Assembly (NCBI GenBank): GCA_026388095.1
Contig: JAPLKL010000075.1
Span: forward strand, 1-64,000
Origin: Elusimicrobiota bacterium
GTDB lineage: Bacteria; Elusimicrobiota; Elusimicrobia; UBA1565; UBA9628
Direction of reading: 5' to 3'
Length of the DNA: 64,000 bases
Shown here: positions 1 to 64,000 of the stretch, in pieces
Position numbering within the stretch: position 1 is the stretch's first letter
Layout: each line of letters begins with the position of its first letter
Position numbers and translations under genes: made by a program
Notes under the pieces: model-generated
What the model saw: only the letters and a program-made list of their open reading frames with translations
What the model was told of the DNA's origin: nothing
The model's database searches: none

Positions 1-1
1 C

Positions 2-8
2 GTTAGGC
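2..8 (+). repeat. Right end of an attC site cut by the window edge
   Basis: GTTAGGC matches the integron core site GTTRRRY and marks the left boundary of the first visible cassette. Its complement GCCTAAC opens the attC at 400, so the two belong to one cassette. Confidence 0.75.
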
Positions 9-27
9 AGTATTAGACGACAACGAC

Positions 28-378
28 ATGAAGAAAGGACGAGTTCAGCAACACCTGAAAAGGGAGAAGTTAATCCACTCGTTGCCGCATCAGTTGGCCG
101 AATTCGCTGAATTGGTCGAACGCGGGAAGGGAGATTACGCACTTGTCCTTTTTGACTGCGGCATGGATGAAACGGTCCATTCGAACCTAGTCGAAAGAGC
201 ACTCAAGAAGATCCCAGCCGACTCATCTCAACACATAGTTGTCGCCGGCTGGAATTTCACAGACGAAGCATTCGACGCGGTATCCAAACGGCATGGTCAG
301 ATTTTAAAAGTACATGATTTCCCATGGACGGATGAACGACTCAAGCACGTGCGAGCTCCCCTCGAAAGGAAGTGGTAG
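28..378 (+). CDS. Integron cassette protein of unknown function (116 aa)
   Basis: A soluble-looking protein with no signal peptide or membrane segment. It starts with a basic stretch rich in Lys and Arg and ends in KW. A mixed alpha/beta region around residues 35-90 contains a hydrophobic strand (YALVLFDCG) and later HIVVAGW. I recognise no family. The ATG lies 20 nt after the recombination point, and the stop is 20 nt before the attC at 400, the tight packing usual for cassette genes. No clear Shine-Dalgarno sequence is seen. Expression probably depends on a promoter further left in the array. Confidence 0.75.
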   Translation: MKKGRVQQHLKREKLIHSLPHQLAEFAELVERGKGDYALVLFDCGMDETVHSNLVERALKKIPADSSQHIVVAGWNFTDEAFDAVSKRHGQILKVHDFPWTDERLKHVRAPLERKW

Positions 379-399
379 TGCCAAACAGAAAAAAAGTCT

Positions 400-502
400 G
401 CCTAACATCGGGTATTGCGGCCGCGCGCAAGCGCGGAACACCAACGTGGGGGCAGCCTTTGCGGCCCGCGCATAGCGCGCGCCGCAAACCCCAGCGTTAG
501 GT
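400..502 (+). repeat. attC site 1
   Basis: The site opens with GCCTAAC (RYYYAAC) and closes with GTTAGGT (GTTRRRY), 103 bp in all. Between them lies an imperfect dyad rich in CGCGC, including GCGGCCGCGCGC on the left and GCGCGCGCCGC on the right, able to form the folded single-strand substrate of an integron integrase. Confidence 0.9.
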
Positions 503-567
503 GGAACTATTTAGGGGCATCCGATTTCGCAAGAGAACGTCAGTAGGTAAGCATACTCAATAGAGCG

Positions 568-1056
568 ATGCGTAAGATATTAGCCTTGGTGCTCGGAATC
601 GTTTTGCTCTCGCTGCTTATAGGGGCCCTAATGCATTTTGCAAATCGACCAAAGGTCCGTATTGTGGCTGAACCCCTTGAAGACGTACCCAACCATCCCG
701 AGGATGCACGTCGTGTCAAATGCCAATTCCTGAATCTTAGCAAAGCGACCTTCCGTTGTGGCCCACGGTTCTGCTATATAAGACCCACCAAGGATCAGAG
801 CGGTCTACATCGAGTGGTCCATCCGTGGGACAACAACAATGCTCTCGGTGGCATGTACGGCACTCCGGTCGAGATCATGCGAATCGACGATGATTGGGTC
901 TTAGATGCACCGGGTCACTACGAATTCGTCGTGGAGTGCGGATTCGAATGCACACGGATGACCAAGTCTGGGGATGTGAGCTATTCCAATCTGCACGCGA
1001 AGAGCGATCCGTTCACTGTAAATGTGGGCATCCCAAACAAGGCCATACAGAAATGA
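568..1056 (+). CDS. Integron cassette protein, membrane-anchored, unknown function (162 aa)
   Basis: The first 25 residues form a hydrophobic segment (LALVLGIVLLSLLIGALM) after two basic residues, so the rest is probably outside the cytoplasm. The exported part has five cysteines (residues about 52-126), several in short-spaced pairs such as FRCGPRFC and VECGFEC, which suggests disulfides. Its predicted strands resemble a small beta-sandwich, but I recognise no family. The gene fills the cassette: the stop lies 27 nt before attC site 2. The upstream 65 nt hold no obvious ribosome site. Confidence 0.75.
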   Translation: MRKILALVLGIVLLSLLIGALMHFANRPKVRIVAEPLEDVPNHPEDARRVKCQFLNLSKATFRCGPRFCYIRPTKDQSGLHRVVHPWDNNNALGGMYGTPVEIMRIDDDWVLDAPGHYEFVVECGFECTRMTKSGDVSYSNLHAKSDPFTVNVGIPNKAIQK

Positions 1057-1083
1057 GAATGGCAAACGAAATGCAAAAAGTCC

Positions 1084-1183
1084 ACCTAACATCGGGCTCT
1101 ACGGCCGCGCGCATGCGCGGAGCCCGGTCAGGTGGGCCAACGCCGCGCGCACATAGCGCGCGCCGTAGGCCCCGGCGTTAGAT
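1084..1183 (+). repeat. attC site 2
   Basis: Opens with ACCTAAC, closes with GTTAGAT, 100 bp. The left stem starts ATCGGG as in attC site 1, and the right stem carries the same CATAGCGCGCGCCG block, showing that the sites belong to one integron family. Confidence 0.9.
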
Positions 1184-1201
1184 TGCCCCGATGAGAATCC
1201 C

Positions 1202-3013
1202 ATGAATGAAACCGTCGCCACAGACGAACGCCCGGGGTTTGTAAGGCTCATCGGTGTCCTCTGTCTTCTCGGTGGCTGCGGGAAATTCCTTTGGGCAATA
1301 GTGGCTGCTTTCTTAGCCGGAAAGTCGTCGGCAACATTGTCCTTGTTCTTCGGCCTCGAAGAGATCGGATCGGCGCTGGTGCTGATTGCCATGGGGTGGG
1401 GCTGCATGAGATTCCGGCACTGGGCACGAGGGTTGCTGATATCGCTGGGCCTCATCTGTCTCCCCGAGCTCATTTCAAACATCATCATGATGGCCGTCAG
1501 TGCGGGGCAAAGCCAGAAGATTCCCGGTCCGTATGGCTCGTTTGCCATTACGTTCGCGTTCTGCTACTTGGCGGCGAAAGTGGCCATGTTGGCCTTCATA
1601 GTCTCCGCATTGCTATCGAAGCAGGTCCATGCAACTTTCGTGAGCCGTAACCAAAAGCCTGATTGGAGCAACCGCTTTCAATTCGCGCCGTTGGTGATTC
1701 TTGTGTGGTCATTTTCGATCGCCTACGGCAAGGCCTCTCGTTTCGCCTTTGGCTGTGTCTTGCCCGTAAACGTCGGGTCCATCATGGGCCCTTGGTGGCA
1801 AGTCCACGAGATTTGTGTGCTCTTGCTCGGAATACTCGGTGCCGCATGGGTGATCCAAGGCCACCTGAGGCAGACTTGGTGGCTTCTTGTCGGAGCTGCC
1901 ATCTTATCGCTGGCTTACTGCTTTACGCCGGGGTTCCTACCTCGCTTTAGCAATTTACAATCGCTCATGGACCAGTTCATGAGATCGGCTGGGATGGCGC
2001 AGAAGGAAGCCGAGCATATCGCTCAACGCTACTCCGATGCAATCGGGATTGTCGCTGGCATGCCCTTAAGGGTCTCGGAGGTTCTCAACATCGGCATCTG
2101 CACCGGATTCTTGGTTTTGACCAGAATGCAGTTCCTTCGCGGGCGGGGGAAAGGCGGGGCTTCGGGCGGCAGCGAGCGTCCGCCGACCCTCGGCCTACGC
2201 AGCAATCGTGAGACAACGAACCTGAGAAAGATTTTACATTTCATCGCATGCGCATCTCTCTGTCTCATATTGGTCTACCCGGTTGAGAAGTCAATCCTCA
2301 AGAGGTCTGCGATCACCCGTCTCACGGTGGAGTTCGATGTGGACCGACTACCTTCGTCTGCGGATCGGGATTCCGCGACAACCCAAGCGGCTGAAATCAT
2401 TAAACGGCGGCTCACTCAATACCTTCAATCTGCCCATGTCTTCGAGCGCGATGGACGAAACCGGCTGCGGATCGAGGTGCGCGGCGTCGACGATTTGGAG
2501 AAATTAAAGACAGTGATATCACGGCCGGGGGTGCTCGAGTTCCGACTCATCGACGATTCACCATTTGCGCAGAAGGCGCTCTCTCACATCGGTGAGGAGG
2601 CCAATTCAGCCGAGCCCATCCCTGCTGGGGATACATTGCTTCGGGAGAAAGATGGGACTCCCTATCTTGTCCGAGGCAAAACCCCATTGACGGGTTCGGA
2701 TTTGAAGAGCGCGGCCAGCATGCCCGACGGTGCGGCTGGCCAGCGTGGGGTCAGTGTTCAGTTCAATAGTCATGGCGCCGACATACTGGAGAAGGTCACT
2801 GCCGCCAACGTCGGCAAACGTATGGCACTCGTCTTGGACGGTTTGGTCTATACCGCTCCTAGGATCAAAGGGCCCATCAAGCAAGGGTCATTGATTATTG
2901 ATGGACAGTTCAGTCGGGAGGAGGTCCGTGACCTTGCCGTCGTCCTAGGGTCCGGCCCTCTCCCCGTCCCCGTTAAGACCATTTCCAAGGTTCAGCAATT
3001 TCCAATCGATTGA
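1202..3013 (+). CDS. Cassette-borne membrane protein with a SecD-type P1 head domain (603 aa)
   Basis: The N-terminal half (about residues 15-310) has six or more hydrophobic segments and no recognised transporter fold. A further segment at about 345-360 leads to an exported C-terminal domain (about 370-595) that follows the pattern of the SecD periplasmic region: a repeated-strand start (AAEIIKRRL), the P1 motif GVDDLEKLK followed by RPGVLEFRLID, GKTPLTGSDL, then LVLDGLVYTAPRI and finally LAVVLGSGPLPVPV. In SecD this region precedes the six-helix SecDF translocation bundle, which is absent here. At 1.8 kb it is long for a cassette gene. The stop is 5 nt before attC site 3. Whether it affects Sec export is inference only. 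Confidence 0.8.
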   Translation: MNETVATDERPGFVRLIGVLCLLGGCGKFLWAIVAAFLAGKSSATLSLFFGLEEIGSALVLIAMGWGCMRFRHWARGLLISLGLICLPELISNIIMMAVSAGQSQKIPGPYGSFAITFAFCYLAAKVAMLAFIVSALLSKQVHATFVSRNQKPDWSNRFQFAPLVILVWSFSIAYGKASRFAFGCVLPVNVGSIMGPWWQVHEICVLLLGILGAAWVIQGHLRQTWWLLVGAAILSLAYCFTPGFLPRFSNLQSLMDQFMRSAGMAQKEAEHIAQRYSDAIGIVAGMPLRVSEVLNIGICTGFLVLTRMQFLRGRGKGGASGGSERPPTLGLRSNRETTNLRKILHFIACASLCLILVYPVEKSILKRSAITRLTVEFDVDRLPSSADRDSATTQAAEIIKRRLTQYLQSAHVFERDGRNRLRIEVRGVDDLEKLKTVISRPGVLEFRLIDDSPFAQKALSHIGEEANSAEPIPAGDTLLREKDGTPYLVRGKTPLTGSDLKSAASMPDGAAGQRGVSVQFNSHGADILEKVTAANVGKRMALVLDGLVYTAPRIKGPIKQGSLIIDGQFSREEVRDLAVVLGSGPLPVPVKTISKVQQFPID

Positions 3014-3017
3014 GGCA

Positions 3018-3119
3018 ATCTAACATCCGGAGTTGCGGGCGCGCGCACACGCGGCGCCCTACATGTGGTCAGCCTCTGCGGCGCGCTAATAGCGCGCGCC
3101 GCAGACCGTCGCGTTGTGC
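3018..3119 (+). repeat. attC site 3 with a degenerate right core site
   Basis: Opens with ATCTAAC, which pairs with TTAGAT at 1178. It closes with GTTGTGC, which departs from GTTRRRY at one purine position. The inner CGCGC dyads match sites 1 and 2. Length is 102 bp. Confidence 0.85.
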
Positions 3120-3146
3120 GGAATGGCGAAAGCTTGATAACGTAGC

Positions 3147-3983
3147 ATGAAAATTGGGAACCGCGTTATCGTCGTCGGCGCAATATTCATCTTGCTGCTC
3201 GCAGCCATTGCGGTTCGGCAAAGACCTCGAGCAAAAGAAGCTCGGCCGCGACAGCTGCGGGCTTTGTATCTCCCCTACTGGTCGACTCGCGATTTGAAGC
3301 CTCTCAGCAATAATCTGGCTGACTGCCAGAAGTCTGTTCAAACCGCGATCGAAGCGGCGCGGGCGAATCCGCGTTGGGGAGACTTTGGGTTTAAATGCGG
3401 GCACCACTACCCGTTTAACGCCGATGCATCCGTAACAGACATTCAGTTGAAGCGGAAATCTGCAATCCTAAGACAATGGCCGGAATTCGTGCGACAAAAT
3501 GCGGCCATGTTTGGCCTTGACCCTCAAACCATATTCCCAGGCAGACAAACTTCGTCGGGGACTTGGGCGGTACAAAGATGGAACGGCGTGTACATCCACA
3601 CTTACCCCTTGTGGACTCATGGGGCCACGGCCCCTTCCGGGGACGATTTATTCATTCGGCCGTTGGGAATTAATACCCGTTCATGGACATTGAATAGCAT
3701 TCCCTCAGTCAGTTCTGCGACGGCGACATCCATGGCTCGCCAAAAATGGCTTTCGCAGGGCCTTTCGCAGGGCGTCGAAATAGAGAGAATCGATCAGCCC
3801 ATGCTTTCAATTGAGATCGGCTTGAGTAGCGAGTGCGGTACGCCTGAGAGCCCGGTGCTAGTTTGGAAGATCTACGGCAAGGCGAGAAAACAGGGGCACA
3901 ATCCATATCCAAACTGTTGGCTCAATGCACATTCAGGGGAAGTTTGCGGTCGGTGCGATATCTGGGAGCATGTTACCCTATGA
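3147..3983 (+). CDS. Last cassette gene: membrane-anchored exported protein with a PepSY-like end (278 aa)
   Basis: A hydrophobic anchor occupies residues 7-23, after which the protein is probably periplasmic. Its C-terminal part (about 195-265) runs ARQKWLSQGL, a strand containing MLSIEI, VLVWKIYG and finally NCWLNAHSGEV. This resembles the helix-strand pattern of PepSY-type domains, in which a substrate strand ends in DAxTGEV; the match is by eye and weak. Cysteines near residues 60, 84, 231, 257, 268 and 271 suggest disulfides. The gene lies directly after attC site 3, but no attC follows it, so it is either the final cassette with a lost attC or the first chromosomal gene. Confidence 0.7.
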   Translation: MKIGNRVIVVGAIFILLLAAIAVRQRPRAKEARPRQLRALYLPYWSTRDLKPLSNNLADCQKSVQTAIEAARANPRWGDFGFKCGHHYPFNADASVTDIQLKRKSAILRQWPEFVRQNAAMFGLDPQTIFPGRQTSSGTWAVQRWNGVYIHTYPLWTHGATAPSGDDLFIRPLGINTRSWTLNSIPSVSSATATSMARQKWLSQGLSQGVEIERIDQPMLSIEIGLSSECGTPESPVLVWKIYGKARKQGHNPYPNCWLNAHSGEVCGRCDIWEHVTL

Positions 3984-4010
3984 GGCCCCTGTGAACGGCC
4001 GGGGAGATAG

Positions 4011-4679
4011 GTGACAAAAACGTCCAGGGACATAGGGGACACCAGCAAGCTCCCCAAACCAGTCCGCGCCATCGCTCTGGCCGCACTCATCCTTCTCATC
4101 ACGGCCCCGCCGCTCAAGGCCAGGGAGAGCCCCGCCATGTCCACCAACCGTGACGAATTAGAACGCCGGGCCGGCGACCAATGGGACGCCGCTCACGACG
4201 CCAAACGTCCCACACGCCAGCCCCAGCAAGCCGCCGCCTTGCAACGGCTCTTCGACAAGATCGACGCCCTGACCAAGCTCAAATCCTTCGACCTCAAAAA
4301 AGTCGCCAAGGTCCTAGGCCTGCGCCCGAAGTACGAAGAGACGCAGAGAAACGAATACTTCGTCATCTATGAGGCCAAGCTCCCTGACGGCGTCTTCCGG
4401 CGAGTCGAAGTCCGCGTCGGCTCCAACGCGGCGCGCGGAATCCTGATCGTAGACATCGACCCAGCGCTGGCCATCACCCCCGGCGAGGTCGCCGACCGCT
4501 TCGGCAGCGCCAAGGCCATCAGCAACCCCACTCTCCACGCGCCGCCGGATTCACCCTACTACTATCTCTACCCCAGGCCCGGCGGCGAGCTCCGCCTGGG
4601 CATCAAGCCGGGAGCCGTTCACACCGTGGTCAGTGTCGTCTGGGACACCATCAACAGCCTGGCAGGAAAAGGCGGCTGA
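4011..4679 (+). CDS. Exported protein of unknown function (222 aa)
   Basis: The GTG start is preceded by GGGGAGA, a fair ribosome site. Residues 18-37 form a signal peptide (IALAALILLITAPP followed by LKA). The mature protein has a charged helical segment (about 45-95) and then a strand-rich domain in which YFVIYEAKLPDG and ILIVDIDP are the clearest strands. It ends in GG and has no cysteines after the leader. I recognise no family. An internal ATG at 4138 would drop the signal peptide and is less likely. GC content is back at the chromosomal level, so I place it outside the integron array. It converges on the minus-strand gene ending at 4690. Confidence 0.7.
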   Translation: MTKTSRDIGDTSKLPKPVRAIALAALILLITAPPLKARESPAMSTNRDELERRAGDQWDAAHDAKRPTRQPQQAAALQRLFDKIDALTKLKSFDLKKVAKVLGLRPKYEETQRNEYFVIYEAKLPDGVFRRVEVRVGSNAARGILIVDIDPALAITPGEVADRFGSAKAISNPTLHAPPDSPYYYLYPRPGGELRLGIKPGAVHTVVSVVWDTINSLAGKGG

Positions 4680-4689
4680 CCGACAGGGC

Positions 4690-5451
4690 TCACTGCCCCG
4701 GCTTAGCCTGCCCCGCCGCCGGCTGCGCCTTCCCGTAGTTCGCCAGCCCATCCGTAAAATCCTGCGGCAGACCCAACGCCTTCCCCGCGTCCGCCACCAA
4801 AGCCCGCAGCAGACCATCCTCCACCAGCAGGTCCGATGAAGCCGCCAGCACATCGCGCGGAGCCTGCTTGAGCGCGTCCTTGACGAAAGCCCGCACCGCC
4901 GGATCGGCCGCGTACTTAGCCCCCAACTCCACGAAGTTCTTGGACCCCGCCAGCCCCCGCAGGAACTTCACCGGGTCGTGGTCCTTCATGTAGTCGTCGT
5001 TGAGCTTCTTAAGGTCCGGATAATGCATCCAGTCCCGCCCGTACTGATGGATGGCCGGATACCGCTGCGTGTACTGGATGGCCAAGTCCCGCGCCTTCGC
5101 CTCGCTCTTGCGCACCGCCTCTGTAAAAGCGGAAACAGCCGCCCCCCCCGCCGCAGGCGCAGGCGGCGGAGCAACAGGAACCGCGGCCTGCTGGCCGGGA
5201 ACCGGGGCCGGAGCCGCCGACCCAGGGAAGTCCCCCGGATTGACCAAATCCAACCCCGACTGCGGCTCAGCCAAAGGCGCGGCGGACTGCGCCTGCCCCG
5301 GCGCCACCGAATCCAGCCCGATCTTCACCGCCACCGGCTTCTCCTTCTGGGAGAGCTGCCAGAACATCACCCCCACCGCCGACCCCGCGATGAGCAGCCC
5401 CGCCAACAGCGCGGCAAGCCCGCCGGTGCGCTTGGTCGGCTCGTGTTCCAT
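4690..5451 (-). CDS. Membrane-anchored protein with Pro/Ala-rich linker (253 aa)
   Basis: One transmembrane segment (about residues 10-32, LAALLAGLLIAGSAVGVMFW) anchors the protein. A linker of about 75 residues rich in Pro, Ala and Gln follows, then a helical domain (about 105-245) without cysteines or known motifs. I take the ATG at 5451. A TTG two codons upstream is in frame, but TATAAT at 5461-5466 ends only 9 nt before the ATG, so the mRNA probably begins at or just before it. The gene follows the pseudouridine synthase on the same strand with 10 nt between them, and this -10 box lies across that gap and the end of the upstream gene. Function unknown. Confidence 0.75.
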   Translation of the reverse strand: MEHEPTKRTGGLAALLAGLLIAGSAVGVMFWQLSQKEKPVAVKIGLDSVAPGQAQSAAPLAEPQSGLDLVNPGDFPGSAAPAPVPGQQAAVPVAPPPAPAAGGAAVSAFTEAVRKSEAKARDLAIQYTQRYPAIHQYGRDWMHYPDLKKLNDDYMKDHDPVKFLRGLAGSKNFVELGAKYAADPAVRAFVKDALKQAPRDVLAASSDLLVEDGLLRALVADAGKALGLPQDFTDGLANYGKAQPAAGQAKPGQ

Positions 5452-5461
5452 GGCCAACCAA

Positions 5462-6010
5462 TTATAGCAGGTGCGCCGCTTCCCCGTCGCTCAGGAAGCG
5501 CCACTGCCCCGAAGCCACATCCAGCTCCAGCCCCCCCACGGCCACCCGCTTAAGCTCCAGCACCTTCAGCGCCGTCCCGAACTTCGGGTCCTTGAGCGCC
5601 CCAAAGATCCGCCGGATGTGCCGGTTCTTCCCCTCGTCGAGCTTCACCCGGACCCGAGTCTTAGGGCCCGCCCGGCCCAGCACCTCCACCTCCCGGGCCC
5701 GGCACAGCCCCTCCGGCGTCTCCACCCCCGCCAAAGCCTGCCGCACATGCTCCGGCGTCACCAAACCCCGCACCCAGACCTCGTAAGTCTTGAGCAGATG
5801 CCCCGGCCGTGTCAGCGCGTCAAGCACCTTGCCCTCTTTGGCAAAGAGCAGAAGCCCCCGCGAATCCAGGTCCAGCCGGCCCGCCGGCATCCAGCCCTCG
5901 GCGCGCGCCCAATCCGGCAAAAGGTCGTAGACCGTCTTGCGCCCCTTCTCGTCGCAGAGCGTGACCACGTAGCCCTTCGGCTTGTGCAGCATCAGCATGC
6001 GGGGCGCCAT
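5462..6010 (-). CDS. Pseudouridine synthase, RsuA/RluE type without S4 domain
   Basis: The protein (182 aa) converts a uridine in ribosomal RNA to pseudouridine. It shows the family start (LHKPKGYVV, residues 8-16), the catalytic-aspartate motif GRLDLDSRGLLLF (about 40-52), the conserved TYEVWVRG strand (about 70) and the basic R-N-R-H-I-R-R-like stretch (KNRHIRRIF, about 126). The usual N-terminal S4 RNA-binding domain is missing, as in RluE (YmfC) rather than RluB or RsuA. The rRNA target cannot be read from sequence. TATAAA ends 7 nt before the ATG with no Shine-Dalgarno sequence, suggesting a leaderless or nearly leaderless mRNA divergent from rmuC. Confidence 0.88.
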   Translation of the reverse strand: MAPRMLMLHKPKGYVVTLCDEKGRKTVYDLLPDWARAEGWMPAGRLDLDSRGLLLFAKEGKVLDALTRPGHLLKTYEVWVRGLVTPEHVRQALAGVETPEGLCRAREVEVLGRAGPKTRVRVKLDEGKNRHIRRIFGALKDPKFGTALKVLELKRVAVGGLELDVASGQWRFLSDGEAAHLL

Positions 6011-6017
6011 GGACCAT

Positions 6018-6069
6018 TTTATAGCAAGTTGTCAGCCCCATTGACTTACGTTCGGAAGGGTATTATCAT
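6018..6069. promoter_or_regulatory. Divergent promoters for the pseudouridine synthase and rmuC
   Basis: On the plus strand TTGACT (6041-6046), a 17-nt spacer and TATCAT (6064-6069) precede the rmuC ATG by 9 nt. On the minus strand TATAAA (6023-6018) ends 7 nt before the ATG at 6010. Neither gene has a ribosome site. Confidence 0.6.
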
Positions 6070-6078
6070 CCTCTTGCC

Positions 6079-7137
6079 ATGCTCTACGCCCTCGTGGTCT
6101 TCAACGTCGTGACCTTGGCCCTCGTTCTCTGGGTCATCCTCACCATGGTCCGCCTGGACGAGCGCACCCGCAAGGCCGAAGCCCTGCCCCAGCAGATCGA
6201 CCAGAACAAGGACGACACCCTGCGCCAGGTGCGCGAGGAGCTCAAGTCCACCAAAGCCGACTTCCAGAACAAGACCGACTCCGCCGTGGCCTCCATCCAG
6301 GCCGTCACCGGCCAGCTCGGCGAGCGCCTCAAGGCCGCGGGCGCCACCTTGGACAGCCTGCAGAACTCCACCGGCCAGCTCATCGCCGGCCTGCAGACCG
6401 TCTCCGAGCTGCGCGACGTGTTCCTGGTTCCCCAGCGCCGCGGCCCCCAGTCCGAGGTGCACCTCCAGTCCCTCCTGGAGAACATCTTCCCCCACGAGGA
6501 CCTCAAGTTCCCCTACAGCCCCGACCCCGGCGCCTCGGAGAAGGTCGAGGCGGCGGTCAAGATCGCGGAGCGCTGGCTGCCCATAGACTCCAAGGCCCAC
6601 ATCGACAAGTTCCTGGAGTTCAAGAAGACCAACGCGCGCAAGGACAAGACCGCTTTCCTCAACGCCATCAAGGGCTCGGTCGAGGACATCTCCGCCAAGT
6701 ACATCCGGCCCGAGCGCGGCACGCACGACTTCGCCTTCCTCTTCGTGCCGGCCGAGAGCCTGTGGATGGAGATCACCGAGTTCAAGACCGGCGAGGACGC
6801 CGGCCCGGACCTTTTCAGCTACGCGCGCGCCAAGAAGGTCATCCTGGTCTCGCCCCAGACCCTCTACCCCTACCTGCGCCTGGTCATGGTGGCCATGGCC
6901 GGCAAACAGCTCCAGAACAAGGCCCAGGAGCTGCACCAGAACCTGCAGGGCCTGCTCACCCGCTTCCACGAGGTGCGCGAGGCCGTGGACAAAGCCTCCA
7001 AGCAGATGGGCAACGCCAAGGCCAACCTCGACGAGGCCCGCCAGGGCTTGTCGGACTTCGAGGTCAGCCTGACCCGCGGCGTGTCCCTGGCCGCGCCCCA
7101 GGCCGCCGGGCTCGTGGAGTCCCAACGGAGCGCCTGA
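6079..7137 (+). CDS. rmuC: RmuC-family DNA recombination protein
   Basis: The protein (352 aa) has an N-terminal membrane anchor (residues 1-22), a coiled coil (about 30-115) and the RmuC domain, recognised by WLPIDSKAHIDKFLEF (about 171-186), DISAKYIRPERGTHDFAFLFVP (spanning about 203-224) and the later RAKKVILVSPQTL. RmuC limits DNA inversion or rearrangement and has a restriction-nuclease-like core with proposed catalytic Asp, Glu and Lys residues. The length is shorter than the E. coli protein (475 aa) because the C-terminal tail is short. Its TGA overlaps the ATG of the DUF2779 gene, so the two are translationally coupled. Confidence 0.88.
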   Translation: MLYALVVFNVVTLALVLWVILTMVRLDERTRKAEALPQQIDQNKDDTLRQVREELKSTKADFQNKTDSAVASIQAVTGQLGERLKAAGATLDSLQNSTGQLIAGLQTVSELRDVFLVPQRRGPQSEVHLQSLLENIFPHEDLKFPYSPDPGASEKVEAAVKIAERWLPIDSKAHIDKFLEFKKTNARKDKTAFLNAIKGSVEDISAKYIRPERGTHDFAFLFVPAESLWMEITEFKTGEDAGPDLFSYARAKKVILVSPQTLYPYLRLVMVAMAGKQLQNKAQELHQNLQGLLTRFHEVREAVDKASKQMGNAKANLDEARQGLSDFEVSLTRGVSLAAPQAAGLVESQRSA

Positions 7138-16088: not shown

Positions 16089-17843
16089 CTATTTTCCGGC
16101 CGGCATGAGAGCTATCGTGACGCCGTCCAGCGACTTGGGCAGGCGCGCGCGCAGGCTCTCCGCGTCCGCGCCCATCGCGTACAGGACGACCACCCCTTGC
16201 TCATCGCTGTACGGGCTGGTGAGGACCCTGCCGACGCTGACCTTGGCGACGCCCGGCATGGCCAAGAGCTCGGCCTCATGGGCGCGCAGATACGCGACGG
16301 CGGCTTCCTTGTGCGAGTAGGCCGGGATCAGCGCGACCGTGACGCCGTCCAGGGACTTGGGCAGGCTGGCGCGCAGGCTCTCCTTGTCCGTGCCCAGGCC
16401 GTAGCGGACCACCACCCCCTGCTCCGCGCTCTCCGGGCTGGTGAGGACGCTGCCGACGCTGACTGTGGTGACGCCCGGCATAGTCCTTATCTTGGCTTCA
16501 TGGGCGCTCAGATACGCGACAGCGGCCTCCTTGGGCGAGTAGGCCGGGATGAGCGCGACCGTGACGCCGTCCCGCGACTTGGGCAGGCGCGCGCGCAGGC
16601 CCTCCACGTCCGTCCCTAGCCCGTACCGGACCACCACCCCTTGCTCCGAGCTGTACGGGCTGGTGAGCACGCTGCCGACGCCGACCGTGGTGACGCCCGG
16701 CATGTCCCGGATCTCGGCCTCATGGGCGCGCAGGTACGCGGCGGCGGCCTCCTTGTGCGAGTAGGCCGGGATGACCGCGAACTCCACGCCGTCCTGGGAT
16801 TTGGGCATGCTGGCGCGCAGGCTCTCCGCGTCCGCGCCCAGGCCGTAGCGGACGATCACCCCTTGCTCCGCGCTCTCCGGGCTGGTGAGGACGCTGCCGA
16901 TGCTGACCTCGGTGACGCCAGGCATGGTCCGGAGCTCGGCCTCATGGGCGCGCAGATACGCGGCAGCGGCCTCCTTGGGAGAATAAGCCGGCCTGACTGA
17001 TATCTCGACGCCGTCCAGGGACTTGGGCAGGCTGGCGCGCAGGCTCTTCGCGTCCGTGCCCAGGCCGTACCGGACGATCACCCCTTGTTCCGCGCTCTCC
17101 GGGCTGGTGAGGACGCTGCCGATGCTGACCTTGGTGACGCCTGGGATGGCCAGGATGGCGGCCTTGTTCGACGCCAGATAGGACTCGGCGCGCCGCTTCG
17201 CGGCAGATGCCGGAAGCAGGCGCGCCAGCCGGCGCGCGAAGCTGTTCTCCTCGACGCCGCCGGTCTGGACCGCGGAAGCCGCAGGCTCGCCGCCTGTCGT
17301 CTGCGCGGACTGTCCCAAGGCTTTGGATAAGGCCAGCATCTTGTCCTGGAGCTTTTGCTGGTCCTCCGGCGCCAGGCGGGCTTGCATGAGCTCGGCCGCT
17401 TGCGCCAATTGGACGCGGGTCTGCTCCTGGAGGAACGGACCCAGCGCGATGCCGAGGCCGCGCATCTTCTCCACCAGGACTACCCGCTCCGGCTCGCTCT
17501 GCGGGTTCGCGAGACGGGCGACGAGCTCGCCGGCGGGGGCCTGCGGCGTGTTCAGGCTCGCAGGCGGCAGGACTGGTTGAGCTTGCACGCCGGCAATGAC
17601 CGCCTGCCTCAGGCGCACGGCATCATAGTCGGGGGATTTCAGGAAGTTGACGACTTCCAGCCGCAGCTGAGGCGAGACCGTGCTCAGGACGCTATTGATG
17701 GCTGCGCCGGCGAAATCTCCTGAAGGCGCGGCCACCTTCGCCGGCTGGCGGCTGAGCTGCCCGATCAAGGGCAGCGGCGCGCTCAAGAGTCCGAGCCCAA
17801 GAAGGGCGCCGCAGGTCATCAGGCGGGAGGATACCCTTTTCAT
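16089..17843 (-). CDS. Exported protein with five 74-residue repeats (584 aa)
   Basis: The ATG at 17843 is set by GGAGG 5 nt upstream; a start four codons earlier would lack a ribosome site. Residues 1-28 form a signal peptide. A helical region (about 40-210) precedes five tandem repeats (about 219-584), each with an Ala-rich helix (EAAAAYLRAHEAE), the core MPGVTxVSIGSVLTSP, EQGVxVRYGLG, and LPKSLDGV. The core resembles the short domain with PGVxGVGIG and LPxxIDGVPV seen beside bacterial trypsin-like proteases, but no protease is present. A perfect-looking promoter lies at 17874-17901. The gene is first in an operon with the SUMF1-fusion gene. Confidence 0.8.
   Translation of the reverse strand: MKRVSSRLMTCGALLGLGLLSAPLPLIGQLSRQPAKVAAPSGDFAGAAINSVLSTVSPQLRLEVVNFLKSPDYDAVRLRQAVIAGVQAQPVLPPASLNTPQAPAGELVARLANPQSEPERVVLVEKMRGLGIALGPFLQEQTRVQLAQAAELMQARLAPEDQQKLQDKMLALSKALGQSAQTTGGEPAASAVQTGGVEENSFARRLARLLPASAAKRRAESYLASNKAAILAIPGVTKVSIGSVLTSPESAEQGVIVRYGLGTDAKSLRASLPKSLDGVEISVRPAYSPKEAAAAYLRAHEAELRTMPGVTEVSIGSVLTSPESAEQGVIVRYGLGADAESLRASMPKSQDGVEFAVIPAYSHKEAAAAYLRAHEAEIRDMPGVTTVGVGSVLTSPYSSEQGVVVRYGLGTDVEGLRARLPKSRDGVTVALIPAYSPKEAAVAYLSAHEAKIRTMPGVTTVSVGSVLTSPESAEQGVVVRYGLGTDKESLRASLPKSLDGVTVALIPAYSHKEAAVAYLRAHEAELLAMPGVAKVSVGRVLTSPYSDEQGVVVLYAMGADAESLRARLPKSLDGVTIALMPAGK
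16092..17189 (-). repeat. Five in-frame tandem repeats of 222 bp
   Basis: The segment GGGCTGGTGAGGACGCTGCC recurs with an exact 222-bp period in most copies (for example 16438, 16882 and 17104). All copies are in frame within the gene at 16089-17843. High nucleotide identity between copies suggests recent expansion. Confidence 0.88.
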
Positions 17844-17873
17844 GACAGCCTCCAAAAATGAGCTTACTGGAGA

Positions 17874-17901
17874 AGTATAGTCCGATTACGGCCTTTGTCA
17901 A
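17874..17901 (-). promoter_or_regulatory. Sigma-70 promoter of the repeat-protein operon
   Basis: On the minus strand TTGACA (17901-17896), a 16-nt spacer and TATACT (17879-17874) lie about 30 nt before the ATG at 17843, which has its own GGAGG ribosome site. Confidence 0.75.
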
Positions 17902-17931
17902 GCTTTCGCGCTAGGCCCGAATCTTCAATAT

Positions 17932-18011
17932 GGTGCCGGTGGTCAACTTTGTCAACTTTTTTAACTTTCCACTCGAAAGTTGAAAAGTTAAGTAAGTTGA
18001 CCACCGGCACC
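17932..18011. repeat. Compound inverted repeat (REP/MITE-like)
   Basis: Perfect 18-bp outer arms, GGTGCCGGTGGTCAACTT (17932-17949) and its complement (17994-18011), enclose a second hairpin, AACTTTC with GAAAGTT. It lies between two minus-strand genes. The low-GC interior differs from the neighbours. Confidence 0.75.
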
Positions 18012-18023
18012 CAATCGCCTGAT

Positions 18024-19088
18024 TCAGGGCTGGGGCGTGGAGAGCATGTAGACGGCGAAAGTGGCCAGCCAGTGCTCCCCTTCATAGTGACCACTGGCCA
18101 CGTTGGCCAAAGCGTCCTTGGCGTGGCGCGCCGCGGCCTCGGCCAGGACCTTGCGGGCCGGATCCTTCTTGGGCAAGGCCGCGGCGATGGAGCGCATGGT
18201 CCAGGCGCGGCTGAGGTTGAGGCCGTCAAGGTGCACGAGCCTGGGGTCGGAGCGGTCGGTCACGGTCGCCGGGGTCAGGAGGTTGTCGGGGAGCTTGGGC
18301 AGGAACTCATGGAACCAGCCCGGGAATTCCTTGGGCTTCAAGGCGCGGCGCATGAGGTCCGCCTCCATCAGGGCCGGCGAGAAGAAATCCTCGCTGCTGG
18401 GCTCCCAGGCCGCGGGGTAGTCGCGGTCCTTGAGGAAGTAATCCTGGCTGCGCTGGACCAGGAGCACCGCGAGCTTCACGTCGCCCGCCGCCAAAGCATA
18501 GTCCAAAGCAAAGGACAGGCCGAAAGCGGTGTTGGGATGCACGCCCGTGCGGATGGGATAGGTCTGCTTGGGCAGGAAGTCCGCGTAACGGACGGCCAAC
18601 GCGTCGGCCAGAGGCTTGAGAACGGTGAACCAGCGCACCGCGTCCTGGTCGTCGAAATAGCGCAGTTCGGCCTCCAGCTTGAACAGCCAGGCCCAGCCGT
18701 AGGTGCGCTCGAAGCCCTTGCGCTCCGGGCCTTCGAGATAGGCGAGCTCGCCCTTGATGTTCTCCGCGGTGAGGTTCTCGTTCAAAGCGGCGCGGATGTC
18801 CTTGGCCTCGGGCAGGTCCGGGTACTCTTTCAAGATGTGCACGAGCAGCCAATGGCCGTGCACGCAGGAGTGCCAGTCGTAGCAGCCGTAGAAGGCGGGG
18901 TGCTGTGACTTGGGGCCGCGGACGTCGGCGGCGTCCTTCATGACGTGGTCGGGCTTGTTGGGGAATTCCTTGCCCACGCAGGCCAAAGCCAGCTTGGCGA
19001 AGCGCGAGGCGTCGTCGCGGGTGAGCCTGAGTTCAGCGGCTTGGGCCGGGGCTATGATGGCGGCAATGCAGAGGGCGAGATGAATCAT
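18024..19088 (-). CDS. Exported DUF2891 protein
   Basis: The 354-aa product starts MIHLALCIAAIIAPAQA, a signal peptide. The family is recognised by the block HPAFYGCYDWHSCVHGHW (about residues 63-80), which is the DUF2891 signature, with later conserved stretches GVHPNTAFGLSFALDYA and SSEDFFSPALMEADLMRR. The helical repeats fit an alpha/alpha-barrel like that of some sugar-modifying enzymes, but no reaction is known for the family. An in-frame ATG at 19103 exists. I chose 19088 because TAGAAT (19099-19094) ends 5 nt before it and would make the mRNA leaderless, and because the signal peptide begins there. Confidence 0.85.
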   Translation of the reverse strand: MIHLALCIAAIIAPAQAAELRLTRDDASRFAKLALACVGKEFPNKPDHVMKDAADVRGPKSQHPAFYGCYDWHSCVHGHWLLVHILKEYPDLPEAKDIRAALNENLTAENIKGELAYLEGPERKGFERTYGWAWLFKLEAELRYFDDQDAVRWFTVLKPLADALAVRYADFLPKQTYPIRTGVHPNTAFGLSFALDYALAAGDVKLAVLLVQRSQDYFLKDRDYPAAWEPSSEDFFSPALMEADLMRRALKPKEFPGWFHEFLPKLPDNLLTPATVTDRSDPRLVHLDGLNLSRAWTMRSIAAALPKKDPARKVLAEAAARHAKDALANVASGHYEGEHWLATFAVYMLSTPQP

Positions 19089-19103
19089 GACGTATTCTAG
19101 CAT

Positions 19104-19352
19104 GGCGCCAGGCTTCTCCGTAAATGGTGTCAGGATTTCATGAACAGGCGCTGCTCCTCGAAAATCGTGGCTGAACAAACGGAGACTTTGAAACTGATTT
19201 ATCCTTTAATTATTGACATTTTTAATCATTTACCTCCAGCGCTGGAGGCAGAATGCAAAAAAATGCTTTAAGAACATACACTTTTATTTGTCAAAGTCGC
19301 CGTTCTGCCCCAGCGCCAGGAACAAAATGCCCCCCTTCCTCGTATATAGTAT
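19104..19352. other. AT-rich intergenic region with a perfect 16-bp palindrome
   Basis: This region upstream of comEC is much richer in A and T than its surroundings. It contains CCTCCAGCGCTGGAGG, a perfect palindrome at 19233-19248, which could be an operator. TTGACA at 19213 has no matching -10 box at the proper distance. TATAGT at 19344-19349 lies too close to the comEC start for a leader. Confidence 0.4.
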
Positions 19353-21236
19353 GTGCCCCTCTCATACCTGCGCCGGCCCCTGTTCCTGTGCCTGCTCGCA
19401 TACGTCTGCCTGCTGGCGCTCCTTCATCATCGGGGCTTCTTCAGGATCCCTGCGCCCGACCTGCTGGAGCGCTACCACCGGCTCGAAGAGGCCAAGGTCC
19501 TGGGCCGGGTCGTTTCCCCCCTGAAGGAGGACTTCCGCGGACAAAAGGTCTTCATCAGAGCCGATTCCCTGGACAACCGCCCCCTCCCCTGCAAGCTCCT
19601 GGCCTACCTGCCGAAGGGCTCGGACTGGAGCCGCCTTCGGCCCGGCATGACGATCGAGCTGACCGGCCGCCTGCGCCTGCCCCGCATGCCCCGAAACCCA
19701 GGCGAATTCGATGAAGAAGCATTCCTGGAGGACCGCGGAGCCTCCTGCATCATGAGCGCCGATACCCTGCAAGTCCTTGGCCAGCCCCCTTGGAACTGGC
19801 TGCCCAAAGCCTGGGCCGAAGGCGCCCGCCAGTCCTGGGAAGGCTTCTTCAGGAGAACTCTCCCGGAAGACGAAGCCCGCATTTTCTCAGGCCTGACCAT
19901 GGGCTTCAAAGGTCCCCTGCGGAGGGACTGGAACCGGACCATCCAGGACGCCGGAGCCACGCACCTCATCGTGCCGTCCGGAGCCAAGGTGGCCTTTGTC
20001 ATGCTCTCTGTGGCCTTTTTGGCCACACTACTCAGACTGCCGCCATGGCCCCGCCTGGCGCTGGCCGTCATCGTCGGAGGATTCTACACCTTGATGGTGG
20101 GAGCCGAGGCGCCGTATACCCGGGCTTTTTGGGGAGGAACCGCCATCGGGATATTCCTGATGTCAGGCCGCGACTCTGGGGCCTTCCAGGCCACAGTGTG
20201 GGCCGCTCTCCTAACCTTGCTCTGGGAGCCCCGGGAGCTTTTCAATACCGGCTTCCAGATGACCTATGCCGCGGTCCTGGGCCTTATAACCGCCATGCCG
20301 GGGCTCCAAAGGGTGGTCAAAAAGCTGCCCCGCTGGCTTGGGCGCCTGGCCTGCGTAGCATGCATCAGCGTCATCGTCCAGATCATGCTCTGGCCCCAAT
20401 TCGCCAACACCTTCGGCCGGGGCTCGGTCGTGGGGGTCATGGCGAACATGGTCCTGGTCCCGGCCTCCGGCCTGCTCATGGCCGCCGGTTTCAGCGCTTG
20501 GATGATCGGCCAATGGGTGGCATCAGGCCCCGTGTTGAGCTTCTTGGCCAGGCTCTTCATGGCGACCTGCCGCGCCTTCGCCTCCTTGCCTTGCGCCGCC
20601 GTAGACCTTTCCCCCATGAGCATCCCGGCGGTCCTCATCTATTATCTCTTGGCTGCGGCGCTGCTCCTCGTCCCCCGCTGGAAAGCCTCGGCCGCCGCTG
20701 CCGCGGCGGGCCTTCTGATATGGGCCGGGACCGCGGCGGCCGGACGCTTGACCGCTCCGGAGCTGAGCGTGCTGTTCCTGCGCCTGCCGCCTGGCCATCC
20801 GGCGCTGGTCAGCTTCGCGGACGGCCGCCGCTGGCTGGTGGACCCCGGGACCAAGACCGCCGCGGTCGCCAAGACCCTGCGCAGCCGCGGCGTGGCCAGA
20901 CTCGACCGCCTGATCCTGAGCGCGGACTGGCCGCCGCGGGCCCGGCAACGCCTGCGGCGGCGCCTGTCCTGGCGCGAAGCCGTCCGGGTCCCCGCGCCCT
21001 GGCGGCTCTGCGAGCAAGAGGTCTGCTTCGAGTTCGGAGGACCGCAGGGGCCCCGCGTCCTGAGGGGCGCGGCTCAATATAGTATAATCCCCGAACGTCT
21101 CAAGTCCGGCGCCGTCGAGGTCTCCACCGACGGGCGCCATGCCGAGGTCCTATCGCCATGCCTGCCCGAACGACCCAGTTCGTCCGCTCCGTGGTGGTCT
21201 TCCACAACGAGACCAAGCCCGAGGCCCGGCGCATGA
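19353..21236 (+). CDS. comEC: ComEC/Rec2-type DNA uptake channel with a degenerate metallo-beta-lactamase end
   Basis: The 627-aa membrane protein would carry incoming single-stranded DNA across the inner membrane during natural transformation. It has two N-terminal helices, an OB-like exported domain (about 45-130), the ComEC competence domain with FSGLTMGFKGPL, THLIVPSGAKVAF and FNTGFQMTYAAVLGL (about 180-320), and further helices to about 455. The C-terminal domain begins like the ComEC nuclease domain (LRLPPGHPALVSFADGRRW), but where the metal motif HxHxDH should be it reads LILSADWPPRA. Nuclease activity is therefore unlikely. The start (GTG at 19353) is uncertain. The last 79 nt overlap nadK. 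Confidence 0.83.
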   Translation: MPLSYLRRPLFLCLLAYVCLLALLHHRGFFRIPAPDLLERYHRLEEAKVLGRVVSPLKEDFRGQKVFIRADSLDNRPLPCKLLAYLPKGSDWSRLRPGMTIELTGRLRLPRMPRNPGEFDEEAFLEDRGASCIMSADTLQVLGQPPWNWLPKAWAEGARQSWEGFFRRTLPEDEARIFSGLTMGFKGPLRRDWNRTIQDAGATHLIVPSGAKVAFVMLSVAFLATLLRLPPWPRLALAVIVGGFYTLMVGAEAPYTRAFWGGTAIGIFLMSGRDSGAFQATVWAALLTLLWEPRELFNTGFQMTYAAVLGLITAMPGLQRVVKKLPRWLGRLACVACISVIVQIMLWPQFANTFGRGSVVGVMANMVLVPASGLLMAAGFSAWMIGQWVASGPVLSFLARLFMATCRAFASLPCAAVDLSPMSIPAVLIYYLLAAALLLVPRWKASAAAAAAGLLIWAGTAAAGRLTAPELSVLFLRLPPGHPALVSFADGRRWLVDPGTKTAAVAKTLRSRGVARLDRLILSADWPPRARQRLRRRLSWREAVRVPAPWRLCEQEVCFEFGGPQGPRVLRGAAQYSIIPERLKSGAVEVSTDGRHAEVLSPCLPERPSSSAPWWSSTTRPSPRPGA

Positions 21237-22021
21237 TGCGGGAAGTCTCCTCCCTCCTGCGCCGCCAAGGGGTGCAGGTGCGTCTCTGCCGGGGCCGGGC
21301 CGGCGCCCGGGAGCTCCTGGCCGCGGACCTGGCCGTGGCCTTGGGCGGCGACGGCACCATGCTCGCGGCCGCCCGCGCCCTGGCGCCGTTCTCCGTGCCG
21401 CTGCTGGGCATCAACTCCGGCCATCTGGGCTTCCTCACCGGCACCGACCTGGCGGGCTTCCGCCGCCACTGGCGCGACATCCTGCGCGGCCGCTTCCTCA
21501 TCGAGGAGCGCTGGATGATCGCGGTGGAGGTCGCGCGCGGCAAGCGCCGCGTCTTCGGCCCGCACCTGGCCTTGAACGAATGCGTCATCCGCAGCGGCGA
21601 GCAGGCGCGGGCCATCCTGCTCAAGGCCCGCTCCGGGGCGCGCTTCGTGGCCGACTACTTCGGCGACGGGCTCATCGTCGCCACCCCCACCGGCTCCACC
21701 GCCTACGCTTTGGCCGCCTCCGGCCCCATCGTGGACCCCGGCCTCGACGTGCTCCTCATCGCCCCCATCTGTCCCCACACCTTGACCCAGCGCCCGCTCA
21801 TCGTCTCCGCCGGCAGCCCCTTCGCGGTCCAGCTCACCTCCCGCCACCCCGGCGAGGCGCCCCAGGTGCTGATCTCCTTGGACGGCCAGGTCGGCTGCGC
21901 CCTGCGCGTCGGCGACGAGGTGCGCGTGCACCGCTACGACAAGCCCTTCCGCCTGGTCCTCGATCCCGGGCACTCCTATTTCGAGGTCCTGCGCCGCAAG
22001 CTGCGCTGGGGCCAGACCTGA
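21158..22021 (+). CDS. nadK: NAD kinase
   Basis: The 287-aa cytoplasmic enzyme phosphorylates NAD to NADP. Family motifs are clear: GGDGTMLAAARAL (about residues 62-74), GINSGHLGFLT (about 85-95), NECVIRSG (about 138-145) and ATPTGSTAYALAASGPIV (about 175-192). The length is typical. The ATG lies inside the 3' end of comEC, and recN begins 7 nt after the stop. The order nadK-recN is common in bacteria and supports a single transcript with comEC and gltX. Confidence 0.95.
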   Translation: MPARTTQFVRSVVVFHNETKPEARRMMREVSSLLRRQGVQVRLCRGRAGARELLAADLAVALGGDGTMLAAARALAPFSVPLLGINSGHLGFLTGTDLAGFRRHWRDILRGRFLIEERWMIAVEVARGKRRVFGPHLALNECVIRSGEQARAILLKARSGARFVADYFGDGLIVATPTGSTAYALAASGPIVDPGLDVLLIAPICPHTLTQRPLIVSAGSPFAVQLTSRHPGEAPQVLISLDGQVGCALRVGDEVRVHRYDKPFRLVLDPGHSYFEVLRRKLRWGQT

Positions 22022-22028
22022 GACCGGC

Positions 22029-23687
22029 ATGCTGAGGAGCCTGCGCGTCCGCGATTTCGCCATCATCTCGGAGCTGACCCTGGAGCCCGGCCGGGGCTTG
22101 AACGTGTTCACGGGCGAGACCGGAGCGGGCAAGTCGATCCTCATCGAAGCCCTGGGCTTCCTGCTGGGGGCGCGGGCCACGACCGCCTGGCTGCGCGCCG
22201 GGGCCTCCCGCCTCTCGGTGGAAGGCGTTTTCGATCCGGAGGACTTCCCCGCCGCTCTGCGCGAGCAGTTCCAGGTGGGACCCACGCCCGTGTCCGTGCG
22301 CCGCGAGCTCGACGCCTCCGGCAAGAGCCGGGCCACCCTCAACGGCCGGCCGGCCGGCGCCGCGGTCCTGGCCGCCTTCGGCGAGGGCCTGGTGGATTTC
22401 CACGGCCAGCACGAGCACCAGTCTTTGCTCAAGCCCGCGGCCCAGCTCGAGGCCTTGGACGCCTTCGCCGGGCTGGGCCCCAAGCGCGAGGAGCTGGCCG
22501 GCCTGCATCGCGCCTGGGTCGGGGCCTGCGCCGAGCTCGACTCCGCGCGCATGTCGGATTCGCAGCGGCGTCAGCGCATCGAGTTCGACCGCTTCCAGGT
22601 CCAGGAGATCGACGCCGCCAAGCTGCGCCCGGGCGAGGACGAGGAGCTCGAGGCCGACCTGCCCCTGCTCAAGAACGCCGACCGCATCCGCAACCTCGCG
22701 GACTCCGCCTACGGCTGGCTCTACGCCGGGGAGAGCTCGGCCCTGGAAGCCCTGCAGAAATCGGTGCGGACCATCGAGGACCTCTGCCGTTTCGACGAGT
22801 CCCTGCGCCAGGGCCGCGACGAGCTCGAGACCGCCCGCATCGCGGTCGACGAGGTGGCCCGCCGCCTGGGCGAGCTGCGCCGGCGCGTGGGGGCCGACCC
22901 CGCCCGTCTCGACGCCTTGCTCGGCCGTCAGGACGCGCTGGCGCGCCTCAAGAAGAAGTACGGCGCCACCGTCGCCGAGATCCTGGCCAAGCGCGCGGAG
23001 CTGGCCGCCGAGCTCGACCTCCTGGAGAACTCCCAGAAGAGGATCGCGGACCTGGAGGCCGCCCTGGCGCAGGCCCGCGAGGTCCTGGCCGCCGCCTGCG
23101 GCCGGCTGCACAAGCTGCGCGCGGCCGCGGCCAAGAAGCTGGAGGCGGCCCTGGCCAAGGAGATCAAGGTGCTGGGCATGCCCCACGCGCGGCTCTGCGT
23201 CAGCGTGGAGGAGGCGGAGGAGCGCTTCACCGCCAGCGGCAGCGACGAGGTGGAATTCCTGCTCGCGCCCAACCCGGGCGAGCCCATCAAGCCCCTGCGC
23301 TCCATCGCCTCGGGCGGCGAGCTCTCGCGCGTGATGCTGGCGCTCAAGACCGTGCTCGCCGGAGGCTCCGGGGTGCCGGTCCTGGTCTTCGACGAGATCG
23401 ACGCGGGCATCGGCGGCGCCGTGGCCCGCTGCGTGGGGCAGCGCCTCGCGGCTCTGGGCCGGTCCCGGCAGATCCTCTGCGTCACGCACCTGGCCCAGGT
23501 GGCCTGCTTCGCCTCGACCCATCTCCACGTCCGCAAGGAGACCGCCGGCGACCGCACCCTGGTGCGCGTGGAGCGCCTGGACGGCGGCCGGCGCCTGGAG
23601 ACCGTGGCCCAGCTCCTCGGCGGCCGCGCCGCCACCGAGGCCAGCCGCAAGCACGCGCAGGAACTATTGGAGAGCTCGACACTATGA
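22029..23687 (+). CDS. recN: DNA repair ATPase RecN
   Basis: The 552-aa SMC-like protein acts in double-strand break repair. It shows the Walker A motif GETGAGKSILIEAL (about 30-43), FHGQHEHQSLL typical of RecN (about 122-132), a coiled-coil middle (about 170-350), the ABC signature ASGGELSRVMLALK (about 423-436), and Walker B VLVFDEIDAGIGG (about 451-463), followed by CVTHLAQVA. The length is near the family norm. Its stop overlaps the gltX start (ATGA), so the two genes are coupled. Confidence 0.96.
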   Translation: MLRSLRVRDFAIISELTLEPGRGLNVFTGETGAGKSILIEALGFLLGARATTAWLRAGASRLSVEGVFDPEDFPAALREQFQVGPTPVSVRRELDASGKSRATLNGRPAGAAVLAAFGEGLVDFHGQHEHQSLLKPAAQLEALDAFAGLGPKREELAGLHRAWVGACAELDSARMSDSQRRQRIEFDRFQVQEIDAAKLRPGEDEELEADLPLLKNADRIRNLADSAYGWLYAGESSALEALQKSVRTIEDLCRFDESLRQGRDELETARIAVDEVARRLGELRRRVGADPARLDALLGRQDALARLKKKYGATVAEILAKRAELAAELDLLENSQKRIADLEAALAQAREVLAAACGRLHKLRAAAAKKLEAALAKEIKVLGMPHARLCVSVEEAEERFTASGSDEVEFLLAPNPGEPIKPLRSIASGGELSRVMLALKTVLAGGSGVPVLVFDEIDAGIGGAVARCVGQRLAALGRSRQILCVTHLAQVACFASTHLHVRKETAGDRTLVRVERLDGGRRLETVAQLLGGRAATEASRKHAQELLESSTL

Positions 23688-25150
23688 CCCCTCAACCCGA
23701 GATCCGCACCCGCTTCGCCCCCTCCCCCACCGGCTACCTGCACATCGGCGGGGCCCGCACCACCCTCTACAACTGGCTCTTCGCCCGACATCACGGCGGG
23801 ACCTTCGTCCTGCGCATCGAGGACACCGACGAGGTGCGCTCCACGCCGGAGTCCGTCACCGCCATCCTCGACTCCATCGACTGGCTGGGCCTGGACTGGG
23901 ACGAGGGCCCCCTGGATTTCGAGCGCGAGAAGGGCCCCTACGGCTCCTACTACCAGATGAAGCGCCTGGCCTCCTACCAGGAAGCCGTGCGCAAGCTGGT
24001 CGCCGAAGGCAAGGCCTATCCCTGCTACTGCACCAAGGAGGAGACGGACGTGGTGCGCCAAGCGGCCAAGGCCGCGGGCCAGCCCGTGCCCGAGGACCCC
24101 TGCCGGCGCCTGGCCGACGCCGCGCGCCAGTCGCACGAGGCCGCCGGCCGCAAGGCCGCGGTGCGCTTCATCATGCCCGACGAGGGCGAGACCGTGGTCG
24201 ACGACATCATCCGCGGCCAGGTCCATTTCGAGAACCGGCTGGCGCCGGACCTGGTCATCCAGAAGACCACGGGCGGACCGACCTACAACTTCGCCTGCGT
24301 CTGCGACGACCACGCCATGCGCATCAGCCACGTCATCCGCGGCGACGAGCACCTCTCCAACACCCCGGCGCAGCTGCGCATCTACGAGGCCTTGGGCTGG
24401 CAGCCGCCCAAGTTCGCCCACCTCTCCATGATCCTGGGCCCGGACGGCACCAAGCTCTCCAAGCGCCACGGCGCCACCTCGGTGCTGGAGTACCGCGACC
24501 AGGGCTTCTTGCCCGAGGCCCTGCGCAACTACCTGGCCCTGCTGGGCTGGTCCAACACGGAGTCCAAGCAGCTCTTCAGCCCGGCGGAGCTGACCGCGGC
24601 CTTCGACCTGCCCGGCTGCCAGAAGAACCCCGCCACCTTCGACCCGGTCAAGCTGAGCTGGATGAACGGCGAGTACATGCGCGCCCTGGCGCCCGCCGAG
24701 ATCATCAAACGCGCCGAGCCGTTCCTCAAGAAGGCCGGGCTCATCCCGCAGCCCGCCGGCCCCTCTTTGGAGAAGGTCGCGGCCCTGGAGCGCGAGAAGT
24801 TCAAGCTCCTGCCCGACGTGCCGGGACGCGTGGACTTTTTCTACCGGGAGACCGAGGTCACGGACAAGGCCCGCAAGGTCCTGGCCGCGCCCGAGGCCAA
24901 GGGCGTGCTCTCCGGGCTCTGCGAGCTGCTCGCCGCCTTCGAGCCTTTCACGGAGAAGCCCCTGGAGGAGTCCATCCGCGGCTTCTGCGCGGGCCGGGCC
25001 CTCAAGCCCGGCCAGGTCTTCCATCCCCTGCGCGCCGCGGTCTCCGGCCGGACCGACGGCCCGACCTTGTTCCTGATGCTCGAGCTGCTGGGCCGCGAGA
25101 CCGTGGTGGCGCGCCTGCGCGGCGCAGTGTCAAAGCTGAGTCAAAACTGA
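23684..25150 (+). CDS. gltX: Glutamyl-tRNA synthetase
   Basis: The 488-aa class I synthetase charges tRNA-Glu. It has the HIGH-type motif YLHIGGART (about 18-26), LRIEDTD (about 44-50), and KLSKRHGAT as the KMSKS loop (about 255-263). The C-terminal helical domain for anticodon recognition is complete and ends with a conserved pattern (GRALKPGQVFHPLRAAVSG). Whether it discriminates between Glu and Gln tRNAs cannot be seen. The start overlaps the recN stop by 4 nt. Confidence 0.96.
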   Translation: MTPQPEIRTRFAPSPTGYLHIGGARTTLYNWLFARHHGGTFVLRIEDTDEVRSTPESVTAILDSIDWLGLDWDEGPLDFEREKGPYGSYYQMKRLASYQEAVRKLVAEGKAYPCYCTKEETDVVRQAAKAAGQPVPEDPCRRLADAARQSHEAAGRKAAVRFIMPDEGETVVDDIIRGQVHFENRLAPDLVIQKTTGGPTYNFACVCDDHAMRISHVIRGDEHLSNTPAQLRIYEALGWQPPKFAHLSMILGPDGTKLSKRHGATSVLEYRDQGFLPEALRNYLALLGWSNTESKQLFSPAELTAAFDLPGCQKNPATFDPVKLSWMNGEYMRALAPAEIIKRAEPFLKKAGLIPQPAGPSLEKVAALEREKFKLLPDVPGRVDFFYRETEVTDKARKVLAAPEAKGVLSGLCELLAAFEPFTEKPLEESIRGFCAGRALKPGQVFHPLRAAVSGRTDGPTLFLMLELLGRETVVARLRGAVSKLSQN

Positions 25151-25174
25151 ACCCGCCTGGGTCCAAATTAGGCC

Positions 25175-25202
25175 TTGCGCCCGGAACTTCAAACGATATA
25201 CT
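25175..25202 (+). promoter_or_regulatory. Promoter of the dksA-like gene
   Basis: TTGCGC (25175-25180), a 16-nt spacer and TATACT (25197-25202) lie about 33 nt before the ATG at 25236. The -10 box abuts the in-frame ATG at 25203, which rules that codon out as the start. Confidence 0.6.
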
Positions 25203-25235
25203 ATGTCACGCTTTGGATTTGAGGAGTCAACGACC

Positions 25236-25700
25236 ATGAAAAAGAAGACGGCCAAGACCGCGGCGCGCAAACCCGCCGCCGGGAAGGCGGCAGCCCCCGC
25301 CCCGGGCAAGCTCGCGGGCATCAAGCGCAAGCTGCTCGAGATGCGCGATGACCTCATCAAGACCGTGCGCACCCAGCAGCTCGAGGAGAGCGCCGAGCAG
25401 GACACCGGCGACGACGCGGACAAGGCCAGCCAGTCCATCGAGAAGGAGCTGCTCTTCGAGCTCTCCGACAACGAGCGCACGACCTTGGACCACATCGAGG
25501 CCTCCCTGCGCAAGATCGACAAGGGCACCTACGGCTCCTGCGAATCCTGCCGCAAGCCCATCCCCAAGCCGCGACTGGAGGCCCTGCCCTTCGCCCGCTA
25601 CTGCATCGGCTGCCAGAGCTCGGCCGAGAGCGTTCCCGAGCTGGCCGAGTCGGTGGCGGATTTCCGCGGCATCGGAGAGGAACCCAGCCGGGAGGCTTGA
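25236..25700 (+). CDS. DksA/TraR-family C4 zinc-finger protein
   Basis: The 154-aa protein has a Lys/Ala-rich tail (residues 1-30), a long coiled-coil hairpin (about 30-100) and the four-cysteine zinc finger GSCESCRKPI with YCIGCQ (about 109-134). Proteins of this type bind RNA polymerase through the secondary channel and tune promoter response, often with ppGpp. The basic N-terminal tail resembles the TraR/YvyD-like stand-alone members more than E. coli DksA. The ATG is fixed by GAGGAG 9 nt upstream and by the promoter. Confidence 0.88.
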   Translation: MKKKTAKTAARKPAAGKAAAPAPGKLAGIKRKLLEMRDDLIKTVRTQQLEESAEQDTGDDADKASQSIEKELLFELSDNERTTLDHIEASLRKIDKGTYGSCESCRKPIPKPRLEALPFARYCIGCQSSAESVPELAESVADFRGIGEEPSREA

Positions 25701-25723
25701 CCGGACCCGCCGCCCCTTCCGGG

Positions 25724-25747
25724 ACGGCGCGCCCCAGGGCGCGCCGT
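25724..25747 (+). terminator. Hairpin after the dksA-like gene
   Basis: ACGGCGCGCC and its exact complement enclose a CCAG loop. No T-tract follows, so it is a strong hairpin but only a possible terminator. Confidence 0.45.
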
Positions 25748-25796
25748 ATTGAAAACGTAACAGCCCGCAGGCTATCATTGGGGGACCTCCCTCCAT

Positions 25797-28148
25797 ATGA
25801 GATATTGGGTCTACAAGGACTCCCAGATTCTGGGGCCGCTGGCCAAGGAAGACCTCGGCTTGGTCGGCGGAGTGCGTCCCGAGACCTTGGTCTGCGCCGA
25901 GGGCACCGCCGGCCGCATGGACGTCGACTGGCGCTGCGCCGAGGAGGTCGGCGAGCTCTCCAGCCTCTGCGCGACCGCCCCGGCGGCCGTGAGCGCGGAC
26001 CTGCTGGAGCCGGGCTTCGGCCTTCTGGAGCGGCTGCAATCCGAGACTTTGTCCCTGCCGGGCGAAGGAGAAGGCGAGGGCTGGCTCACGGACATCTTCT
26101 CGCCCGCCTCGCGCATCCCCGCGGCCGACCTGCCCCGGCCTGACGAAGCGACGCGCCAGGAGCTGAAGGACTCCCAGGCCCGGATCCAGGAGCTCACCTC
26201 CAAACTCGATCTGCTCAACCGCCGCCTGGCGGAGCTGGAGGCCGCGCCGCGCCAGGCGCCGGTCCCGCTGAAGAAGGCCGCCGTGGTCCCGCCGCCCGCG
26301 GCCCCGGCGCCCGAAGCGCCGGCCCCTGCGAAAAGGGCCTCCGCCGCTGCGCCGGCCGCGCCCGCGCCGGCGCTCCCGCCCACGGCCCCGCCGCCCGTGC
26401 TCGCGCCTCTGCCGAAGGTCGATGTGCCGACGCCGGAGCACATCAAGTCGCCGGTGCAGGAAGGCCCCTCTCTCTCGCCGGAAGAGTCCCCCTACCGCTG
26501 GGACACCCCGCCTCTAGGCGGCAGCCTGCCGGTGATAGGCAGCGGCCTGCCTGGGATCGGCGGCGCCATGCCGGCGCTCGGCGGCGGCCTGCCGCCAGCC
26601 CCCTCCGCCCCGCCCCCGGCCCCCGAGCCCCCGGCCGCAGCGCCCGAGATTCCTCCTGCGCCCAAGGGGCGGCCTCGCCGCGTGGTCAGGGTCTCGGCTC
26701 CGGGTTCGCTGCGCAAAGTGGAAAAGAGCATACCTCCCTCTACCCTGCCCGCCACACCCTCTGCCCCGTCCATTGCGGACAAGGCGCCGATACCGGAAAC
26801 GGCGCCCCCGCCGCCCGTAGCGGCTCCCGGCCTGAAACCGGAGGAGTCCCCCTACCAATGGGGCCCCCAGCCGACCCCCGGCGGCAGCCTGCCGGCAGCC
26901 GGGATCGCCCCGCTGCCGGTGCCCAGCGCCGCCGGCCCGGCGCCCATCGAGCTCAGCGCCCCGCCCGCGACCATCGTGCCCGGAGCCTTCCCGCCGCCGC
27001 TGACCTCCCAGCCCCAGCCGTTCCTGGCCCCGCCTCCCATGACCGTCATGCCCGGGGCCTTTGGTCAATCACCTTCTGCCCCGCCACCCACCGAATCGAT
27101 GATGTCGATGCCCAGCCCGGGGAAAATGATCCCGGCGCTGTCCCGGACCATGGAGGTCCCGCCCGTCCCCACCCTGGCGAATGCCGCGCCGGCTCCGGCC
27201 GTCCTGCCTCCCATGACCATGGCTTTCTCCAAGAGTGCCGTGATGCCTGCGTCGGCCGCCGGGCCGTCCACCCAGGAGGTGCTGGCCAAGCTCGCCAAGC
27301 CGGTGCCGGCCAAGACCGAGCCTCCCCAGGCGCCCAAAGGCCGCTCGAAGACCTTCCTCATCATCATCGGCGTCGCCAGCGTGGTGGTCATCGCCGCGGG
27401 CTGGTTCTTCCTGTTCCGAGACTCCAAGGGCCTCAAGACCGCTCTGCAGATGGATTCCGGCCGGCCGCCGGTGGGATCCGCGGTGTCCGACGAATCGGCG
27501 GGGACCGCCAAGCCCGGTCTGGCCGCGCCGGCGCCGCCGGCCGCGCAGCCCGCCCAGCCGGCCGCCCAGACCACGACGGCCGCCGCTCCGCCGGCCGCGC
27601 CCGCCCCTCAGGGCGGCGGCGCAGCCGCGCCAGCGCCCCCCGCGGCCGCGCCGCAGGCTGAGGCCATCCGCGACGAGCGTCCCGCGGCGGTGAACATGGT
27701 CAAGGAGTACCCCTTGGATGGCGACCGCGGCACCATCGCCCAGTGGCTGCAGTACTCCTTCGCGGCGACGCCCGGAGCCCAGAGCGAAGAGAAGTGGGAC
27801 GCGGGCGCCTACGAGGAGAGCACCTACGCGGTCAAATACACGGTCCAGCCCGCGGGCAAAGACGCCATCACCTACCTTTTCGAAGCCGATCTGGCGCGCA
27901 GGACGGTCAAGGGCATGAACGCGACCGCCCGGGGGCTCCTGGCCGGCCGTTCCCCGGCGCGGGGCAAGGCCGCGGCCAAGGCCCGGCCGGCCAAGACCAA
28001 GAAGCGCACGCCGCCCCGGCGCGCCGCGGCGCCCGCGCCCAGCCCCAAGCAAGTCCCGCTCCTGCCCCTGCCCTCGGACGCCGAGCTGACTCCGCCCGCC
28101 GAGGACGAGGCCGCGTTCCGGTCCGACACGGTGCGGCCCAACCCCTGA
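25797..28148 (+). CDS. Membrane protein with N-terminal GYF-like domain and long Pro/Ala-rich region (783 aa)
   Basis: Residues 1-50 (RYWVYKDSQILGPLAKEDL) match the GYF_2 type domain, a small protein-binding module with a W-x-Y and GP pattern. A coiled coil at about 118-145 and a long disordered Pro/Ala/Gly region (about 150-510) follow. In that region the motif EESPYxW plus GGSLP occurs twice (about 230 and 350). One transmembrane segment lies at about 521-540 (FLIIIGVASVVVIAAGWFFLF). The exported end has a Pro/Ala linker and a domain at about 635-720. The family is not recognised. The position just before pilB suggests, but does not show, a link with pilus assembly. Confidence 0.75.
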   Translation: MRYWVYKDSQILGPLAKEDLGLVGGVRPETLVCAEGTAGRMDVDWRCAEEVGELSSLCATAPAAVSADLLEPGFGLLERLQSETLSLPGEGEGEGWLTDIFSPASRIPAADLPRPDEATRQELKDSQARIQELTSKLDLLNRRLAELEAAPRQAPVPLKKAAVVPPPAAPAPEAPAPAKRASAAAPAAPAPALPPTAPPPVLAPLPKVDVPTPEHIKSPVQEGPSLSPEESPYRWDTPPLGGSLPVIGSGLPGIGGAMPALGGGLPPAPSAPPPAPEPPAAAPEIPPAPKGRPRRVVRVSAPGSLRKVEKSIPPSTLPATPSAPSIADKAPIPETAPPPPVAAPGLKPEESPYQWGPQPTPGGSLPAAGIAPLPVPSAAGPAPIELSAPPATIVPGAFPPPLTSQPQPFLAPPPMTVMPGAFGQSPSAPPPTESMMSMPSPGKMIPALSRTMEVPPVPTLANAAPAPAVLPPMTMAFSKSAVMPASAAGPSTQEVLAKLAKPVPAKTEPPQAPKGRSKTFLIIIGVASVVVIAAGWFFLFRDSKGLKTALQMDSGRPPVGSAVSDESAGTAKPGLAAPAPPAAQPAQPAAQTTTAAAPPAAPAPQGGGAAAPAPPAAAPQAEAIRDERPAAVNMVKEYPLDGDRGTIAQWLQYSFAATPGAQSEEKWDAGAYEESTYAVKYTVQPAGKDAITYLFEADLARRTVKGMNATARGLLAGRSPARGKAAAKARPAKTKKRTPPRRAAAPAPSPKQVPLLPLPSDAELTPPAEDEAAFRSDTVRPNP

Positions 28149-28205
28149 ACGCGCGGGCCGGTTTGATAGCAAGAGGACACTTAACATCCGACTTAGCATC
28201 CAAGC

Positions 28206-28234
28206 TTGACAAACTCTGGCCAGGCCGCTAATCT
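28206..28234 (+). promoter_or_regulatory. Promoter of pilB
   Basis: TTGACA (28206-28211), 17 nt, and TAATCT (28229-28234) end 8 nt before the pilB ATG, which has no ribosome site. The transcript would start at or within two bases of the start codon. Confidence 0.65.
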
Positions 28235-28242
28235 ATAGCTCC

Positions 28243-30018
28243 ATGCCCAACGACGAGCACGCGATCTCCCTGAGCCTCTCGCGGCGGCTGGCCGAGCTGC
28301 TGGTCGAGGAGCGGGTCATCACGCCGGCGCAGCTCCAGGAGGCCCTGGACTCCCAGCGCGAGAAGAGCGAGAAGCTGGGCACCATCCTCATCGGCAAGGG
28401 CTTCGTCAGCGAGGATCGCATCCTGCAATTCCTCAGCGCCCAGTGCGACATCAGCTACATCACGCTCTCCGGCATCACCGCGATCACGCCCGAGGTCATC
28501 GCTTTGGTCCCCGAGTCCATCGCCCGCCAGTACACCCTTTTCCCCTTCAACAAGACCAACAACACCATCACCATAGCGTTGGCCGACCCCCTCAACGTCA
28601 TGATCCTCGACGACCTCAAGATGATGACGGGCTGCGACATCAAGGCGGCCCTGGCCTCGGAGAGCGACATCCTCGCGGCCCTGGACAAATACTACAAGCC
28701 GCCCAACTCCCAGGACGCTCTCGACGACATCGTCAGGCAGAGCCAGACCTCGGAGGCGGCGGCCGACGACGTCCAGCACGTGGATGAAAAGAAGGAGGAG
28801 GAGGACCGGGTCTCCGTGGAGAGGTCCGCCGAGGACGCCCCGGTCATCAAGATGGTCAACCTCATCCTGGCCAACGCCATCAAGGCCAAGGCCTCGGACA
28901 TCCACATCGAGCCCTACCAGAAGGACCTGCGCATCCGCTACCGCATAGACGGGGTCCTGCACGAGCAGCCCGCCCCCCCCAAGAAGTTCCACGCCGCCAT
29001 CTGCGCGCGCCTCAAGATCATGTCCAACCTCGACATCTCGGAGCGGCGCCTGCCCCAGGACGGCCGGCTCAAGGTGCGCGTCGGCGACAAGGAGATGGAT
29101 CTGCGCGTCTCGGTGCTGCCCTGCGCCCCGGGCGAGAAGATCGTGATGCGCATCGCCGACAGCGGGGGCCTCAGCGTCCAACTGTCCAAGCTGGGCTTCG
29201 AGCCCGAGGCCCTGGCCGTGTTCAACCGCAGCATGAAGGCGCCCTACGGCATCAACCTCATCACCGGCCCCACGGGCTCGGGAAAGTCCACCACCCTCTA
29301 CTCGGCTCTCTCGCTGCTCAACACGCCCGAGCACAACATCATGACCATCGAGGACCCCGTCGAGGTCCAGCTCCACGGCATCAACCAGGTCCAGGTCCAC
29401 GCCGCCATCGGCCTGACCTTCGCGGCGGGGCTGCGCTCCTTCCTGCGCCAGGACCCCGACATCATCATGGTCGGCGAGATCCGCGACCTGGAGACGGCCC
29501 AGATCGCCATCAACGCGGCCCTGACCGGCCACCTGGTCTTCTCCACTTTGCACACCAACGACGCCCCGGGCTCCATCACGCGCCTCAACATGATGGGCGT
29601 GGAGCCCTTCCTCTCCAGCTCCTCGATCCTCATGGTCGTGGCCCAGCGCCTGGTGCGCGGCATCTGCCCCAAGTGCAAGGAGAGCTACGAGGTCGAGCAG
29701 GACTGGCTCATCAAGCTGGGAGTGTCGCTCACCCAGCTGCAGTCGCGCGGCGGCAAGGTCTCTTTGCACAAGGGCAAGGGCTGCGAGAACTGCGCCGGCA
29801 CCGGCTACCGCGGCCGGCAGGGCCTCTACGAGGTCCTGGAGGTCACCGACACGGTCCGGCAGATGATCCTGGACAAGGCCACCGCGCGGCAGATCAAGGA
29901 GCAGGGGTGCCGGCAGGGCATGCTGACCCTGCGCGCCTGCGCCATCCGCAAGCTCCTGAGCGGCGTCACGACGGTGGAGGAGATGATCCGGGTCACGGCC
30001 TCGGACATCGAAGGTTGA
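28243..30018 (+). CDS. pilB: Type IV pilus assembly ATPase PilB
   Basis: The 591-aa hexameric ATPase powers pilus extension at the inner membrane. The N-terminal MshEN-type domain (about 10-150) has ELLVEERVITPAQLQEAL and the LPLxxxxxN-like repeat. The ATPase core shows Walker A GPTGSGKSTTLYSAL (about 343-357), the Asp box EDPVEVQL, Walker B DPDIIMVGEIRD (about 404-415) and the His box. The C-terminal tetracysteine zinc site (CPKC and CENCAGTGYRGR, about 472-528) is typical of PilB and GspE. Pairing with pilT favours PilB over GspE. Confidence 0.94.
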   Translation: MPNDEHAISLSLSRRLAELLVEERVITPAQLQEALDSQREKSEKLGTILIGKGFVSEDRILQFLSAQCDISYITLSGITAITPEVIALVPESIARQYTLFPFNKTNNTITIALADPLNVMILDDLKMMTGCDIKAALASESDILAALDKYYKPPNSQDALDDIVRQSQTSEAAADDVQHVDEKKEEEDRVSVERSAEDAPVIKMVNLILANAIKAKASDIHIEPYQKDLRIRYRIDGVLHEQPAPPKKFHAAICARLKIMSNLDISERRLPQDGRLKVRVGDKEMDLRVSVLPCAPGEKIVMRIADSGGLSVQLSKLGFEPEALAVFNRSMKAPYGINLITGPTGSGKSTTLYSALSLLNTPEHNIMTIEDPVEVQLHGINQVQVHAAIGLTFAAGLRSFLRQDPDIIMVGEIRDLETAQIAINAALTGHLVFSTLHTNDAPGSITRLNMMGVEPFLSSSSILMVVAQRLVRGICPKCKESYEVEQDWLIKLGVSLTQLQSRGGKVSLHKGKGCENCAGTGYRGRQGLYEVLEVTDTVRQMILDKATARQIKEQGCRQGMLTLRACAIRKLLSGVTTVEEMIRVTASDIEG

Positions 30019-30037
30019 AGGCAACGAGGGGACATCC

Positions 30038-31132
30038 ATGATATCGATGAGCGAACTATTCCTGCTGATGCACGAGCGCGGAGCGTCGGACCTGCACATG
30101 ACGGTCGGCGCGCCGCCGACTTTGCGCATCGACGGGCAGCTGGTGCCCACGCCTTTCGAGAAGCTCTCCCATGAGGCCAGCCAGACCTTGATCTTCTCGC
30201 TGTTGACGGAGAGCCAGCGCCAGCGCTTCGAGGCCACCAACGAGCTCGACCTGGCCTTCAGCCTCAAGGGCATCGGGCGCCTGCGCATGAACGTCTACCG
30301 CCAGCGCGGAGCCATCGGCGCGGCCATCCGCGCCATCCCCTCCTCCTTCAGGACCTTCGAGGAGATCGGCCTGCCCAACGTGATCTACGACGTGATGAAG
30401 GTCCCCAAGGGCCTGGTGCTGGTGACCGGGCCCACGGGCTCGGGCAAGTCCACCACCATCGCCAGCATGATCGACTTCGTCAACGAGAACCGCAGCGCGC
30501 ACGTGGTGACCGTGGAAGACCCCATCGAGTACGTGCACAGCCACAAGAAGTGCATCATCAACCAGCGCGAGGTCGGCCAGGACACCGAGTCCTTCACGGC
30601 GTCCTTGAAGCACGTCCTGCGCCAGGACCCCAACGTCATCCTCATCGGCGAGCTGCGCGACCTCGACACCATCTCGGCGGCGCTGACCATCGCCGAGACC
30701 GGCCACCTCGTCTTCGCCACCCTGCACACCACGGACTGCGCCCAGACCATCAACCGCATCATCGACGTGTTCCCCCAGCACCAGATGGACCAGGTGCGCA
30801 TCCAGCTCTCCTTCGTGCTGCAGGCGGTCATCTGCCAGCAGCTCATCGCCCACTCCTCGGGCACGGGCCGGGTCCTGGCCACCGAGATCCTCATCGTGAC
30901 CGCCGCCATCCGCAACCTCGTCCGCGAGCAGAAGGTCGAGCAGGTCCAGCTCGCCATCCAGACCGGCGGCAAGATGGGGATGCAGACCATGAACCAGTCT
31001 TTGGCCGACCTCTACCGCCAGAACCGGGTCACATTCCAGGAGGCCATGATGCGCTCGCTGGACCCGGAGGACCTGCGGCGCCTCCTGCAGCGCACGGGCA
31101 CCGGCGGCGCCCAGCCGCCGGCCGGTCACTAG
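30038..31132 (+). CDS. pilT: Twitching-motility retraction ATPase PilT
   Basis: The 364-aa ATPase drives pilus retraction. It shows Walker A GPTGSGKSTTIASM (about 131-144), the Asp box VEDPIEYVH, Walker B DPNVILIGELRD (about 201-212), the His box and GHLVFATLHT. The PilT-specific AIRAIPSSFRTFEEIGLP region is present (about 93-110). GAGGGG lies before the ATG at 30038. A second in-frame ATG at 30047 is possible. The 19-nt gap to pilB implies one transcript, and a strong terminator follows. Confidence 0.94.
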   Translation: MISMSELFLLMHERGASDLHMTVGAPPTLRIDGQLVPTPFEKLSHEASQTLIFSLLTESQRQRFEATNELDLAFSLKGIGRLRMNVYRQRGAIGAAIRAIPSSFRTFEEIGLPNVIYDVMKVPKGLVLVTGPTGSGKSTTIASMIDFVNENRSAHVVTVEDPIEYVHSHKKCIINQREVGQDTESFTASLKHVLRQDPNVILIGELRDLDTISAALTIAETGHLVFATLHTTDCAQTINRIIDVFPQHQMDQVRIQLSFVLQAVICQQLIAHSSGTGRVLATEILIVTAAIRNLVREQKVEQVQLAIQTGGKMGMQTMNQSLADLYRQNRVTFQEAMMRSLDPEDLRRLLQRTGTGGAQPPAGH

Positions 31133-31163
31133 AAGCGGGCCGAGGGCTGGCGCCTTCGGCGCG

Positions 31164-31210
31164 ACTTCAGCCCAGACCGCGTAGCGGTCTGGGCTGAAGT
31201 TCATTTTTTT
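31164..31210 (+). terminator. Rho-independent terminator after pilBT
   Basis: A perfect 17-bp stem (31164-31180 with 31184-31200) closes a GTA loop and is followed by TTCATTTTTT. It separates the pilus operon from mutS. Confidence 0.9.
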
Positions 31211-31227
31211 GGGCTCCCCATTTCTGC

Positions 31228-31233
31228 TAGAAT
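31228..31233 (+). promoter_or_regulatory. -10 box of mutS next to its start codon
   Basis: TAGAAT ends 7 nt before the ATG at 31241. No ribosome site or clear -35 box is present. This fits initiation at the start codon itself. Confidence 0.5.
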
Positions 31234-31240
31234 CCCTCAT

Positions 31241-33847
31241 ATGTCCCCGACGGAGACCCTGCCCGACACGCCGGTGATGCGCCAGTACCAGGAGCTCAAG
31301 AGCCGCCACCCCGAGGCGCTCCTGTTCTTCCGCCTGGGCGACTTCTACGAGCTCTTCGGCTCCGACGCCCAGACCGCGGCCCCCCTGTGCGGGCTGGTGC
31401 TCACGGCCCGCCAGGGCATCCCCATGTGCGGGGTCCCCTACCACAGCTCCAAGACCTACCTGGCCAAGCTCCTCAAGGCCGGCCACAAGGTCGCCGTGGC
31501 GGAGCAGATGGAGGACCCCTCCAAGACCAAGAAGCTGGTCAAGCGCGACATCATCCGCCTCATCACTCCCGGGACCATCATCGAAGACGAGCTCCTGGAG
31601 GCCACCTCCACCAATTTCCTCGTCGCGGTCGAATCGGACATCGTGGGCTGGGGCGCGGCCTGCATCGACGTCTCGACCGGCGAGTTCTGGGCCACCCAGG
31701 CCCTCAACGACCGCGGCAACCGCCGGCTCTTCGACCTGCTGGCGCGCGTGCGGCCGGCCGAGGTGCTCTGCGCGCCCGAGACCGCGGCCCAACTGCGGCC
31801 CGCCCTGCCCGCCGCCGTCTGCCTGACCGCCGAGCCGGGGCGGCCCGAGACCGCCGCGCCCCCGGACTGGGCGCGGGAATCCGTCTGGGCCAACCACCGC
31901 CTGGCCCTGCGCGCGGCCCTGCGCTGCCGCGGCTACGTGGCCCGCACGCAGTTCCACCTCCAGGAGCTCATCGCCCCGGTCTACCGCGAGGCCGCCAACG
32001 AGATGCAGCTCGACGAGACCGCTTTGCGCACCTTGGAGTTGGTGGACGCCTCCTCGGGCGACCGGCGCCACAGCCTTTGGGGCCTGCTCAACCGCTGCCG
32101 CACGGCCATGGGCGGCCGCAAGCTGCGCCACTGGATCCTGCATCCCTCCACCGACCTCGCCGAGATCGAGCTGCGGCAGAACTGCGTGGAGGACCTCTTC
32201 GACAAGCCCGGGGCGCGCGAAGACCTGGGCGGGCTCCTGCGCGAGGTCTCGGACCTGCCCCGCGTGGTGAGCCGCCTGAGCACCCGGCAGGCCACGCCCC
32301 GGGATCTGGCCGCCCTGCGCCGGTCCCTGGGCCAGCTGCCCGCCCTGGAGCGCTGGTTCAAGTCCTACGAGCTCTGTCCGGGCCTGACCACCTTGGCCGC
32401 GCAGCTGCAGGAGACCGCCGCGGGGCTCTCGGCCTGCGCCGACTACCTCGCCCGCGCTTTGGTCGACGACCCTCCGGCCCGGCTCTCGGACGGGCATTTC
32501 ATCCGGGAGGGCTTCCACGCCGAGCTCGACGAGCTGCGCCTGCTGCGCTCGGACAGCCAGAGCTTCCTGGCCCGTCTGGAGGCCGAGGAGCGCCAGGCCT
32601 CCGGGATCGGCTCGCTCAAGGCCGGCTACAACTCGGTCTTCGGCTACTATTTCGAGATCACCAACGCGCACAAGGCCAAGGTCCCGCCCCGCTACACGCG
32701 CAAGCAGACCCTGACCAACGCGGAGCGCTACATCACCCCCGAGCTCAAGGAGCTCGAGAACAAGATCCTGGGCGCCGAGGAGAAGATCCTGCGCCTGGAA
32801 TCCCGCCTGTTCGAGGAGGTCCGCGGCGAGGTCCTCCAGCGCCACGACGCGGTCCAGCGGCTGGGCGCCCTTCTGGCCGAGCTCGACGTGTTCAACGCTT
32901 TGGCGGAATGCGCCTCGCTCCATGAGTTCGTCAAGCCCCAGGTGGACCTGAGCCACGACCTGGAGATCGTCGACGGCCGCCACCCGGTCCTGGCCGCGGT
33001 CCTGCCGGCCGGGACCTTCGTGCCCAATTCTCTGACCTTGAACGCCCGCGACCCGCAGATCATCGTCTTGACCGGGCCCAACATGTCGGGCAAGTCCACC
33101 TACCTGCGCCAGAACGCCCTCATCGCGGTGCTGGCCCAGATGGGCTCCTTCGTGCCCGCCAAGTCCGCCCGGGTCGGCATCGTGGACAAGATCCTCACCC
33201 GCATCGGCGCGCAGGACGCCCTGACCCAGGGCGCCTCCACCTTCATGGTGGAGATGAACGAGACCTCCGCCATCCTCAAGTCGGCCACCCCGCGCAGCCT
33301 GGTCATCCTCGACGAGGTCGGGCGCGGCACCTCCACCTTCGACGGGATCTCCATCGCCTGGGCGGTGCTGGAGCACCTGCAGAGCGCCTACGCCAAGGCC
33401 GCGGAGCCCGAGGGGCCGCGCGGGCCGCGCACGCTGTTCGCCACGCACTATTTCGAGCTCACCGAGCTGGCCCACCGGCTGGACGGCGTGGCCAACGCCA
33501 ACGTGGAAGCCCGGGAGTGGACCAACGCGGAGGGCCGCACCGAAGTGGTGTTCCTGCATAAGATTTCGGATGGGCCGGCCGACCGCTCCTACGGCATCCA
33601 CGTGGCGGCCCTGGCGGGCCTCCCTCCCGCCGTTTTGGCCCGAGCCCGGGAGATCCTCTCCAGCCTGGAGAACGAGTCCGCCTCCGGGCGGCTGGCCAAT
33701 TCCCCGGCCCAGCCCAAGGGCGGGGACCCGGAACTGCCGCTCTTCGACGACAACCCGGTCCTGCACGCCCTGCGCCTCCTCGACCCCGAAGCCATGACCC
33801 CGCTCGAAGCCCTGGAAGCCATCGCGGCCCTGAAGAAGAAGCTCTAA
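31241..33847 (+). CDS. mutS: DNA mismatch recognition protein MutS
   Basis: The 868-aa protein recognises mismatches and signals to MutL. All five domains are present: the mismatch-binding start with LLFFRLGDFYELFG (about 27-40), connector, lever, clamp and the ATPase with GPNMSGKSTYLRQ (about 612-624), Walker B LVILDEVGRGTSTFDG (about 687-702), and the ATHYFELTEL helix. Residue pair FYE at about 36-38 is the conserved mismatch wedge. The length is normal. It ends 5 nt before the inverted repeat that separates it from mutL. Confidence 0.97.
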   Translation: MSPTETLPDTPVMRQYQELKSRHPEALLFFRLGDFYELFGSDAQTAAPLCGLVLTARQGIPMCGVPYHSSKTYLAKLLKAGHKVAVAEQMEDPSKTKKLVKRDIIRLITPGTIIEDELLEATSTNFLVAVESDIVGWGAACIDVSTGEFWATQALNDRGNRRLFDLLARVRPAEVLCAPETAAQLRPALPAAVCLTAEPGRPETAAPPDWARESVWANHRLALRAALRCRGYVARTQFHLQELIAPVYREAANEMQLDETALRTLELVDASSGDRRHSLWGLLNRCRTAMGGRKLRHWILHPSTDLAEIELRQNCVEDLFDKPGAREDLGGLLREVSDLPRVVSRLSTRQATPRDLAALRRSLGQLPALERWFKSYELCPGLTTLAAQLQETAAGLSACADYLARALVDDPPARLSDGHFIREGFHAELDELRLLRSDSQSFLARLEAEERQASGIGSLKAGYNSVFGYYFEITNAHKAKVPPRYTRKQTLTNAERYITPELKELENKILGAEEKILRLESRLFEEVRGEVLQRHDAVQRLGALLAELDVFNALAECASLHEFVKPQVDLSHDLEIVDGRHPVLAAVLPAGTFVPNSLTLNARDPQIIVLTGPNMSGKSTYLRQNALIAVLAQMGSFVPAKSARVGIVDKILTRIGAQDALTQGASTFMVEMNETSAILKSATPRSLVILDEVGRGTSTFDGISIAWAVLEHLQSAYAKAAEPEGPRGPRTLFATHYFELTELAHRLDGVANANVEAREWTNAEGRTEVVFLHKISDGPADRSYGIHVAALAGLPPAVLARAREILSSLENESASGRLANSPAQPKGGDPELPLFDDNPVLHALRLLDPEAMTPLEALEAIAALKKKL

Positions 33848-33851
33848 GGGG

Positions 33852-33917
33852 GGGGTCAGGTCTTGACATTTGACATTGGGGAATCTTCCGAAGAGTCCAA
33901 TGTCAAGACCTGACCCC
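33852..33917. repeat. REP-like inverted repeat ending exactly at the mutL start codon
   Basis: Perfect 19-bp arms, GGGGTCAGGTCTTGACATT (33852-33870) and its complement (33899-33917), flank 28 nt that hold the partly repeated TGACATTGGG. Repeats with this GGGGTCAGGTCTTGA border occur in many genomes beside REP-associated transposases. The right arm touches the mutL ATG at 33918. Confidence 0.85.
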
Positions 33918-35669
33918 ATGATCCACCGGCTTTCCCCGGAGGTCGCCAGCCGCATCGCCGCGGGAGAGGTCATCGAGCGGCCAGCCTCGGCCCTCAAGGA
34001 GCTGCTGGAGAACGCCCTCGACGCAGGCGCGCGACGCATCACGGTGGAGTGCGCGGGCGCGGGGCGGACTTCTTTGCGAGTGGTGGACGACGGCTGCGGC
34101 ATGTCCCCCGAGGACTGCGCCTTGGCCCTGGAGCGCCATGCCACGAGCAAGATAACGGACCTCGGCGACCTCGAGCGCCTGGCCACCTTCGGCTTCCGCG
34201 GCGAGGCCCTCTACGCCGCGGCCGCGGTCTCGCGCCTGACCTTGGCCAGCACCCTGCGCGGGGCCAAGTCCGGCTGGAAGGTTCAGGCCGAGGGCGGCAA
34301 GGTCGTCTCCTCCGGCCCGGCCCCGGCGGTCCCGGGCACGGCCGTCGAGCTGCGCGACCTCTTCTACAACACCCCGGCGCGGCGCAAGTTCCTCAAGTCC
34401 GACGCCTACGAGCGGGGCCGCCTGGCCGCGATCGTCGAAGAAGCCGCTTTGGCCGACCCGGCGCTGTCTTTGACCTACAAGTCGGAAAGCCGCACCGTGC
34501 TGCGCTTTGCGCCCGAGCCCGGCCGGGACCTGGCCGACGGCCTGCGCCGCCGGGCCGTGCGGGTGCTGGGCGAAGCCAACGCCGCGGCCCTGCTGCCCAT
34601 CGTGGTGGACCGGCCGGAGATGAAGCTGCGCCTCTTCGTCTCGCCCTGGGACGCGCTGGCCGCCACGCGGGACTTCCAATACTGGTTCGTCAACCGCCGG
34701 CCGGTCTCGGCGCGCATCCTGCAACAGGCCCTCTACCGGGCCTACCAGGGCCGGCCCTCGGACCGGCACCCCGTCTGCGTGGGCCACCTTGAGCTGCCGG
34801 GCGACGCCTTCGACGTCAACGTCCATCCGGGCAAGCGCGAGATCCGCTTCCGCTCCGACCGCGACGTCTTCGAGCTGGTCTCCGGGCTGGTGGCCTCGGC
34901 TTTGCTCAAGTCCAAGGCCCCGGCGCCCATCACGCCCGCGCCGCGCGTGTCCGTCTCCACGGGGGCGGTGCGCGAGCTGGCCGCGGCCTATCATGCCGTC
35001 CTTGAACAAGCCCCCCTGGCCCTGGAGACGGCCCCGGCCGAGTCATTCGCAGCGGCCGAGGGCCTGCCGCGCTGGTTCACGCCCCCCTTCCGCTTCTTGG
35101 GGCAGATCGAGCGCGCCTACCTGGTCTTCGAGGCCTCCGGCGGGCTCTTCATCCTGGACCAGCACGCGGCCGCGGAGCGCATCCTCTTCGAAAGATTCCT
35201 GAAGGAAGTCGAGCAGGGCCGCGCCCGCTCGCAGAAGCTGATGCTGCCCATGACCGTCGAGCTGCCGGCGTCAGCCGTGGAGAAGGTGCTCTCGCTCTCC
35301 GACCGACTGGAACGGCTGGGGTTCTCTTTCGAGGCTTTCGGCAAGAGGGGCCTGCACTGCCTGGCCGTGCCCGCGCTCTTCCACAAGGAGGCCGACCTCA
35401 AGGAGCTGGTGCACCGTCTGCTCGATTCCTTGCACGACCCGGTTTCCGCGGCCGAGGCGGTCCAGCACGACGCGGTGGCCACCGTGGCCTGCAAAGCCGC
35501 GGTCAAGGCCCACGACGCGCTCTCCGAGAAGGAGGCGCTGCGTCTCGTCGAGGACCTCAAGGACTGCCGTGACGGGTCCTGCTGCCCGCACGGCCGGCGC
35601 ACCATGCTCGCGCTCTCCCGCGATGAGCTGGCCCGGCGCTTCCAGCGGCCCGGCGCGCCGCCCCTCTAG
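33918..35669 (+). CDS. mutL: DNA mismatch repair protein MutL with endonuclease motif
   Basis: The 583-aa protein couples MutS to strand removal. The GHKL ATPase start is canonical (RLSPEVASRIAAGEVIERP, ENALDAGA, DDGCGM, TFGFRGEAL). The C-terminal dimerisation domain contains DQHAAAERILFE (about 414-425), which fits the DQHA(X)2E(X)4E metal-binding motif of nicking MutL proteins, and CPHGRR (about 556). It is therefore expected to cut DNA itself, as in bacteria without MutH. I take the ATG at 33918. An upstream in-frame ATG at 33900 lies inside the inverted repeat and adds residues not usual for the family. Confidence 0.96.
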   Translation: MIHRLSPEVASRIAAGEVIERPASALKELLENALDAGARRITVECAGAGRTSLRVVDDGCGMSPEDCALALERHATSKITDLGDLERLATFGFRGEALYAAAAVSRLTLASTLRGAKSGWKVQAEGGKVVSSGPAPAVPGTAVELRDLFYNTPARRKFLKSDAYERGRLAAIVEEAALADPALSLTYKSESRTVLRFAPEPGRDLADGLRRRAVRVLGEANAAALLPIVVDRPEMKLRLFVSPWDALAATRDFQYWFVNRRPVSARILQQALYRAYQGRPSDRHPVCVGHLELPGDAFDVNVHPGKREIRFRSDRDVFELVSGLVASALLKSKAPAPITPAPRVSVSTGAVRELAAAYHAVLEQAPLALETAPAESFAAAEGLPRWFTPPFRFLGQIERAYLVFEASGGLFILDQHAAAERILFERFLKEVEQGRARSQKLMLPMTVELPASAVEKVLSLSDRLERLGFSFEAFGKRGLHCLAVPALFHKEADLKELVHRLLDSLHDPVSAAEAVQHDAVATVACKAAVKAHDALSEKEALRLVEDLKDCRDGSCCPHGRRTMLALSRDELARRFQRPGAPPL

Positions 35670-35670
35670 C

Positions 35671-36045
35671 TCAGCGCAGGTTGGCGGCCTTCCTGATCCA
35701 GTCGTTGAGGATGACTTCTTCCTTCTTGGCCGTGTTGAGCTCGGCCTCGTACTCGCGCAGGAACTCCAGCATGTGCTGATTCTCCGCGTGCGTGTGCGTC
35801 TCACGGGCGAAGGCGCGGAAGTAGAGCTGCCCGGCATCGAGGTACGCCACGGTGACGGCCAGGTCCTGGGACACGTCCGTCGCGGTCTGCAGCAGGCGCT
35901 GGGTGTGAGCGGGCGGCTGAGGCGGCTGCAGCTTCGGCGCGGCGGGAGTAGAGACCTCAACGGCGGCGACGGGCGTGCTCGTGGACACCGCGGGCTCGGC
36001 GGCGAAGGCTCCGCCGACCGACAGGAGCAGAAATATCGTGGTCAT
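35671..36045 (-). CDS. Small exported protein of unknown function (124 aa)
   Basis: A short signal peptide (residues 1-15, IFLLLSVGGAFAAE) precedes a Pro/Ser/Thr/Ala linker (about 17-45) and a helical domain (about 46-124). It has no cysteines and no recognised family. TATACT (36057-36052) ends exactly 6 nt before the ATG and there is no ribosome site, so the mRNA is probably leaderless. The gene converges on mutL with one base between the stop codons. Confidence 0.7.
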   Translation of the reverse strand: MTTIFLLLSVGGAFAAEPAVSTSTPVAAVEVSTPAAPKLQPPQPPAHTQRLLQTATDVSQDLAVTVAYLDAGQLYFRAFARETHTHAENQHMLEFLREYEAELNTAKKEEVILNDWIRKAANLR

Positions 36046-36102
36046 CCGCGGAGTATATCAAATCAACATCTTCTCGACGAGCGGCCGGGACCATTTTGGG
36101 TC

Positions 36103-36130
36103 TTGACAATTTTTGTCCGCCTGTTATACT
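36103..36130 (+). promoter_or_regulatory. Consensus promoter of small RNA candidate 1
   Basis: TTGACA (36103-36108), a 16-nt spacer and TATACT (36125-36130). No protein gene follows on the plus strand for more than 400 bp beyond it. Confidence 0.8.
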
Positions 36131-36136
36131 CATTGT

Positions 36137-36190
36137 GCAGGGGCGCTAAAGCGGTCGATAGAACGACGCCAGCTTGAGCGCCCCTCGCAT
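36137..36190 (+). ncRNA. Small RNA candidate 1 (about 50 nt hairpin)
   Basis: The expected start lies 6-7 nt after the TATACT box. The RNA is almost all one hairpin (36140-36184): GGGGCGCT pairs with AGCGCCCC, and the tip is GTCG-ATAGAA-CGAC. A weak T-containing stretch (TCGCATTTG) follows. The hairpin matches the end of candidate 2, including the tip. No open reading frame is present. Function unknown. Confidence 0.55.
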
Positions 36191-36226
36191 TTGTATATGG
36201 ACGGAGTCGCGTCAAGACCATGGGCC

Positions 36227-36254
36227 TTGACAAATCAAGAGCGCCTGCTATACT
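36227..36254 (+). promoter_or_regulatory. Consensus promoter of small RNA candidate 2
   Basis: TTGACA (36227-36232), a 16-nt spacer and TATACT (36249-36254). It is nearly identical in layout to the promoter 124 bp upstream, including GCCTG before the -10 box. Confidence 0.8.
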
Positions 36255-36259
36255 CAGAT

Positions 36260-36475
36260 TGTCGTATCCTCACCAGCCCGTCCTGAGTCCGGTGGAGTCG
36301 AAGCGGTCGGTAACGTGGTCGTGGTTGTGACGGGGTGCAAGCCGGTGCCGTGGCAGTCGACGTCGACGCGGCCGTTGCAGTCGCAGTTGCGTTCCGGACT
36401 CAGGGCGGGCCCTGTGCCGATCTGGGGCGCTAAGGCAGTCGATTGAACGACGCTTGCCTTAGCGCCCCAACCTTT
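36260..36475 (+). ncRNA. Small RNA candidate 2 (about 210 nt, structured)
   Basis: After the promoter, a 17-bp stem (36276-36292 with 36394-36410, one G-U pair) encloses about 100 nt rich in GTCG and GTGG repeats. A terminal hairpin follows (36424-36468): a perfect 14-bp stem starting GGGGCGCTAAGGCA with the tip GTCG-ATTGAA-CGAC, then AACCTTTTCCC. The terminal hairpin is a second copy of candidate 1 with compensating changes in the stem. No coding frame with a start codon is visible. The length is near that of 6S RNA, but I cannot show the central bubble that would identify it. Confidence 0.6.
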
Positions 36476-36479
36476 TCCC

Positions 36480-37439
36480 TCAGCGCTTGTGCAGGTCCGC
36501 GAAGTCGGCCTTGAGCTCCACTCCCAGCGCCTCCAGGACCAGGACCTGACGGTCGAAGCGGCTGGCGGTCTTCCGCGCCGCGCGGAAGCGCTCCCAGGAG
36601 CCGGCCAGCAGGCAGGGATAGGAGAAGACCGGCAGGGGATAGTCCGTGCCGAAGAGCAGGCGCTCGAAGAGCTCGGGGCGGCGGGCGATGCGCAGAAGCT
36701 GGCCCACCCGGTTGAAGAAGGTCAGGGCCGAGACGTCGACGTAGAAGCGCGGGTAACGCATCGCCAGCTTGAGCATCAGGGGCCCGTGCTGCTCATGGAA
36801 GAACAGCCCAGTGGAGCAGCCGTGCGCCGCGATCACGGTGACGCCCTCCTCCAGGGCCGGCACCAGGCGGTCCAGGCCGCCCACGGATTGGTCATGGCCG
36901 ATAAGAGCGAACTCGAAGCCCACGTGCGCCAGCAGGGGCAGACCCAGCCGCGCCAGCGCTTTGTAGAAGGGGCGGTAGCGCGGCAGCGCCGGGTCGAAAC
37001 GCTGGGCGTTGGCCAGGACCTTGACCAGGACTGCGCCCCGGGCCGCGCAGCGCTCGAGCTCGTCCAAAGCATCGACGCGCTGGGGGTTGATGGAGACCCC
37101 CGGCAGGAAAAGGCCGGGGGCCGTGGCAGCGGCCCGCAAGACCGTGTCGTTGGTGACCAGGAGGTCCGAATGAGCCTCGTCGAGGCGCCCCGACTCGTCA
37201 TAGGCGCCGTCCATGCCCAGGAGCACGGCCCGGCCGACCCTCTCTGAACCCAACAGTTCGGAGCGCAGCCTCTCCAGGTAGAGCAGGTTGGCCCGCTCGG
37301 GCTGGTCCAGGGGCAGGCCCATGGTCCTCGCCAGCATGGAGCCCAGCGGGCCCTCGCGCATGCGCCGCGAGAGCCGGCAGCCGTTCTCGGGCGTAGGCAG
37401 GGCCGCCAGATGCACGTGGACGTCGGTGAGCTTCCTCAT
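36480..37439 (-). CDS. Amidohydrolase-2 family protein
   Basis: The 319-aa protein has the TIM-barrel metal-dependent hydrolase pattern: DVHVHLAALP at the start (residues 6-15), LLAHVGFEF (about 169-177), VIAAHGCST (about 204-212) and the late aspartate in FGTDYPLP (about 270-277). These are the metal ligands of the family. The substrate cannot be read. The ATG overlaps the stop of the acyltransferase-synthetase gene (ATGA), making it the last gene of a four-gene minus-strand operon concerned partly with lipids. Confidence 0.82.
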   Translation of the reverse strand: MRKLTDVHVHLAALPTPENGCRLSRRMREGPLGSMLARTMGLPLDQPERANLLYLERLRSELLGSERVGRAVLLGMDGAYDESGRLDEAHSDLLVTNDTVLRAAATAPGLFLPGVSINPQRVDALDELERCAARGAVLVKVLANAQRFDPALPRYRPFYKALARLGLPLLAHVGFEFALIGHDQSVGGLDRLVPALEEGVTVIAAHGCSTGLFFHEQHGPLMLKLAMRYPRFYVDVSALTFFNRVGQLLRIARRPELFERLLFGTDYPLPVFSYPCLLAGSWERFRAARKTASRFDRQVLVLEALGVELKADFADLHKR

Positions 37440-40400
37440 GCCGCGGCCTTGCGGTCCTCGAGTTCCCGCGCCGTCTTCTTCAGGGCCGCCAGGTCCAGCT
37501 TGCCCGAGCCCAGCAGCGGGAACTCCGTCACCTTGTGGAAGCAGGAGCGCTCCGGCACCCAGAGCTTAGGCGCGTCGGAGTCGTTGAGCTTGCGCCAGAG
37601 GCCGTCGATGTCGTCGTAGTCCTTATAGAGGACCACCAGCCGCTCGCCTTTCTTCGCGTCGGGCACCGCGGTCACGATGAAGGTCTGCTCCAGCCGCCCG
37701 GCCAGACTGTGCAGCCGCTGTTCGACGTGGAGGTGCGGCACCATCTCGCCGCCGATCTTGCTGAAGCGGCTCAGGCGGTCGGTGATGGTGACGAAGCCGT
37801 CCGCGTCCACGCAGCCGATGTCCCCGGTCGAGTAATAGCCCTCCTTGAGGACCTTCTCGGTCTGCTCCAGGTCCCCCAGGTAGCCCACCATCACGTTGGG
37901 CCCCTTGACCAGCAGCAGGCCCGCCTGCCCCGCGGGCAGAGGCTCCAAAGACTCGGGGTCCACGACCTTGACCGCCACGCCGGGCAGAGGCTGGCCGATG
38001 GTCCCGATCTTGGTCCCCCTCTGGCGCACCCCGTCGATCTCCACGTCCGGTATGTTGACGCAGGCCACGGGGGAGAGCTCGGTGCAGCCGAAGCCCTCCA
38101 GCGGCGTGATGCCGAACTTCTCCTCGAAGGCAGCCACCAGCTCGGCGCGCAGCTTCTCGGCCCCGGCCATGACGATGTTGACGCTCTTCATCTGCGCCGG
38201 CTCGATCCGGCGCAGGTAGAGGGTCAGGAAGGTGGGCGTGCCCAGCACGATGGTCACCCCGTAGCGCGCGATGAGCTCCCCGACCCCCTTGGCGTCGAGA
38301 GGATTGGGGTGGTACACCGCGGCGAGGCCCGCGGCCGCCGGCATCCACAGGGTGACGGTATAGCCGAAGGAATGGAAGAACGGCAGGACGCCCAGGAGCC
38401 GGTCCGAGCCCCGCATCTGATAGACCTGGGCGATCGCCTCGATGTTGGCCTGGATGTTGGCGTGGGAGAGGACCACGCCTTTGGGCTCCCCGGTGGAGCC
38501 GCTGGTGAAGATCACCGTGGCCGTGTCGCTCAGCAGGCGCGGAGCCTTGCGCAGGAAGAACAACTCGATGAGCGCGGGGGGCAGGACGAAGAAGGCGGCC
38601 GTGGTCAGGGCCGCGCGCAGGGGCTTGATGCGCGGGGCCAGGTCCTCCAGGAAGACCATGCTCTCGTGCGGCTCCCAGCCCAGCTTATCCAGGAAGCGCC
38701 GCGAGGTCACGAGGCCCTTGGCGCCCGCGCGCTCCGCGCAGCGCAGCGCCGTCTCGCGCGGCAGGGTGTAGTTGAGGTTGACCGGGATCCGGCCGCGCAG
38801 GGACAGCCCCAGGTTGGCCAGAGCCGCGGGCACGGAAGGCGGCAGCAGCAGGCCCACGTTGGGGCCCGGAGGCAGGACCCGGTCCAGGACGCGGCCCAGG
38901 AGGAAGGCCCGGACCAACGCCGCGCCGCAGGAGAGGCGGCCATACAGGACGTCCGCCATGGCCAAGCCGAACCAGCGCCGCTTGGCCTCGCGCGCGAAGG
39001 TCCGCGGCAGGGTCTGCTTCTCGGCCAGGCGCTTCTGGAAAGCATCGGCGCCCAGCTCCCGGACGGCCTGCCGGATGTCCTCGGCCTTGGCGTCCGGAGG
39101 CAGGGGCGCGCCGAAGCTGACCGTGACCGGGTAGGGCAGGCGCCGCGGCCATTTGAGCAGGATGCGGCCGCCCTCGAAGCTGAAGATGCTGCCCCAGACC
39201 CGGTCCAGGTGCACGGGGATGATGGGCATGGACAGGCCTTCGGCGATGTGCTCCACGCCCTTCTTGAAGCGCAGCATCTGGCCGTGTCGGGAGATCTCGC
39301 CTTCCGCGAAGATGCAGACCAGGTCGCCCTCGCGCAGGGCCTGCCGCGCGGCCTCGAAGGACTGCAGCAGGGCCTTGGGACTGTCGTGGTCCGAGATGGG
39401 GATGACCCCCATGGCCCGGAAGAACCAGTTGAGCACGGGCAGGCCGTAGAAGCGCCGCAGCATCATGAAGCGCACCAGCCTGGGCGAGGCGCCCTCGATG
39501 AGGAAGGCGTCCACGAAGGAGACGTGGTTGGAGACCAGCAGGGCCGGGCCCTCCAGCGGGACGCGGCCGCGCCCCTCCACCTCGATGCGGTAGACCAGGT
39601 TGACCAGCGGGTAGAGCAGCAGGCGCAGGAAGAAATCCGGCAGCACGGACAGGATGTAGGCCGCCACCGCGACGGTCATGACCGCCACCACCAGGAAGAT
39701 CTGGTTGGGGTAGAGCTTGAAGTAGTTGCTGGAGAGATAGAGCCAGCCCGAAGCGGCCAGGACGCCCAGCAGCGAGAGGACATTCTCGGTGGCGATGGTG
39801 CGGCCGCGCTCCGGCTTGGGAGTGCGCTGCTGGATGAAGGCGTCGAGAGGCACCACGAAGACCCCGCCGCTCACGCCGGCCAGGAACAGGTCGAGGGCGG
39901 CGCGCACCGGCGAGGCCGCGGCGAAGGCCAGGTCGGCCGGAAAGAGCACCAGCCCCAGCGCGCCCAGGGGCACCAGGCCCAGCTCCACCTTCTCGCGCGA
40001 GAGCCGGCCGGCCACGTAGCTGCCCAGGCCGATGCCCAGGGCCACCGCGATCTGGAAGCCGCTCAGGGCCCGCTGGCTCAAGTGCATGAGCTCCTGGCCA
40101 TAGACCAGGATGTTCATCTGGAAGATGGCGCCCAGGAACCAGAAATAGGCCGACCCCAGCAGGGCCAGGAAGATGGGCCGGCGCAGGCGGATGCGGGAGA
40201 GGTTGTCCCAGGTCTGCGCGACGAAGTTGAGGCGGATGGGGATGGCTGAACCCGCGGCCGGCACGGAGGTCACGCGCAGGGCCGCGCCCAGTCCCGCGGC
40301 CGCGGCCGCGGCGAAGACCAGGCAGGCGACCTGCAGGCGGCCCGGGAACTCGCTGATGAGCAGCCCCGCCGCCACGGTGCCCAGCACGATGCCCAGGAAG

Positions 40401-40846
40401 GTCATCATCTGCATCAGGCCGTTGCCCCGCGAGAGGTCCGCGTCGTCGAGGACCTCGGGCAGGATGGCGAGCTTGGCCGGGCCGATGAAGGCGCTGTGCG
40501 CGCCCAGGCAGAAGAGGATGGCGAGCAGGCCGGGGATGTTCCCGTTGGGCAGGGCCAGCAAGGTGAGGAGCATGAGGGCCAGCTCCACGCACTTGCACGC
40601 CACGATGATCTTCTTCTTGCTGAAGCGGTCCGCCACCGAGCCGGCCGCGGTGGAGAGCAGCAGGAAGGGCAGGATGAAGACCGCGCCCGCGGCCGCGATG
40701 AACTGCGCCGAGCGGCCCGGCGGCAAGGACGCCACCATGAGCAGGGCGGTCACGGTCTTGAAGGCGTTGTCGTTGAAGGCGGAGAGGCTCTGGGTGAGCA
40801 GCAGGGCCCGGAAGCCGGGCGCCGACACCGATCTCTTCTCTGTCAT
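37436..40846 (-). CDS. aas: LplT-PlsC-acyl-ACP synthetase fusion (Aas-type lysophospholipid recycling enzyme)
   Basis: The 1136-aa protein joins three activities. Residues 1-400 form a major-facilitator transporter like LplT, which flips lysophospholipid inward. Residues about 410-620 are a PlsC acyltransferase with the HX4D motif in VSNHVSFVDAF and a later FAEGEISRHG. Residues about 640-1130 are an adenylate-forming acyl-ACP synthetase with IFTSGSTGEPKGVVLSH (about 776), GFGCTEL, YYSTGDIG and the final KV-to-GKLDLAAL lysine region. Together they would re-acylate lysophosphatidylethanolamine. E. coli has LplT and Aas as separate proteins; fused forms are known elsewhere. GGGGGA precedes the ATG. 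Confidence 0.92.
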   Translation of the reverse strand: MTEKRSVSAPGFRALLLTQSLSAFNDNAFKTVTALLMVASLPPGRSAQFIAAAGAVFILPFLLLSTAAGSVADRFSKKKIIVACKCVELALMLLTLLALPNGNIPGLLAILFCLGAHSAFIGPAKLAILPEVLDDADLSRGNGLMQMMTFLGIVLGTVAAGLLISEFPGRLQVACLVFAAAAAAGLGAALRVTSVPAAGSAIPIRLNFVAQTWDNLSRIRLRRPIFLALLGSAYFWFLGAIFQMNILVYGQELMHLSQRALSGFQIAVALGIGLGSYVAGRLSREKVELGLVPLGALGLVLFPADLAFAAASPVRAALDLFLAGVSGGVFVVPLDAFIQQRTPKPERGRTIATENVLSLLGVLAASGWLYLSSNYFKLYPNQIFLVVAVMTVAVAAYILSVLPDFFLRLLLYPLVNLVYRIEVEGRGRVPLEGPALLVSNHVSFVDAFLIEGASPRLVRFMMLRRFYGLPVLNWFFRAMGVIPISDHDSPKALLQSFEAARQALREGDLVCIFAEGEISRHGQMLRFKKGVEHIAEGLSMPIIPVHLDRVWGSIFSFEGGRILLKWPRRLPYPVTVSFGAPLPPDAKAEDIRQAVRELGADAFQKRLAEKQTLPRTFAREAKRRWFGLAMADVLYGRLSCGAALVRAFLLGRVLDRVLPPGPNVGLLLPPSVPAALANLGLSLRGRIPVNLNYTLPRETALRCAERAGAKGLVTSRRFLDKLGWEPHESMVFLEDLAPRIKPLRAALTTAAFFVLPPALIELFFLRKAPRLLSDTATVIFTSGSTGEPKGVVLSHANIQANIEAIAQVYQMRGSDRLLGVLPFFHSFGYTVTLWMPAAAGLAAVYHPNPLDAKGVGELIARYGVTIVLGTPTFLTLYLRRIEPAQMKSVNIVMAGAEKLRAELVAAFEEKFGITPLEGFGCTELSPVACVNIPDVEIDGVRQRGTKIGTIGQPLPGVAVKVVDPESLEPLPAGQAGLLLVKGPNVMVGYLGDLEQTEKVLKEGYYSTGDIGCVDADGFVTITDRLSRFSKIGGEMVPHLHVEQRLHSLAGRLEQTFIVTAVPDAKKGERLVVLYKDYDDIDGLWRKLNDSDAPKLWVPERSCFHKVTEFPLLGSGKLDLAALKKTARELEDRKAAA

Positions 40847-40847
40847 C

Positions 40848-42272
40848 TCATTCCCCCGGAGGCTGGAGTCCGGCCAGGTAGCGCGCGAAAGCGCGCATGG
40901 CGCGCAGGTGGATGCGGGCCTGGGTCAGGCTGTAAAGGGGCCAGGGCAGGGCCGGCCGGTAGTCGTGGATGCCCACCAGGAGGGTCCGGCCGCCCAGGAC
41001 CTGCCGGAACTCCAGGCGCGGCCGGCCCGTGGCGCGCTGGACCCGGCGCACCAAGGCCCCCCCCGTGATGTAGAAGACCTGGCGCGAATCGCTCTGGCTG
41101 CGGTCCTGGGCGAAGGTGAGCTCCACCAGGCACAGCCGCAAGCCGGCCAGGCGGAAGCGCACGCTGCGGCCGGGGTTGACGTCCGCGCGCAGCACCCAGC
41201 GGAAGCGCCGGGCCAAAAACGCGCCGTACTGCTCGGCGGCCCAGCGCGCGGTGCGCCCCGGCGGCAGGCCCATGCGCTGGACCGAGCGCACGTCGTAGCG
41301 GTAGAGCTCGCGCCAGGGGGCATGGCGCAGGGGCCGCGGGGCGCGGCCCAGGCGGATCAAGACGTGGCGGCGGGCCGCGGCGGCCCGGACCGCCGTGTCG
41401 AAGGGGATGCCCGGCACGCCGGCCTCCTCCTGCAGGCGCCGGTCGCGGCAGACCATGGAATGCCGGATGCTCTCGACCAACGGCGCGACCAAGGCCTGCG
41501 GCGCGCCGCTCATGAGGCCCAGCCAGGACCGGCACCAGAAGGTCCCCGGGACCGGCACGCTGAAGAACCGGCGCTTGAGCCCCAAAAGCCCCGCCGTGCG
41601 CTCCAGGAGCTGGCGGTAGGTCATGACGTCCGCGGAGCCGATGTCCCAACTGCGGCTCCGGGAGGCGGGATGCTCCAGGCAATGGACCAGCAGGGCCAGC
41701 ACGTCGTCGAGCGCGATGGGCTGCGTGAGGCTGCCCGCCCAGGGCGGGCAGGGGATGAAGGGCAAGCGCTCGATCAACGAGCGGAACATCCGGTAGGATG
41801 AGCCGCCCGGCCCGATGATGATGCTGGCGCGCAGGGCCGTGACCGGCACGCCCTGGCTGGCCAAGGTCTGCTCGACCTCCAGGCGGCTGCGCAGGTGCGC
41901 AGACAGCTCCGGGTCGTCCGGGATGAGCCCGCCCAGATACACGATCTGCCGGACCCCGGCCTGCGCCGCGGCCCGGGCGAAGTTGTCCGCGCAGATGAGG
42001 TCGAAATCCTGGAAGGCGCCCTGGGTCAGATGCGCGGAGGGCAGCATGGAGTGGACGAGGTAGACGGCCTGCTCCACGCCCCGCAGGGCCTCCTCGCACT
42101 GCAGCAAGGAGAACAGGTCGCAGGGCCGCCATTCGATAGCCGGCTCCAACGCGGGTCCGGGCGGGTTGCGGGCCAGGCCGATGACGCGGCGCCGGCCGGC
42201 CAGAGCGCCGGCCAGCGCCCGGCCCACGAAGCCGGTCGCGCCCGCGATGGCTACGGCGCCTGCGCTGTCCAC
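40848..42272 (-). CDS. SDR-family NAD(P)-binding protein with DUF2867-like C-terminal domain
   Basis: The 474-aa product starts with the atypical-SDR nucleotide motif GATGFVGRALAGAL (residues 11-24). The catalytic Tyr-xxx-Lys pair is not obvious, as in NmrA-like members. Conserved stretches are VYLVHSML, YLGGLIPDD, LRASIIIGPGGSSYRM and DVLALLVHCL. The C-terminal part (about 310-470) fits the DUF2867 pattern, with a strand-rich region ending LPWPLYSLTQARIHLRAMRAF. The GTG start follows the kinase stop after one base. The role in the lipid operon is unknown; a quinone- or lipid-related reductase is possible. Confidence 0.82.
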   Translation of the reverse strand: MDSAGAVAIAGATGFVGRALAGALAGRRRVIGLARNPPGPALEPAIEWRPCDLFSLLQCEEALRGVEQAVYLVHSMLPSAHLTQGAFQDFDLICADNFARAAAQAGVRQIVYLGGLIPDDPELSAHLRSRLEVEQTLASQGVPVTALRASIIIGPGGSSYRMFRSLIERLPFIPCPPWAGSLTQPIALDDVLALLVHCLEHPASRSRSWDIGSADVMTYRQLLERTAGLLGLKRRFFSVPVPGTFWCRSWLGLMSGAPQALVAPLVESIRHSMVCRDRRLQEEAGVPGIPFDTAVRAAAARRHVLIRLGRAPRPLRHAPWRELYRYDVRSVQRMGLPPGRTARWAAEQYGAFLARRFRWVLRADVNPGRSVRFRLAGLRLCLVELTFAQDRSQSDSRQVFYITGGALVRRVQRATGRPRLEFRQVLGGRTLLVGIHDYRPALPWPLYSLTQARIHLRAMRAFARYLAGLQPPGE

Positions 42273-42273
42273 C

Positions 42274-44286
42274 TTAGGCCGGCCCTATGGCCTGAGTGAA
42301 CTCGGATAAGAACTCCGCCGCGGTGCGCGGCCGCTTCTCCGGGTCGGCCTGCAGGGCCCGGGCGAAGAAGGCGTCCAGGGCCGGCGGCAGTCCCGGGGCC
42401 TTGCGGCTGGGCGGGGTGAAGACCATGTTCATCTTGGTGTAGAGCATGCCCGCGTTGGTCCCGTCGAAGGGCCGCGCGCCGGTGAGCATCTCGTAAAGGC
42501 AGACGGCCAAGGAGTAGAGGTCCGACTCGGCGCGCACCACGCCGGTCTCGGACTCCGGGGCCATGTAGGGCGGGGTCCCCGCCACCGTGGCCGAGACGGA
42601 GAGCCGGCTCAAGGCCTCGTGGGCCTGCCGGGCCACGCCGAAGTCCATGACCTTGACGCGGTTGTCGCGGGTGAGCATGATGTTGGGAGGCTTGAGGTCG
42701 CGGTGGATGACCCCGCGCGCGTGGGCGTAGGTCAGGGCCGAGCAGACCTGGGCCAGGACGCCCTTGATCTCCGGGATGGCGAGATGGCCGTTCTCGTAGA
42801 CCACCAGGTCCAAGGTCTTGCCGTCGAGGTACTCGAAGACCAGGAAGACCTCGCCCTCGTGCTCGAAGATGCCGTGGATGTCCACGATGCTGGGATGGCG
42901 CAGTTGGGCCACGGTGCGCGCCTCCTTGAGGAAGCGGTCCCGCTCGCGGGGGTCGTTGCGGATCTCGTCGCGCATGCGCTTGACCGCCACCCGGCGCTGC
43001 AGGGAGAGGTCCTCGGCCTCGTAGACCGCGCCCATGCCGCCCGAGCCGATCTGGCGCAGGACGCGGTAGCCGGCGGGCAGGCCGGGCAAGGTGAGGCCCG
43101 GCCCGGTCAGCGGCGGCATGCCGGAGATGGGCGTGGGGCAGGGCGTGGGCAAAGGCGTGCCGGCCGCGGCCATGCCGAAGCGGACCAGCCAGGCGGCGAA
43201 GGGCTTGCGCAGCAGGAAGAGCAGGAGCAGCAGCGCGGCGCCGGCCGCGGGCCAGGCCAAGGAGCGCAGCAGGCGGCGCCGGGCCGCGGCCTCGGGCTGG
43301 TAGGTCAGCAGCGCCGCCGCCTCCAGCCCGGGGTCGGCCGCGAACTGGGCCAGCAGTTGCGCCGCGTCCGCGGCGGCCAGGGCCCGGCGCCGGCGCGTCT
43401 CGAAGCGCGCCGCGTCCAGGCGGCCGGCCTGCTCCAAGGAGCGCAGGCTGCCGGTCCGGTCGCCCGCTCCGGCCTGGGCGTAGGCCAGCTGATACCAGGT
43501 CCAGGCCCGCGTCGGCTGGGCCGCGATGGCCGCGTCCGCCGCCTCGCTGGCCTCTTTGTAGAGCCCGGCCCGGTTGAGGACGAAGGCGTGGATGCCGCCC
43601 AGATAGGCGGCCTTGGGCTTGATGCGCGCCACCGTGCGGATCTCGGTCAGGGCCTCATCGTGGCGGCCCAGCATGGAGAGCGCCGCGGCCTTGAGCGTGG
43701 AGGCCAGCAGCTCCTCGGCCGGGGCATGGTCCGAGGCGAAGCGGGCCGCGGCCAGGGCGCCGTCCCAGTCGCGGCGGCGCAGGCCCTCCTGGGCCCTGGC
43801 CACGGCCTCCTTGTAGTCGGCGGGCGGCGGCCCGGCGGGCAGGACCAGGGGGGCGGGCGCGGGCGGGGCGGTCTCGGGCTTGGCCGCGACGTAGCCCGCG
43901 CGCCGCAGGGGCTCTCCCAGCGCAAGCAGGAGGGAGCCGCGCTCTTCGGGATTCAGGGCGGTCAGCTCAGCGTCGAGGCGAGCGCTGGTCCGCGTGCGGC
44001 GCTGCTCGCGCGCGACGGGCTCGAGCCCCTCGACGTTGTCCTGCAGCTCGCGCAAGACCATCAGCCGCCAGCCCACCGCCACGAACTGGGCCTCGGCGCG
44101 CGCGGGATCGGGGGCGGCGGCGATGAAGCGGCGTACGCCCTCCTTCTCGGCCGGGCTCAAGGCCGCCCAGGCTTCGTCCCGGTGGCGCGGAGAGAACTTG
44201 AGCGGGGCGCGCTCCTGCGCGGAGGCTACGCCGCAGAGGACGGCCGCCAGGAGCAGGACTCTCGCCCGCACGCACGCGCGTAGCAT
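42274..44286 (-). CDS. Receptor-like Ser/Thr protein kinase with exported TPR-like region and C-terminal kinase
   Basis: The 670-aa protein has a signal peptide (residues 1-23), an exported helical region with TPR-like pairs (about 160-290), one transmembrane segment (about 342-362) and a cytoplasmic kinase (about 408-668). Kinase motifs are intact: GSGGMGAVYEAED, VAVKRM, HRDLKPPNIML (about 530), DFGVARQ (about 550) and APESE. This is the reverse of the common PASTA-kinase order, where the kinase is N-terminal. Promoter TTGACA-17-TACACT ends 8 nt before the ATG. It heads the operon with the SDR, Aas-type and amidohydrolase genes, which are candidate targets. Confidence 0.9.
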   Translation of the reverse strand: MLRACVRARVLLLAAVLCGVASAQERAPLKFSPRHRDEAWAALSPAEKEGVRRFIAAAPDPARAEAQFVAVGWRLMVLRELQDNVEGLEPVAREQRRTRTSARLDAELTALNPEERGSLLLALGEPLRRAGYVAAKPETAPPAPAPLVLPAGPPPADYKEAVARAQEGLRRRDWDGALAAARFASDHAPAEELLASTLKAAALSMLGRHDEALTEIRTVARIKPKAAYLGGIHAFVLNRAGLYKEASEAADAAIAAQPTRAWTWYQLAYAQAGAGDRTGSLRSLEQAGRLDAARFETRRRRALAAADAAQLLAQFAADPGLEAAALLTYQPEAAARRRLLRSLAWPAAGAALLLLLFLLRKPFAAWLVRFGMAAAGTPLPTPCPTPISGMPPLTGPGLTLPGLPAGYRVLRQIGSGGMGAVYEAEDLSLQRRVAVKRMRDEIRNDPRERDRFLKEARTVAQLRHPSIVDIHGIFEHEGEVFLVFEYLDGKTLDLVVYENGHLAIPEIKGVLAQVCSALTYAHARGVIHRDLKPPNIMLTRDNRVKVMDFGVARQAHEALSRLSVSATVAGTPPYMAPESETGVVRAESDLYSLAVCLYEMLTGARPFDGTNAGMLYTKMNMVFTPPSRKAPGLPPALDAFFARALQADPEKRPRTAAEFLSEFTQAIGPA

Positions 44287-44294
44287 AGGTTTAA

Positions 44295-44323
44295 AGTGTA
44301 AAGACCTAGGTCGGGCTTGTCAA
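44295..44323 (-). promoter_or_regulatory. Kinase-operon promoter with GACCTAGGTC palindrome in the spacer
   Basis: On the minus strand TTGACA (44323-44318), 17 nt and TACACT (44300-44295) end 8 nt before the ATG. The spacer holds GACCTAGGTC (44303-44312), related to the inverted repeat in the promoter at 14408. Confidence 0.7.
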
Positions 44324-45526
44324 CGGTCCTCGGGAAGGGGCCCAAGCCCAGGCCAGCGTCAAGACGGCGAGCAGTCCCCCCGCGCCGCCCACCGCGTAGG
44401 CGGCGGGCGCGCCGAAAGCCTGCGCCAGCGCTCCCATCAGGAGCGAGCCCAGCGGCGCCACGCCGACGAAGACGAGGGCATAGAGGCTCATGACCCGGCC
44501 GCGCAGGCGGTCGGGCACCTCGGCCTGCACGGTGGTGTTGCAGCTGGCCATGAACACGATCTGCGAGGCTCCCAACAGGGCGAGCCCGGCCATGGCCGGC
44601 CAGAACCGGCCCGCCTCCGCCAAAGCCAAAGTCAGCGCGGAGGCGGCCACGCCCGCCCCGAGCAGCACGCGCAGGCGCGGGCGGCCGCCCCAGGCCATGG
44701 CCAAGGCTCCCAGCACCGCGCCCGTGCCCAAAGCCGACATGAGCAGGCCGAGGCCCTGCGCCCCCTCGTGCAGGACCTGGCGCGCCAGGAGGGGCACCAT
44801 GACGTTGTTGTTGATGACGAGGAGGCTGATGAAGAAGAGCACGCTGAGGACCAGGCGCACCACGGGGGTGTCGCGGGCGTAGCGCAGTCCCTCCGCGACG
44901 TCTTCGGCCAGATGGCCCCTCGCTCCCGGATGGGGCAGGCCTTGGGCGGACACGGCGGCCAAAGCCAGGAGCACGGCCAAAAAGCTCAGGCCGTTGAGGG
45001 CGAAGGCCCAGGCCACGCCGAAGCGGGCGATGAGCAGGCCGGCCGCGGCCGGGCCGATCATGCGCGCGCTGTTGAAGACCGCGGAATTGAGCGCGATGGC
45101 GTTGGGCAGGTCCTCCTTGCCCGCCATCTCGACCACGAAGGCCTGGCGCACGGGCATGTCCACGGTGTTGGCGACGCCGTAGAGGGCGGCCAGCACGGCG
45201 ACGTGCCAGTAGCTGGCCCGGCCGGACCAGCAGAGGGCGGCCAGCGCGAAGGCCTGCAGCATGAGCGCGGTCTGGGTGGCCATGATCATGCGGCGCTTGG
45301 GCACGCGGTCGGCCAAGGCGCCGGCGGGGATGGAGAAGAAGAGCATGGGCCCGAACTGCAGGGCGCTGATGACGCCCAGCTTGAAGGCTGAGCCGGTGAG
45401 CTCCAGGACGAACCAGGCCTGGGCCACGCTCTGCATCCAGGTGCCGACGAGGGAGACCAGCTGGCCGCCGAGGAAGAGTCGGAAGTCCCGGTGGTTGAGG
45501 GCGCGCAGTCCGTGGGGGTAGGGCAT
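44306..45526 (-). CDS. Major facilitator transporter, EntS-like exporter
   Basis: The 406-aa inner-membrane protein has about twelve hydrophobic helices. Typical stretches are FRLFLGGQLVSLVGTWMQSVAQAWFV near the start, the loop motif PAGALADRVPKRRM (about 71-84), VANTVDMPVRQAFV and a second-half loop RLRGRVMSLYALV. These fit the MFS_3 (enterobactin-exporter-like) group, which exports small molecules. The substrate is unknown. It is transcribed divergently from the kinase-fragment gene; a TAAAAT box lies 16 nt before the ATG. Its last codons overlap the promoter of the kinase operon downstream. Confidence 0.85.
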   Translation of the reverse strand: MPYPHGLRALNHRDFRLFLGGQLVSLVGTWMQSVAQAWFVLELTGSAFKLGVISALQFGPMLFFSIPAGALADRVPKRRMIMATQTALMLQAFALAALCWSGRASYWHVAVLAALYGVANTVDMPVRQAFVVEMAGKEDLPNAIALNSAVFNSARMIGPAAAGLLIARFGVAWAFALNGLSFLAVLLALAAVSAQGLPHPGARGHLAEDVAEGLRYARDTPVVRLVLSVLFFISLLVINNNVMVPLLARQVLHEGAQGLGLLMSALGTGAVLGALAMAWGGRPRLRVLLGAGVAASALTLALAEAGRFWPAMAGLALLGASQIVFMASCNTTVQAEVPDRLRGRVMSLYALVFVGVAPLGSLLMGALAQAFGAPAAYAVGGAGGLLAVLTLAWAWAPSRGPLTSPT

Positions 45527-45563
45527 GGGGAGCGTGCCGGATATTTTATGTTATCCTCTCCGC

Positions 45564-46067
45564 ATGAAGGAACTGCTCCTGCGCGGGGGGATCATCGCGG
45601 GCTCCTTGGTCCTGGTGCTCTACGGGCTCTACGACCTGACGCGCCGGCGCCTGCGCCGCCAGGCCGACGACTCTGGTCTGGCGCTGGCCTTCGAGCTGGT
45701 GGAGGGCGAGCCTTTGGACGCGGTCCTGGCTCGGGGACCCATGGCCCCGGCCGACGCGCGCCGGGTGCTGATGGACGTGTGCGCGGCCCTGACCAAGGCC
45801 CACCTGAAGCGCCGGGAGCAGGGGGCCGCGGAGGCGGCGACCGCGGCGGACCTGCAGGCGCTGGCGCTTCTGGCCTACGAGATGCTCACCGGCAAGCGGC
45901 CCGAGGAGACCGAGGAGGGCGAGGAGATCACGTCCGTGAAGGCCCTGCGGCCGGAGCTGCCCGCCAAGCTCGACGACTTCTTCGCCGCGGCCCTGAGCGG
46001 CGACGCCGCCCGCCGGCCAGCCGACGCCGCCGCCTTCTGCGCCGCCTTCGAAGCCTGCTGGTCCTGA
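45564..46067 (+). CDS. Membrane-anchored pseudokinase fragment (167 aa)
   Basis: One transmembrane segment (about residues 7-23) precedes a remnant of a Ser/Thr kinase. LVEGEPLDAVLARG matches the hinge region of the kinase at 42274, RRVLMDVCAALTKAH matches its helix E, and DLQALALLAYEMLTGKRPEE with the later PAKLDDFFAAALSGD matches the C-lobe. The ATP-binding loop, the catalytic HRD loop, the DFG motif and the activation segment are all absent. It cannot be an active kinase but could bind a kinase or a target. The start is the ATG after GTTATCCTCTCCGC. It is separated from the MFS gene by a divergent promoter region. Confidence 0.72.
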   Translation: MKELLLRGGIIAGSLVLVLYGLYDLTRRRLRRQADDSGLALAFELVEGEPLDAVLARGPMAPADARRVLMDVCAALTKAHLKRREQGAAEAATAADLQALALLAYEMLTGKRPEETEEGEEITSVKALRPELPAKLDDFFAAALSGDAARRPADAAAFCAAFEACWS

Positions 46068-46076
46068 AAAAACTTC

Positions 46077-46162
46077 GGAGGGTGAGGGATTCGAACCCCC
46101 GAGACGGTTTCCCGTCTAACGCTTTTCAAGAGCGCCGCCTTAAACCACTCGGCCAACCCTCC
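46077..46162 (-). tRNA. tRNA-Ser (anticodon TGA)
   Basis: Read on the minus strand, the acceptor arms GGAGGGT and ACCCTCC pair, the D-arm is GCCGAGTGGTTTAAGGC, the anticodon loop is CTTGAAA, a long variable arm (ACGGG with CCGT) marks a class II tRNA, and the T-arm contains GGTTCGAATCC. CCA is not encoded. TAGAAT lies about 10 nt upstream. Confidence 0.96.
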
Positions 46163-46206
46163 AGCGAATTGATTCTACATTTCCTGGGAGCTCCTTGTAC
46201 CGTCCC

Positions 46207-47472
46207 CTAGGGCGCGCAACGGAACCCGTGGGTGTATTCGTCGTAGGCCGCGGCGCGGCACGAGGCCACGGACTCCCAATTGATCGGCCAATCCGCGCCA
46301 TTGCAGCAGCCATACTTGGCTCGAAATTCACCCGAGGCCGCATCAGGCAAGTTTTCATTGCCCCAGACCCACGAGCCGCCCACGTCAGCGCAGCATTGGG
46401 CGCACTCCTTTTGGCCTTGCGAGGCCCCGGAAGGCCTCTGGCCTGGCTTGCGGACCGCGGCCTCAGCCGCCTTCTGCGCAGCCTCCTCCTTCCTGGCCGC
46501 CTCCTCCGCCAGTCTCTTAGCCTCGGCATCCCGGGCCGCAGCCTCTTGCGTGGTCCGCCTCGCCGCCTCTGCCGCCTTGGTCGCTTCCTCTGCCGCCTTC
46601 TTCGCCTCCCAATCCTTCATCGCCAATGCCTGCTGGTTGACGATCTGCTGCATGGACTCCACTTGTCGGACCAATCCATTCACGAGCCGCATCAGGAAAG
46701 CCAACCTGTTATCCTGGCCGATCTGAGGCCACAGCTTTTCAACATCATACTCGGCGCTGGCTCCATTCCGGCTGAAGATCTGCATCTTCGTGGTCTTGAC
46801 GAACTCTTCCTTCGGCACCCAGATGTTCGCCAGCTCTATGATGTTGCCCAGTTGGGTGAAGTCATAGGCAGCCAGGGCCGGTATGCGCTTGAGCCTCGGT
46901 TGGTTCCACCCCACCAACACGACCTTGTTCGCCCCGACCTTCACTCCGGCCCGTTCTGTTCCTTCCAACTTCTTCAGGGCAGTCAACACGGGCGGAGCCG
47001 AAACGCCTTGCGCCACGATGTTGATCTCAGCGCCCGCGTCGTGGGCCTTCACCACGGCCCTCATGACCTCTTCAGTCATCTCTTTCTCGCTGACCGTCGC
47101 GAAGCCTTCATGCGTCCATGTGACAGCCGAGAGATCGTCAGAGCACGACTTGACGAGCTGGGAATCCTCCCGGGAGGCCATCCTGGTCCGGAAGAAAGCG
47201 CGCTGGATCCAGTCTCCGAATCTCTCCCAGGACGAAGGCTCGCCAATCAAAGCGAATACATCCGGTCCGCTCGCAGCGTCGCTGATGATGATGTCTACGG
47301 CCCGGTTCGTCTCGGCCACACCCTTGGAGTTCCAGGCGGCCACGAGTGCGTCCACCTTGCCGGACAGCACGCCGGTCTCAACGACGGTGCGCGCCACATG
47401 CACACGCCAGAACCCGAGCAGCGCCACGATGAGGCAGAGCCCCGTCAGGCCCATCGAGAAGTAGTATTTCAT
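46207..47472 (-). CDS. Membrane-anchored paralogue of the SUMF1-fusion protein with coiled coil and Cys-rich tail (421 aa)
   Basis: The anchor (about residues 5-22) is followed by the same domain as in the protein at 14445: WTHEGFATVSEKEM, AHDAGAEINIVAQG, NKVVLVGWNQP and ELANIWVPKEEFV (about 115-255). In place of the SUMF1 domain there is a long Ala/Glu/Lys-rich coiled coil (about 275-345) and a tail with seven cysteines (CAQCC, CCNG, SCR and FRCAP). The function of the shared domain is unknown; it looks like an alpha/beta hydrolase without its serine. GC content is lower than in the neighbours. It lies next to tRNA-Ser, but no integrase is present. Confidence 0.8.
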   Translation of the reverse strand: MKYYFSMGLTGLCLIVALLGFWRVHVARTVVETGVLSGKVDALVAAWNSKGVAETNRAVDIIISDAASGPDVFALIGEPSSWERFGDWIQRAFFRTRMASREDSQLVKSCSDDLSAVTWTHEGFATVSEKEMTEEVMRAVVKAHDAGAEINIVAQGVSAPPVLTALKKLEGTERAGVKVGANKVVLVGWNQPRLKRIPALAAYDFTQLGNIIELANIWVPKEEFVKTTKMQIFSRNGASAEYDVEKLWPQIGQDNRLAFLMRLVNGLVRQVESMQQIVNQQALAMKDWEAKKAAEEATKAAEAARRTTQEAAARDAEAKRLAEEAARKEEAAQKAAEAAVRKPGQRPSGASQGQKECAQCCADVGGSWVWGNENLPDAASGEFRAKYGCCNGADWPINWESVASCRAAAYDEYTHGFRCAP

Positions 47473-47558
47473 GGCATTGACTTACGCGAACAAGATTCTA
47501 GCACACCCCAGACCCCTGCAATCCCCAGCCATCCGCTTGGTGTCCAGCGGGGGTCCCT

Positions 47559-47603
47559 ATCAGACATTCCCCGATACCTCAAGCGCCGCCAGAGGCGTAT
47601 AAT
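47559..47603 (+). promoter_or_regulatory. Promoter and shared upstream element of the two-component system
   Basis: ATCAGA (47559), CCGATACC (47571) and AAGCGC (47581) precede TATAAT (47598-47603). The element, its order and its distance to TATAAT are the same as at 49397-49441; 24 of the first 30 positions agree, while the next nine are unrelated. No TTGACA is present, so an activator or another sigma factor probably replaces the -35 contact. Confidence 0.7.
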
Positions 47604-47614
47604 ATCGCTGAGAG

Positions 47615-47638
47615 ATGTCCCCCAGGAACACGGCATGA
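47615..47638 (+). CDS. Possible 7-codon leader peptide overlapping the sensor kinase start
   Basis: ATG TCC CCC AGG AAC ACG GCA TGA lies about 5 nt after the expected transcript start, and its stop overlaps the kinase ATG (ATGA). It could serve translational coupling. Too short to be confident. Confidence 0.25.
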   Translation: MSPRNTA

Positions 47639-48747
47639 CCGGGAGAAGACAGCCGAAGCGCGGCCGCGCGGGCGAGCGCACGGCTTTCGAGCTCAGGGAA
47701 CGGACCAAGGAGCTCCGCTGCGTCTACGGGCTCTCCAAGATCCGCGACACGCCCGGCAGCTCGCTGGAGCGCATGCTCCAGGGCATCGTCGGGCTGCTGC
47801 CCCCGGCCTGGCAATATCCGGACCTGGCCCGCGCGCGCCTGATCCTGGAGGGGGCCGAATACCACACCCGCGGATTCCGCCGCACGCGGATCCGCCAGGC
47901 CGAGCGCGTCTTCGTCCACGGCCGCAAGGCCGGCTTCATCGAGGTCTGCTACCGCAGGACGCCGCCGCCCGGCCCAGCCGGGGTCTTCCTCAAGTCGGAG
48001 CGCCGGCTGCTGCGCGTCATCGCGGAGCGGCTCGGGAAGATGATCGAGCACAAGCGCGCCGCCGACGAGATGCGGGCCTCCCATGAGCGGCTCCGGGAGC
48101 TGCTGCGCGGCGTGGAGCGCGCCCGGGAAGACGAGCGCCGGCGCATCGCCCACGAGCTGCACGACGAGCTGGGCCACGCCCTCATGGCGCTCAAGATGGA
48201 CGTGGGCTGCCTCAAAGACGAGTACTTGAAGAAGGCGGGGCTGATGGAGCGCGCGCAGTCGATGACGCAGTTCATCGACGTGACGCTGCGCAACCTCAAG
48301 AGGGTCGCCTCCGAGCTCAAGCCGGTCCTGCTCGACGACTTCGGGCTGCCGGCGGCGGTCTCCTCGCTGGCCAAGGACTTCGAGGGCCGGCACGGCGTCA
48401 GATGCCGGGTCAAGGTGTGGGGCCTGGGGCGAGAGCTCGATGCCGAGCTCTCCATCGTCCTCTACCGCATCGTCCAGGAGCTTCTGACCAATATCGCCCG
48501 CCACTCCGGGGCCCGCAACGCCAGCATCGAGCTCGGGCCGGTCGGGGCGCGGCTGGTCCTCAACGTCAAGGACGACGGGAGGGGCATCCGGCAGGAAGAG
48601 CTCTTCGCGGGCAAGACCCTGGGCCTGCTGGGCATACGGGAGCGGGTCCACGGCTGGAAGGGGACGCTGCAGATCAAGGGCGCGCCAGGACGGGGGACGG
48701 CCGTGAGGATCAGGCTCCCCTGGCCCCAGCGGAGGGCGCGGAGATGA
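47635..48747 (+). CDS. Sensor histidine kinase, HisKA_3 (NarL/DegS) type
   Basis: The 370-aa cytoplasmic kinase begins with a sensor domain (about 18-140) that is also present at the start of the PEP-synthase-like protein at 52606. A coiled coil leads to the HisKA_3 block ARREDERRRIAHELHDELGH-like stretch with phospho-acceptor His176 in HELHDE. The ATPase domain shows ELLTNIARHSGA (about 283-294), DDGRGI and GLLGIRERV. No membrane helix is present, so the signal is internal. AGGAA lies before the ATG. The stop overlaps the regulator start (ATGA). Related promoter elements join this operon to the glutamate dehydrogenase operon. Confidence 0.9.
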   Translation: MTGRRQPKRGRAGERTAFELRERTKELRCVYGLSKIRDTPGSSLERMLQGIVGLLPPAWQYPDLARARLILEGAEYHTRGFRRTRIRQAERVFVHGRKAGFIEVCYRRTPPPGPAGVFLKSERRLLRVIAERLGKMIEHKRAADEMRASHERLRELLRGVERAREDERRRIAHELHDELGHALMALKMDVGCLKDEYLKKAGLMERAQSMTQFIDVTLRNLKRVASELKPVLLDDFGLPAAVSSLAKDFEGRHGVRCRVKVWGLGRELDAELSIVLYRIVQELLTNIARHSGARNASIELGPVGARLVLNVKDDGRGIRQEELFAGKTLGLLGIRERVHGWKGTLQIKGAPGRGTAVRIRLPWPQRRARR

Positions 48748-49376
48748 TCAGGATCCTCGTCGCGGACGACCACCCCATCGTGCCCAACGGCCTGCGGCAG
48801 ATATTCCTGAAGGCTCCCGACATCGTCGTCGCCGGCGAGGCCACCACCGCGGAGGACGCGCTCAAGAAGCTGCGCCAGGGGAAGTACGACCTCCTCATCC
48901 TGGACATCTCGCTGCCCGTCATGGGCGGCCTGGAGGTCCTGCGGCGGGTCAAGGCGGAGAAGCTCGCCACCCCGGTCCTGATGCTGAGCATGTACCCCGA
49001 GGAGCACTACGCCGAGCGGACCCTGCGCATGGGCGCGTCGGGCTACCTCGGCAAGGAGAACATGCCCGACGAGGTCATCGGAGCGGTGCGCAAGGTCGTG
49101 CGGGGCGGCCGCTATGTCAGCTCCGCGGTGGCCGAGAGCATGTCCATGCCGGGCGCGACCGACCGGCGCAAGCCGCCGCACGAGGCCCTTTCGGCGCGGG
49201 AGTACCAGGTGATGTGCATGCTCGCCTCCGGCAAGACCGTGGGCGCCATAGCCCGGGCGCTGACCCTGAGCGTCAAGACCATCGACACCTACCGGGCGCA
49301 CATCCTGCAGAAGCTGAACCTGCGCAACAACGTCGAGATCGCGCGCTACGCGCTCGAGAACCGGCTGGCGTTCTAG
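48744..49376 (+). CDS. NarL/LuxR-family response regulator
   Basis: The 210-aa regulator has a receiver domain with acidic pair Asp8-Asp9, phospho-acceptor Asp54 in LILDISLP, and the late Lys in YLGKENMP. The C-terminal LuxR-type helix-turn-helix (about 145-205) shows LSAREYQVMCMLASGKTVG, IARALTLSVKTIDTYRAHI and KLNLRNN. It is coupled to the kinase by ATGA overlap and is its natural partner. The element shared by the promoters at 47559 and 49397 is a good candidate for its binding site. That would mean autoregulation plus control of the glutamate dehydrogenase operon. Confidence 0.93.
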   Translation: MIRILVADDHPIVPNGLRQIFLKAPDIVVAGEATTAEDALKKLRQGKYDLLILDISLPVMGGLEVLRRVKAEKLATPVLMLSMYPEEHYAERTLRMGASGYLGKENMPDEVIGAVRKVVRGGRYVSSAVAESMSMPGATDRRKPPHEALSAREYQVMCMLASGKTVGAIARALTLSVKTIDTYRAHILQKLNLRNNVEIARYALENRLAF

Positions 49377-49396
49377 CCCCCGCCTTCCCCTCCGGC

Positions 49397-49441
49397 ATCA
49401 GATGTTCTCCGATACCCAAAGCGCGGGACCGGTCCTATAAT
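49397..49441 (+). promoter_or_regulatory. Promoter and shared upstream element of the glutamate dehydrogenase operon
   Basis: ATCAGA (49397), CCGATACC (49409) and AAAGCGC (49418) precede TATAAT (49436-49441), with the same spacing as at 47559-47603. The sequence between element and TATAAT differs, so this is not a simple recent duplication. Confidence 0.7.
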
Positions 49442-49514
49442 CATTAAGGAGGCGGGCGCTGCAGACGGCCCGCCAGCCCAAGACGGACGGAACGCATTCC
49501 CGAGGGGGTTTACC
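49442..49514 (+). other. Leader of the glutamate dehydrogenase operon with a hairpin
   Basis: GGCGGGC (49451-49457) pairs with GCCCGCC (49468-49474) early in a leader of about 65 nt. No T-tract follows. A GAGGGGG ribosome site lies before the ATG at 49515. Confidence 0.45.
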
Positions 49515-50840
49515 ATGCCAGTCGCTACCGCAGTCAGCGCCAAGATGAGATCAACCGAAGGCAAAGGCTTCAACGCTTTCGCGATGGCCCAGGCCCAATT
49601 CGACAAGGTCGCCGACATCCTCAAGCTCGACCAGCCCGCGCGCGACTTCCTGCGCGTGCCCATGCGCGAATTCCATTTCAGCATCCCGGTGCGCATGGAC
49701 GACGGCACGGTCAAGGTCTTCCGCGGCTTCCGCGTCCAGCACAACGACGCGCGCGGCCCGAACAAGGGCGGCATCCGCTTCCATCCCCAGGAGACCGTGG
49801 ACACGGTCCGCGCCCTGGCCATGTGGATGACCTGGAAGTGCTCGGTCGTGGACATCCCGCTGGGCGGAGGCAAGGGCGGCGTCATCTGCGACCCGCACAA
49901 CCTCAGCGAGCGCGAGCAGGAGCAGATCTGCCGGGGCTGGATCCGCAATATGGCGCGCAATGTGGGGCCGGTCCAGGACGTGCCGGCGCCGGATGTGATG
50001 ACCTCGCCCAAGCACATGCTCTGGATGCTCGACGAGTACGAGACCATCCACGGGCATAAGGCGCCGGGGTTCATCACGGGCAAGCCCGTGGGCATGGGCG
50101 GGTCTTTGGGCCGCACCGAGGCCACCGGCTACGGCGTGGTCTTCACGGTCCGCGAGGCCCTCAAGGAGCTCAAGCTCAAGCCCGCCGACTGCGTGGCCGC
50201 GATGCAGGGCTTCGGGAACGTCTCCCAGTACGCCGTGCGCCTGTTCCAGCAGCTCGGCGGCAGGGTGGTGTGCGTCTCCTCGTGGGACCAGAAGGACCAG
50301 AGATCCTACACCTTCCGCAAGCTGACCGGCGTGGACCCGGACCAGCTGCTCGGCATCACCGACCGCTTCGGCGGCATCGACAAGGGCAGGGCCAAGGACC
50401 TGGGCTACGAGATCCTGCCGGGCGACGCCTGGATCGAGCAGGAGGCCGACGTCCTGTTCCCGTGCGCCCTGGAGAACCAGGTCACGGCCGCCAACGCCCC
50501 CCGCATCCACAAGCGCGTCAGGCTCGTCGCGGAAGGAGCCAACGGCCCGACCACGCCGGAGGCCGACCAAGTGCTCTCCCAGCGGGGCATCTTCGTGATC
50601 CCGGACTTCCTGGCCAACGCCGGGGGCGTCACCTGCTCCTACTTCGAGCAGGTCCAGTGCAACATGAACTACTTCTGGGAGAAAGACGAGGTCCTGGGCA
50701 AACTCGACGTCCAGATGACGTCGGCCTACCTCGCGGTCAGCGAGTGCGCGCGCAAACAGAAGCTCGCCATGCGCGACGCGGCCTATGTCATCGCGGTGCG
50801 CCGGGTCGTGGAGGCCTGCCGGCAGCGCGGCTGGTTCTGA
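49515..50840 (+). CDS. gdhA: Glutamate dehydrogenase
   Basis: The 441-aa enzyme interconverts glutamate and 2-oxoglutarate plus ammonia. It carries the substrate-site lysines in GPNKGGIRFHP (about 76-86) and PLGGGKGGVICDP (about 115-127), the conserved PAPDVMTS (about 156-163), and an NAD(P)-binding region with GFGNVSQYAVRLF (about 234-246). The length fits the hexameric family. Cofactor choice cannot be settled by eye. It is first in an operon with two PEP-synthase-like genes, which is unusual, and its promoter shares the element found before the two-component system. Confidence 0.94.
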   Translation: MPVATAVSAKMRSTEGKGFNAFAMAQAQFDKVADILKLDQPARDFLRVPMREFHFSIPVRMDDGTVKVFRGFRVQHNDARGPNKGGIRFHPQETVDTVRALAMWMTWKCSVVDIPLGGGKGGVICDPHNLSEREQEQICRGWIRNMARNVGPVQDVPAPDVMTSPKHMLWMLDEYETIHGHKAPGFITGKPVGMGGSLGRTEATGYGVVFTVREALKELKLKPADCVAAMQGFGNVSQYAVRLFQQLGGRVVCVSSWDQKDQRSYTFRKLTGVDPDQLLGITDRFGGIDKGRAKDLGYEILPGDAWIEQEADVLFPCALENQVTAANAPRIHKRVRLVAEGANGPTTPEADQVLSQRGIFVIPDFLANAGGVTCSYFEQVQCNMNYFWEKDEVLGKLDVQMTSAYLAVSECARKQKLAMRDAAYVIAVRRVVEACRQRGWF

Positions 50841-50854
50841 CGCGGGAGGCGGAC

Positions 50855-52609
50855 ATGGATGGCGCGGTGGCGTCCGGACGGGACATCCCTGCGTTCGACC
50901 GTCATTTCTTCGACGGGAAGGAGCGCTTCACCTGCATCGGCGAGGGCTCCCTCGGGGGCAAGGCGGCGGGGCTCCTGCGCAGCCACCGCGTCCTGTCCGA
51001 GCGCCTGCGCGCGCAGGACCATCCCGGCTTCGTGGTCGAGGTCCCGACGCTGACGGTGATCGCCACGGGGCTCTTCGACGCGTTCATGGAGCGCAACGGC
51101 CTCTGGGAGGCGGGGCTGGCCGGGGCGTCCGACGGCGTCATCGCCGAGGCGTTCCAGAAGGCCTCGCTGCCCGCCGAGCTCCTGGGAGACCTGCGCGCCC
51201 TCATCGAGAAGGTCCACCAGCCCCTGGCGGTCCGGTCGTCGAGCCTCCTGGAGGACGCGCTCTACCGGCCCTTCGCGGGAGTCTATGAGACGAAGATGAT
51301 CCCCAACAACCAGCTCGAGCGGGACGCCCGCTTCCACAAGCTGGTCGAGGCCGTGAAATTCGTGTACGCTTCCATGTTCTTCGAGAGCGCCCGGACCTAC
51401 ATCCGCGCGGCGGGGCGCTCCAGCCGGGACGAGAAGATGGCCGTCATCATCCAGGAGGTCGTGGGGCGGCGCCGGGGCGAGCGCTTCTACCCCGATTTCT
51501 CCGGCGTGGCGCGCTCCTACAGCTACTACCGGAGCGGCAGCGCCAGGCCGGAGGACGGGGTCGTCAACCTGGCCCTGGGGCTGGGGAAGACCATCGTGGA
51601 CGGGGGCCTGGTCTGGGCCTATTCCCCGGCCTACCCCGCGGCCGCGCCGCCTTACGCGTCGCCCTCGGCCATGCTCCGCGAGACCCAGGTCGATTTCTGG
51701 GCCGTGAACATGGGCAAGCCGCCGGCCCACGACCCCACGCGGGAGACGGAGTATCTCCTGCGCTGCGGCCTGGCCGACGCGGAGACGGACGGCGTCCTGG
51801 CGCCGCTCGCCTCGACCTACGACGCCCAGTCCGACCGGCTGCGCCCCGGCCTCAACGGCGCCGGCCCGCGGGCCGTGGATTTCGCGCCGATCCTGGTCTA
51901 CGACTCCCTGCCCTTCAACGACCTGGTCCGCACGCTCATGCGCGTCTGCGAGGAGGCGGTGGGCGAGAAGGTGGAGATCGAGTTCGCAGTGACCCTGGGA
52001 GAGGACGGCGCCCCCGCGCGGCTCGGCTTCCTGCAGATGCGGCCGCTCGTGGTGGCCCACGGGTTCGTCGACGTGGCTCCCGAGGAGATGGCCGGACCCG
52101 GGATCCTCATCGCCTCGGACGCGGTCATGGGCAACGGCCTGCTGGAGGGCATCCGGGACGTGGTCTACGTCCGGCCGGAGTCCTTCGACGCGAGCCGGAC
52201 CCGCGCCATCGGCGCGGAGGTCGCCCGCCTCAACGCCGCGCTCCTGGAGGCCCGCAAGCCCTACCTCCTCATCGGCTTCGGCCGCTGGGGCAGCTCGGAT
52301 CCCTGGCTCGGCATCCCGGTGGAGTGGGGCAGCATCTGCGGGGCCGCGGCCATCGTCGAGGCCACCCTGCCGGACATGAACGTGGACCTCAGCCAGGGCT
52401 CGCATTTCTTCCACAACATATCGAGCTTCGGGGTGAGCTATTTCTGCGTGCGCCACGACCGGGATGCCGCAGTGGACTGGGCCTGGCTGGACCGCCAGGA
52501 GACGGTCGCGCAGTCCGAGTGCGTGCGGCAGGTCCGGCTCGCGGCGCCGCTCACCATCAAGGTGGACGGCCGCGCCGGCTGCGGGCTGATCCGCAAGGGG
52601 GCCGCATGA
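50855..52609 (+). CDS. PEP/pyruvate-binding domain protein (PEP-synthase-like, no phosphohistidine domain), 584 aa
   Basis: GGGAGG precedes the ATG 14 nt after gdhA. The ATP-grasp-like N-terminal domain of PEP synthase and pyruvate phosphate dikinase is recognised by GEGSLGGKAAGLL (about 29-41), LAVRSSSLLEDALYRPFAGV (about 125-144) and IIQEVVG (about 208-214). The protein lacks the swivelling phosphohistidine domain and the PEP-binding barrel of real PEP synthases. In their place the C-terminal part has LIGFGRWGSSDPWLGIPV (about 471-488) and GSHFFHN (about 515-521), a pattern shared with the next gene. Its reaction is unknown. Nucleotide-dependent phosphotransfer or sensing of PEP or pyruvate is inference. 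Confidence 0.8.
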   Translation: MDGAVASGRDIPAFDRHFFDGKERFTCIGEGSLGGKAAGLLRSHRVLSERLRAQDHPGFVVEVPTLTVIATGLFDAFMERNGLWEAGLAGASDGVIAEAFQKASLPAELLGDLRALIEKVHQPLAVRSSSLLEDALYRPFAGVYETKMIPNNQLERDARFHKLVEAVKFVYASMFFESARTYIRAAGRSSRDEKMAVIIQEVVGRRRGERFYPDFSGVARSYSYYRSGSARPEDGVVNLALGLGKTIVDGGLVWAYSPAYPAAAPPYASPSAMLRETQVDFWAVNMGKPPAHDPTRETEYLLRCGLADAETDGVLAPLASTYDAQSDRLRPGLNGAGPRAVDFAPILVYDSLPFNDLVRTLMRVCEEAVGEKVEIEFAVTLGEDGAPARLGFLQMRPLVVAHGFVDVAPEEMAGPGILIASDAVMGNGLLEGIRDVVYVRPESFDASRTRAIGAEVARLNAALLEARKPYLLIGFGRWGSSDPWLGIPVEWGSICGAAAIVEATLPDMNVDLSQGSHFFHNISSFGVSYFCVRHDRDAAVDWAWLDRQETVAQSECVRQVRLAAPLTIKVDGRAGCGLIRKGAA

Positions 52610-55410
52610 CCAGCGGGCCGACCGGACCTATCGACGGCATCCTGCGCGCCCTGCAGGAGCGGGCCAAGGAGCTCCAGTGCCTCTATCACGTCAACGAGTG
52701 CCTCCGCGCCGCCGCTTCGTCGCGCGAGGAGGTCTTGCGGGGCATCCTGGCGGCCATCCCCGCAGGCTATCAGCATTCGGGCATCTGCAAGGTCCGCCTC
52801 ATCGTGGGCGAGGACGTCTTCACGTCTCCCGGCTTCCAGGCCTCCCCGTGGGCCCAGCGGGCCGACATCGTGATGGACGGCGGGAAGGCGGGCTGCCTGG
52901 AGGTGTTCTACACGGAGGCCCGGCCGCCGGCGGGCGAAGGTCCGTTCCTCAAGGAGGAGCGCAAGCTCATCGATACCCTGGCCGACAACATCGCGCACTA
53001 TCTCGCGGAGCAGCGCGGGCGCGCGGACGCCGGCGCCCGGCCGCCCGCCGCGGGGGGCTCCGCCGTCGGGAAGCCCGACTGGTGGGTCATCGTCAACTTC
53101 CTGCGCCTCACGGACCAGCCCATGGCCCTGCGCCTGGCCCGCAAGATGGTCAACCATCTCTGCTGGAGCGGCGTGGCTGAGGCGCACGGGCTGATGCAGC
53201 GCTTCTCCCCGAAGCGGGGAGGATTGTCCGAGCTGATGGAGGACAACCGGCCCCTGGCCAAGTCCACCCCGGCGGAGCTCGACGACTTCACCGAAGAGGT
53301 CTTCCGCATCGCGGACGCCCGCCTCTCGGCGGAAGAGATCGTGGGCATGATCCAGAAGTGGATCCGGGACGACAAGGTGACCTTCCTCCTGGACGCCCTG
53401 GAGAACCCGGCGAGCACCATCCCCGACCTCGCCGATTCGCTCCAGCGCTACCGGGCCATGGGGGTCGACGAGAAGACGCTGGCCCGCCCCATCCGGACGG
53501 CTCTGCGCGCGGCTCTGATGCGGCGCTTCTTCACGGAGGAGCTGGAGTCCGTGAACCGCGCCAAGGAATGCGCCTCGATCGAGGACTTCTGCGACGTGGT
53601 CCAGCGCGTCATCTCCCCTCCGGGCGGTCACGGCCGGCTGGGAGGCAAGAGCTCGGGGCTCTTCCTCGGAGCGCAGGTCATCCGGCGGTCCGTGGAGTAC
53701 GCGGAAACGCTTTCCGGGATCAAGACCCCCGGGACGTGGTACCTGGCCTCCGACGCCCTGCTGAGCTTCATCCGCCACAACGAGCTGGAGGACGTCTACG
53801 ACCGGAAATACCTGGAGATCGACCAGGTCCGGCGCGAGTATCCCCACATCGTGCAGCTCTTCAAGAACTCGCGATTCCCGGCCGAACTCCTCAAGGGCTT
53901 CAGCATGGCCCTGGACAGCCTGGAGGACCGGCCTCTGATCGTGCGCTCCTCGAGCCTGCTGGAAGACCGCATGGGCTCGGCCTTCTCCGGGAAGTACAAG
54001 AGCCTGTTCCTCGCCAACCAGGGGAGCAAGAAGGACCGCCTGGTCGCCCTGACCGACGCGGTGGCCGAGGTCTACGCCTCCATCTTCGGCCCCGACGCCA
54101 TCTCGTACCGGGCCGAACGCAACCTCCTCGACATGCAGGAGGAGATGGGGATCATGATCCAGGAGGTGGTCGGCTCCCGCGTGGGGGACTACTTCCTGCC
54201 CAGCTACGCCGGCGTGGCCTTCAGCAACAACGAGTTCCGCTGGTCGCCGCGCATCAAGCGCGACGACGGGCTCGTGCGCCTGGTGCCGGGCCTGGGGACG
54301 CGGGCGGTCGACCGGGTGGGGGACGATTTCCCCGTGCTCCTGGCCCCCGGCCAGCCGGGGCTGCGGGTCAACGCCTCCGACGACGAGGTCCTCCGCTACG
54401 CCCCCCGGATGGTGGACCTCATCAACCTCAAGACCGGGACGTTCGACACCATCGAGCTCTCCCGGCTCCTGCGCGAATGCGGCTCCGCCGTCCCGGGGAT
54501 CGAGGACATGGTCTCGATCGTCGACGGGGGGACGCTGCGGCGCCCCGTGGGCCTGGTGGATTTCGAGAAGAGCGACTGCGTCGTCACCTTCGACGGCCTC
54601 ATCAGCCGGACCCCCTTCGTGCTGCGCGTGAACAGCCTGCTGCGGCTGCTCCGCCAGAAGCTGGGGACGCCGGTGGACATCGAGTTCGCCTCGGACGGCA
54701 AGGACCTCTACCTCCTGCAGTGCCGGCCCCAGAGCTACGGTCCGGACGCGGGGCCGGCGGATATCCCGGCGGACATACCCCGGGACCGCGTCCTGTTCAC
54801 GGCGAACCGCTACGTCTCCAACGGCAGGACGCCGGAGATCACCCATGTGGTCTACGTGGACCCCGCGAAGTATTCGCGGCTGGAGGATTACGACGACCTC
54901 AAGGAGGTCGGGCGCATCGTGGGGCGCCTCAACGTGCTCCTGCCCAAGCGCCGCTTCATCCTCATGGGTCCCGGCCGCTGGGGCAGCCGGGGAGACATCA
55001 AGCTGGGCGTCGGCGTCACCTACTCGGACATCAGCAACACCGCGGCGCTCATCGAGGTCGCCCGCCGCGAAGGGGGCTACCAGCCGGACCTGTCCTTCGG
55101 CACGCACTTCTTCCAGGACCTCGTGGAGGCCAACATCCGCTACCTGCCGCTGTATCCGGACGACGACGCCGCGGTCTTCAACGAAGCGTTCCTGACCGGC
55201 GCGGCCAGCGTCCTCGCCGAGTTCCTGCCGGACCGCAAGGATTTCTCCGAGACGGTCCGGGTCATCGACATCCCGGCCTCAGTGGGCGGGAAGATCCTGC
55301 GTCTGCTGATGAACGGGGACCGGGATGAGGCCGTCGCCTTCTTCTCCGACCCCGGAGCGGCCCTCCCCGGCTCCTCGGGCGAACCTCCTTCCGCCACGAG
55401 ATGGCTGTAG
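52606..55410 (+). CDS. Sensor-linked PEP/pyruvate-binding domain protein (934 aa)
   Basis: The ATG overlaps the previous stop (ATGA). Residues about 8-130 repeat the sensor domain of the histidine kinase at 47635: ERAKELQCLY, QHSGICKVRLIV, GGKAGCLEVFY and FLKEERKLIDTLA. A helical region follows (about 155-335). The PEP-synthase-type nucleotide domain has GRLGGKSSGLFLG (about 343), IVRSSSLLEDRMGSAFSG (about 445) and IMIQEVVGSRVGDYF. The end has LMGPGRWGSRGDIKLG (about 786) and GTHFFQD (about 831), as in the preceding protein. No phosphohistidine domain is seen. The layout suggests that the ligand read by the kinase also controls this protein. Confidence 0.8.
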   Translation: MTSGPTGPIDGILRALQERAKELQCLYHVNECLRAAASSREEVLRGILAAIPAGYQHSGICKVRLIVGEDVFTSPGFQASPWAQRADIVMDGGKAGCLEVFYTEARPPAGEGPFLKEERKLIDTLADNIAHYLAEQRGRADAGARPPAAGGSAVGKPDWWVIVNFLRLTDQPMALRLARKMVNHLCWSGVAEAHGLMQRFSPKRGGLSELMEDNRPLAKSTPAELDDFTEEVFRIADARLSAEEIVGMIQKWIRDDKVTFLLDALENPASTIPDLADSLQRYRAMGVDEKTLARPIRTALRAALMRRFFTEELESVNRAKECASIEDFCDVVQRVISPPGGHGRLGGKSSGLFLGAQVIRRSVEYAETLSGIKTPGTWYLASDALLSFIRHNELEDVYDRKYLEIDQVRREYPHIVQLFKNSRFPAELLKGFSMALDSLEDRPLIVRSSSLLEDRMGSAFSGKYKSLFLANQGSKKDRLVALTDAVAEVYASIFGPDAISYRAERNLLDMQEEMGIMIQEVVGSRVGDYFLPSYAGVAFSNNEFRWSPRIKRDDGLVRLVPGLGTRAVDRVGDDFPVLLAPGQPGLRVNASDDEVLRYAPRMVDLINLKTGTFDTIELSRLLRECGSAVPGIEDMVSIVDGGTLRRPVGLVDFEKSDCVVTFDGLISRTPFVLRVNSLLRLLRQKLGTPVDIEFASDGKDLYLLQCRPQSYGPDAGPADIPADIPRDRVLFTANRYVSNGRTPEITHVVYVDPAKYSRLEDYDDLKEVGRIVGRLNVLLPKRRFILMGPGRWGSRGDIKLGVGVTYSDISNTAALIEVARREGGYQPDLSFGTHFFQDLVEANIRYLPLYPDDDAAVFNEAFLTGAASVLAEFLPDRKDFSETVRVIDIPASVGGKILRLLMNGDRDEAVAFFSDPGAALPGSSGEPPSATRWL

Positions 55411-55441
55411 CCTGAAGCGCTCCTCGCCCCTTCGGCCGGGT

Positions 55442-55473
55442 GTGGCCGCCAGAGACCCCCTCTTGGCGGCCAC
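55442..55473 (+). terminator. Hairpin after the glutamate dehydrogenase operon
   Basis: GTGGCCGCCAGAG pairs with CTCTTGGCGGCCAC with one bulged T around an ACCCC loop. No T-tract follows, so it may end or protect the transcript. Confidence 0.5.
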
Positions 55474-55535
55474 GCCGGCCTCCCGGGCTGATCCACGAAA
55501 AGGGACGTGCGAATCTTATAAGATTACGTATTCCA

Positions 55536-55982
55536 ATGAGGAACAAACTCGCGGATCATGCGGCGTCGGGATTGCTTTTCGTCATCATCCCGTGCTTCCT
55601 GTACTGGCTGCTGAAGCCTTTCCCGCATGATGCTTTCACACTGCTTGGCGTGATTCTAATAGTCCCTTCGTATATCGCGATCGCTGTCGCCAGGATCCAG
55701 CTGGGAGCCTCCTTTTCGGTCTCGGCAAAGGAGCACCAGCTTGTGACCACCGGGCTTTACTCGAAGATCCGGCACCCGGTCTATGTGTCCGGTCTGTTCC
55801 TTGGCATCGGGCTGGCTCTTTGCCTGCACGACCGCCTGCATGACCCGCACGTCCTTGTATTTTTTGTTTTCGCTATAGCGAGGATAGCGTGGCTGTTCCT
55901 GGGCATCCGCGGGGAAGAACTCGCGCTGGAAGAGAAGTTCGGAGACGAATACCGCGATTACAGGATGCGCACGTGGTTCTGA
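55536..55982 (+). CDS. Isoprenylcysteine carboxyl methyltransferase-like membrane protein
   Basis: The 148-aa protein has four hydrophobic segments and the ICMT/PEMT signature LVTTGLYSKIRHPVYVSGLF (about residues 68-87), followed by RGEELALEEKFGDEYRDYR (about 125-143), which carry the S-adenosylmethionine-binding residues of the family. In bacteria such enzymes methylate lipids or small isoprenoid compounds; the substrate here is unknown. The ATG at 55536 was chosen because hydrophobic segment one begins soon after; TATAAG lies 13 nt upstream. GC content is lower than that of the operon before it. Confidence 0.83.
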   Translation: MRNKLADHAASGLLFVIIPCFLYWLLKPFPHDAFTLLGVILIVPSYIAIAVARIQLGASFSVSAKEHQLVTTGLYSKIRHPVYVSGLFLGIGLALCLHDRLHDPHVLVFFVFAIARIAWLFLGIRGEELALEEKFGDEYRDYRMRTWF

Positions 55983-55998
55983 CCTGAGAGATCCGGTC

Positions 55999-56898
55999 TC
56001 AGCGGAAAGCGGAAGAGGGCGGCTCGTCGCCTTTGCCGCCGCGGCGGAACAGGTCGCCGTCGCGCTTCATCCCCCGGAATCTATATCCGCTCAGGCTCCA
56101 GCGCGGCCCTAGGGCGTCGCGGTTGACGCCCCACATGAACCAGGCGTCAGCCTTCACGAACTGCTCCGGGGTGGTCATCTCCACTCCGCCGGGGCCGAAG
56201 CAGTTGACGGGCAAGGTGCACTGCCACTTGGTGAAGACCGCCAGCTTGTCGTCGCTGAGCACGGCGAGGAACGGCGCGAGCTTGGCGTCCCTCGCGGCAT
56301 CGCCCTTCTTCTGCTCCCTCTTCGCCGCCTTGGCCAGCACCTCGCAGGCCTTGACCTTCACCTCGCCGAGCGGTATCTCCTTCTCCCCGCACAGGATCGG
56401 CGTCTCGGCCGGGATGCCGGCGGCCAAGGCGTCGTCCACGCTCTTATTGCAGTCCCGCACATCGACCCGCATGACCTCGCCGGCCCTGTTGTAGGCGCTG
56501 GGGTCCTTGCGTATATCCTCACGCCAGCTCAGGCATTTCTTGGCGGCCGTGGCCACGGCGTCGATGTTCGGATAGCGGCAGACCTGGTTGCGCACGGTCG
56601 CCAGGGGCGCGACCACGACGCCTTTCTTCTCGCGGCTGCCGGGGAATTCGCCGTAGAAGCCCCGTAGATGGACGTTGCTCTCGTCGGTGAGCCCGGAAGC
56701 GGTCGCCGCCTCGAGCGCGGCCAGGCAGTCCTTGCCGGCCTCCAGCATCTGATCCGAGCTGCTGGAGTGGTTGAAGATGGTGGTCGCGCTGTCGCCGAGC
56801 TGCGTCTCCCAGGCTTGGTGTTTCTTGGCGTATGCCCCCGTGCCGAGCAGCAGGCACGCTCCCGCGACCACGCAGAACCGGATCATTCCGCTTCGCAT
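55999..56898 (-). CDS. Exported protein of unknown function (299 aa)
   Basis: A signal peptide (residues 1-24, FCVVAGACLLLGTGAYAKK) and a GGGGGGAAG ribosome site define the start. The mature protein is helical with about eight cysteines spread along it (for example DCLAALEAA, VCRYPN, KCLSW, DCNKS, ILCGEK, KACEV, QCTLPVNCFG). A final region reads KADAWFMWGVNRDALGPRWSLSGYRF. No family is recognised. It converges on the methyltransferase gene with a 16-nt gap. Confidence 0.72.
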   Translation of the reverse strand: MRSGMIRFCVVAGACLLLGTGAYAKKHQAWETQLGDSATTIFNHSSSSDQMLEAGKDCLAALEAATASGLTDESNVHLRGFYGEFPGSREKKGVVVAPLATVRNQVCRYPNIDAVATAAKKCLSWREDIRKDPSAYNRAGEVMRVDVRDCNKSVDDALAAGIPAETPILCGEKEIPLGEVKVKACEVLAKAAKREQKKGDAARDAKLAPFLAVLSDDKLAVFTKWQCTLPVNCFGPGGVEMTTPEQFVKADAWFMWGVNRDALGPRWSLSGYRFRGMKRDGDLFRRGGKGDEPPSSAFR

Positions 56899-56996
56899 AT
56901 CTTCCCCCCCGACGGTCTTTGGATGCTCCTGCTTCGGCTGTCTGGATGCCCGATTCTACTTTATGGACCGCCGTGAATCAATGCTACAATCGGCCC

Positions 56997-58151
56997 ATGA
57001 AGACCACTGCGGCAACGATATCCCTTCTTGCGGCATTGTCGCTTCTCCCGGCCTTGCGCGCCGCCGAGGTCCCGGATGGCAGCGAGCAGCACCGCAAGGA
57101 CATCCGGGTAACCTTTGAAAAATCCCTCAAAGCGGCGGAGCAGGGCGACGCAGCCGCGCAAGAGAAAGTCGGCGAGATGTATTTCCAGGGCGAAGGCGTC
57201 ATCGCGGATGCAGCGGAAGCGGTCAAATGGCTGCGCAAGGCCGCGGGGAAGCGCAATGCCGAGGCCCAATTCCAGCTCGGCACGATTTTCGCTCAAGGCG
57301 AGGCCGTGGTGCAGGATTCCACGGAGGCCGCCAAATGGTACCGCCTGGCCGCGGAAGCGGGTCATGCCAAGGCGCAGCACAACCTCGCCTTCATGTACGA
57401 ACGCGGCCTGGGCGTGGCGCAGGACTCCGCGCAAACCGCAGCCTGGCTGCGCAAAGCCGCCGATCAGGGCCTGGCTGGAGCCCAAAGGGACCTGGGCGAA
57501 AAGTACCGGGTCGGCAAGGGCGTGACAAAAGACCAGCAGGAAGCTCTCCAGTGGTACCTCAAGGCGGCGATGCAGGGAGATGCCGACTCCCAATTCGAGC
57601 TCGGCGTCGCGTATGAATATGGGGATGGCCTTCTCAAGGATCCAAGGGCGGCCATCTCCCGGTATCGCAAGGCCGCTGAGCAGGGGCACGCCAAGGCCCA
57701 GGTCAACCTCGGGCTGATGTATTATAAGGGCGACGGAACGGCCCAGGACCTGCCGGAAGCCATCAAATGGTTCCGCAAAGCCGCAGAGAGCGGCGAGGTC
57801 CAGGGCGCGCACAACTTGGGCTATATCTACTACCAAGGCGAAGGCGTGCCGAAAGACCTGGACGCGGCCTTCAAATGGTACTACCAGGCGGCGCAACTGG
57901 GGGATGTCGAAGCCCAGTACAATATCGCCGCGTGGTACTTCCATGGCCGGGGAGTGGCGAAGAACATGTCGGAAGCCTATATCTGGTCGAGCATCGCCGC
58001 TTCCCAGGGCCTGGCCCCGGCCGCCAGCCTGCGCGATGACGCGGAAAAAGAGCTCTCCGGCGCCGAGGGGGGCGCGGCCTTGCGCGCTATGAGGGCCCGC
58101 CAGGCCGAGATTGCGGAACGTCTCAAAGGCGGAGGAAGTCAGCGCCGCTGA
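56997..58151 (+). CDS. Exported Sel1-repeat protein
   Basis: The 384-aa protein has a signal peptide (residues 1-23) and about eight Sel1 repeats of 36 residues, each with the pattern A-x(2)-WxRKAAExGxAxAQxxLGxxYxxGxGV (for example LRKAAGKRNAEAQFQLG and FRKAAESGEVQGAHNLG). Sel1 solenoids are protein-binding scaffolds. TACAAT (56985-56990) ends 6 nt before the ATG and no ribosome site is present, so a leaderless mRNA is likely. The next gene follows after 22 nt with its own ribosome site, so the three exported-protein genes to 59923 are probably one operon. Confidence 0.9.
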   Translation: MKTTAATISLLAALSLLPALRAAEVPDGSEQHRKDIRVTFEKSLKAAEQGDAAAQEKVGEMYFQGEGVIADAAEAVKWLRKAAGKRNAEAQFQLGTIFAQGEAVVQDSTEAAKWYRLAAEAGHAKAQHNLAFMYERGLGVAQDSAQTAAWLRKAADQGLAGAQRDLGEKYRVGKGVTKDQQEALQWYLKAAMQGDADSQFELGVAYEYGDGLLKDPRAAISRYRKAAEQGHAKAQVNLGLMYYKGDGTAQDLPEAIKWFRKAAESGEVQGAHNLGYIYYQGEGVPKDLDAAFKWYYQAAQLGDVEAQYNIAAWYFHGRGVAKNMSEAYIWSSIAASQGLAPAASLRDDAEKELSGAEGGAALRAMRARQAEIAERLKGGGSQRR

Positions 58152-58173
58152 GGCGCCGAAGGAGACCCTTGCC

Positions 58174-59088
58174 ATGTTGAAACTGTTCTGTCTCCTCTTG
58201 CCGGCGCTGGCTTATCCGAACACATCCGGGCCGCTGGAAGTCGGAGCCTTGCCCTCCTTCGCGCTGTCCCAAGGGCCTGCCGATGTCCAAGTGCTGGCCG
58301 AGGAGCTGGAATTCGACTGCCGCTTCGCCGTCTGCACGGTCCGCGCGGTCTACGAGGTCGAAGCCGCCCGGGAGATGGAGTTGCGGTTCAAGTTCTTCCT
58401 GCCTACCAAGCGCCACATCAACGCCAAGGTGGGCGACAAGGAGATTCCATCCATAGAATCCAAGCCGGCGCCGGACGAGGAGCGTCGCAAGTGGAATTTC
58501 CGCTCCTGGCAGTCCGATGACAAATTGCGCGTCCCGAGCTTTGCAGCCAAGCTCCTGACGGATGAGGAGTTCCGCAAGAAATCTCCATCCGAGTATCAGC
58601 GGCTGAGCGCGCAGTACCGCACATTGGAGCTCTACGAGGCCGATTTCCAGGGGCTCCTGCCGGCAGGGCGCAGCAAGCTGGCGGTCGACTATCAGCAGCC
58701 CCTGTACGCGCATCTGGGGATCGGCAGGTCATCCGGCTACTATGGCTTCGACTATTACCTGAAGCCGCTGAAGGAGTGGAAGCGTCCGGAAAGCTTCACC
58801 CTGAACATCCATATCCTCTGGGACCTGCCGCCCGGAGCCGGCAAAAGGAGCATCGATTGCAGCTACCCTGAGCCGGCTGACGGCACGAAGCTGTCCGCCC
58901 CCCGCGAGACCCGGCGCGTGACAGGCGCGGGAGAGGTCCGGCGTCAGGAGTACGAGGCCCGGTTCCAGGGAGCCTTCCCGGATCAACTCAACTGCTCGAG
59001 CGATGTCGAGCCTGAGCTCAAGCGCGTCTACCACCGCGACACCGCCGCCTGGGAGCGGGCTTTCCGCCGCGAGCAGGACGCCGACTAG
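58174..59088 (+). CDS. Exported protein of unknown function (304 aa)
   Basis: AAGGAG lies 10 nt before the ATG at 58174, and the first 16 residues (LKLFCLLLPALAYP) form a signal peptide; an in-frame upstream ATG would hide it. The mature part is rich in beta strands with a cysteine pair at DCRFAVCTVRAVYEV and another pair near the end (IDCSYP, NCSSD). MELRFKFFLP and KLAVDYQQPLYAHLG look like strands of a jelly-roll or immunoglobulin-like domain. No family is recognised. It lies between the Sel1 gene and another exported-protein gene. Confidence 0.72.
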   Translation: MLKLFCLLLPALAYPNTSGPLEVGALPSFALSQGPADVQVLAEELEFDCRFAVCTVRAVYEVEAAREMELRFKFFLPTKRHINAKVGDKEIPSIESKPAPDEERRKWNFRSWQSDDKLRVPSFAAKLLTDEEFRKKSPSEYQRLSAQYRTLELYEADFQGLLPAGRSKLAVDYQQPLYAHLGIGRSSGYYGFDYYLKPLKEWKRPESFTLNIHILWDLPPGAGKRSIDCSYPEPADGTKLSAPRETRRVTGAGEVRRQEYEARFQGAFPDQLNCSSDVEPELKRVYHRDTAAWERAFRREQDAD

Positions 59089-59113
59089 TCGATGCCATAT
59101 CAGGATTAAACCC

Positions 59114-59923
59114 ATGCGAAACAAGACCATGCCGCTCTGCCTGCTCTCGCTGTGGCTGGCCCCGCCGGCCTGGTGCGCCGCGGACTCCCTGCCGCTCGCC
59201 GCGCACACCCTGTCGCTGAGCCTGCAGGAAGCCGCCCACGGCGCCCTGCTGCTCGTGTTCAAAGACCTTGAGTCCCGCGACTGCTCTCACCTGCAGGTCC
59301 AGGGGTCCACCGCTCCGGGACGGCTGGACCTGAGGGTCCTGGCCGAACCTCCCAAGTTCGCTTGCATGATGAAGGAGCCCTTGCCGGCCTCAGGCGCCTT
59401 CAAGCTCCCTCCCGAGCCTGGCTCCTGGCGCCTGAGCGTCACCAGTGCCTTGGGGACCGACCAATTCGCGCTGTCTTATTCCTCCGCGGCCGCATCCTTC
59501 AAGCCCGAGGGCGCGGCGCGCATAGCCAAGGCGGATGAGACGGGAGAGTTCCTGCGCATCCCCTCCCACAGCCTCTGGGTCGAGCTCACATACGGAGGCC
59601 GGACCGGACGCCAGAAACTGCAGGCGAAAGGGCAGGCCTTTCTTGAGGAGCTGCGGCGCCTCGGCGCGCGGGAGATCGCCCCGCCTGCCGGCCGCTACCT
59701 GATCAACCAGCGCGTGTGGCTGGCCTTGGCCCCGGGCCGACGGCCCAATCCGAGCGAGCCGGTGGAACGCCGGTACTTCGTGTATGAGGGAGATTTCGCC
59801 GCGGTCCAGAAGCTCTTCGAGCGCTTCCGCAAGCATGACCGCTCGCACAGCTCCGGGGAGGACTACCTGTCGCTCTTCATCGGCGGCTGGGATGGCGAGA
59901 GGCTGAATTCCACGCCGTATTGA
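59114..59923 (+). CDS. Exported protein of unknown function (269 aa)
   Basis: The start is the ATG at 59114, where a signal peptide begins (MPLCLLSLWLAPPAWCAA). The mature protein is strand-rich, with a central repeat of polar strands and a late segment VERRYFVYEGDFAAVQKLFERF. Two cysteines (about residues 57 and 85) may pair. No known domain is evident. It follows the preceding gene by 25 nt and is probably co-transcribed. Confidence 0.7.
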   Translation: MRNKTMPLCLLSLWLAPPAWCAADSLPLAAHTLSLSLQEAAHGALLLVFKDLESRDCSHLQVQGSTAPGRLDLRVLAEPPKFACMMKEPLPASGAFKLPPEPGSWRLSVTSALGTDQFALSYSSAAASFKPEGAARIAKADETGEFLRIPSHSLWVELTYGGRTGRQKLQAKGQAFLEELRRLGAREIAPPAGRYLINQRVWLALAPGRRPNPSEPVERRYFVYEGDFAAVQKLFERFRKHDRSHSSGEDYLSLFIGGWDGERLNSTPY

Positions 59924-59955
59924 CTGCCCTGCCCTCAAGAATTTTGTAATCTCCA

Positions 59956-60243
59956 ATGATCATGTCACCCATGACGAAGCCCCACGGTCCCGCCTACAAC
60001 ATCATTCTAGGTCTGTGCATGATTGGCGGCGGGTTTTGGGCGCGCTGGCTGCTGACGGACATGGAGCAGAACGGCGGCCGCCGCCGCATCCCCATACTGG
60101 TCACCTGGTCGTACCGCCTGCTCGGCAAGAACGGCCCGGTGATCCTCATGTCCGTTTTGGGGGGCCTCATCCTCTACTGGGGGATCCGGGACCTGGTGAA
60201 GAAGAACCAGGCGCCGGTGACGCTGTCGTCTACTCAGCGGTAG
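59956..60243 (+). CDS. Small two-helix membrane protein (95 aa)
   Basis: Two hydrophobic segments (about residues 14-33 and 60-76) flank a basic loop (EQNGGRRRIP). No family is recognised. TGTAAT at 59945-59950 ends 5 nt before the ATG; other in-frame ATGs at 59962 and 59971 are possible. It converges on the minus-strand gene ending at 60259. Confidence 0.6.
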   Translation: MIMSPMTKPHGPAYNIILGLCMIGGGFWARWLLTDMEQNGGRRRIPILVTWSYRLLGKNGPVILMSVLGGLILYWGIRDLVKKNQAPVTLSSTQR

Positions 60244-60258
60244 CAGGCTTCGACATGT

Positions 60259-60702
60259 TCATGCCGGATACAGCAGCTTGAGCCGCTTGACCGCGTCGCG
60301 GTCGTTGATGGCGACCGCTCGCTGCTGCATGAGGCCCTCGCCCGGCGCCTTGAACATGAAGGACCCCGTGCCGAACCAGCCCGCGCGGAGCTTGAAATCC
60401 GGGTAGGCCGAGAGGACGAAGACGCGCTGGGCGCTCTCGTCGGCAAGGAGCGTCTTGAGCTCCTCTTCCAGGCCCGACAGGGTGAGGGCGGGGTTGTCGT
60501 AGATCGCGCGGACGATCTCGAGCGGGCTCTTGCCGTCATAAGAGTAGCGCCGGACGATCGTGGTCAGGCCGTCGCCGCCGAAGCTCTGGATGGGGACCGC
60601 GAAGACATAGCTCCGGGTGCAGACCAGGCTGACCGTCGAGACGTTCGCCAGGCCTTGCTGGACCGTGGCCTTCGGGACGAGGACCGCGTCAGTTCGTTCC
60701 AT
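60259..60702 (-). CDS. Cytoplasmic protein of unknown function (147 aa)
   Basis: The start is fixed by AGGAGGGA 4 nt before the ATG. No signal peptide or membrane segment is present. Strands such as VSLVCTRSYVFAVPIQ and a late helix-strand region (RVFVLSAYPDFKLRAGWFG) suggest a small alpha/beta or PH-like fold. I recognise no family. It lies 14 nt after the PD40 lipoprotein gene and is probably co-transcribed with it. Confidence 0.68.
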   Translation of the reverse strand: MERTDAVLVPKATVQQGLANVSTVSLVCTRSYVFAVPIQSFGGDGLTTIVRRYSYDGKSPLEIVRAIYDNPALTLSGLEEELKTLLADESAQRVFVLSAYPDFKLRAGWFGTGSFMFKAPGEGLMQQRAVAINDRDAVKRLKLLYPA

Positions 60703-60716
60703 GACTCCCTCCTTTT

Positions 60717-61760
60717 CTAATTAGGCGATATGAACTTGGCGTAGTAGAGGTCGAAGCCGCCTTTGCCGCCCGGCCGGTTCGAAGAGAATATCAAGAGGTC
60801 CTTATCCGTCACCGAGGGCCGGAACTCATCCTGAGGCGAGTTCACCCTGGGGCCCAAGTTGAGCGGCTTATCCCAGCCGTTCTTGCCGTAGTGCGAGAAC
60901 CATAGGTCGAAGCCGCCCTGGCCGCCGGACCGATTCGAGGCGAACACCATGTTGAGGCCATCTCGCCAGAAGATATACGGCGCCGTGTCGTCGCCGTCGC
61001 CGGCCACCTCCGGGACCATGCGGATCTCGGCGCCGGGACCGCCGAAGGGCTGGGGCTTGGCCGGGTCCTTCCAGCAGATCTCGTATATCTTGTAGCCGTG
61101 CCCGCCCCGATCCGAGGCGAAGTACGCGGCGGGATGGTCCTCGCCCGCATAGGTCCAATAGGAATCATTGCCGGATGAGTTGAGAGTCGTTATGGGCGAG
61201 GGCACGCCGCCGGGAGGCTGGGCCCGGTAGAGGTCGAGTCCGCCCTTGCCGCCCGGGCGGTCGCTGGCGAACACAAGGGTACAACCCTTCTCTTCGAGCA
61301 GGTCCGCGCCCGCATAGCCCTTCGGCCGCCACGGGTCCGCCGGGGCGTCGCCGCAGTATACGACGGGGCCGAATTCGTTGCCCGGAGAATTGGCGCTGGT
61401 CATGGGCTTGGCTTCGCCATCCCATGTTTTATTCCTATCCTCGGGAAAGATCGTATCCGTCATGCCCAGATGGTAACCATTGACGTGGCTGACCTGGATG
61501 TCGGCCCGCCAGATATCGAATTGCGCGCCCTGGCTGCCCCGGTTGGTGGACCAGAACAACGGCCCGCCGGGGCCGTTGCGGCGCTCCCAGCCGATGGGCG
61601 CAGAGGCGTTGTAGTCGTCCCACTGCGTGTTGAGCGCCGAGAAGTTCTGCGGCTGCTCAGGGATGTTGAAATCGAGCTTGAGAACCCTTCTGGAATTGAA
61701 GCAGCCTGCCAAAGCCAGGACAAGGATTCCGAACACGCATGTTGTCAAACGGCTGTTCAT
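60717..61760 (-). CDS. PD40 beta-propeller lipoprotein
   Basis: The signal ends in a lipobox (LALAGC, Cys19), so the 347-aa protein should be lipid-anchored. At least four PD40/WD40-like blades are visible through the recurring F-A-S-D/N-R-x-G-G-x-G-G-x-D-L-Y motif (VFASDRPGGKGGLDLY, VFASNRSGGQGGFDLW, IFSSNRPGGKGGFDLY and a diverged AYFASDRGG). Related propellers occur in TolB and in OmpA-linked lipoproteins, but no OmpA domain is present. GGAGG lies 5 nt before the ATG. Confidence 0.87.
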   Translation of the reverse strand: MNSRLTTCVFGILVLALAGCFNSRRVLKLDFNIPEQPQNFSALNTQWDDYNASAPIGWERRNGPGGPLFWSTNRGSQGAQFDIWRADIQVSHVNGYHLGMTDTIFPEDRNKTWDGEAKPMTSANSPGNEFGPVVYCGDAPADPWRPKGYAGADLLEEKGCTLVFASDRPGGKGGLDLYRAQPPGGVPSPITTLNSSGNDSYWTYAGEDHPAAYFASDRGGHGYKIYEICWKDPAKPQPFGGPGAEIRMVPEVAGDGDDTAPYIFWRDGLNMVFASNRSGGQGGFDLWFSHYGKNGWDKPLNLGPRVNSPQDEFRPSVTDKDLLIFSSNRPGGKGGFDLYYAKFISPN

Positions 61761-61779
61761 GAAGGCCTCCGCTGCGATC

Positions 61780-62673
61780 TCACTTGCCCTTCCCCGGCGC
61801 CGCGGACGGCTTCAGCGCGGCGATGGGGAAGGCCTGGTTAAGAGCGTCGAACATCCCGCGGTAGTCTTCGGAGAGGAGCCGGCGCTGCTCGGCGAAATGC
61901 CGACGCGCCTCGTCCTGCGCCTCCCTGGCCTCGACCGCGGTCAGAGGCCGCGGCTGGCACAAGGGCGGGATCCCGGCGGGATGCGGCCCGTAGTCGCAGG
62001 CCCGGGCCTCTCCGGCGGCGAGCGCATGGGCGGCCTTGCGCTCGAGCTCCGCGATGGCCGCCAGGCCCCGGTCGCGCAGCGCCTGCGCCGAGGCCGCGTA
62101 AAGACGGAAGTCTTCGAGCGGCGGCTCCTGGGCGGAGCGGCTGAGCTCGGTCTCGAAGATCCTGTAGGAGATGACCGAGCCCAGGCGGACGACGGCCGCG
62201 GGCACCTTCCACCTTTCCGTGTATGAGCGCAGGTCCAGGACGAAGCCCTCGCCCACCACGTTGCGGCCGCCGAGGGAGAGGTAGAACTCGACCCCCCAGC
62301 CCGCCTTGGGCGGGACCCAGCGGGACTGGACGCCGAAGCCGAAGGTCTTGGGGAAGGAGTCCCCGTAGCAGAGCGTGTAGAGCGCGATGGCGTGCTGGTC
62401 CCGGGCATCGCCCGCAGCTTCGGTGATTTGGCAGTCGTCCCGCGCCCCTTGGCCCGCGCACCAGCTGGCCTTATAGAAGGCCCCGCTGCGCGCGTAGGGA
62501 TGATGGCGCCAGCCCGCCGCGGCGAACCCGCGCACGGCCGCGTCAACGCGCCTGAGCAGAGCCGCATGCGCGGGGTCGGCGAAGGATAGGGCGTCGAGAG
62601 GGGAGGTCATGTCCATAGGGCCGGCCGCAGCCAAGCCCGCCAGCAAGGCCGCCAGCCAGACTGCTGTCGTCAC
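61780..62673 (-). CDS. Exported protein of unknown function (297 aa)
   Basis: The GTG at 62673 overlaps the stop of the upstream gene (GTGA) and starts a signal peptide (TAVWLAALLAGLAAAGP). The mature protein has cysteines at SWCAGQ, DDCQI, LCYGD, ACDYG and LCQPR. A strand-rich middle (WGVEFYLSLGGRNVVGEGFVLD) is followed by a long charged helix (about 225-275). I recognise no family. It is followed by the lipoprotein gene after 19 nt. Confidence 0.7.
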   Translation of the reverse strand: MTTAVWLAALLAGLAAAGPMDMTSPLDALSFADPAHAALLRRVDAAVRGFAAAGWRHHPYARSGAFYKASWCAGQGARDDCQITEAAGDARDQHAIALYTLCYGDSFPKTFGFGVQSRWVPPKAGWGVEFYLSLGGRNVVGEGFVLDLRSYTERWKVPAAVVRLGSVISYRIFETELSRSAQEPPLEDFRLYAASAQALRDRGLAAIAELERKAAHALAAGEARACDYGPHPAGIPPLCQPRPLTAVEAREAQDEARRHFAEQRRLLSEDYRGMFDALNQAFPIAALKPSAAPGKGK

Positions 62674-63155
62674 CGGGTGCCTAGATCGGCCAGGCCGCCC
62701 ATCCATTGCTCGAACACCGAGTCGGTCGTGATCCAGTCGCCCGTGTCGATCAATTTGATCGAAGACTTATCATCCTGTCGCGGAACGAGGTAGATTATGC
62801 GGCACATCTTCCTCCGCACAAAATATGTCTTGGTCCTCCGGCCCGCGATGTCAGCCCGAAGCAAGGTGCGGCGGCACAGGGCCCCGTGGATCTCGACCCG
62901 GTCCCGGAACAAGACGATCTTTTTCTGCAGTGCCCCCAGCACCAGGTAGAGACCCGGCATAGCGACCAAAAGGGCGACGACCATCCCGGGTTCACGGTCG
63001 ATATAGCGCAGATACAGCATCCGGCCCACCCCGCCAGCGGCCGGGATCAAAAAAAGCCCTCCCAGGCACATCACGAGGATTCTCCAAGCCAGGTTAGCCC
63101 GATAGGTGCGAGGGTGGTCCGGCTTGCTTTGGCCGACCTCGTCAGCAGAGTTCAC
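62670..63155 (-). CDS. Membrane protein with PH-like tail, unknown function (161 aa)
   Basis: I take the GTG at 63155 because GGGGGG lies 5 nt upstream; a TTG at 63206 is in frame but lacks a ribosome site. Two hydrophobic segments (about residues 25-45 and 58-78) precede a soluble strand-rich tail starting KKIVLFRDRVEIHGALCRR, which resembles bacterial PH-type domains. The stop overlaps the next start (GTGA). GC content is lower than in the rest of the chromosome part. Confidence 0.65.
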   Translation of the reverse strand: MNSADEVGQSKPDHPRTYRANLAWRILVMCLGGLFLIPAAGGVGRMLYLRYIDREPGMVVALLVAMPGLYLVLGALQKKIVLFRDRVEIHGALCRRTLLRADIAGRRTKTYFVRRKMCRIIYLVPRQDDKSSIKLIDTGDWITTDSVFEQWMGGLADLGTR

Positions 63156-63234
63156 GATTCCCCCCAAGATCACGAGATACCCGCCAGGCCCGTAGAAGGC
63201 CGGCAAGGGCTCATCGTACCAATTTGAGCCGGAC

Positions 63235-63942
63235 TCATCCTCCCAGTCTTGTCAGCTCCCCGAGATAGGCCTGGAGCTTATCGTAATCCGAAGGCTGGGA
63301 ATCGAAACGGAGCAGCACGGATTCTCCATCGAAAACCAATTCCTGGACGCCGCAACCTGCGCCGCGAGCGAACATCCCGAGCTCATCCTCGGAGAATATC
63401 CCGCGCACATCGCTTCCGGCCGGGCCGACCGCGACATCGATACCGAAGCTATTCAGTCCCGGCGGCAGCTTCAGCATCTCCAGCCCCGGCTTCAGGGACT
63501 CCACGCTCTGCGCGACCCTTTGCAGCACGCGCAGGATCGGATTATTTTCTCGGAGTGTGATGCCGACGTTTTTCGCGGAATCCCGTCGGAATGGCAAGAG
63601 GCATTGCATGCAGAAAGGTCTGGGGGAGCGGCTATGCCGCCCGGATCCGGCTGCGCAAAATGATACAGGCCATCTGGCAGTGAAGAAGAATACGGCTTTG
63701 CCGTTTATGATGGCCTGGAACGGACTCATGCATGCCGATGGCCTGGGAGTATTGCCATTCTCCCCATCCGGCTGCATCTTGAGAACAGGGATCGCCCCTG
63801 CATCGCAGGCCGCGAAACCGTTGTCTCGCAGGAAAGCCTTCCTGCCGCCTATTTTCGCCGCTCCCCGGATGATCGCGACAAGAATGCCAAAAAACAGCAG
63901 CAGGAAGATCAAAAGCATGCCGCTGAGAATGACCATCCCCAT
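63235..63942 (-). CDS. Membrane-anchored protein of unknown function (235 aa)
   Basis: A strong N-terminal hydrophobic segment (about residues 4-27, VILSGMLLIFLLLFFGILVAII) anchors the protein. The remainder looks soluble, with cysteines at about 45, 71, 95, 111, 114 and 199 and a late strand pair (VQELVFDGESVLLRFD). No family is recognised. TATAGC lies 9 nt before the ATG and no ribosome site is seen. It is the first gene of a minus-strand series running to 60259. Confidence 0.65.
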   Translation of the reverse strand: MGMVILSGMLLIFLLLFFGILVAIIRGAAKIGGRKAFLRDNGFAACDAGAIPVLKMQPDGENGNTPRPSACMSPFQAIINGKAVFFFTARWPVSFCAAGSGRHSRSPRPFCMQCLLPFRRDSAKNVGITLRENNPILRVLQRVAQSVESLKPGLEMLKLPPGLNSFGIDVAVGPAGSDVRGIFSEDELGMFARGAGCGVQELVFDGESVLLRFDSQPSDYDKLQAYLGELTRLGG

Positions 63943-64000
63943 AATTCTGTCGCTATATTACCAAATGCTCCGGAGTGACCCCTGGTTCTCGCCTAGGCGG

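What the first reader, a model, noticed from the sequence alone, without database searches (positions are those of the whole stretch)
36103..36475. Two tandem promoter-hairpin units that look like a new small RNA pair
Two near-consensus promoters (TTGACA-16-TATACT) 124 bp apart each lead into an RNA ending in the same hairpin: a GGGGCGCTAA stem with the tip GTCG-AT(A/T)GAA-CGAC. Stem bases differ between copies in a compensating way, while the tip is kept. The second RNA has in addition a 17-bp stem around about 100 nt of GTCG-rich sequence. No protein gene is on this strand. I recognise no RNA family.
Basis: partly seen in the sequence, partly recalled or inferred. Interest (0 to 1): 0.72.

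Follow-up and report, generated by a model that had tools for sequence, protein, structure and literature searches.

The report
New small-RNA family in Elusimicrobiota bacteria
The two promoter-hairpin units are real members of a previously undescribed family of small structured RNAs, made from strong promoters and kept for a long evolutionary time in Elusimicrobiota bacteria, although what they regulate is still unknown.

Summary
Two 11-of-12 sigma-70-type promoters, 124 bp apart, lead into a hairpin-only RNA (~60 nt) and a longer RNA (~215 nt). The longer one has a 17-bp closing helix (P1) around ~101 nt and ends in a second copy of the hairpin (T).

This is a multicopy RNA family. The genome has six copies, five long and one hairpin-only. 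A related genus mostly has one, and the unit sits downstream of mutL in genera of at least two families of the order.

T is supported by compensatory changes at 14 of 18 pairs and P1 at 8 of 15; no shuffle reached the covariation scores. Four new hits of the hairpin model with enough upstream sequence all carry the same promoter. Nothing reaches an Rfam threshold, and phages, plasmids and viral contigs gave no match.

Hfq was not found in 38 related genomes, CsrA in only one; 6S RNA was not found in 28. My best explanation is an Hfq- and CsrA-independent paralogous regulatory sRNA family, working like Bacteroides FopS: T as terminator and protein handle, the P1-closed loop contacting targets. 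RNA and structure are strongly supported; function is inferred. No expression data were available.

The parts
36103..36130 (+). promoter 1: TTGACA-16-TATACT, preceded by TTTTGGGTC
   Evidence: 11/12; one of only 10 GGNCTTGAC-N15-18-TATACT sites in the genome
36137..36196 (+). unit 1, hairpin-only RNA (ends inferred: start about 7 nt after the -10, end at the T-containing tail)
   Evidence: sequence; fold z -4.1
36140..36184 (+). terminal hairpin T, copy 1: long stem, 3'-side bulge, 4-bp GUCG/CGAC cap, AUAGAA loop
   Evidence: R2 67.4 bits, (R2 was trained partly on this sequence)
36227..36254 (+). promoter 2: TTGACA-16-TATACT
36261..36478 (+). unit 2, long RNA, about 215 nt (ends inferred)
   Evidence: sequence; fold z -4.6
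36276..36292 (+). closing helix P1, 5' arm GCCCGUCCUGAGUCCGG
   Evidence: covariation
36293..36393 (+). GUCG-rich apical region, fast evolving, not more structured than shuffles
36394..36410 (+). closing helix P1, 3' arm CCGGACUCAGGGCGGGC
   Evidence: covariation
36424..36468 (+). terminal hairpin T, copy 2, followed by AACCTTTTCC
   Evidence: R2 73.9 bits, (R2 was trained partly on this sequence)
33870..35669 (+). mutL, the conserved upstream neighbour (context)
   Evidence: Pfam MutL_C and DNA_mis_repair; synteny
35671..36045 (-). small protein with signal-like start, between mutL and the RNA, possibly related to L051:697-1224 (context)
   Evidence: no Pfam match; resemblance judged by eye
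36480..37439 (-). Amidohydro_2 protein, convergent with the RNA (context)

Best explanation
Both units are independent noncoding RNA genes of one paralogous family found in Elusimicrobiota. SHOWN by comparison: each unit is a strong sigma-70-type promoter plus an RNA ending in hairpin T (long stem, 3'-side bulge, 4-bp GUCS/SGAC cap, mostly 6-8-nt A/U-rich loop, T-containing tail). The long form adds a covarying closing helix P1 around a fast-evolving, strand-biased, G-rich loop. INFERRED: T ends transcription, protects the 3' end and is the handle for a protein, since hairpin-only genes exist and the bulge-and-cap shape is what is conserved. The P1-closed loop with its repeated GUCG/GCAG words acts on targets by base pairing. 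Because Hfq and CsrA appear absent, this would be an Hfq/CsrA-independent paralogous sRNA family, working like FopS/RbpB in Bacteroides.
For: T helix: 96.3% of cells paired, 14/18 pairs with two-sided changes, 0/500 shuffles, sliding controls collapse. P1: 8/15 pairs with two-sided changes, 0/500 shuffles in the covariation score. R1, trained almost only on the window's genus, found T in other genera, and most of those with upstream sequence carry the promoter. Hits new to R2 (L145, L147, L149, L150) carry the promoter with 0-1 mismatches. Synteny downstream of mutL is seen in several genera of families f1 and f2. Paralogues sit at different loci, with the recA-locus pair of two species grouped at 100/98 support. 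GCAG and GTCG are common while their complements are rare or absent. No Hfq in 38 genomes, CsrA in 1 of 38. FopS/RbpB precedent: PMC11697453.
Against: No expression data. T-tracts are short or interrupted (e.g. TCGCATTTG). The apical loop is not conserved between genera, and no target or partner protein was identified; seed pairing was not tested. An RRM_1 gene adjoins only one copy, in another species. Several genera of the family show no copy. The two-sided-change counts lean on alignments built around this structure, and the sequences share ancestry.
Confidence: 0.5

Rival explanations
1. Protein-titrating decoy RNAs: T binds and sequesters an unidentified RNA-binding protein, hairpin-only genes are pure decoys, and the long form adds extra sites. 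CsrB-like logic with a different protein.
For: Hairpin-only genes; T is the part shared by all members, with a conserved bulge and cap; repeated GUCG/GCAG words in the long form; multicopy.
Against: CsrA not found in the genome and GGA is not kept in the tip (GUCG/CGAC in the window's genus). Loop sequence drifts between genera. No protein identified.
Confidence: 0.22
2. A lineage-specific 6S/Ms1-like RNA that binds RNA polymerase.
For: No Rfam 6S in 28 related genomes. Length of the long form, strong promoter and syntenic locus are reminiscent of Ms1, which replaces 6S in Actinobacteria (PMC9130861). Mostly single copy in genus g9.
Against: Only P1 and T show covariation across genera; no conserved central bubble flanked by two helices was found. 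Multicopy and hairpin-only forms in the window's genus. No 6S match among the hits listed at E up to 5.
Confidence: 0.13
3. Not a functional RNA: a repeated DNA module such as an insulator, terminator cassette, REP/MITE-like element or phage remnant.
For: Dispersed copies with inverted repeats; convergent position next to genes.
Against: Compensatory changes keep RNA pairing including G-U pairs; T-containing tail and promoter on the same strand throughout; orthologous loci kept across species; no phage, plasmid or viral match. No transposase was noticed beside the copies, but this was not searched systematically.
Confidence: 0.06
4. A short peptide is encoded in the long RNA.
For: Open frames of up to about 79 codons in single copies.
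Against: Single-base indels between close paralogues break any shared frame; the largest open frame lies in different frames and has different length among copies.
Confidence: 0.02

Closest known systems
FopS family of paralogous sRNAs with RRM-1 protein RbpB (Bacteroides; PMC11697453)
   Same: Multicopy sRNAs at scattered loci from standard promoters, with shared parts and diverged parts; regulation centred on a protein other than Hfq or CsrA.
   Different: No relatedness shown; FopS conserves a 5' seed, here T and P1 structures are conserved; partner and targets unknown here; an RRM gene adjoins only one copy, in another species.
6S RNA (RF00013) and Ms1 RNA (PMC9130861)
   Same: Long-form size, strong promoter, GC-rich closing helix, syntenic locus in a lineage without recognised 6S.
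   Different: No covariance-model match, no conserved central bubble, extra conserved 3' hairpin, hairpin-only paralogues, multicopy.
CsrB/RsmY-type sponge RNAs
   Same: Multicopy RNAs with repeated short words.
   Different: CsrA not found in the genome; no conserved GGA in hairpin loops.
Ordinary intrinsic terminator
   Same: G+C-rich hairpin with T-containing tail at the end of a transcription unit.
   Different: Very long stem with conserved bulge, 4-bp cap and loop size; six copies in the genome, each behind the same promoter type.

Membership tests
any Rfam 15 family | score at or above the family's gathering threshold | tested here: not met
   permissive scans list only sub-threshold chance matches at the RNA
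6S RNA (RF00013) | covariance-model match | tested here: not met
   0/28 genomes, model works in controls; not among the listed window hits
6S RNA (RF00013) | rod with a conserved central unpaired bubble between two helices | tested here: inconclusive
   consensus folds show closing helix plus weakly conserved interior
6S RNA (RF00013) | binds sigma-70 holoenzyme, templates pRNA | not testable with these tools
   needs co-immunoprecipitation
CsrB/RsmY sponge | CsrA in the same genome | tested here: not met
   0 in own genome, 1/38 relatives
Hfq-dependent sRNA | Hfq in the same genome | tested here: not met
   0/38 genomes, controls positive
paralogous sRNA family (FopS-like mode of action) | several independent promoter-driven copies with shared structure | tested here: met
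paralogous sRNA family (FopS-like mode of action) | transcripts detected | not testable with these tools
   no RNA-seq available
paralogous sRNA family (FopS-like mode of action) | base pairing with mRNAs, protein partner | not tested
   no target search made; one neighbouring RRM_1 gene is only a lead
mobile element / phage | matches in phage, plasmid or viral collections | tested here: not met
signal recognition particle RNA | covariance-model match | tested here: not met
   no SRP match anywhere in own genome (RF00169; RF01854), hence none at this RNA

The most novel reading that the evidence does not exclude
The RNA is the core of an unknown global regulatory ribonucleoprotein of Elusimicrobiota: either an RNA-polymerase-binding RNA standing in for 6S, or the partner of a new hairpin-binding protein that reads the bulge-and-cap of T and takes the place of Hfq and CsrA.
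Probability: 0.2. Interest if true: 0.8.

Novelty: new variant of a known kind. Interest (0 to 1): 0.58.

Why it matters
My literature searches found no small RNA described in Elusimicrobiota, and these genomes lack recognisable Hfq, CsrA (with one exception) and 6S RNA. A multicopy, structurally conserved, strongly promoted RNA family gives a handle on how such a phylum regulates genes by RNA. T makes good bait for finding its protein, and the covariance models give a ready Rfam candidate.

Tried and rejected
Common terminator: only six tips in the genome at up to 3 mismatches. Known Rfam RNA: none above threshold. 6S and SRP RNA: no match. Csr or Hfq RNA: partner proteins not found. Coding: frames not shared. 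Phage, plasmid or viral origin: no match. Excess structure inside the loop: none, mean z +0.3. RRM gene as regular neighbour: found beside one copy only. Eleven pattern matches in other phyla are weak or unmatched by R2 (best is L080, 27.2 bits, partial). Weak R2 hits in G123, G171 and G025 lack a good promoter or look like ordinary hairpins and are not counted.

Full report
OBSERVATION. The sequence shows what was described. Two TTGACA-16-TATACT promoters start at 36103 and 36227. Hairpins lie at 36140-36184 and 36424-36468, and the 17-bp stem 36276-36292/36394-36410 encloses 101 nt. Both RNAs fold far better than shuffles (z -4.1 and -4.6). Unit 1 is just promoter plus hairpin (~60 nt); unit 2 is a ~215-nt RNA ending in the same hairpin. 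RNA ends are inferred from promoter and tail positions.

COPIES. The genome (4.6 Mb, 79 contigs) has six hairpins: two in the window and one each at C63:122962, C74:51169, C75:71909 and C75:76139. Five belong to long units and one is hairpin-only. The strong promoter GGNCTTGAC-N15-18-TATACT occurs ten times in the genome and five of these drive the family; the sixth copy, at the recA locus, has the variant -10 TTAGACT. All six same-genus species searched have copies.

STRUCTURE. On 24 hairpins of mostly one genus, 7 of 18 pairs change on both sides. On 33 hairpins from several genera and families it is 14 of 18 pairs, 96.3% of cells paired, 0/500 shuffles reaching any of the five measures, with sliding controls far lower. 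The hairpin has a 13-pair lower stem, a single bulged base, one further pair, a 2-nt 3'-side bulge (usually GC), a 4-bp cap GUCG/CGAC or GUCC/GGAC, and a loop of mostly 6-8 nt. P1 differs between genera (CCCGUCCUGAGUCCG against CCCGCUCCGAAACCG) while staying paired: 8 of 15 pairs change on both sides, 0/500 shuffles in the covariation score. Many long units of the window's genus also appear to pair an outer helix (GUCGGGCG/CGCCCGGC, GUCGGACG/CGUCCGGC); I saw this by eye and did not test it.

INTERIOR. The region inside P1 is fast evolving and no more structured than its shuffles (mean z +0.3). The stretch between promoter and T is strongly strand-biased: GTCG 109 against CGAC 7 and GCAG 42 against CTGC 0 in one genus, 61 against 5 and 25 against 0 in others. 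This would suit an accessible loop, but simple repeat growth could give the same bias. Single-base indels between paralogues argue against coding.

DISTRIBUTION. Model R1 found the hairpin in 25 of 44 genomes of the family and R2 in 38 of 341 of the phylum at E<=0.001. R2 includes its own training sequences, and a few weak hits look like chance; 33 genomes with a hit at E<1e-7 remain after dropping G025, which lacks the promoter. Named records matching the tip pattern are mainly Elusimicrobia MAGs; eleven matches elsewhere are weak or unmatched by R2. Four R2 hits outside the training set with enough upstream sequence (L145, L147, L149, L150) all carry the promoter with 0-1 mismatches. No viral, plasmid or phage match.

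SYNTENY. A unit lies downstream of mutL in the window's genus, in G017, G008, several g9 genomes and order-level relatives G044, G034, G037 and G035; in the last two the promoter is degenerate. In g9 it is often convergent with queE. Another long copy lies beside recA in G000 and G003, and the two group together with high support. This is best read as vertical inheritance with duplication. Several genera show no copy, so it is not universal.

MECHANISM. Established by comparison: independent RNA genes with conserved T and P1. Inferred: T as terminator, 3' protection and protein handle; the P1 loop as the contact with targets. Hfq was not found in 38 genomes and CsrA in only one, so a different partner is needed. 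The FopS/RbpB system of Bacteroides is the nearest working analogue (PMC11697453); one copy in G003 adjoins an RRM_1 gene, which is a lead only. A 6S/Ms1-like role is possible because no Rfam 6S was found and Ms1 shows that lineages can replace 6S (PMC9130861), but the conserved bubble was not seen.

NOVELTY. No Rfam match above threshold, and no paper found in the held library on Elusimicrobia small RNAs. The library does not hold most subscription journals.

Noticed in passing
L115 (G000:C79:74085) and L033 (G007:C11:47089): A second undescribed RNA behind the same promoter type: GCCCGGCCTTAACTAGCTATCTTCGGGATAGAGGGGTAAGATAGTTGGTAAGGCCGGGC followed by CTCTTTTTT, with a relative in another genus; no Rfam match at E<=1.
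   Followed up: partly
own genome and relatives: No signal recognition particle RNA found with RF00169 (own genome) or RF01854 (14 genomes), and no 6S RNA (28 genomes); these RNAs may be strongly diverged in this lineage.
   Followed up: partly
L034 1127-1206 (G032:C24): c-di-GMP-I-GGC riboswitch candidate, 52.4 bits against a gathering score of 59, behind the same promoter type.
   Followed up: no
window 35671-36045 and L051 697-1224: Small proteins with signal-like starts and no Pfam match lie next to the RNA in two genera; they look alike by eye.
   Followed up: no
L022 1771-2193 (G003:C63): RRM_1 RNA-binding protein gene divergent from one long copy, about 170 bp away.
   Followed up: partly
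L017 176-340 (G001:C435): One copy carries a run of GTTCGTCCGTCGCC-like repeats between promoter and P1, suggesting growth by slippage.
   Followed up: no
window 17901, minus strand: The only other TTGAC-N15-18-TATACT site in the window; its downstream sequence was not examined.
   Followed up: no
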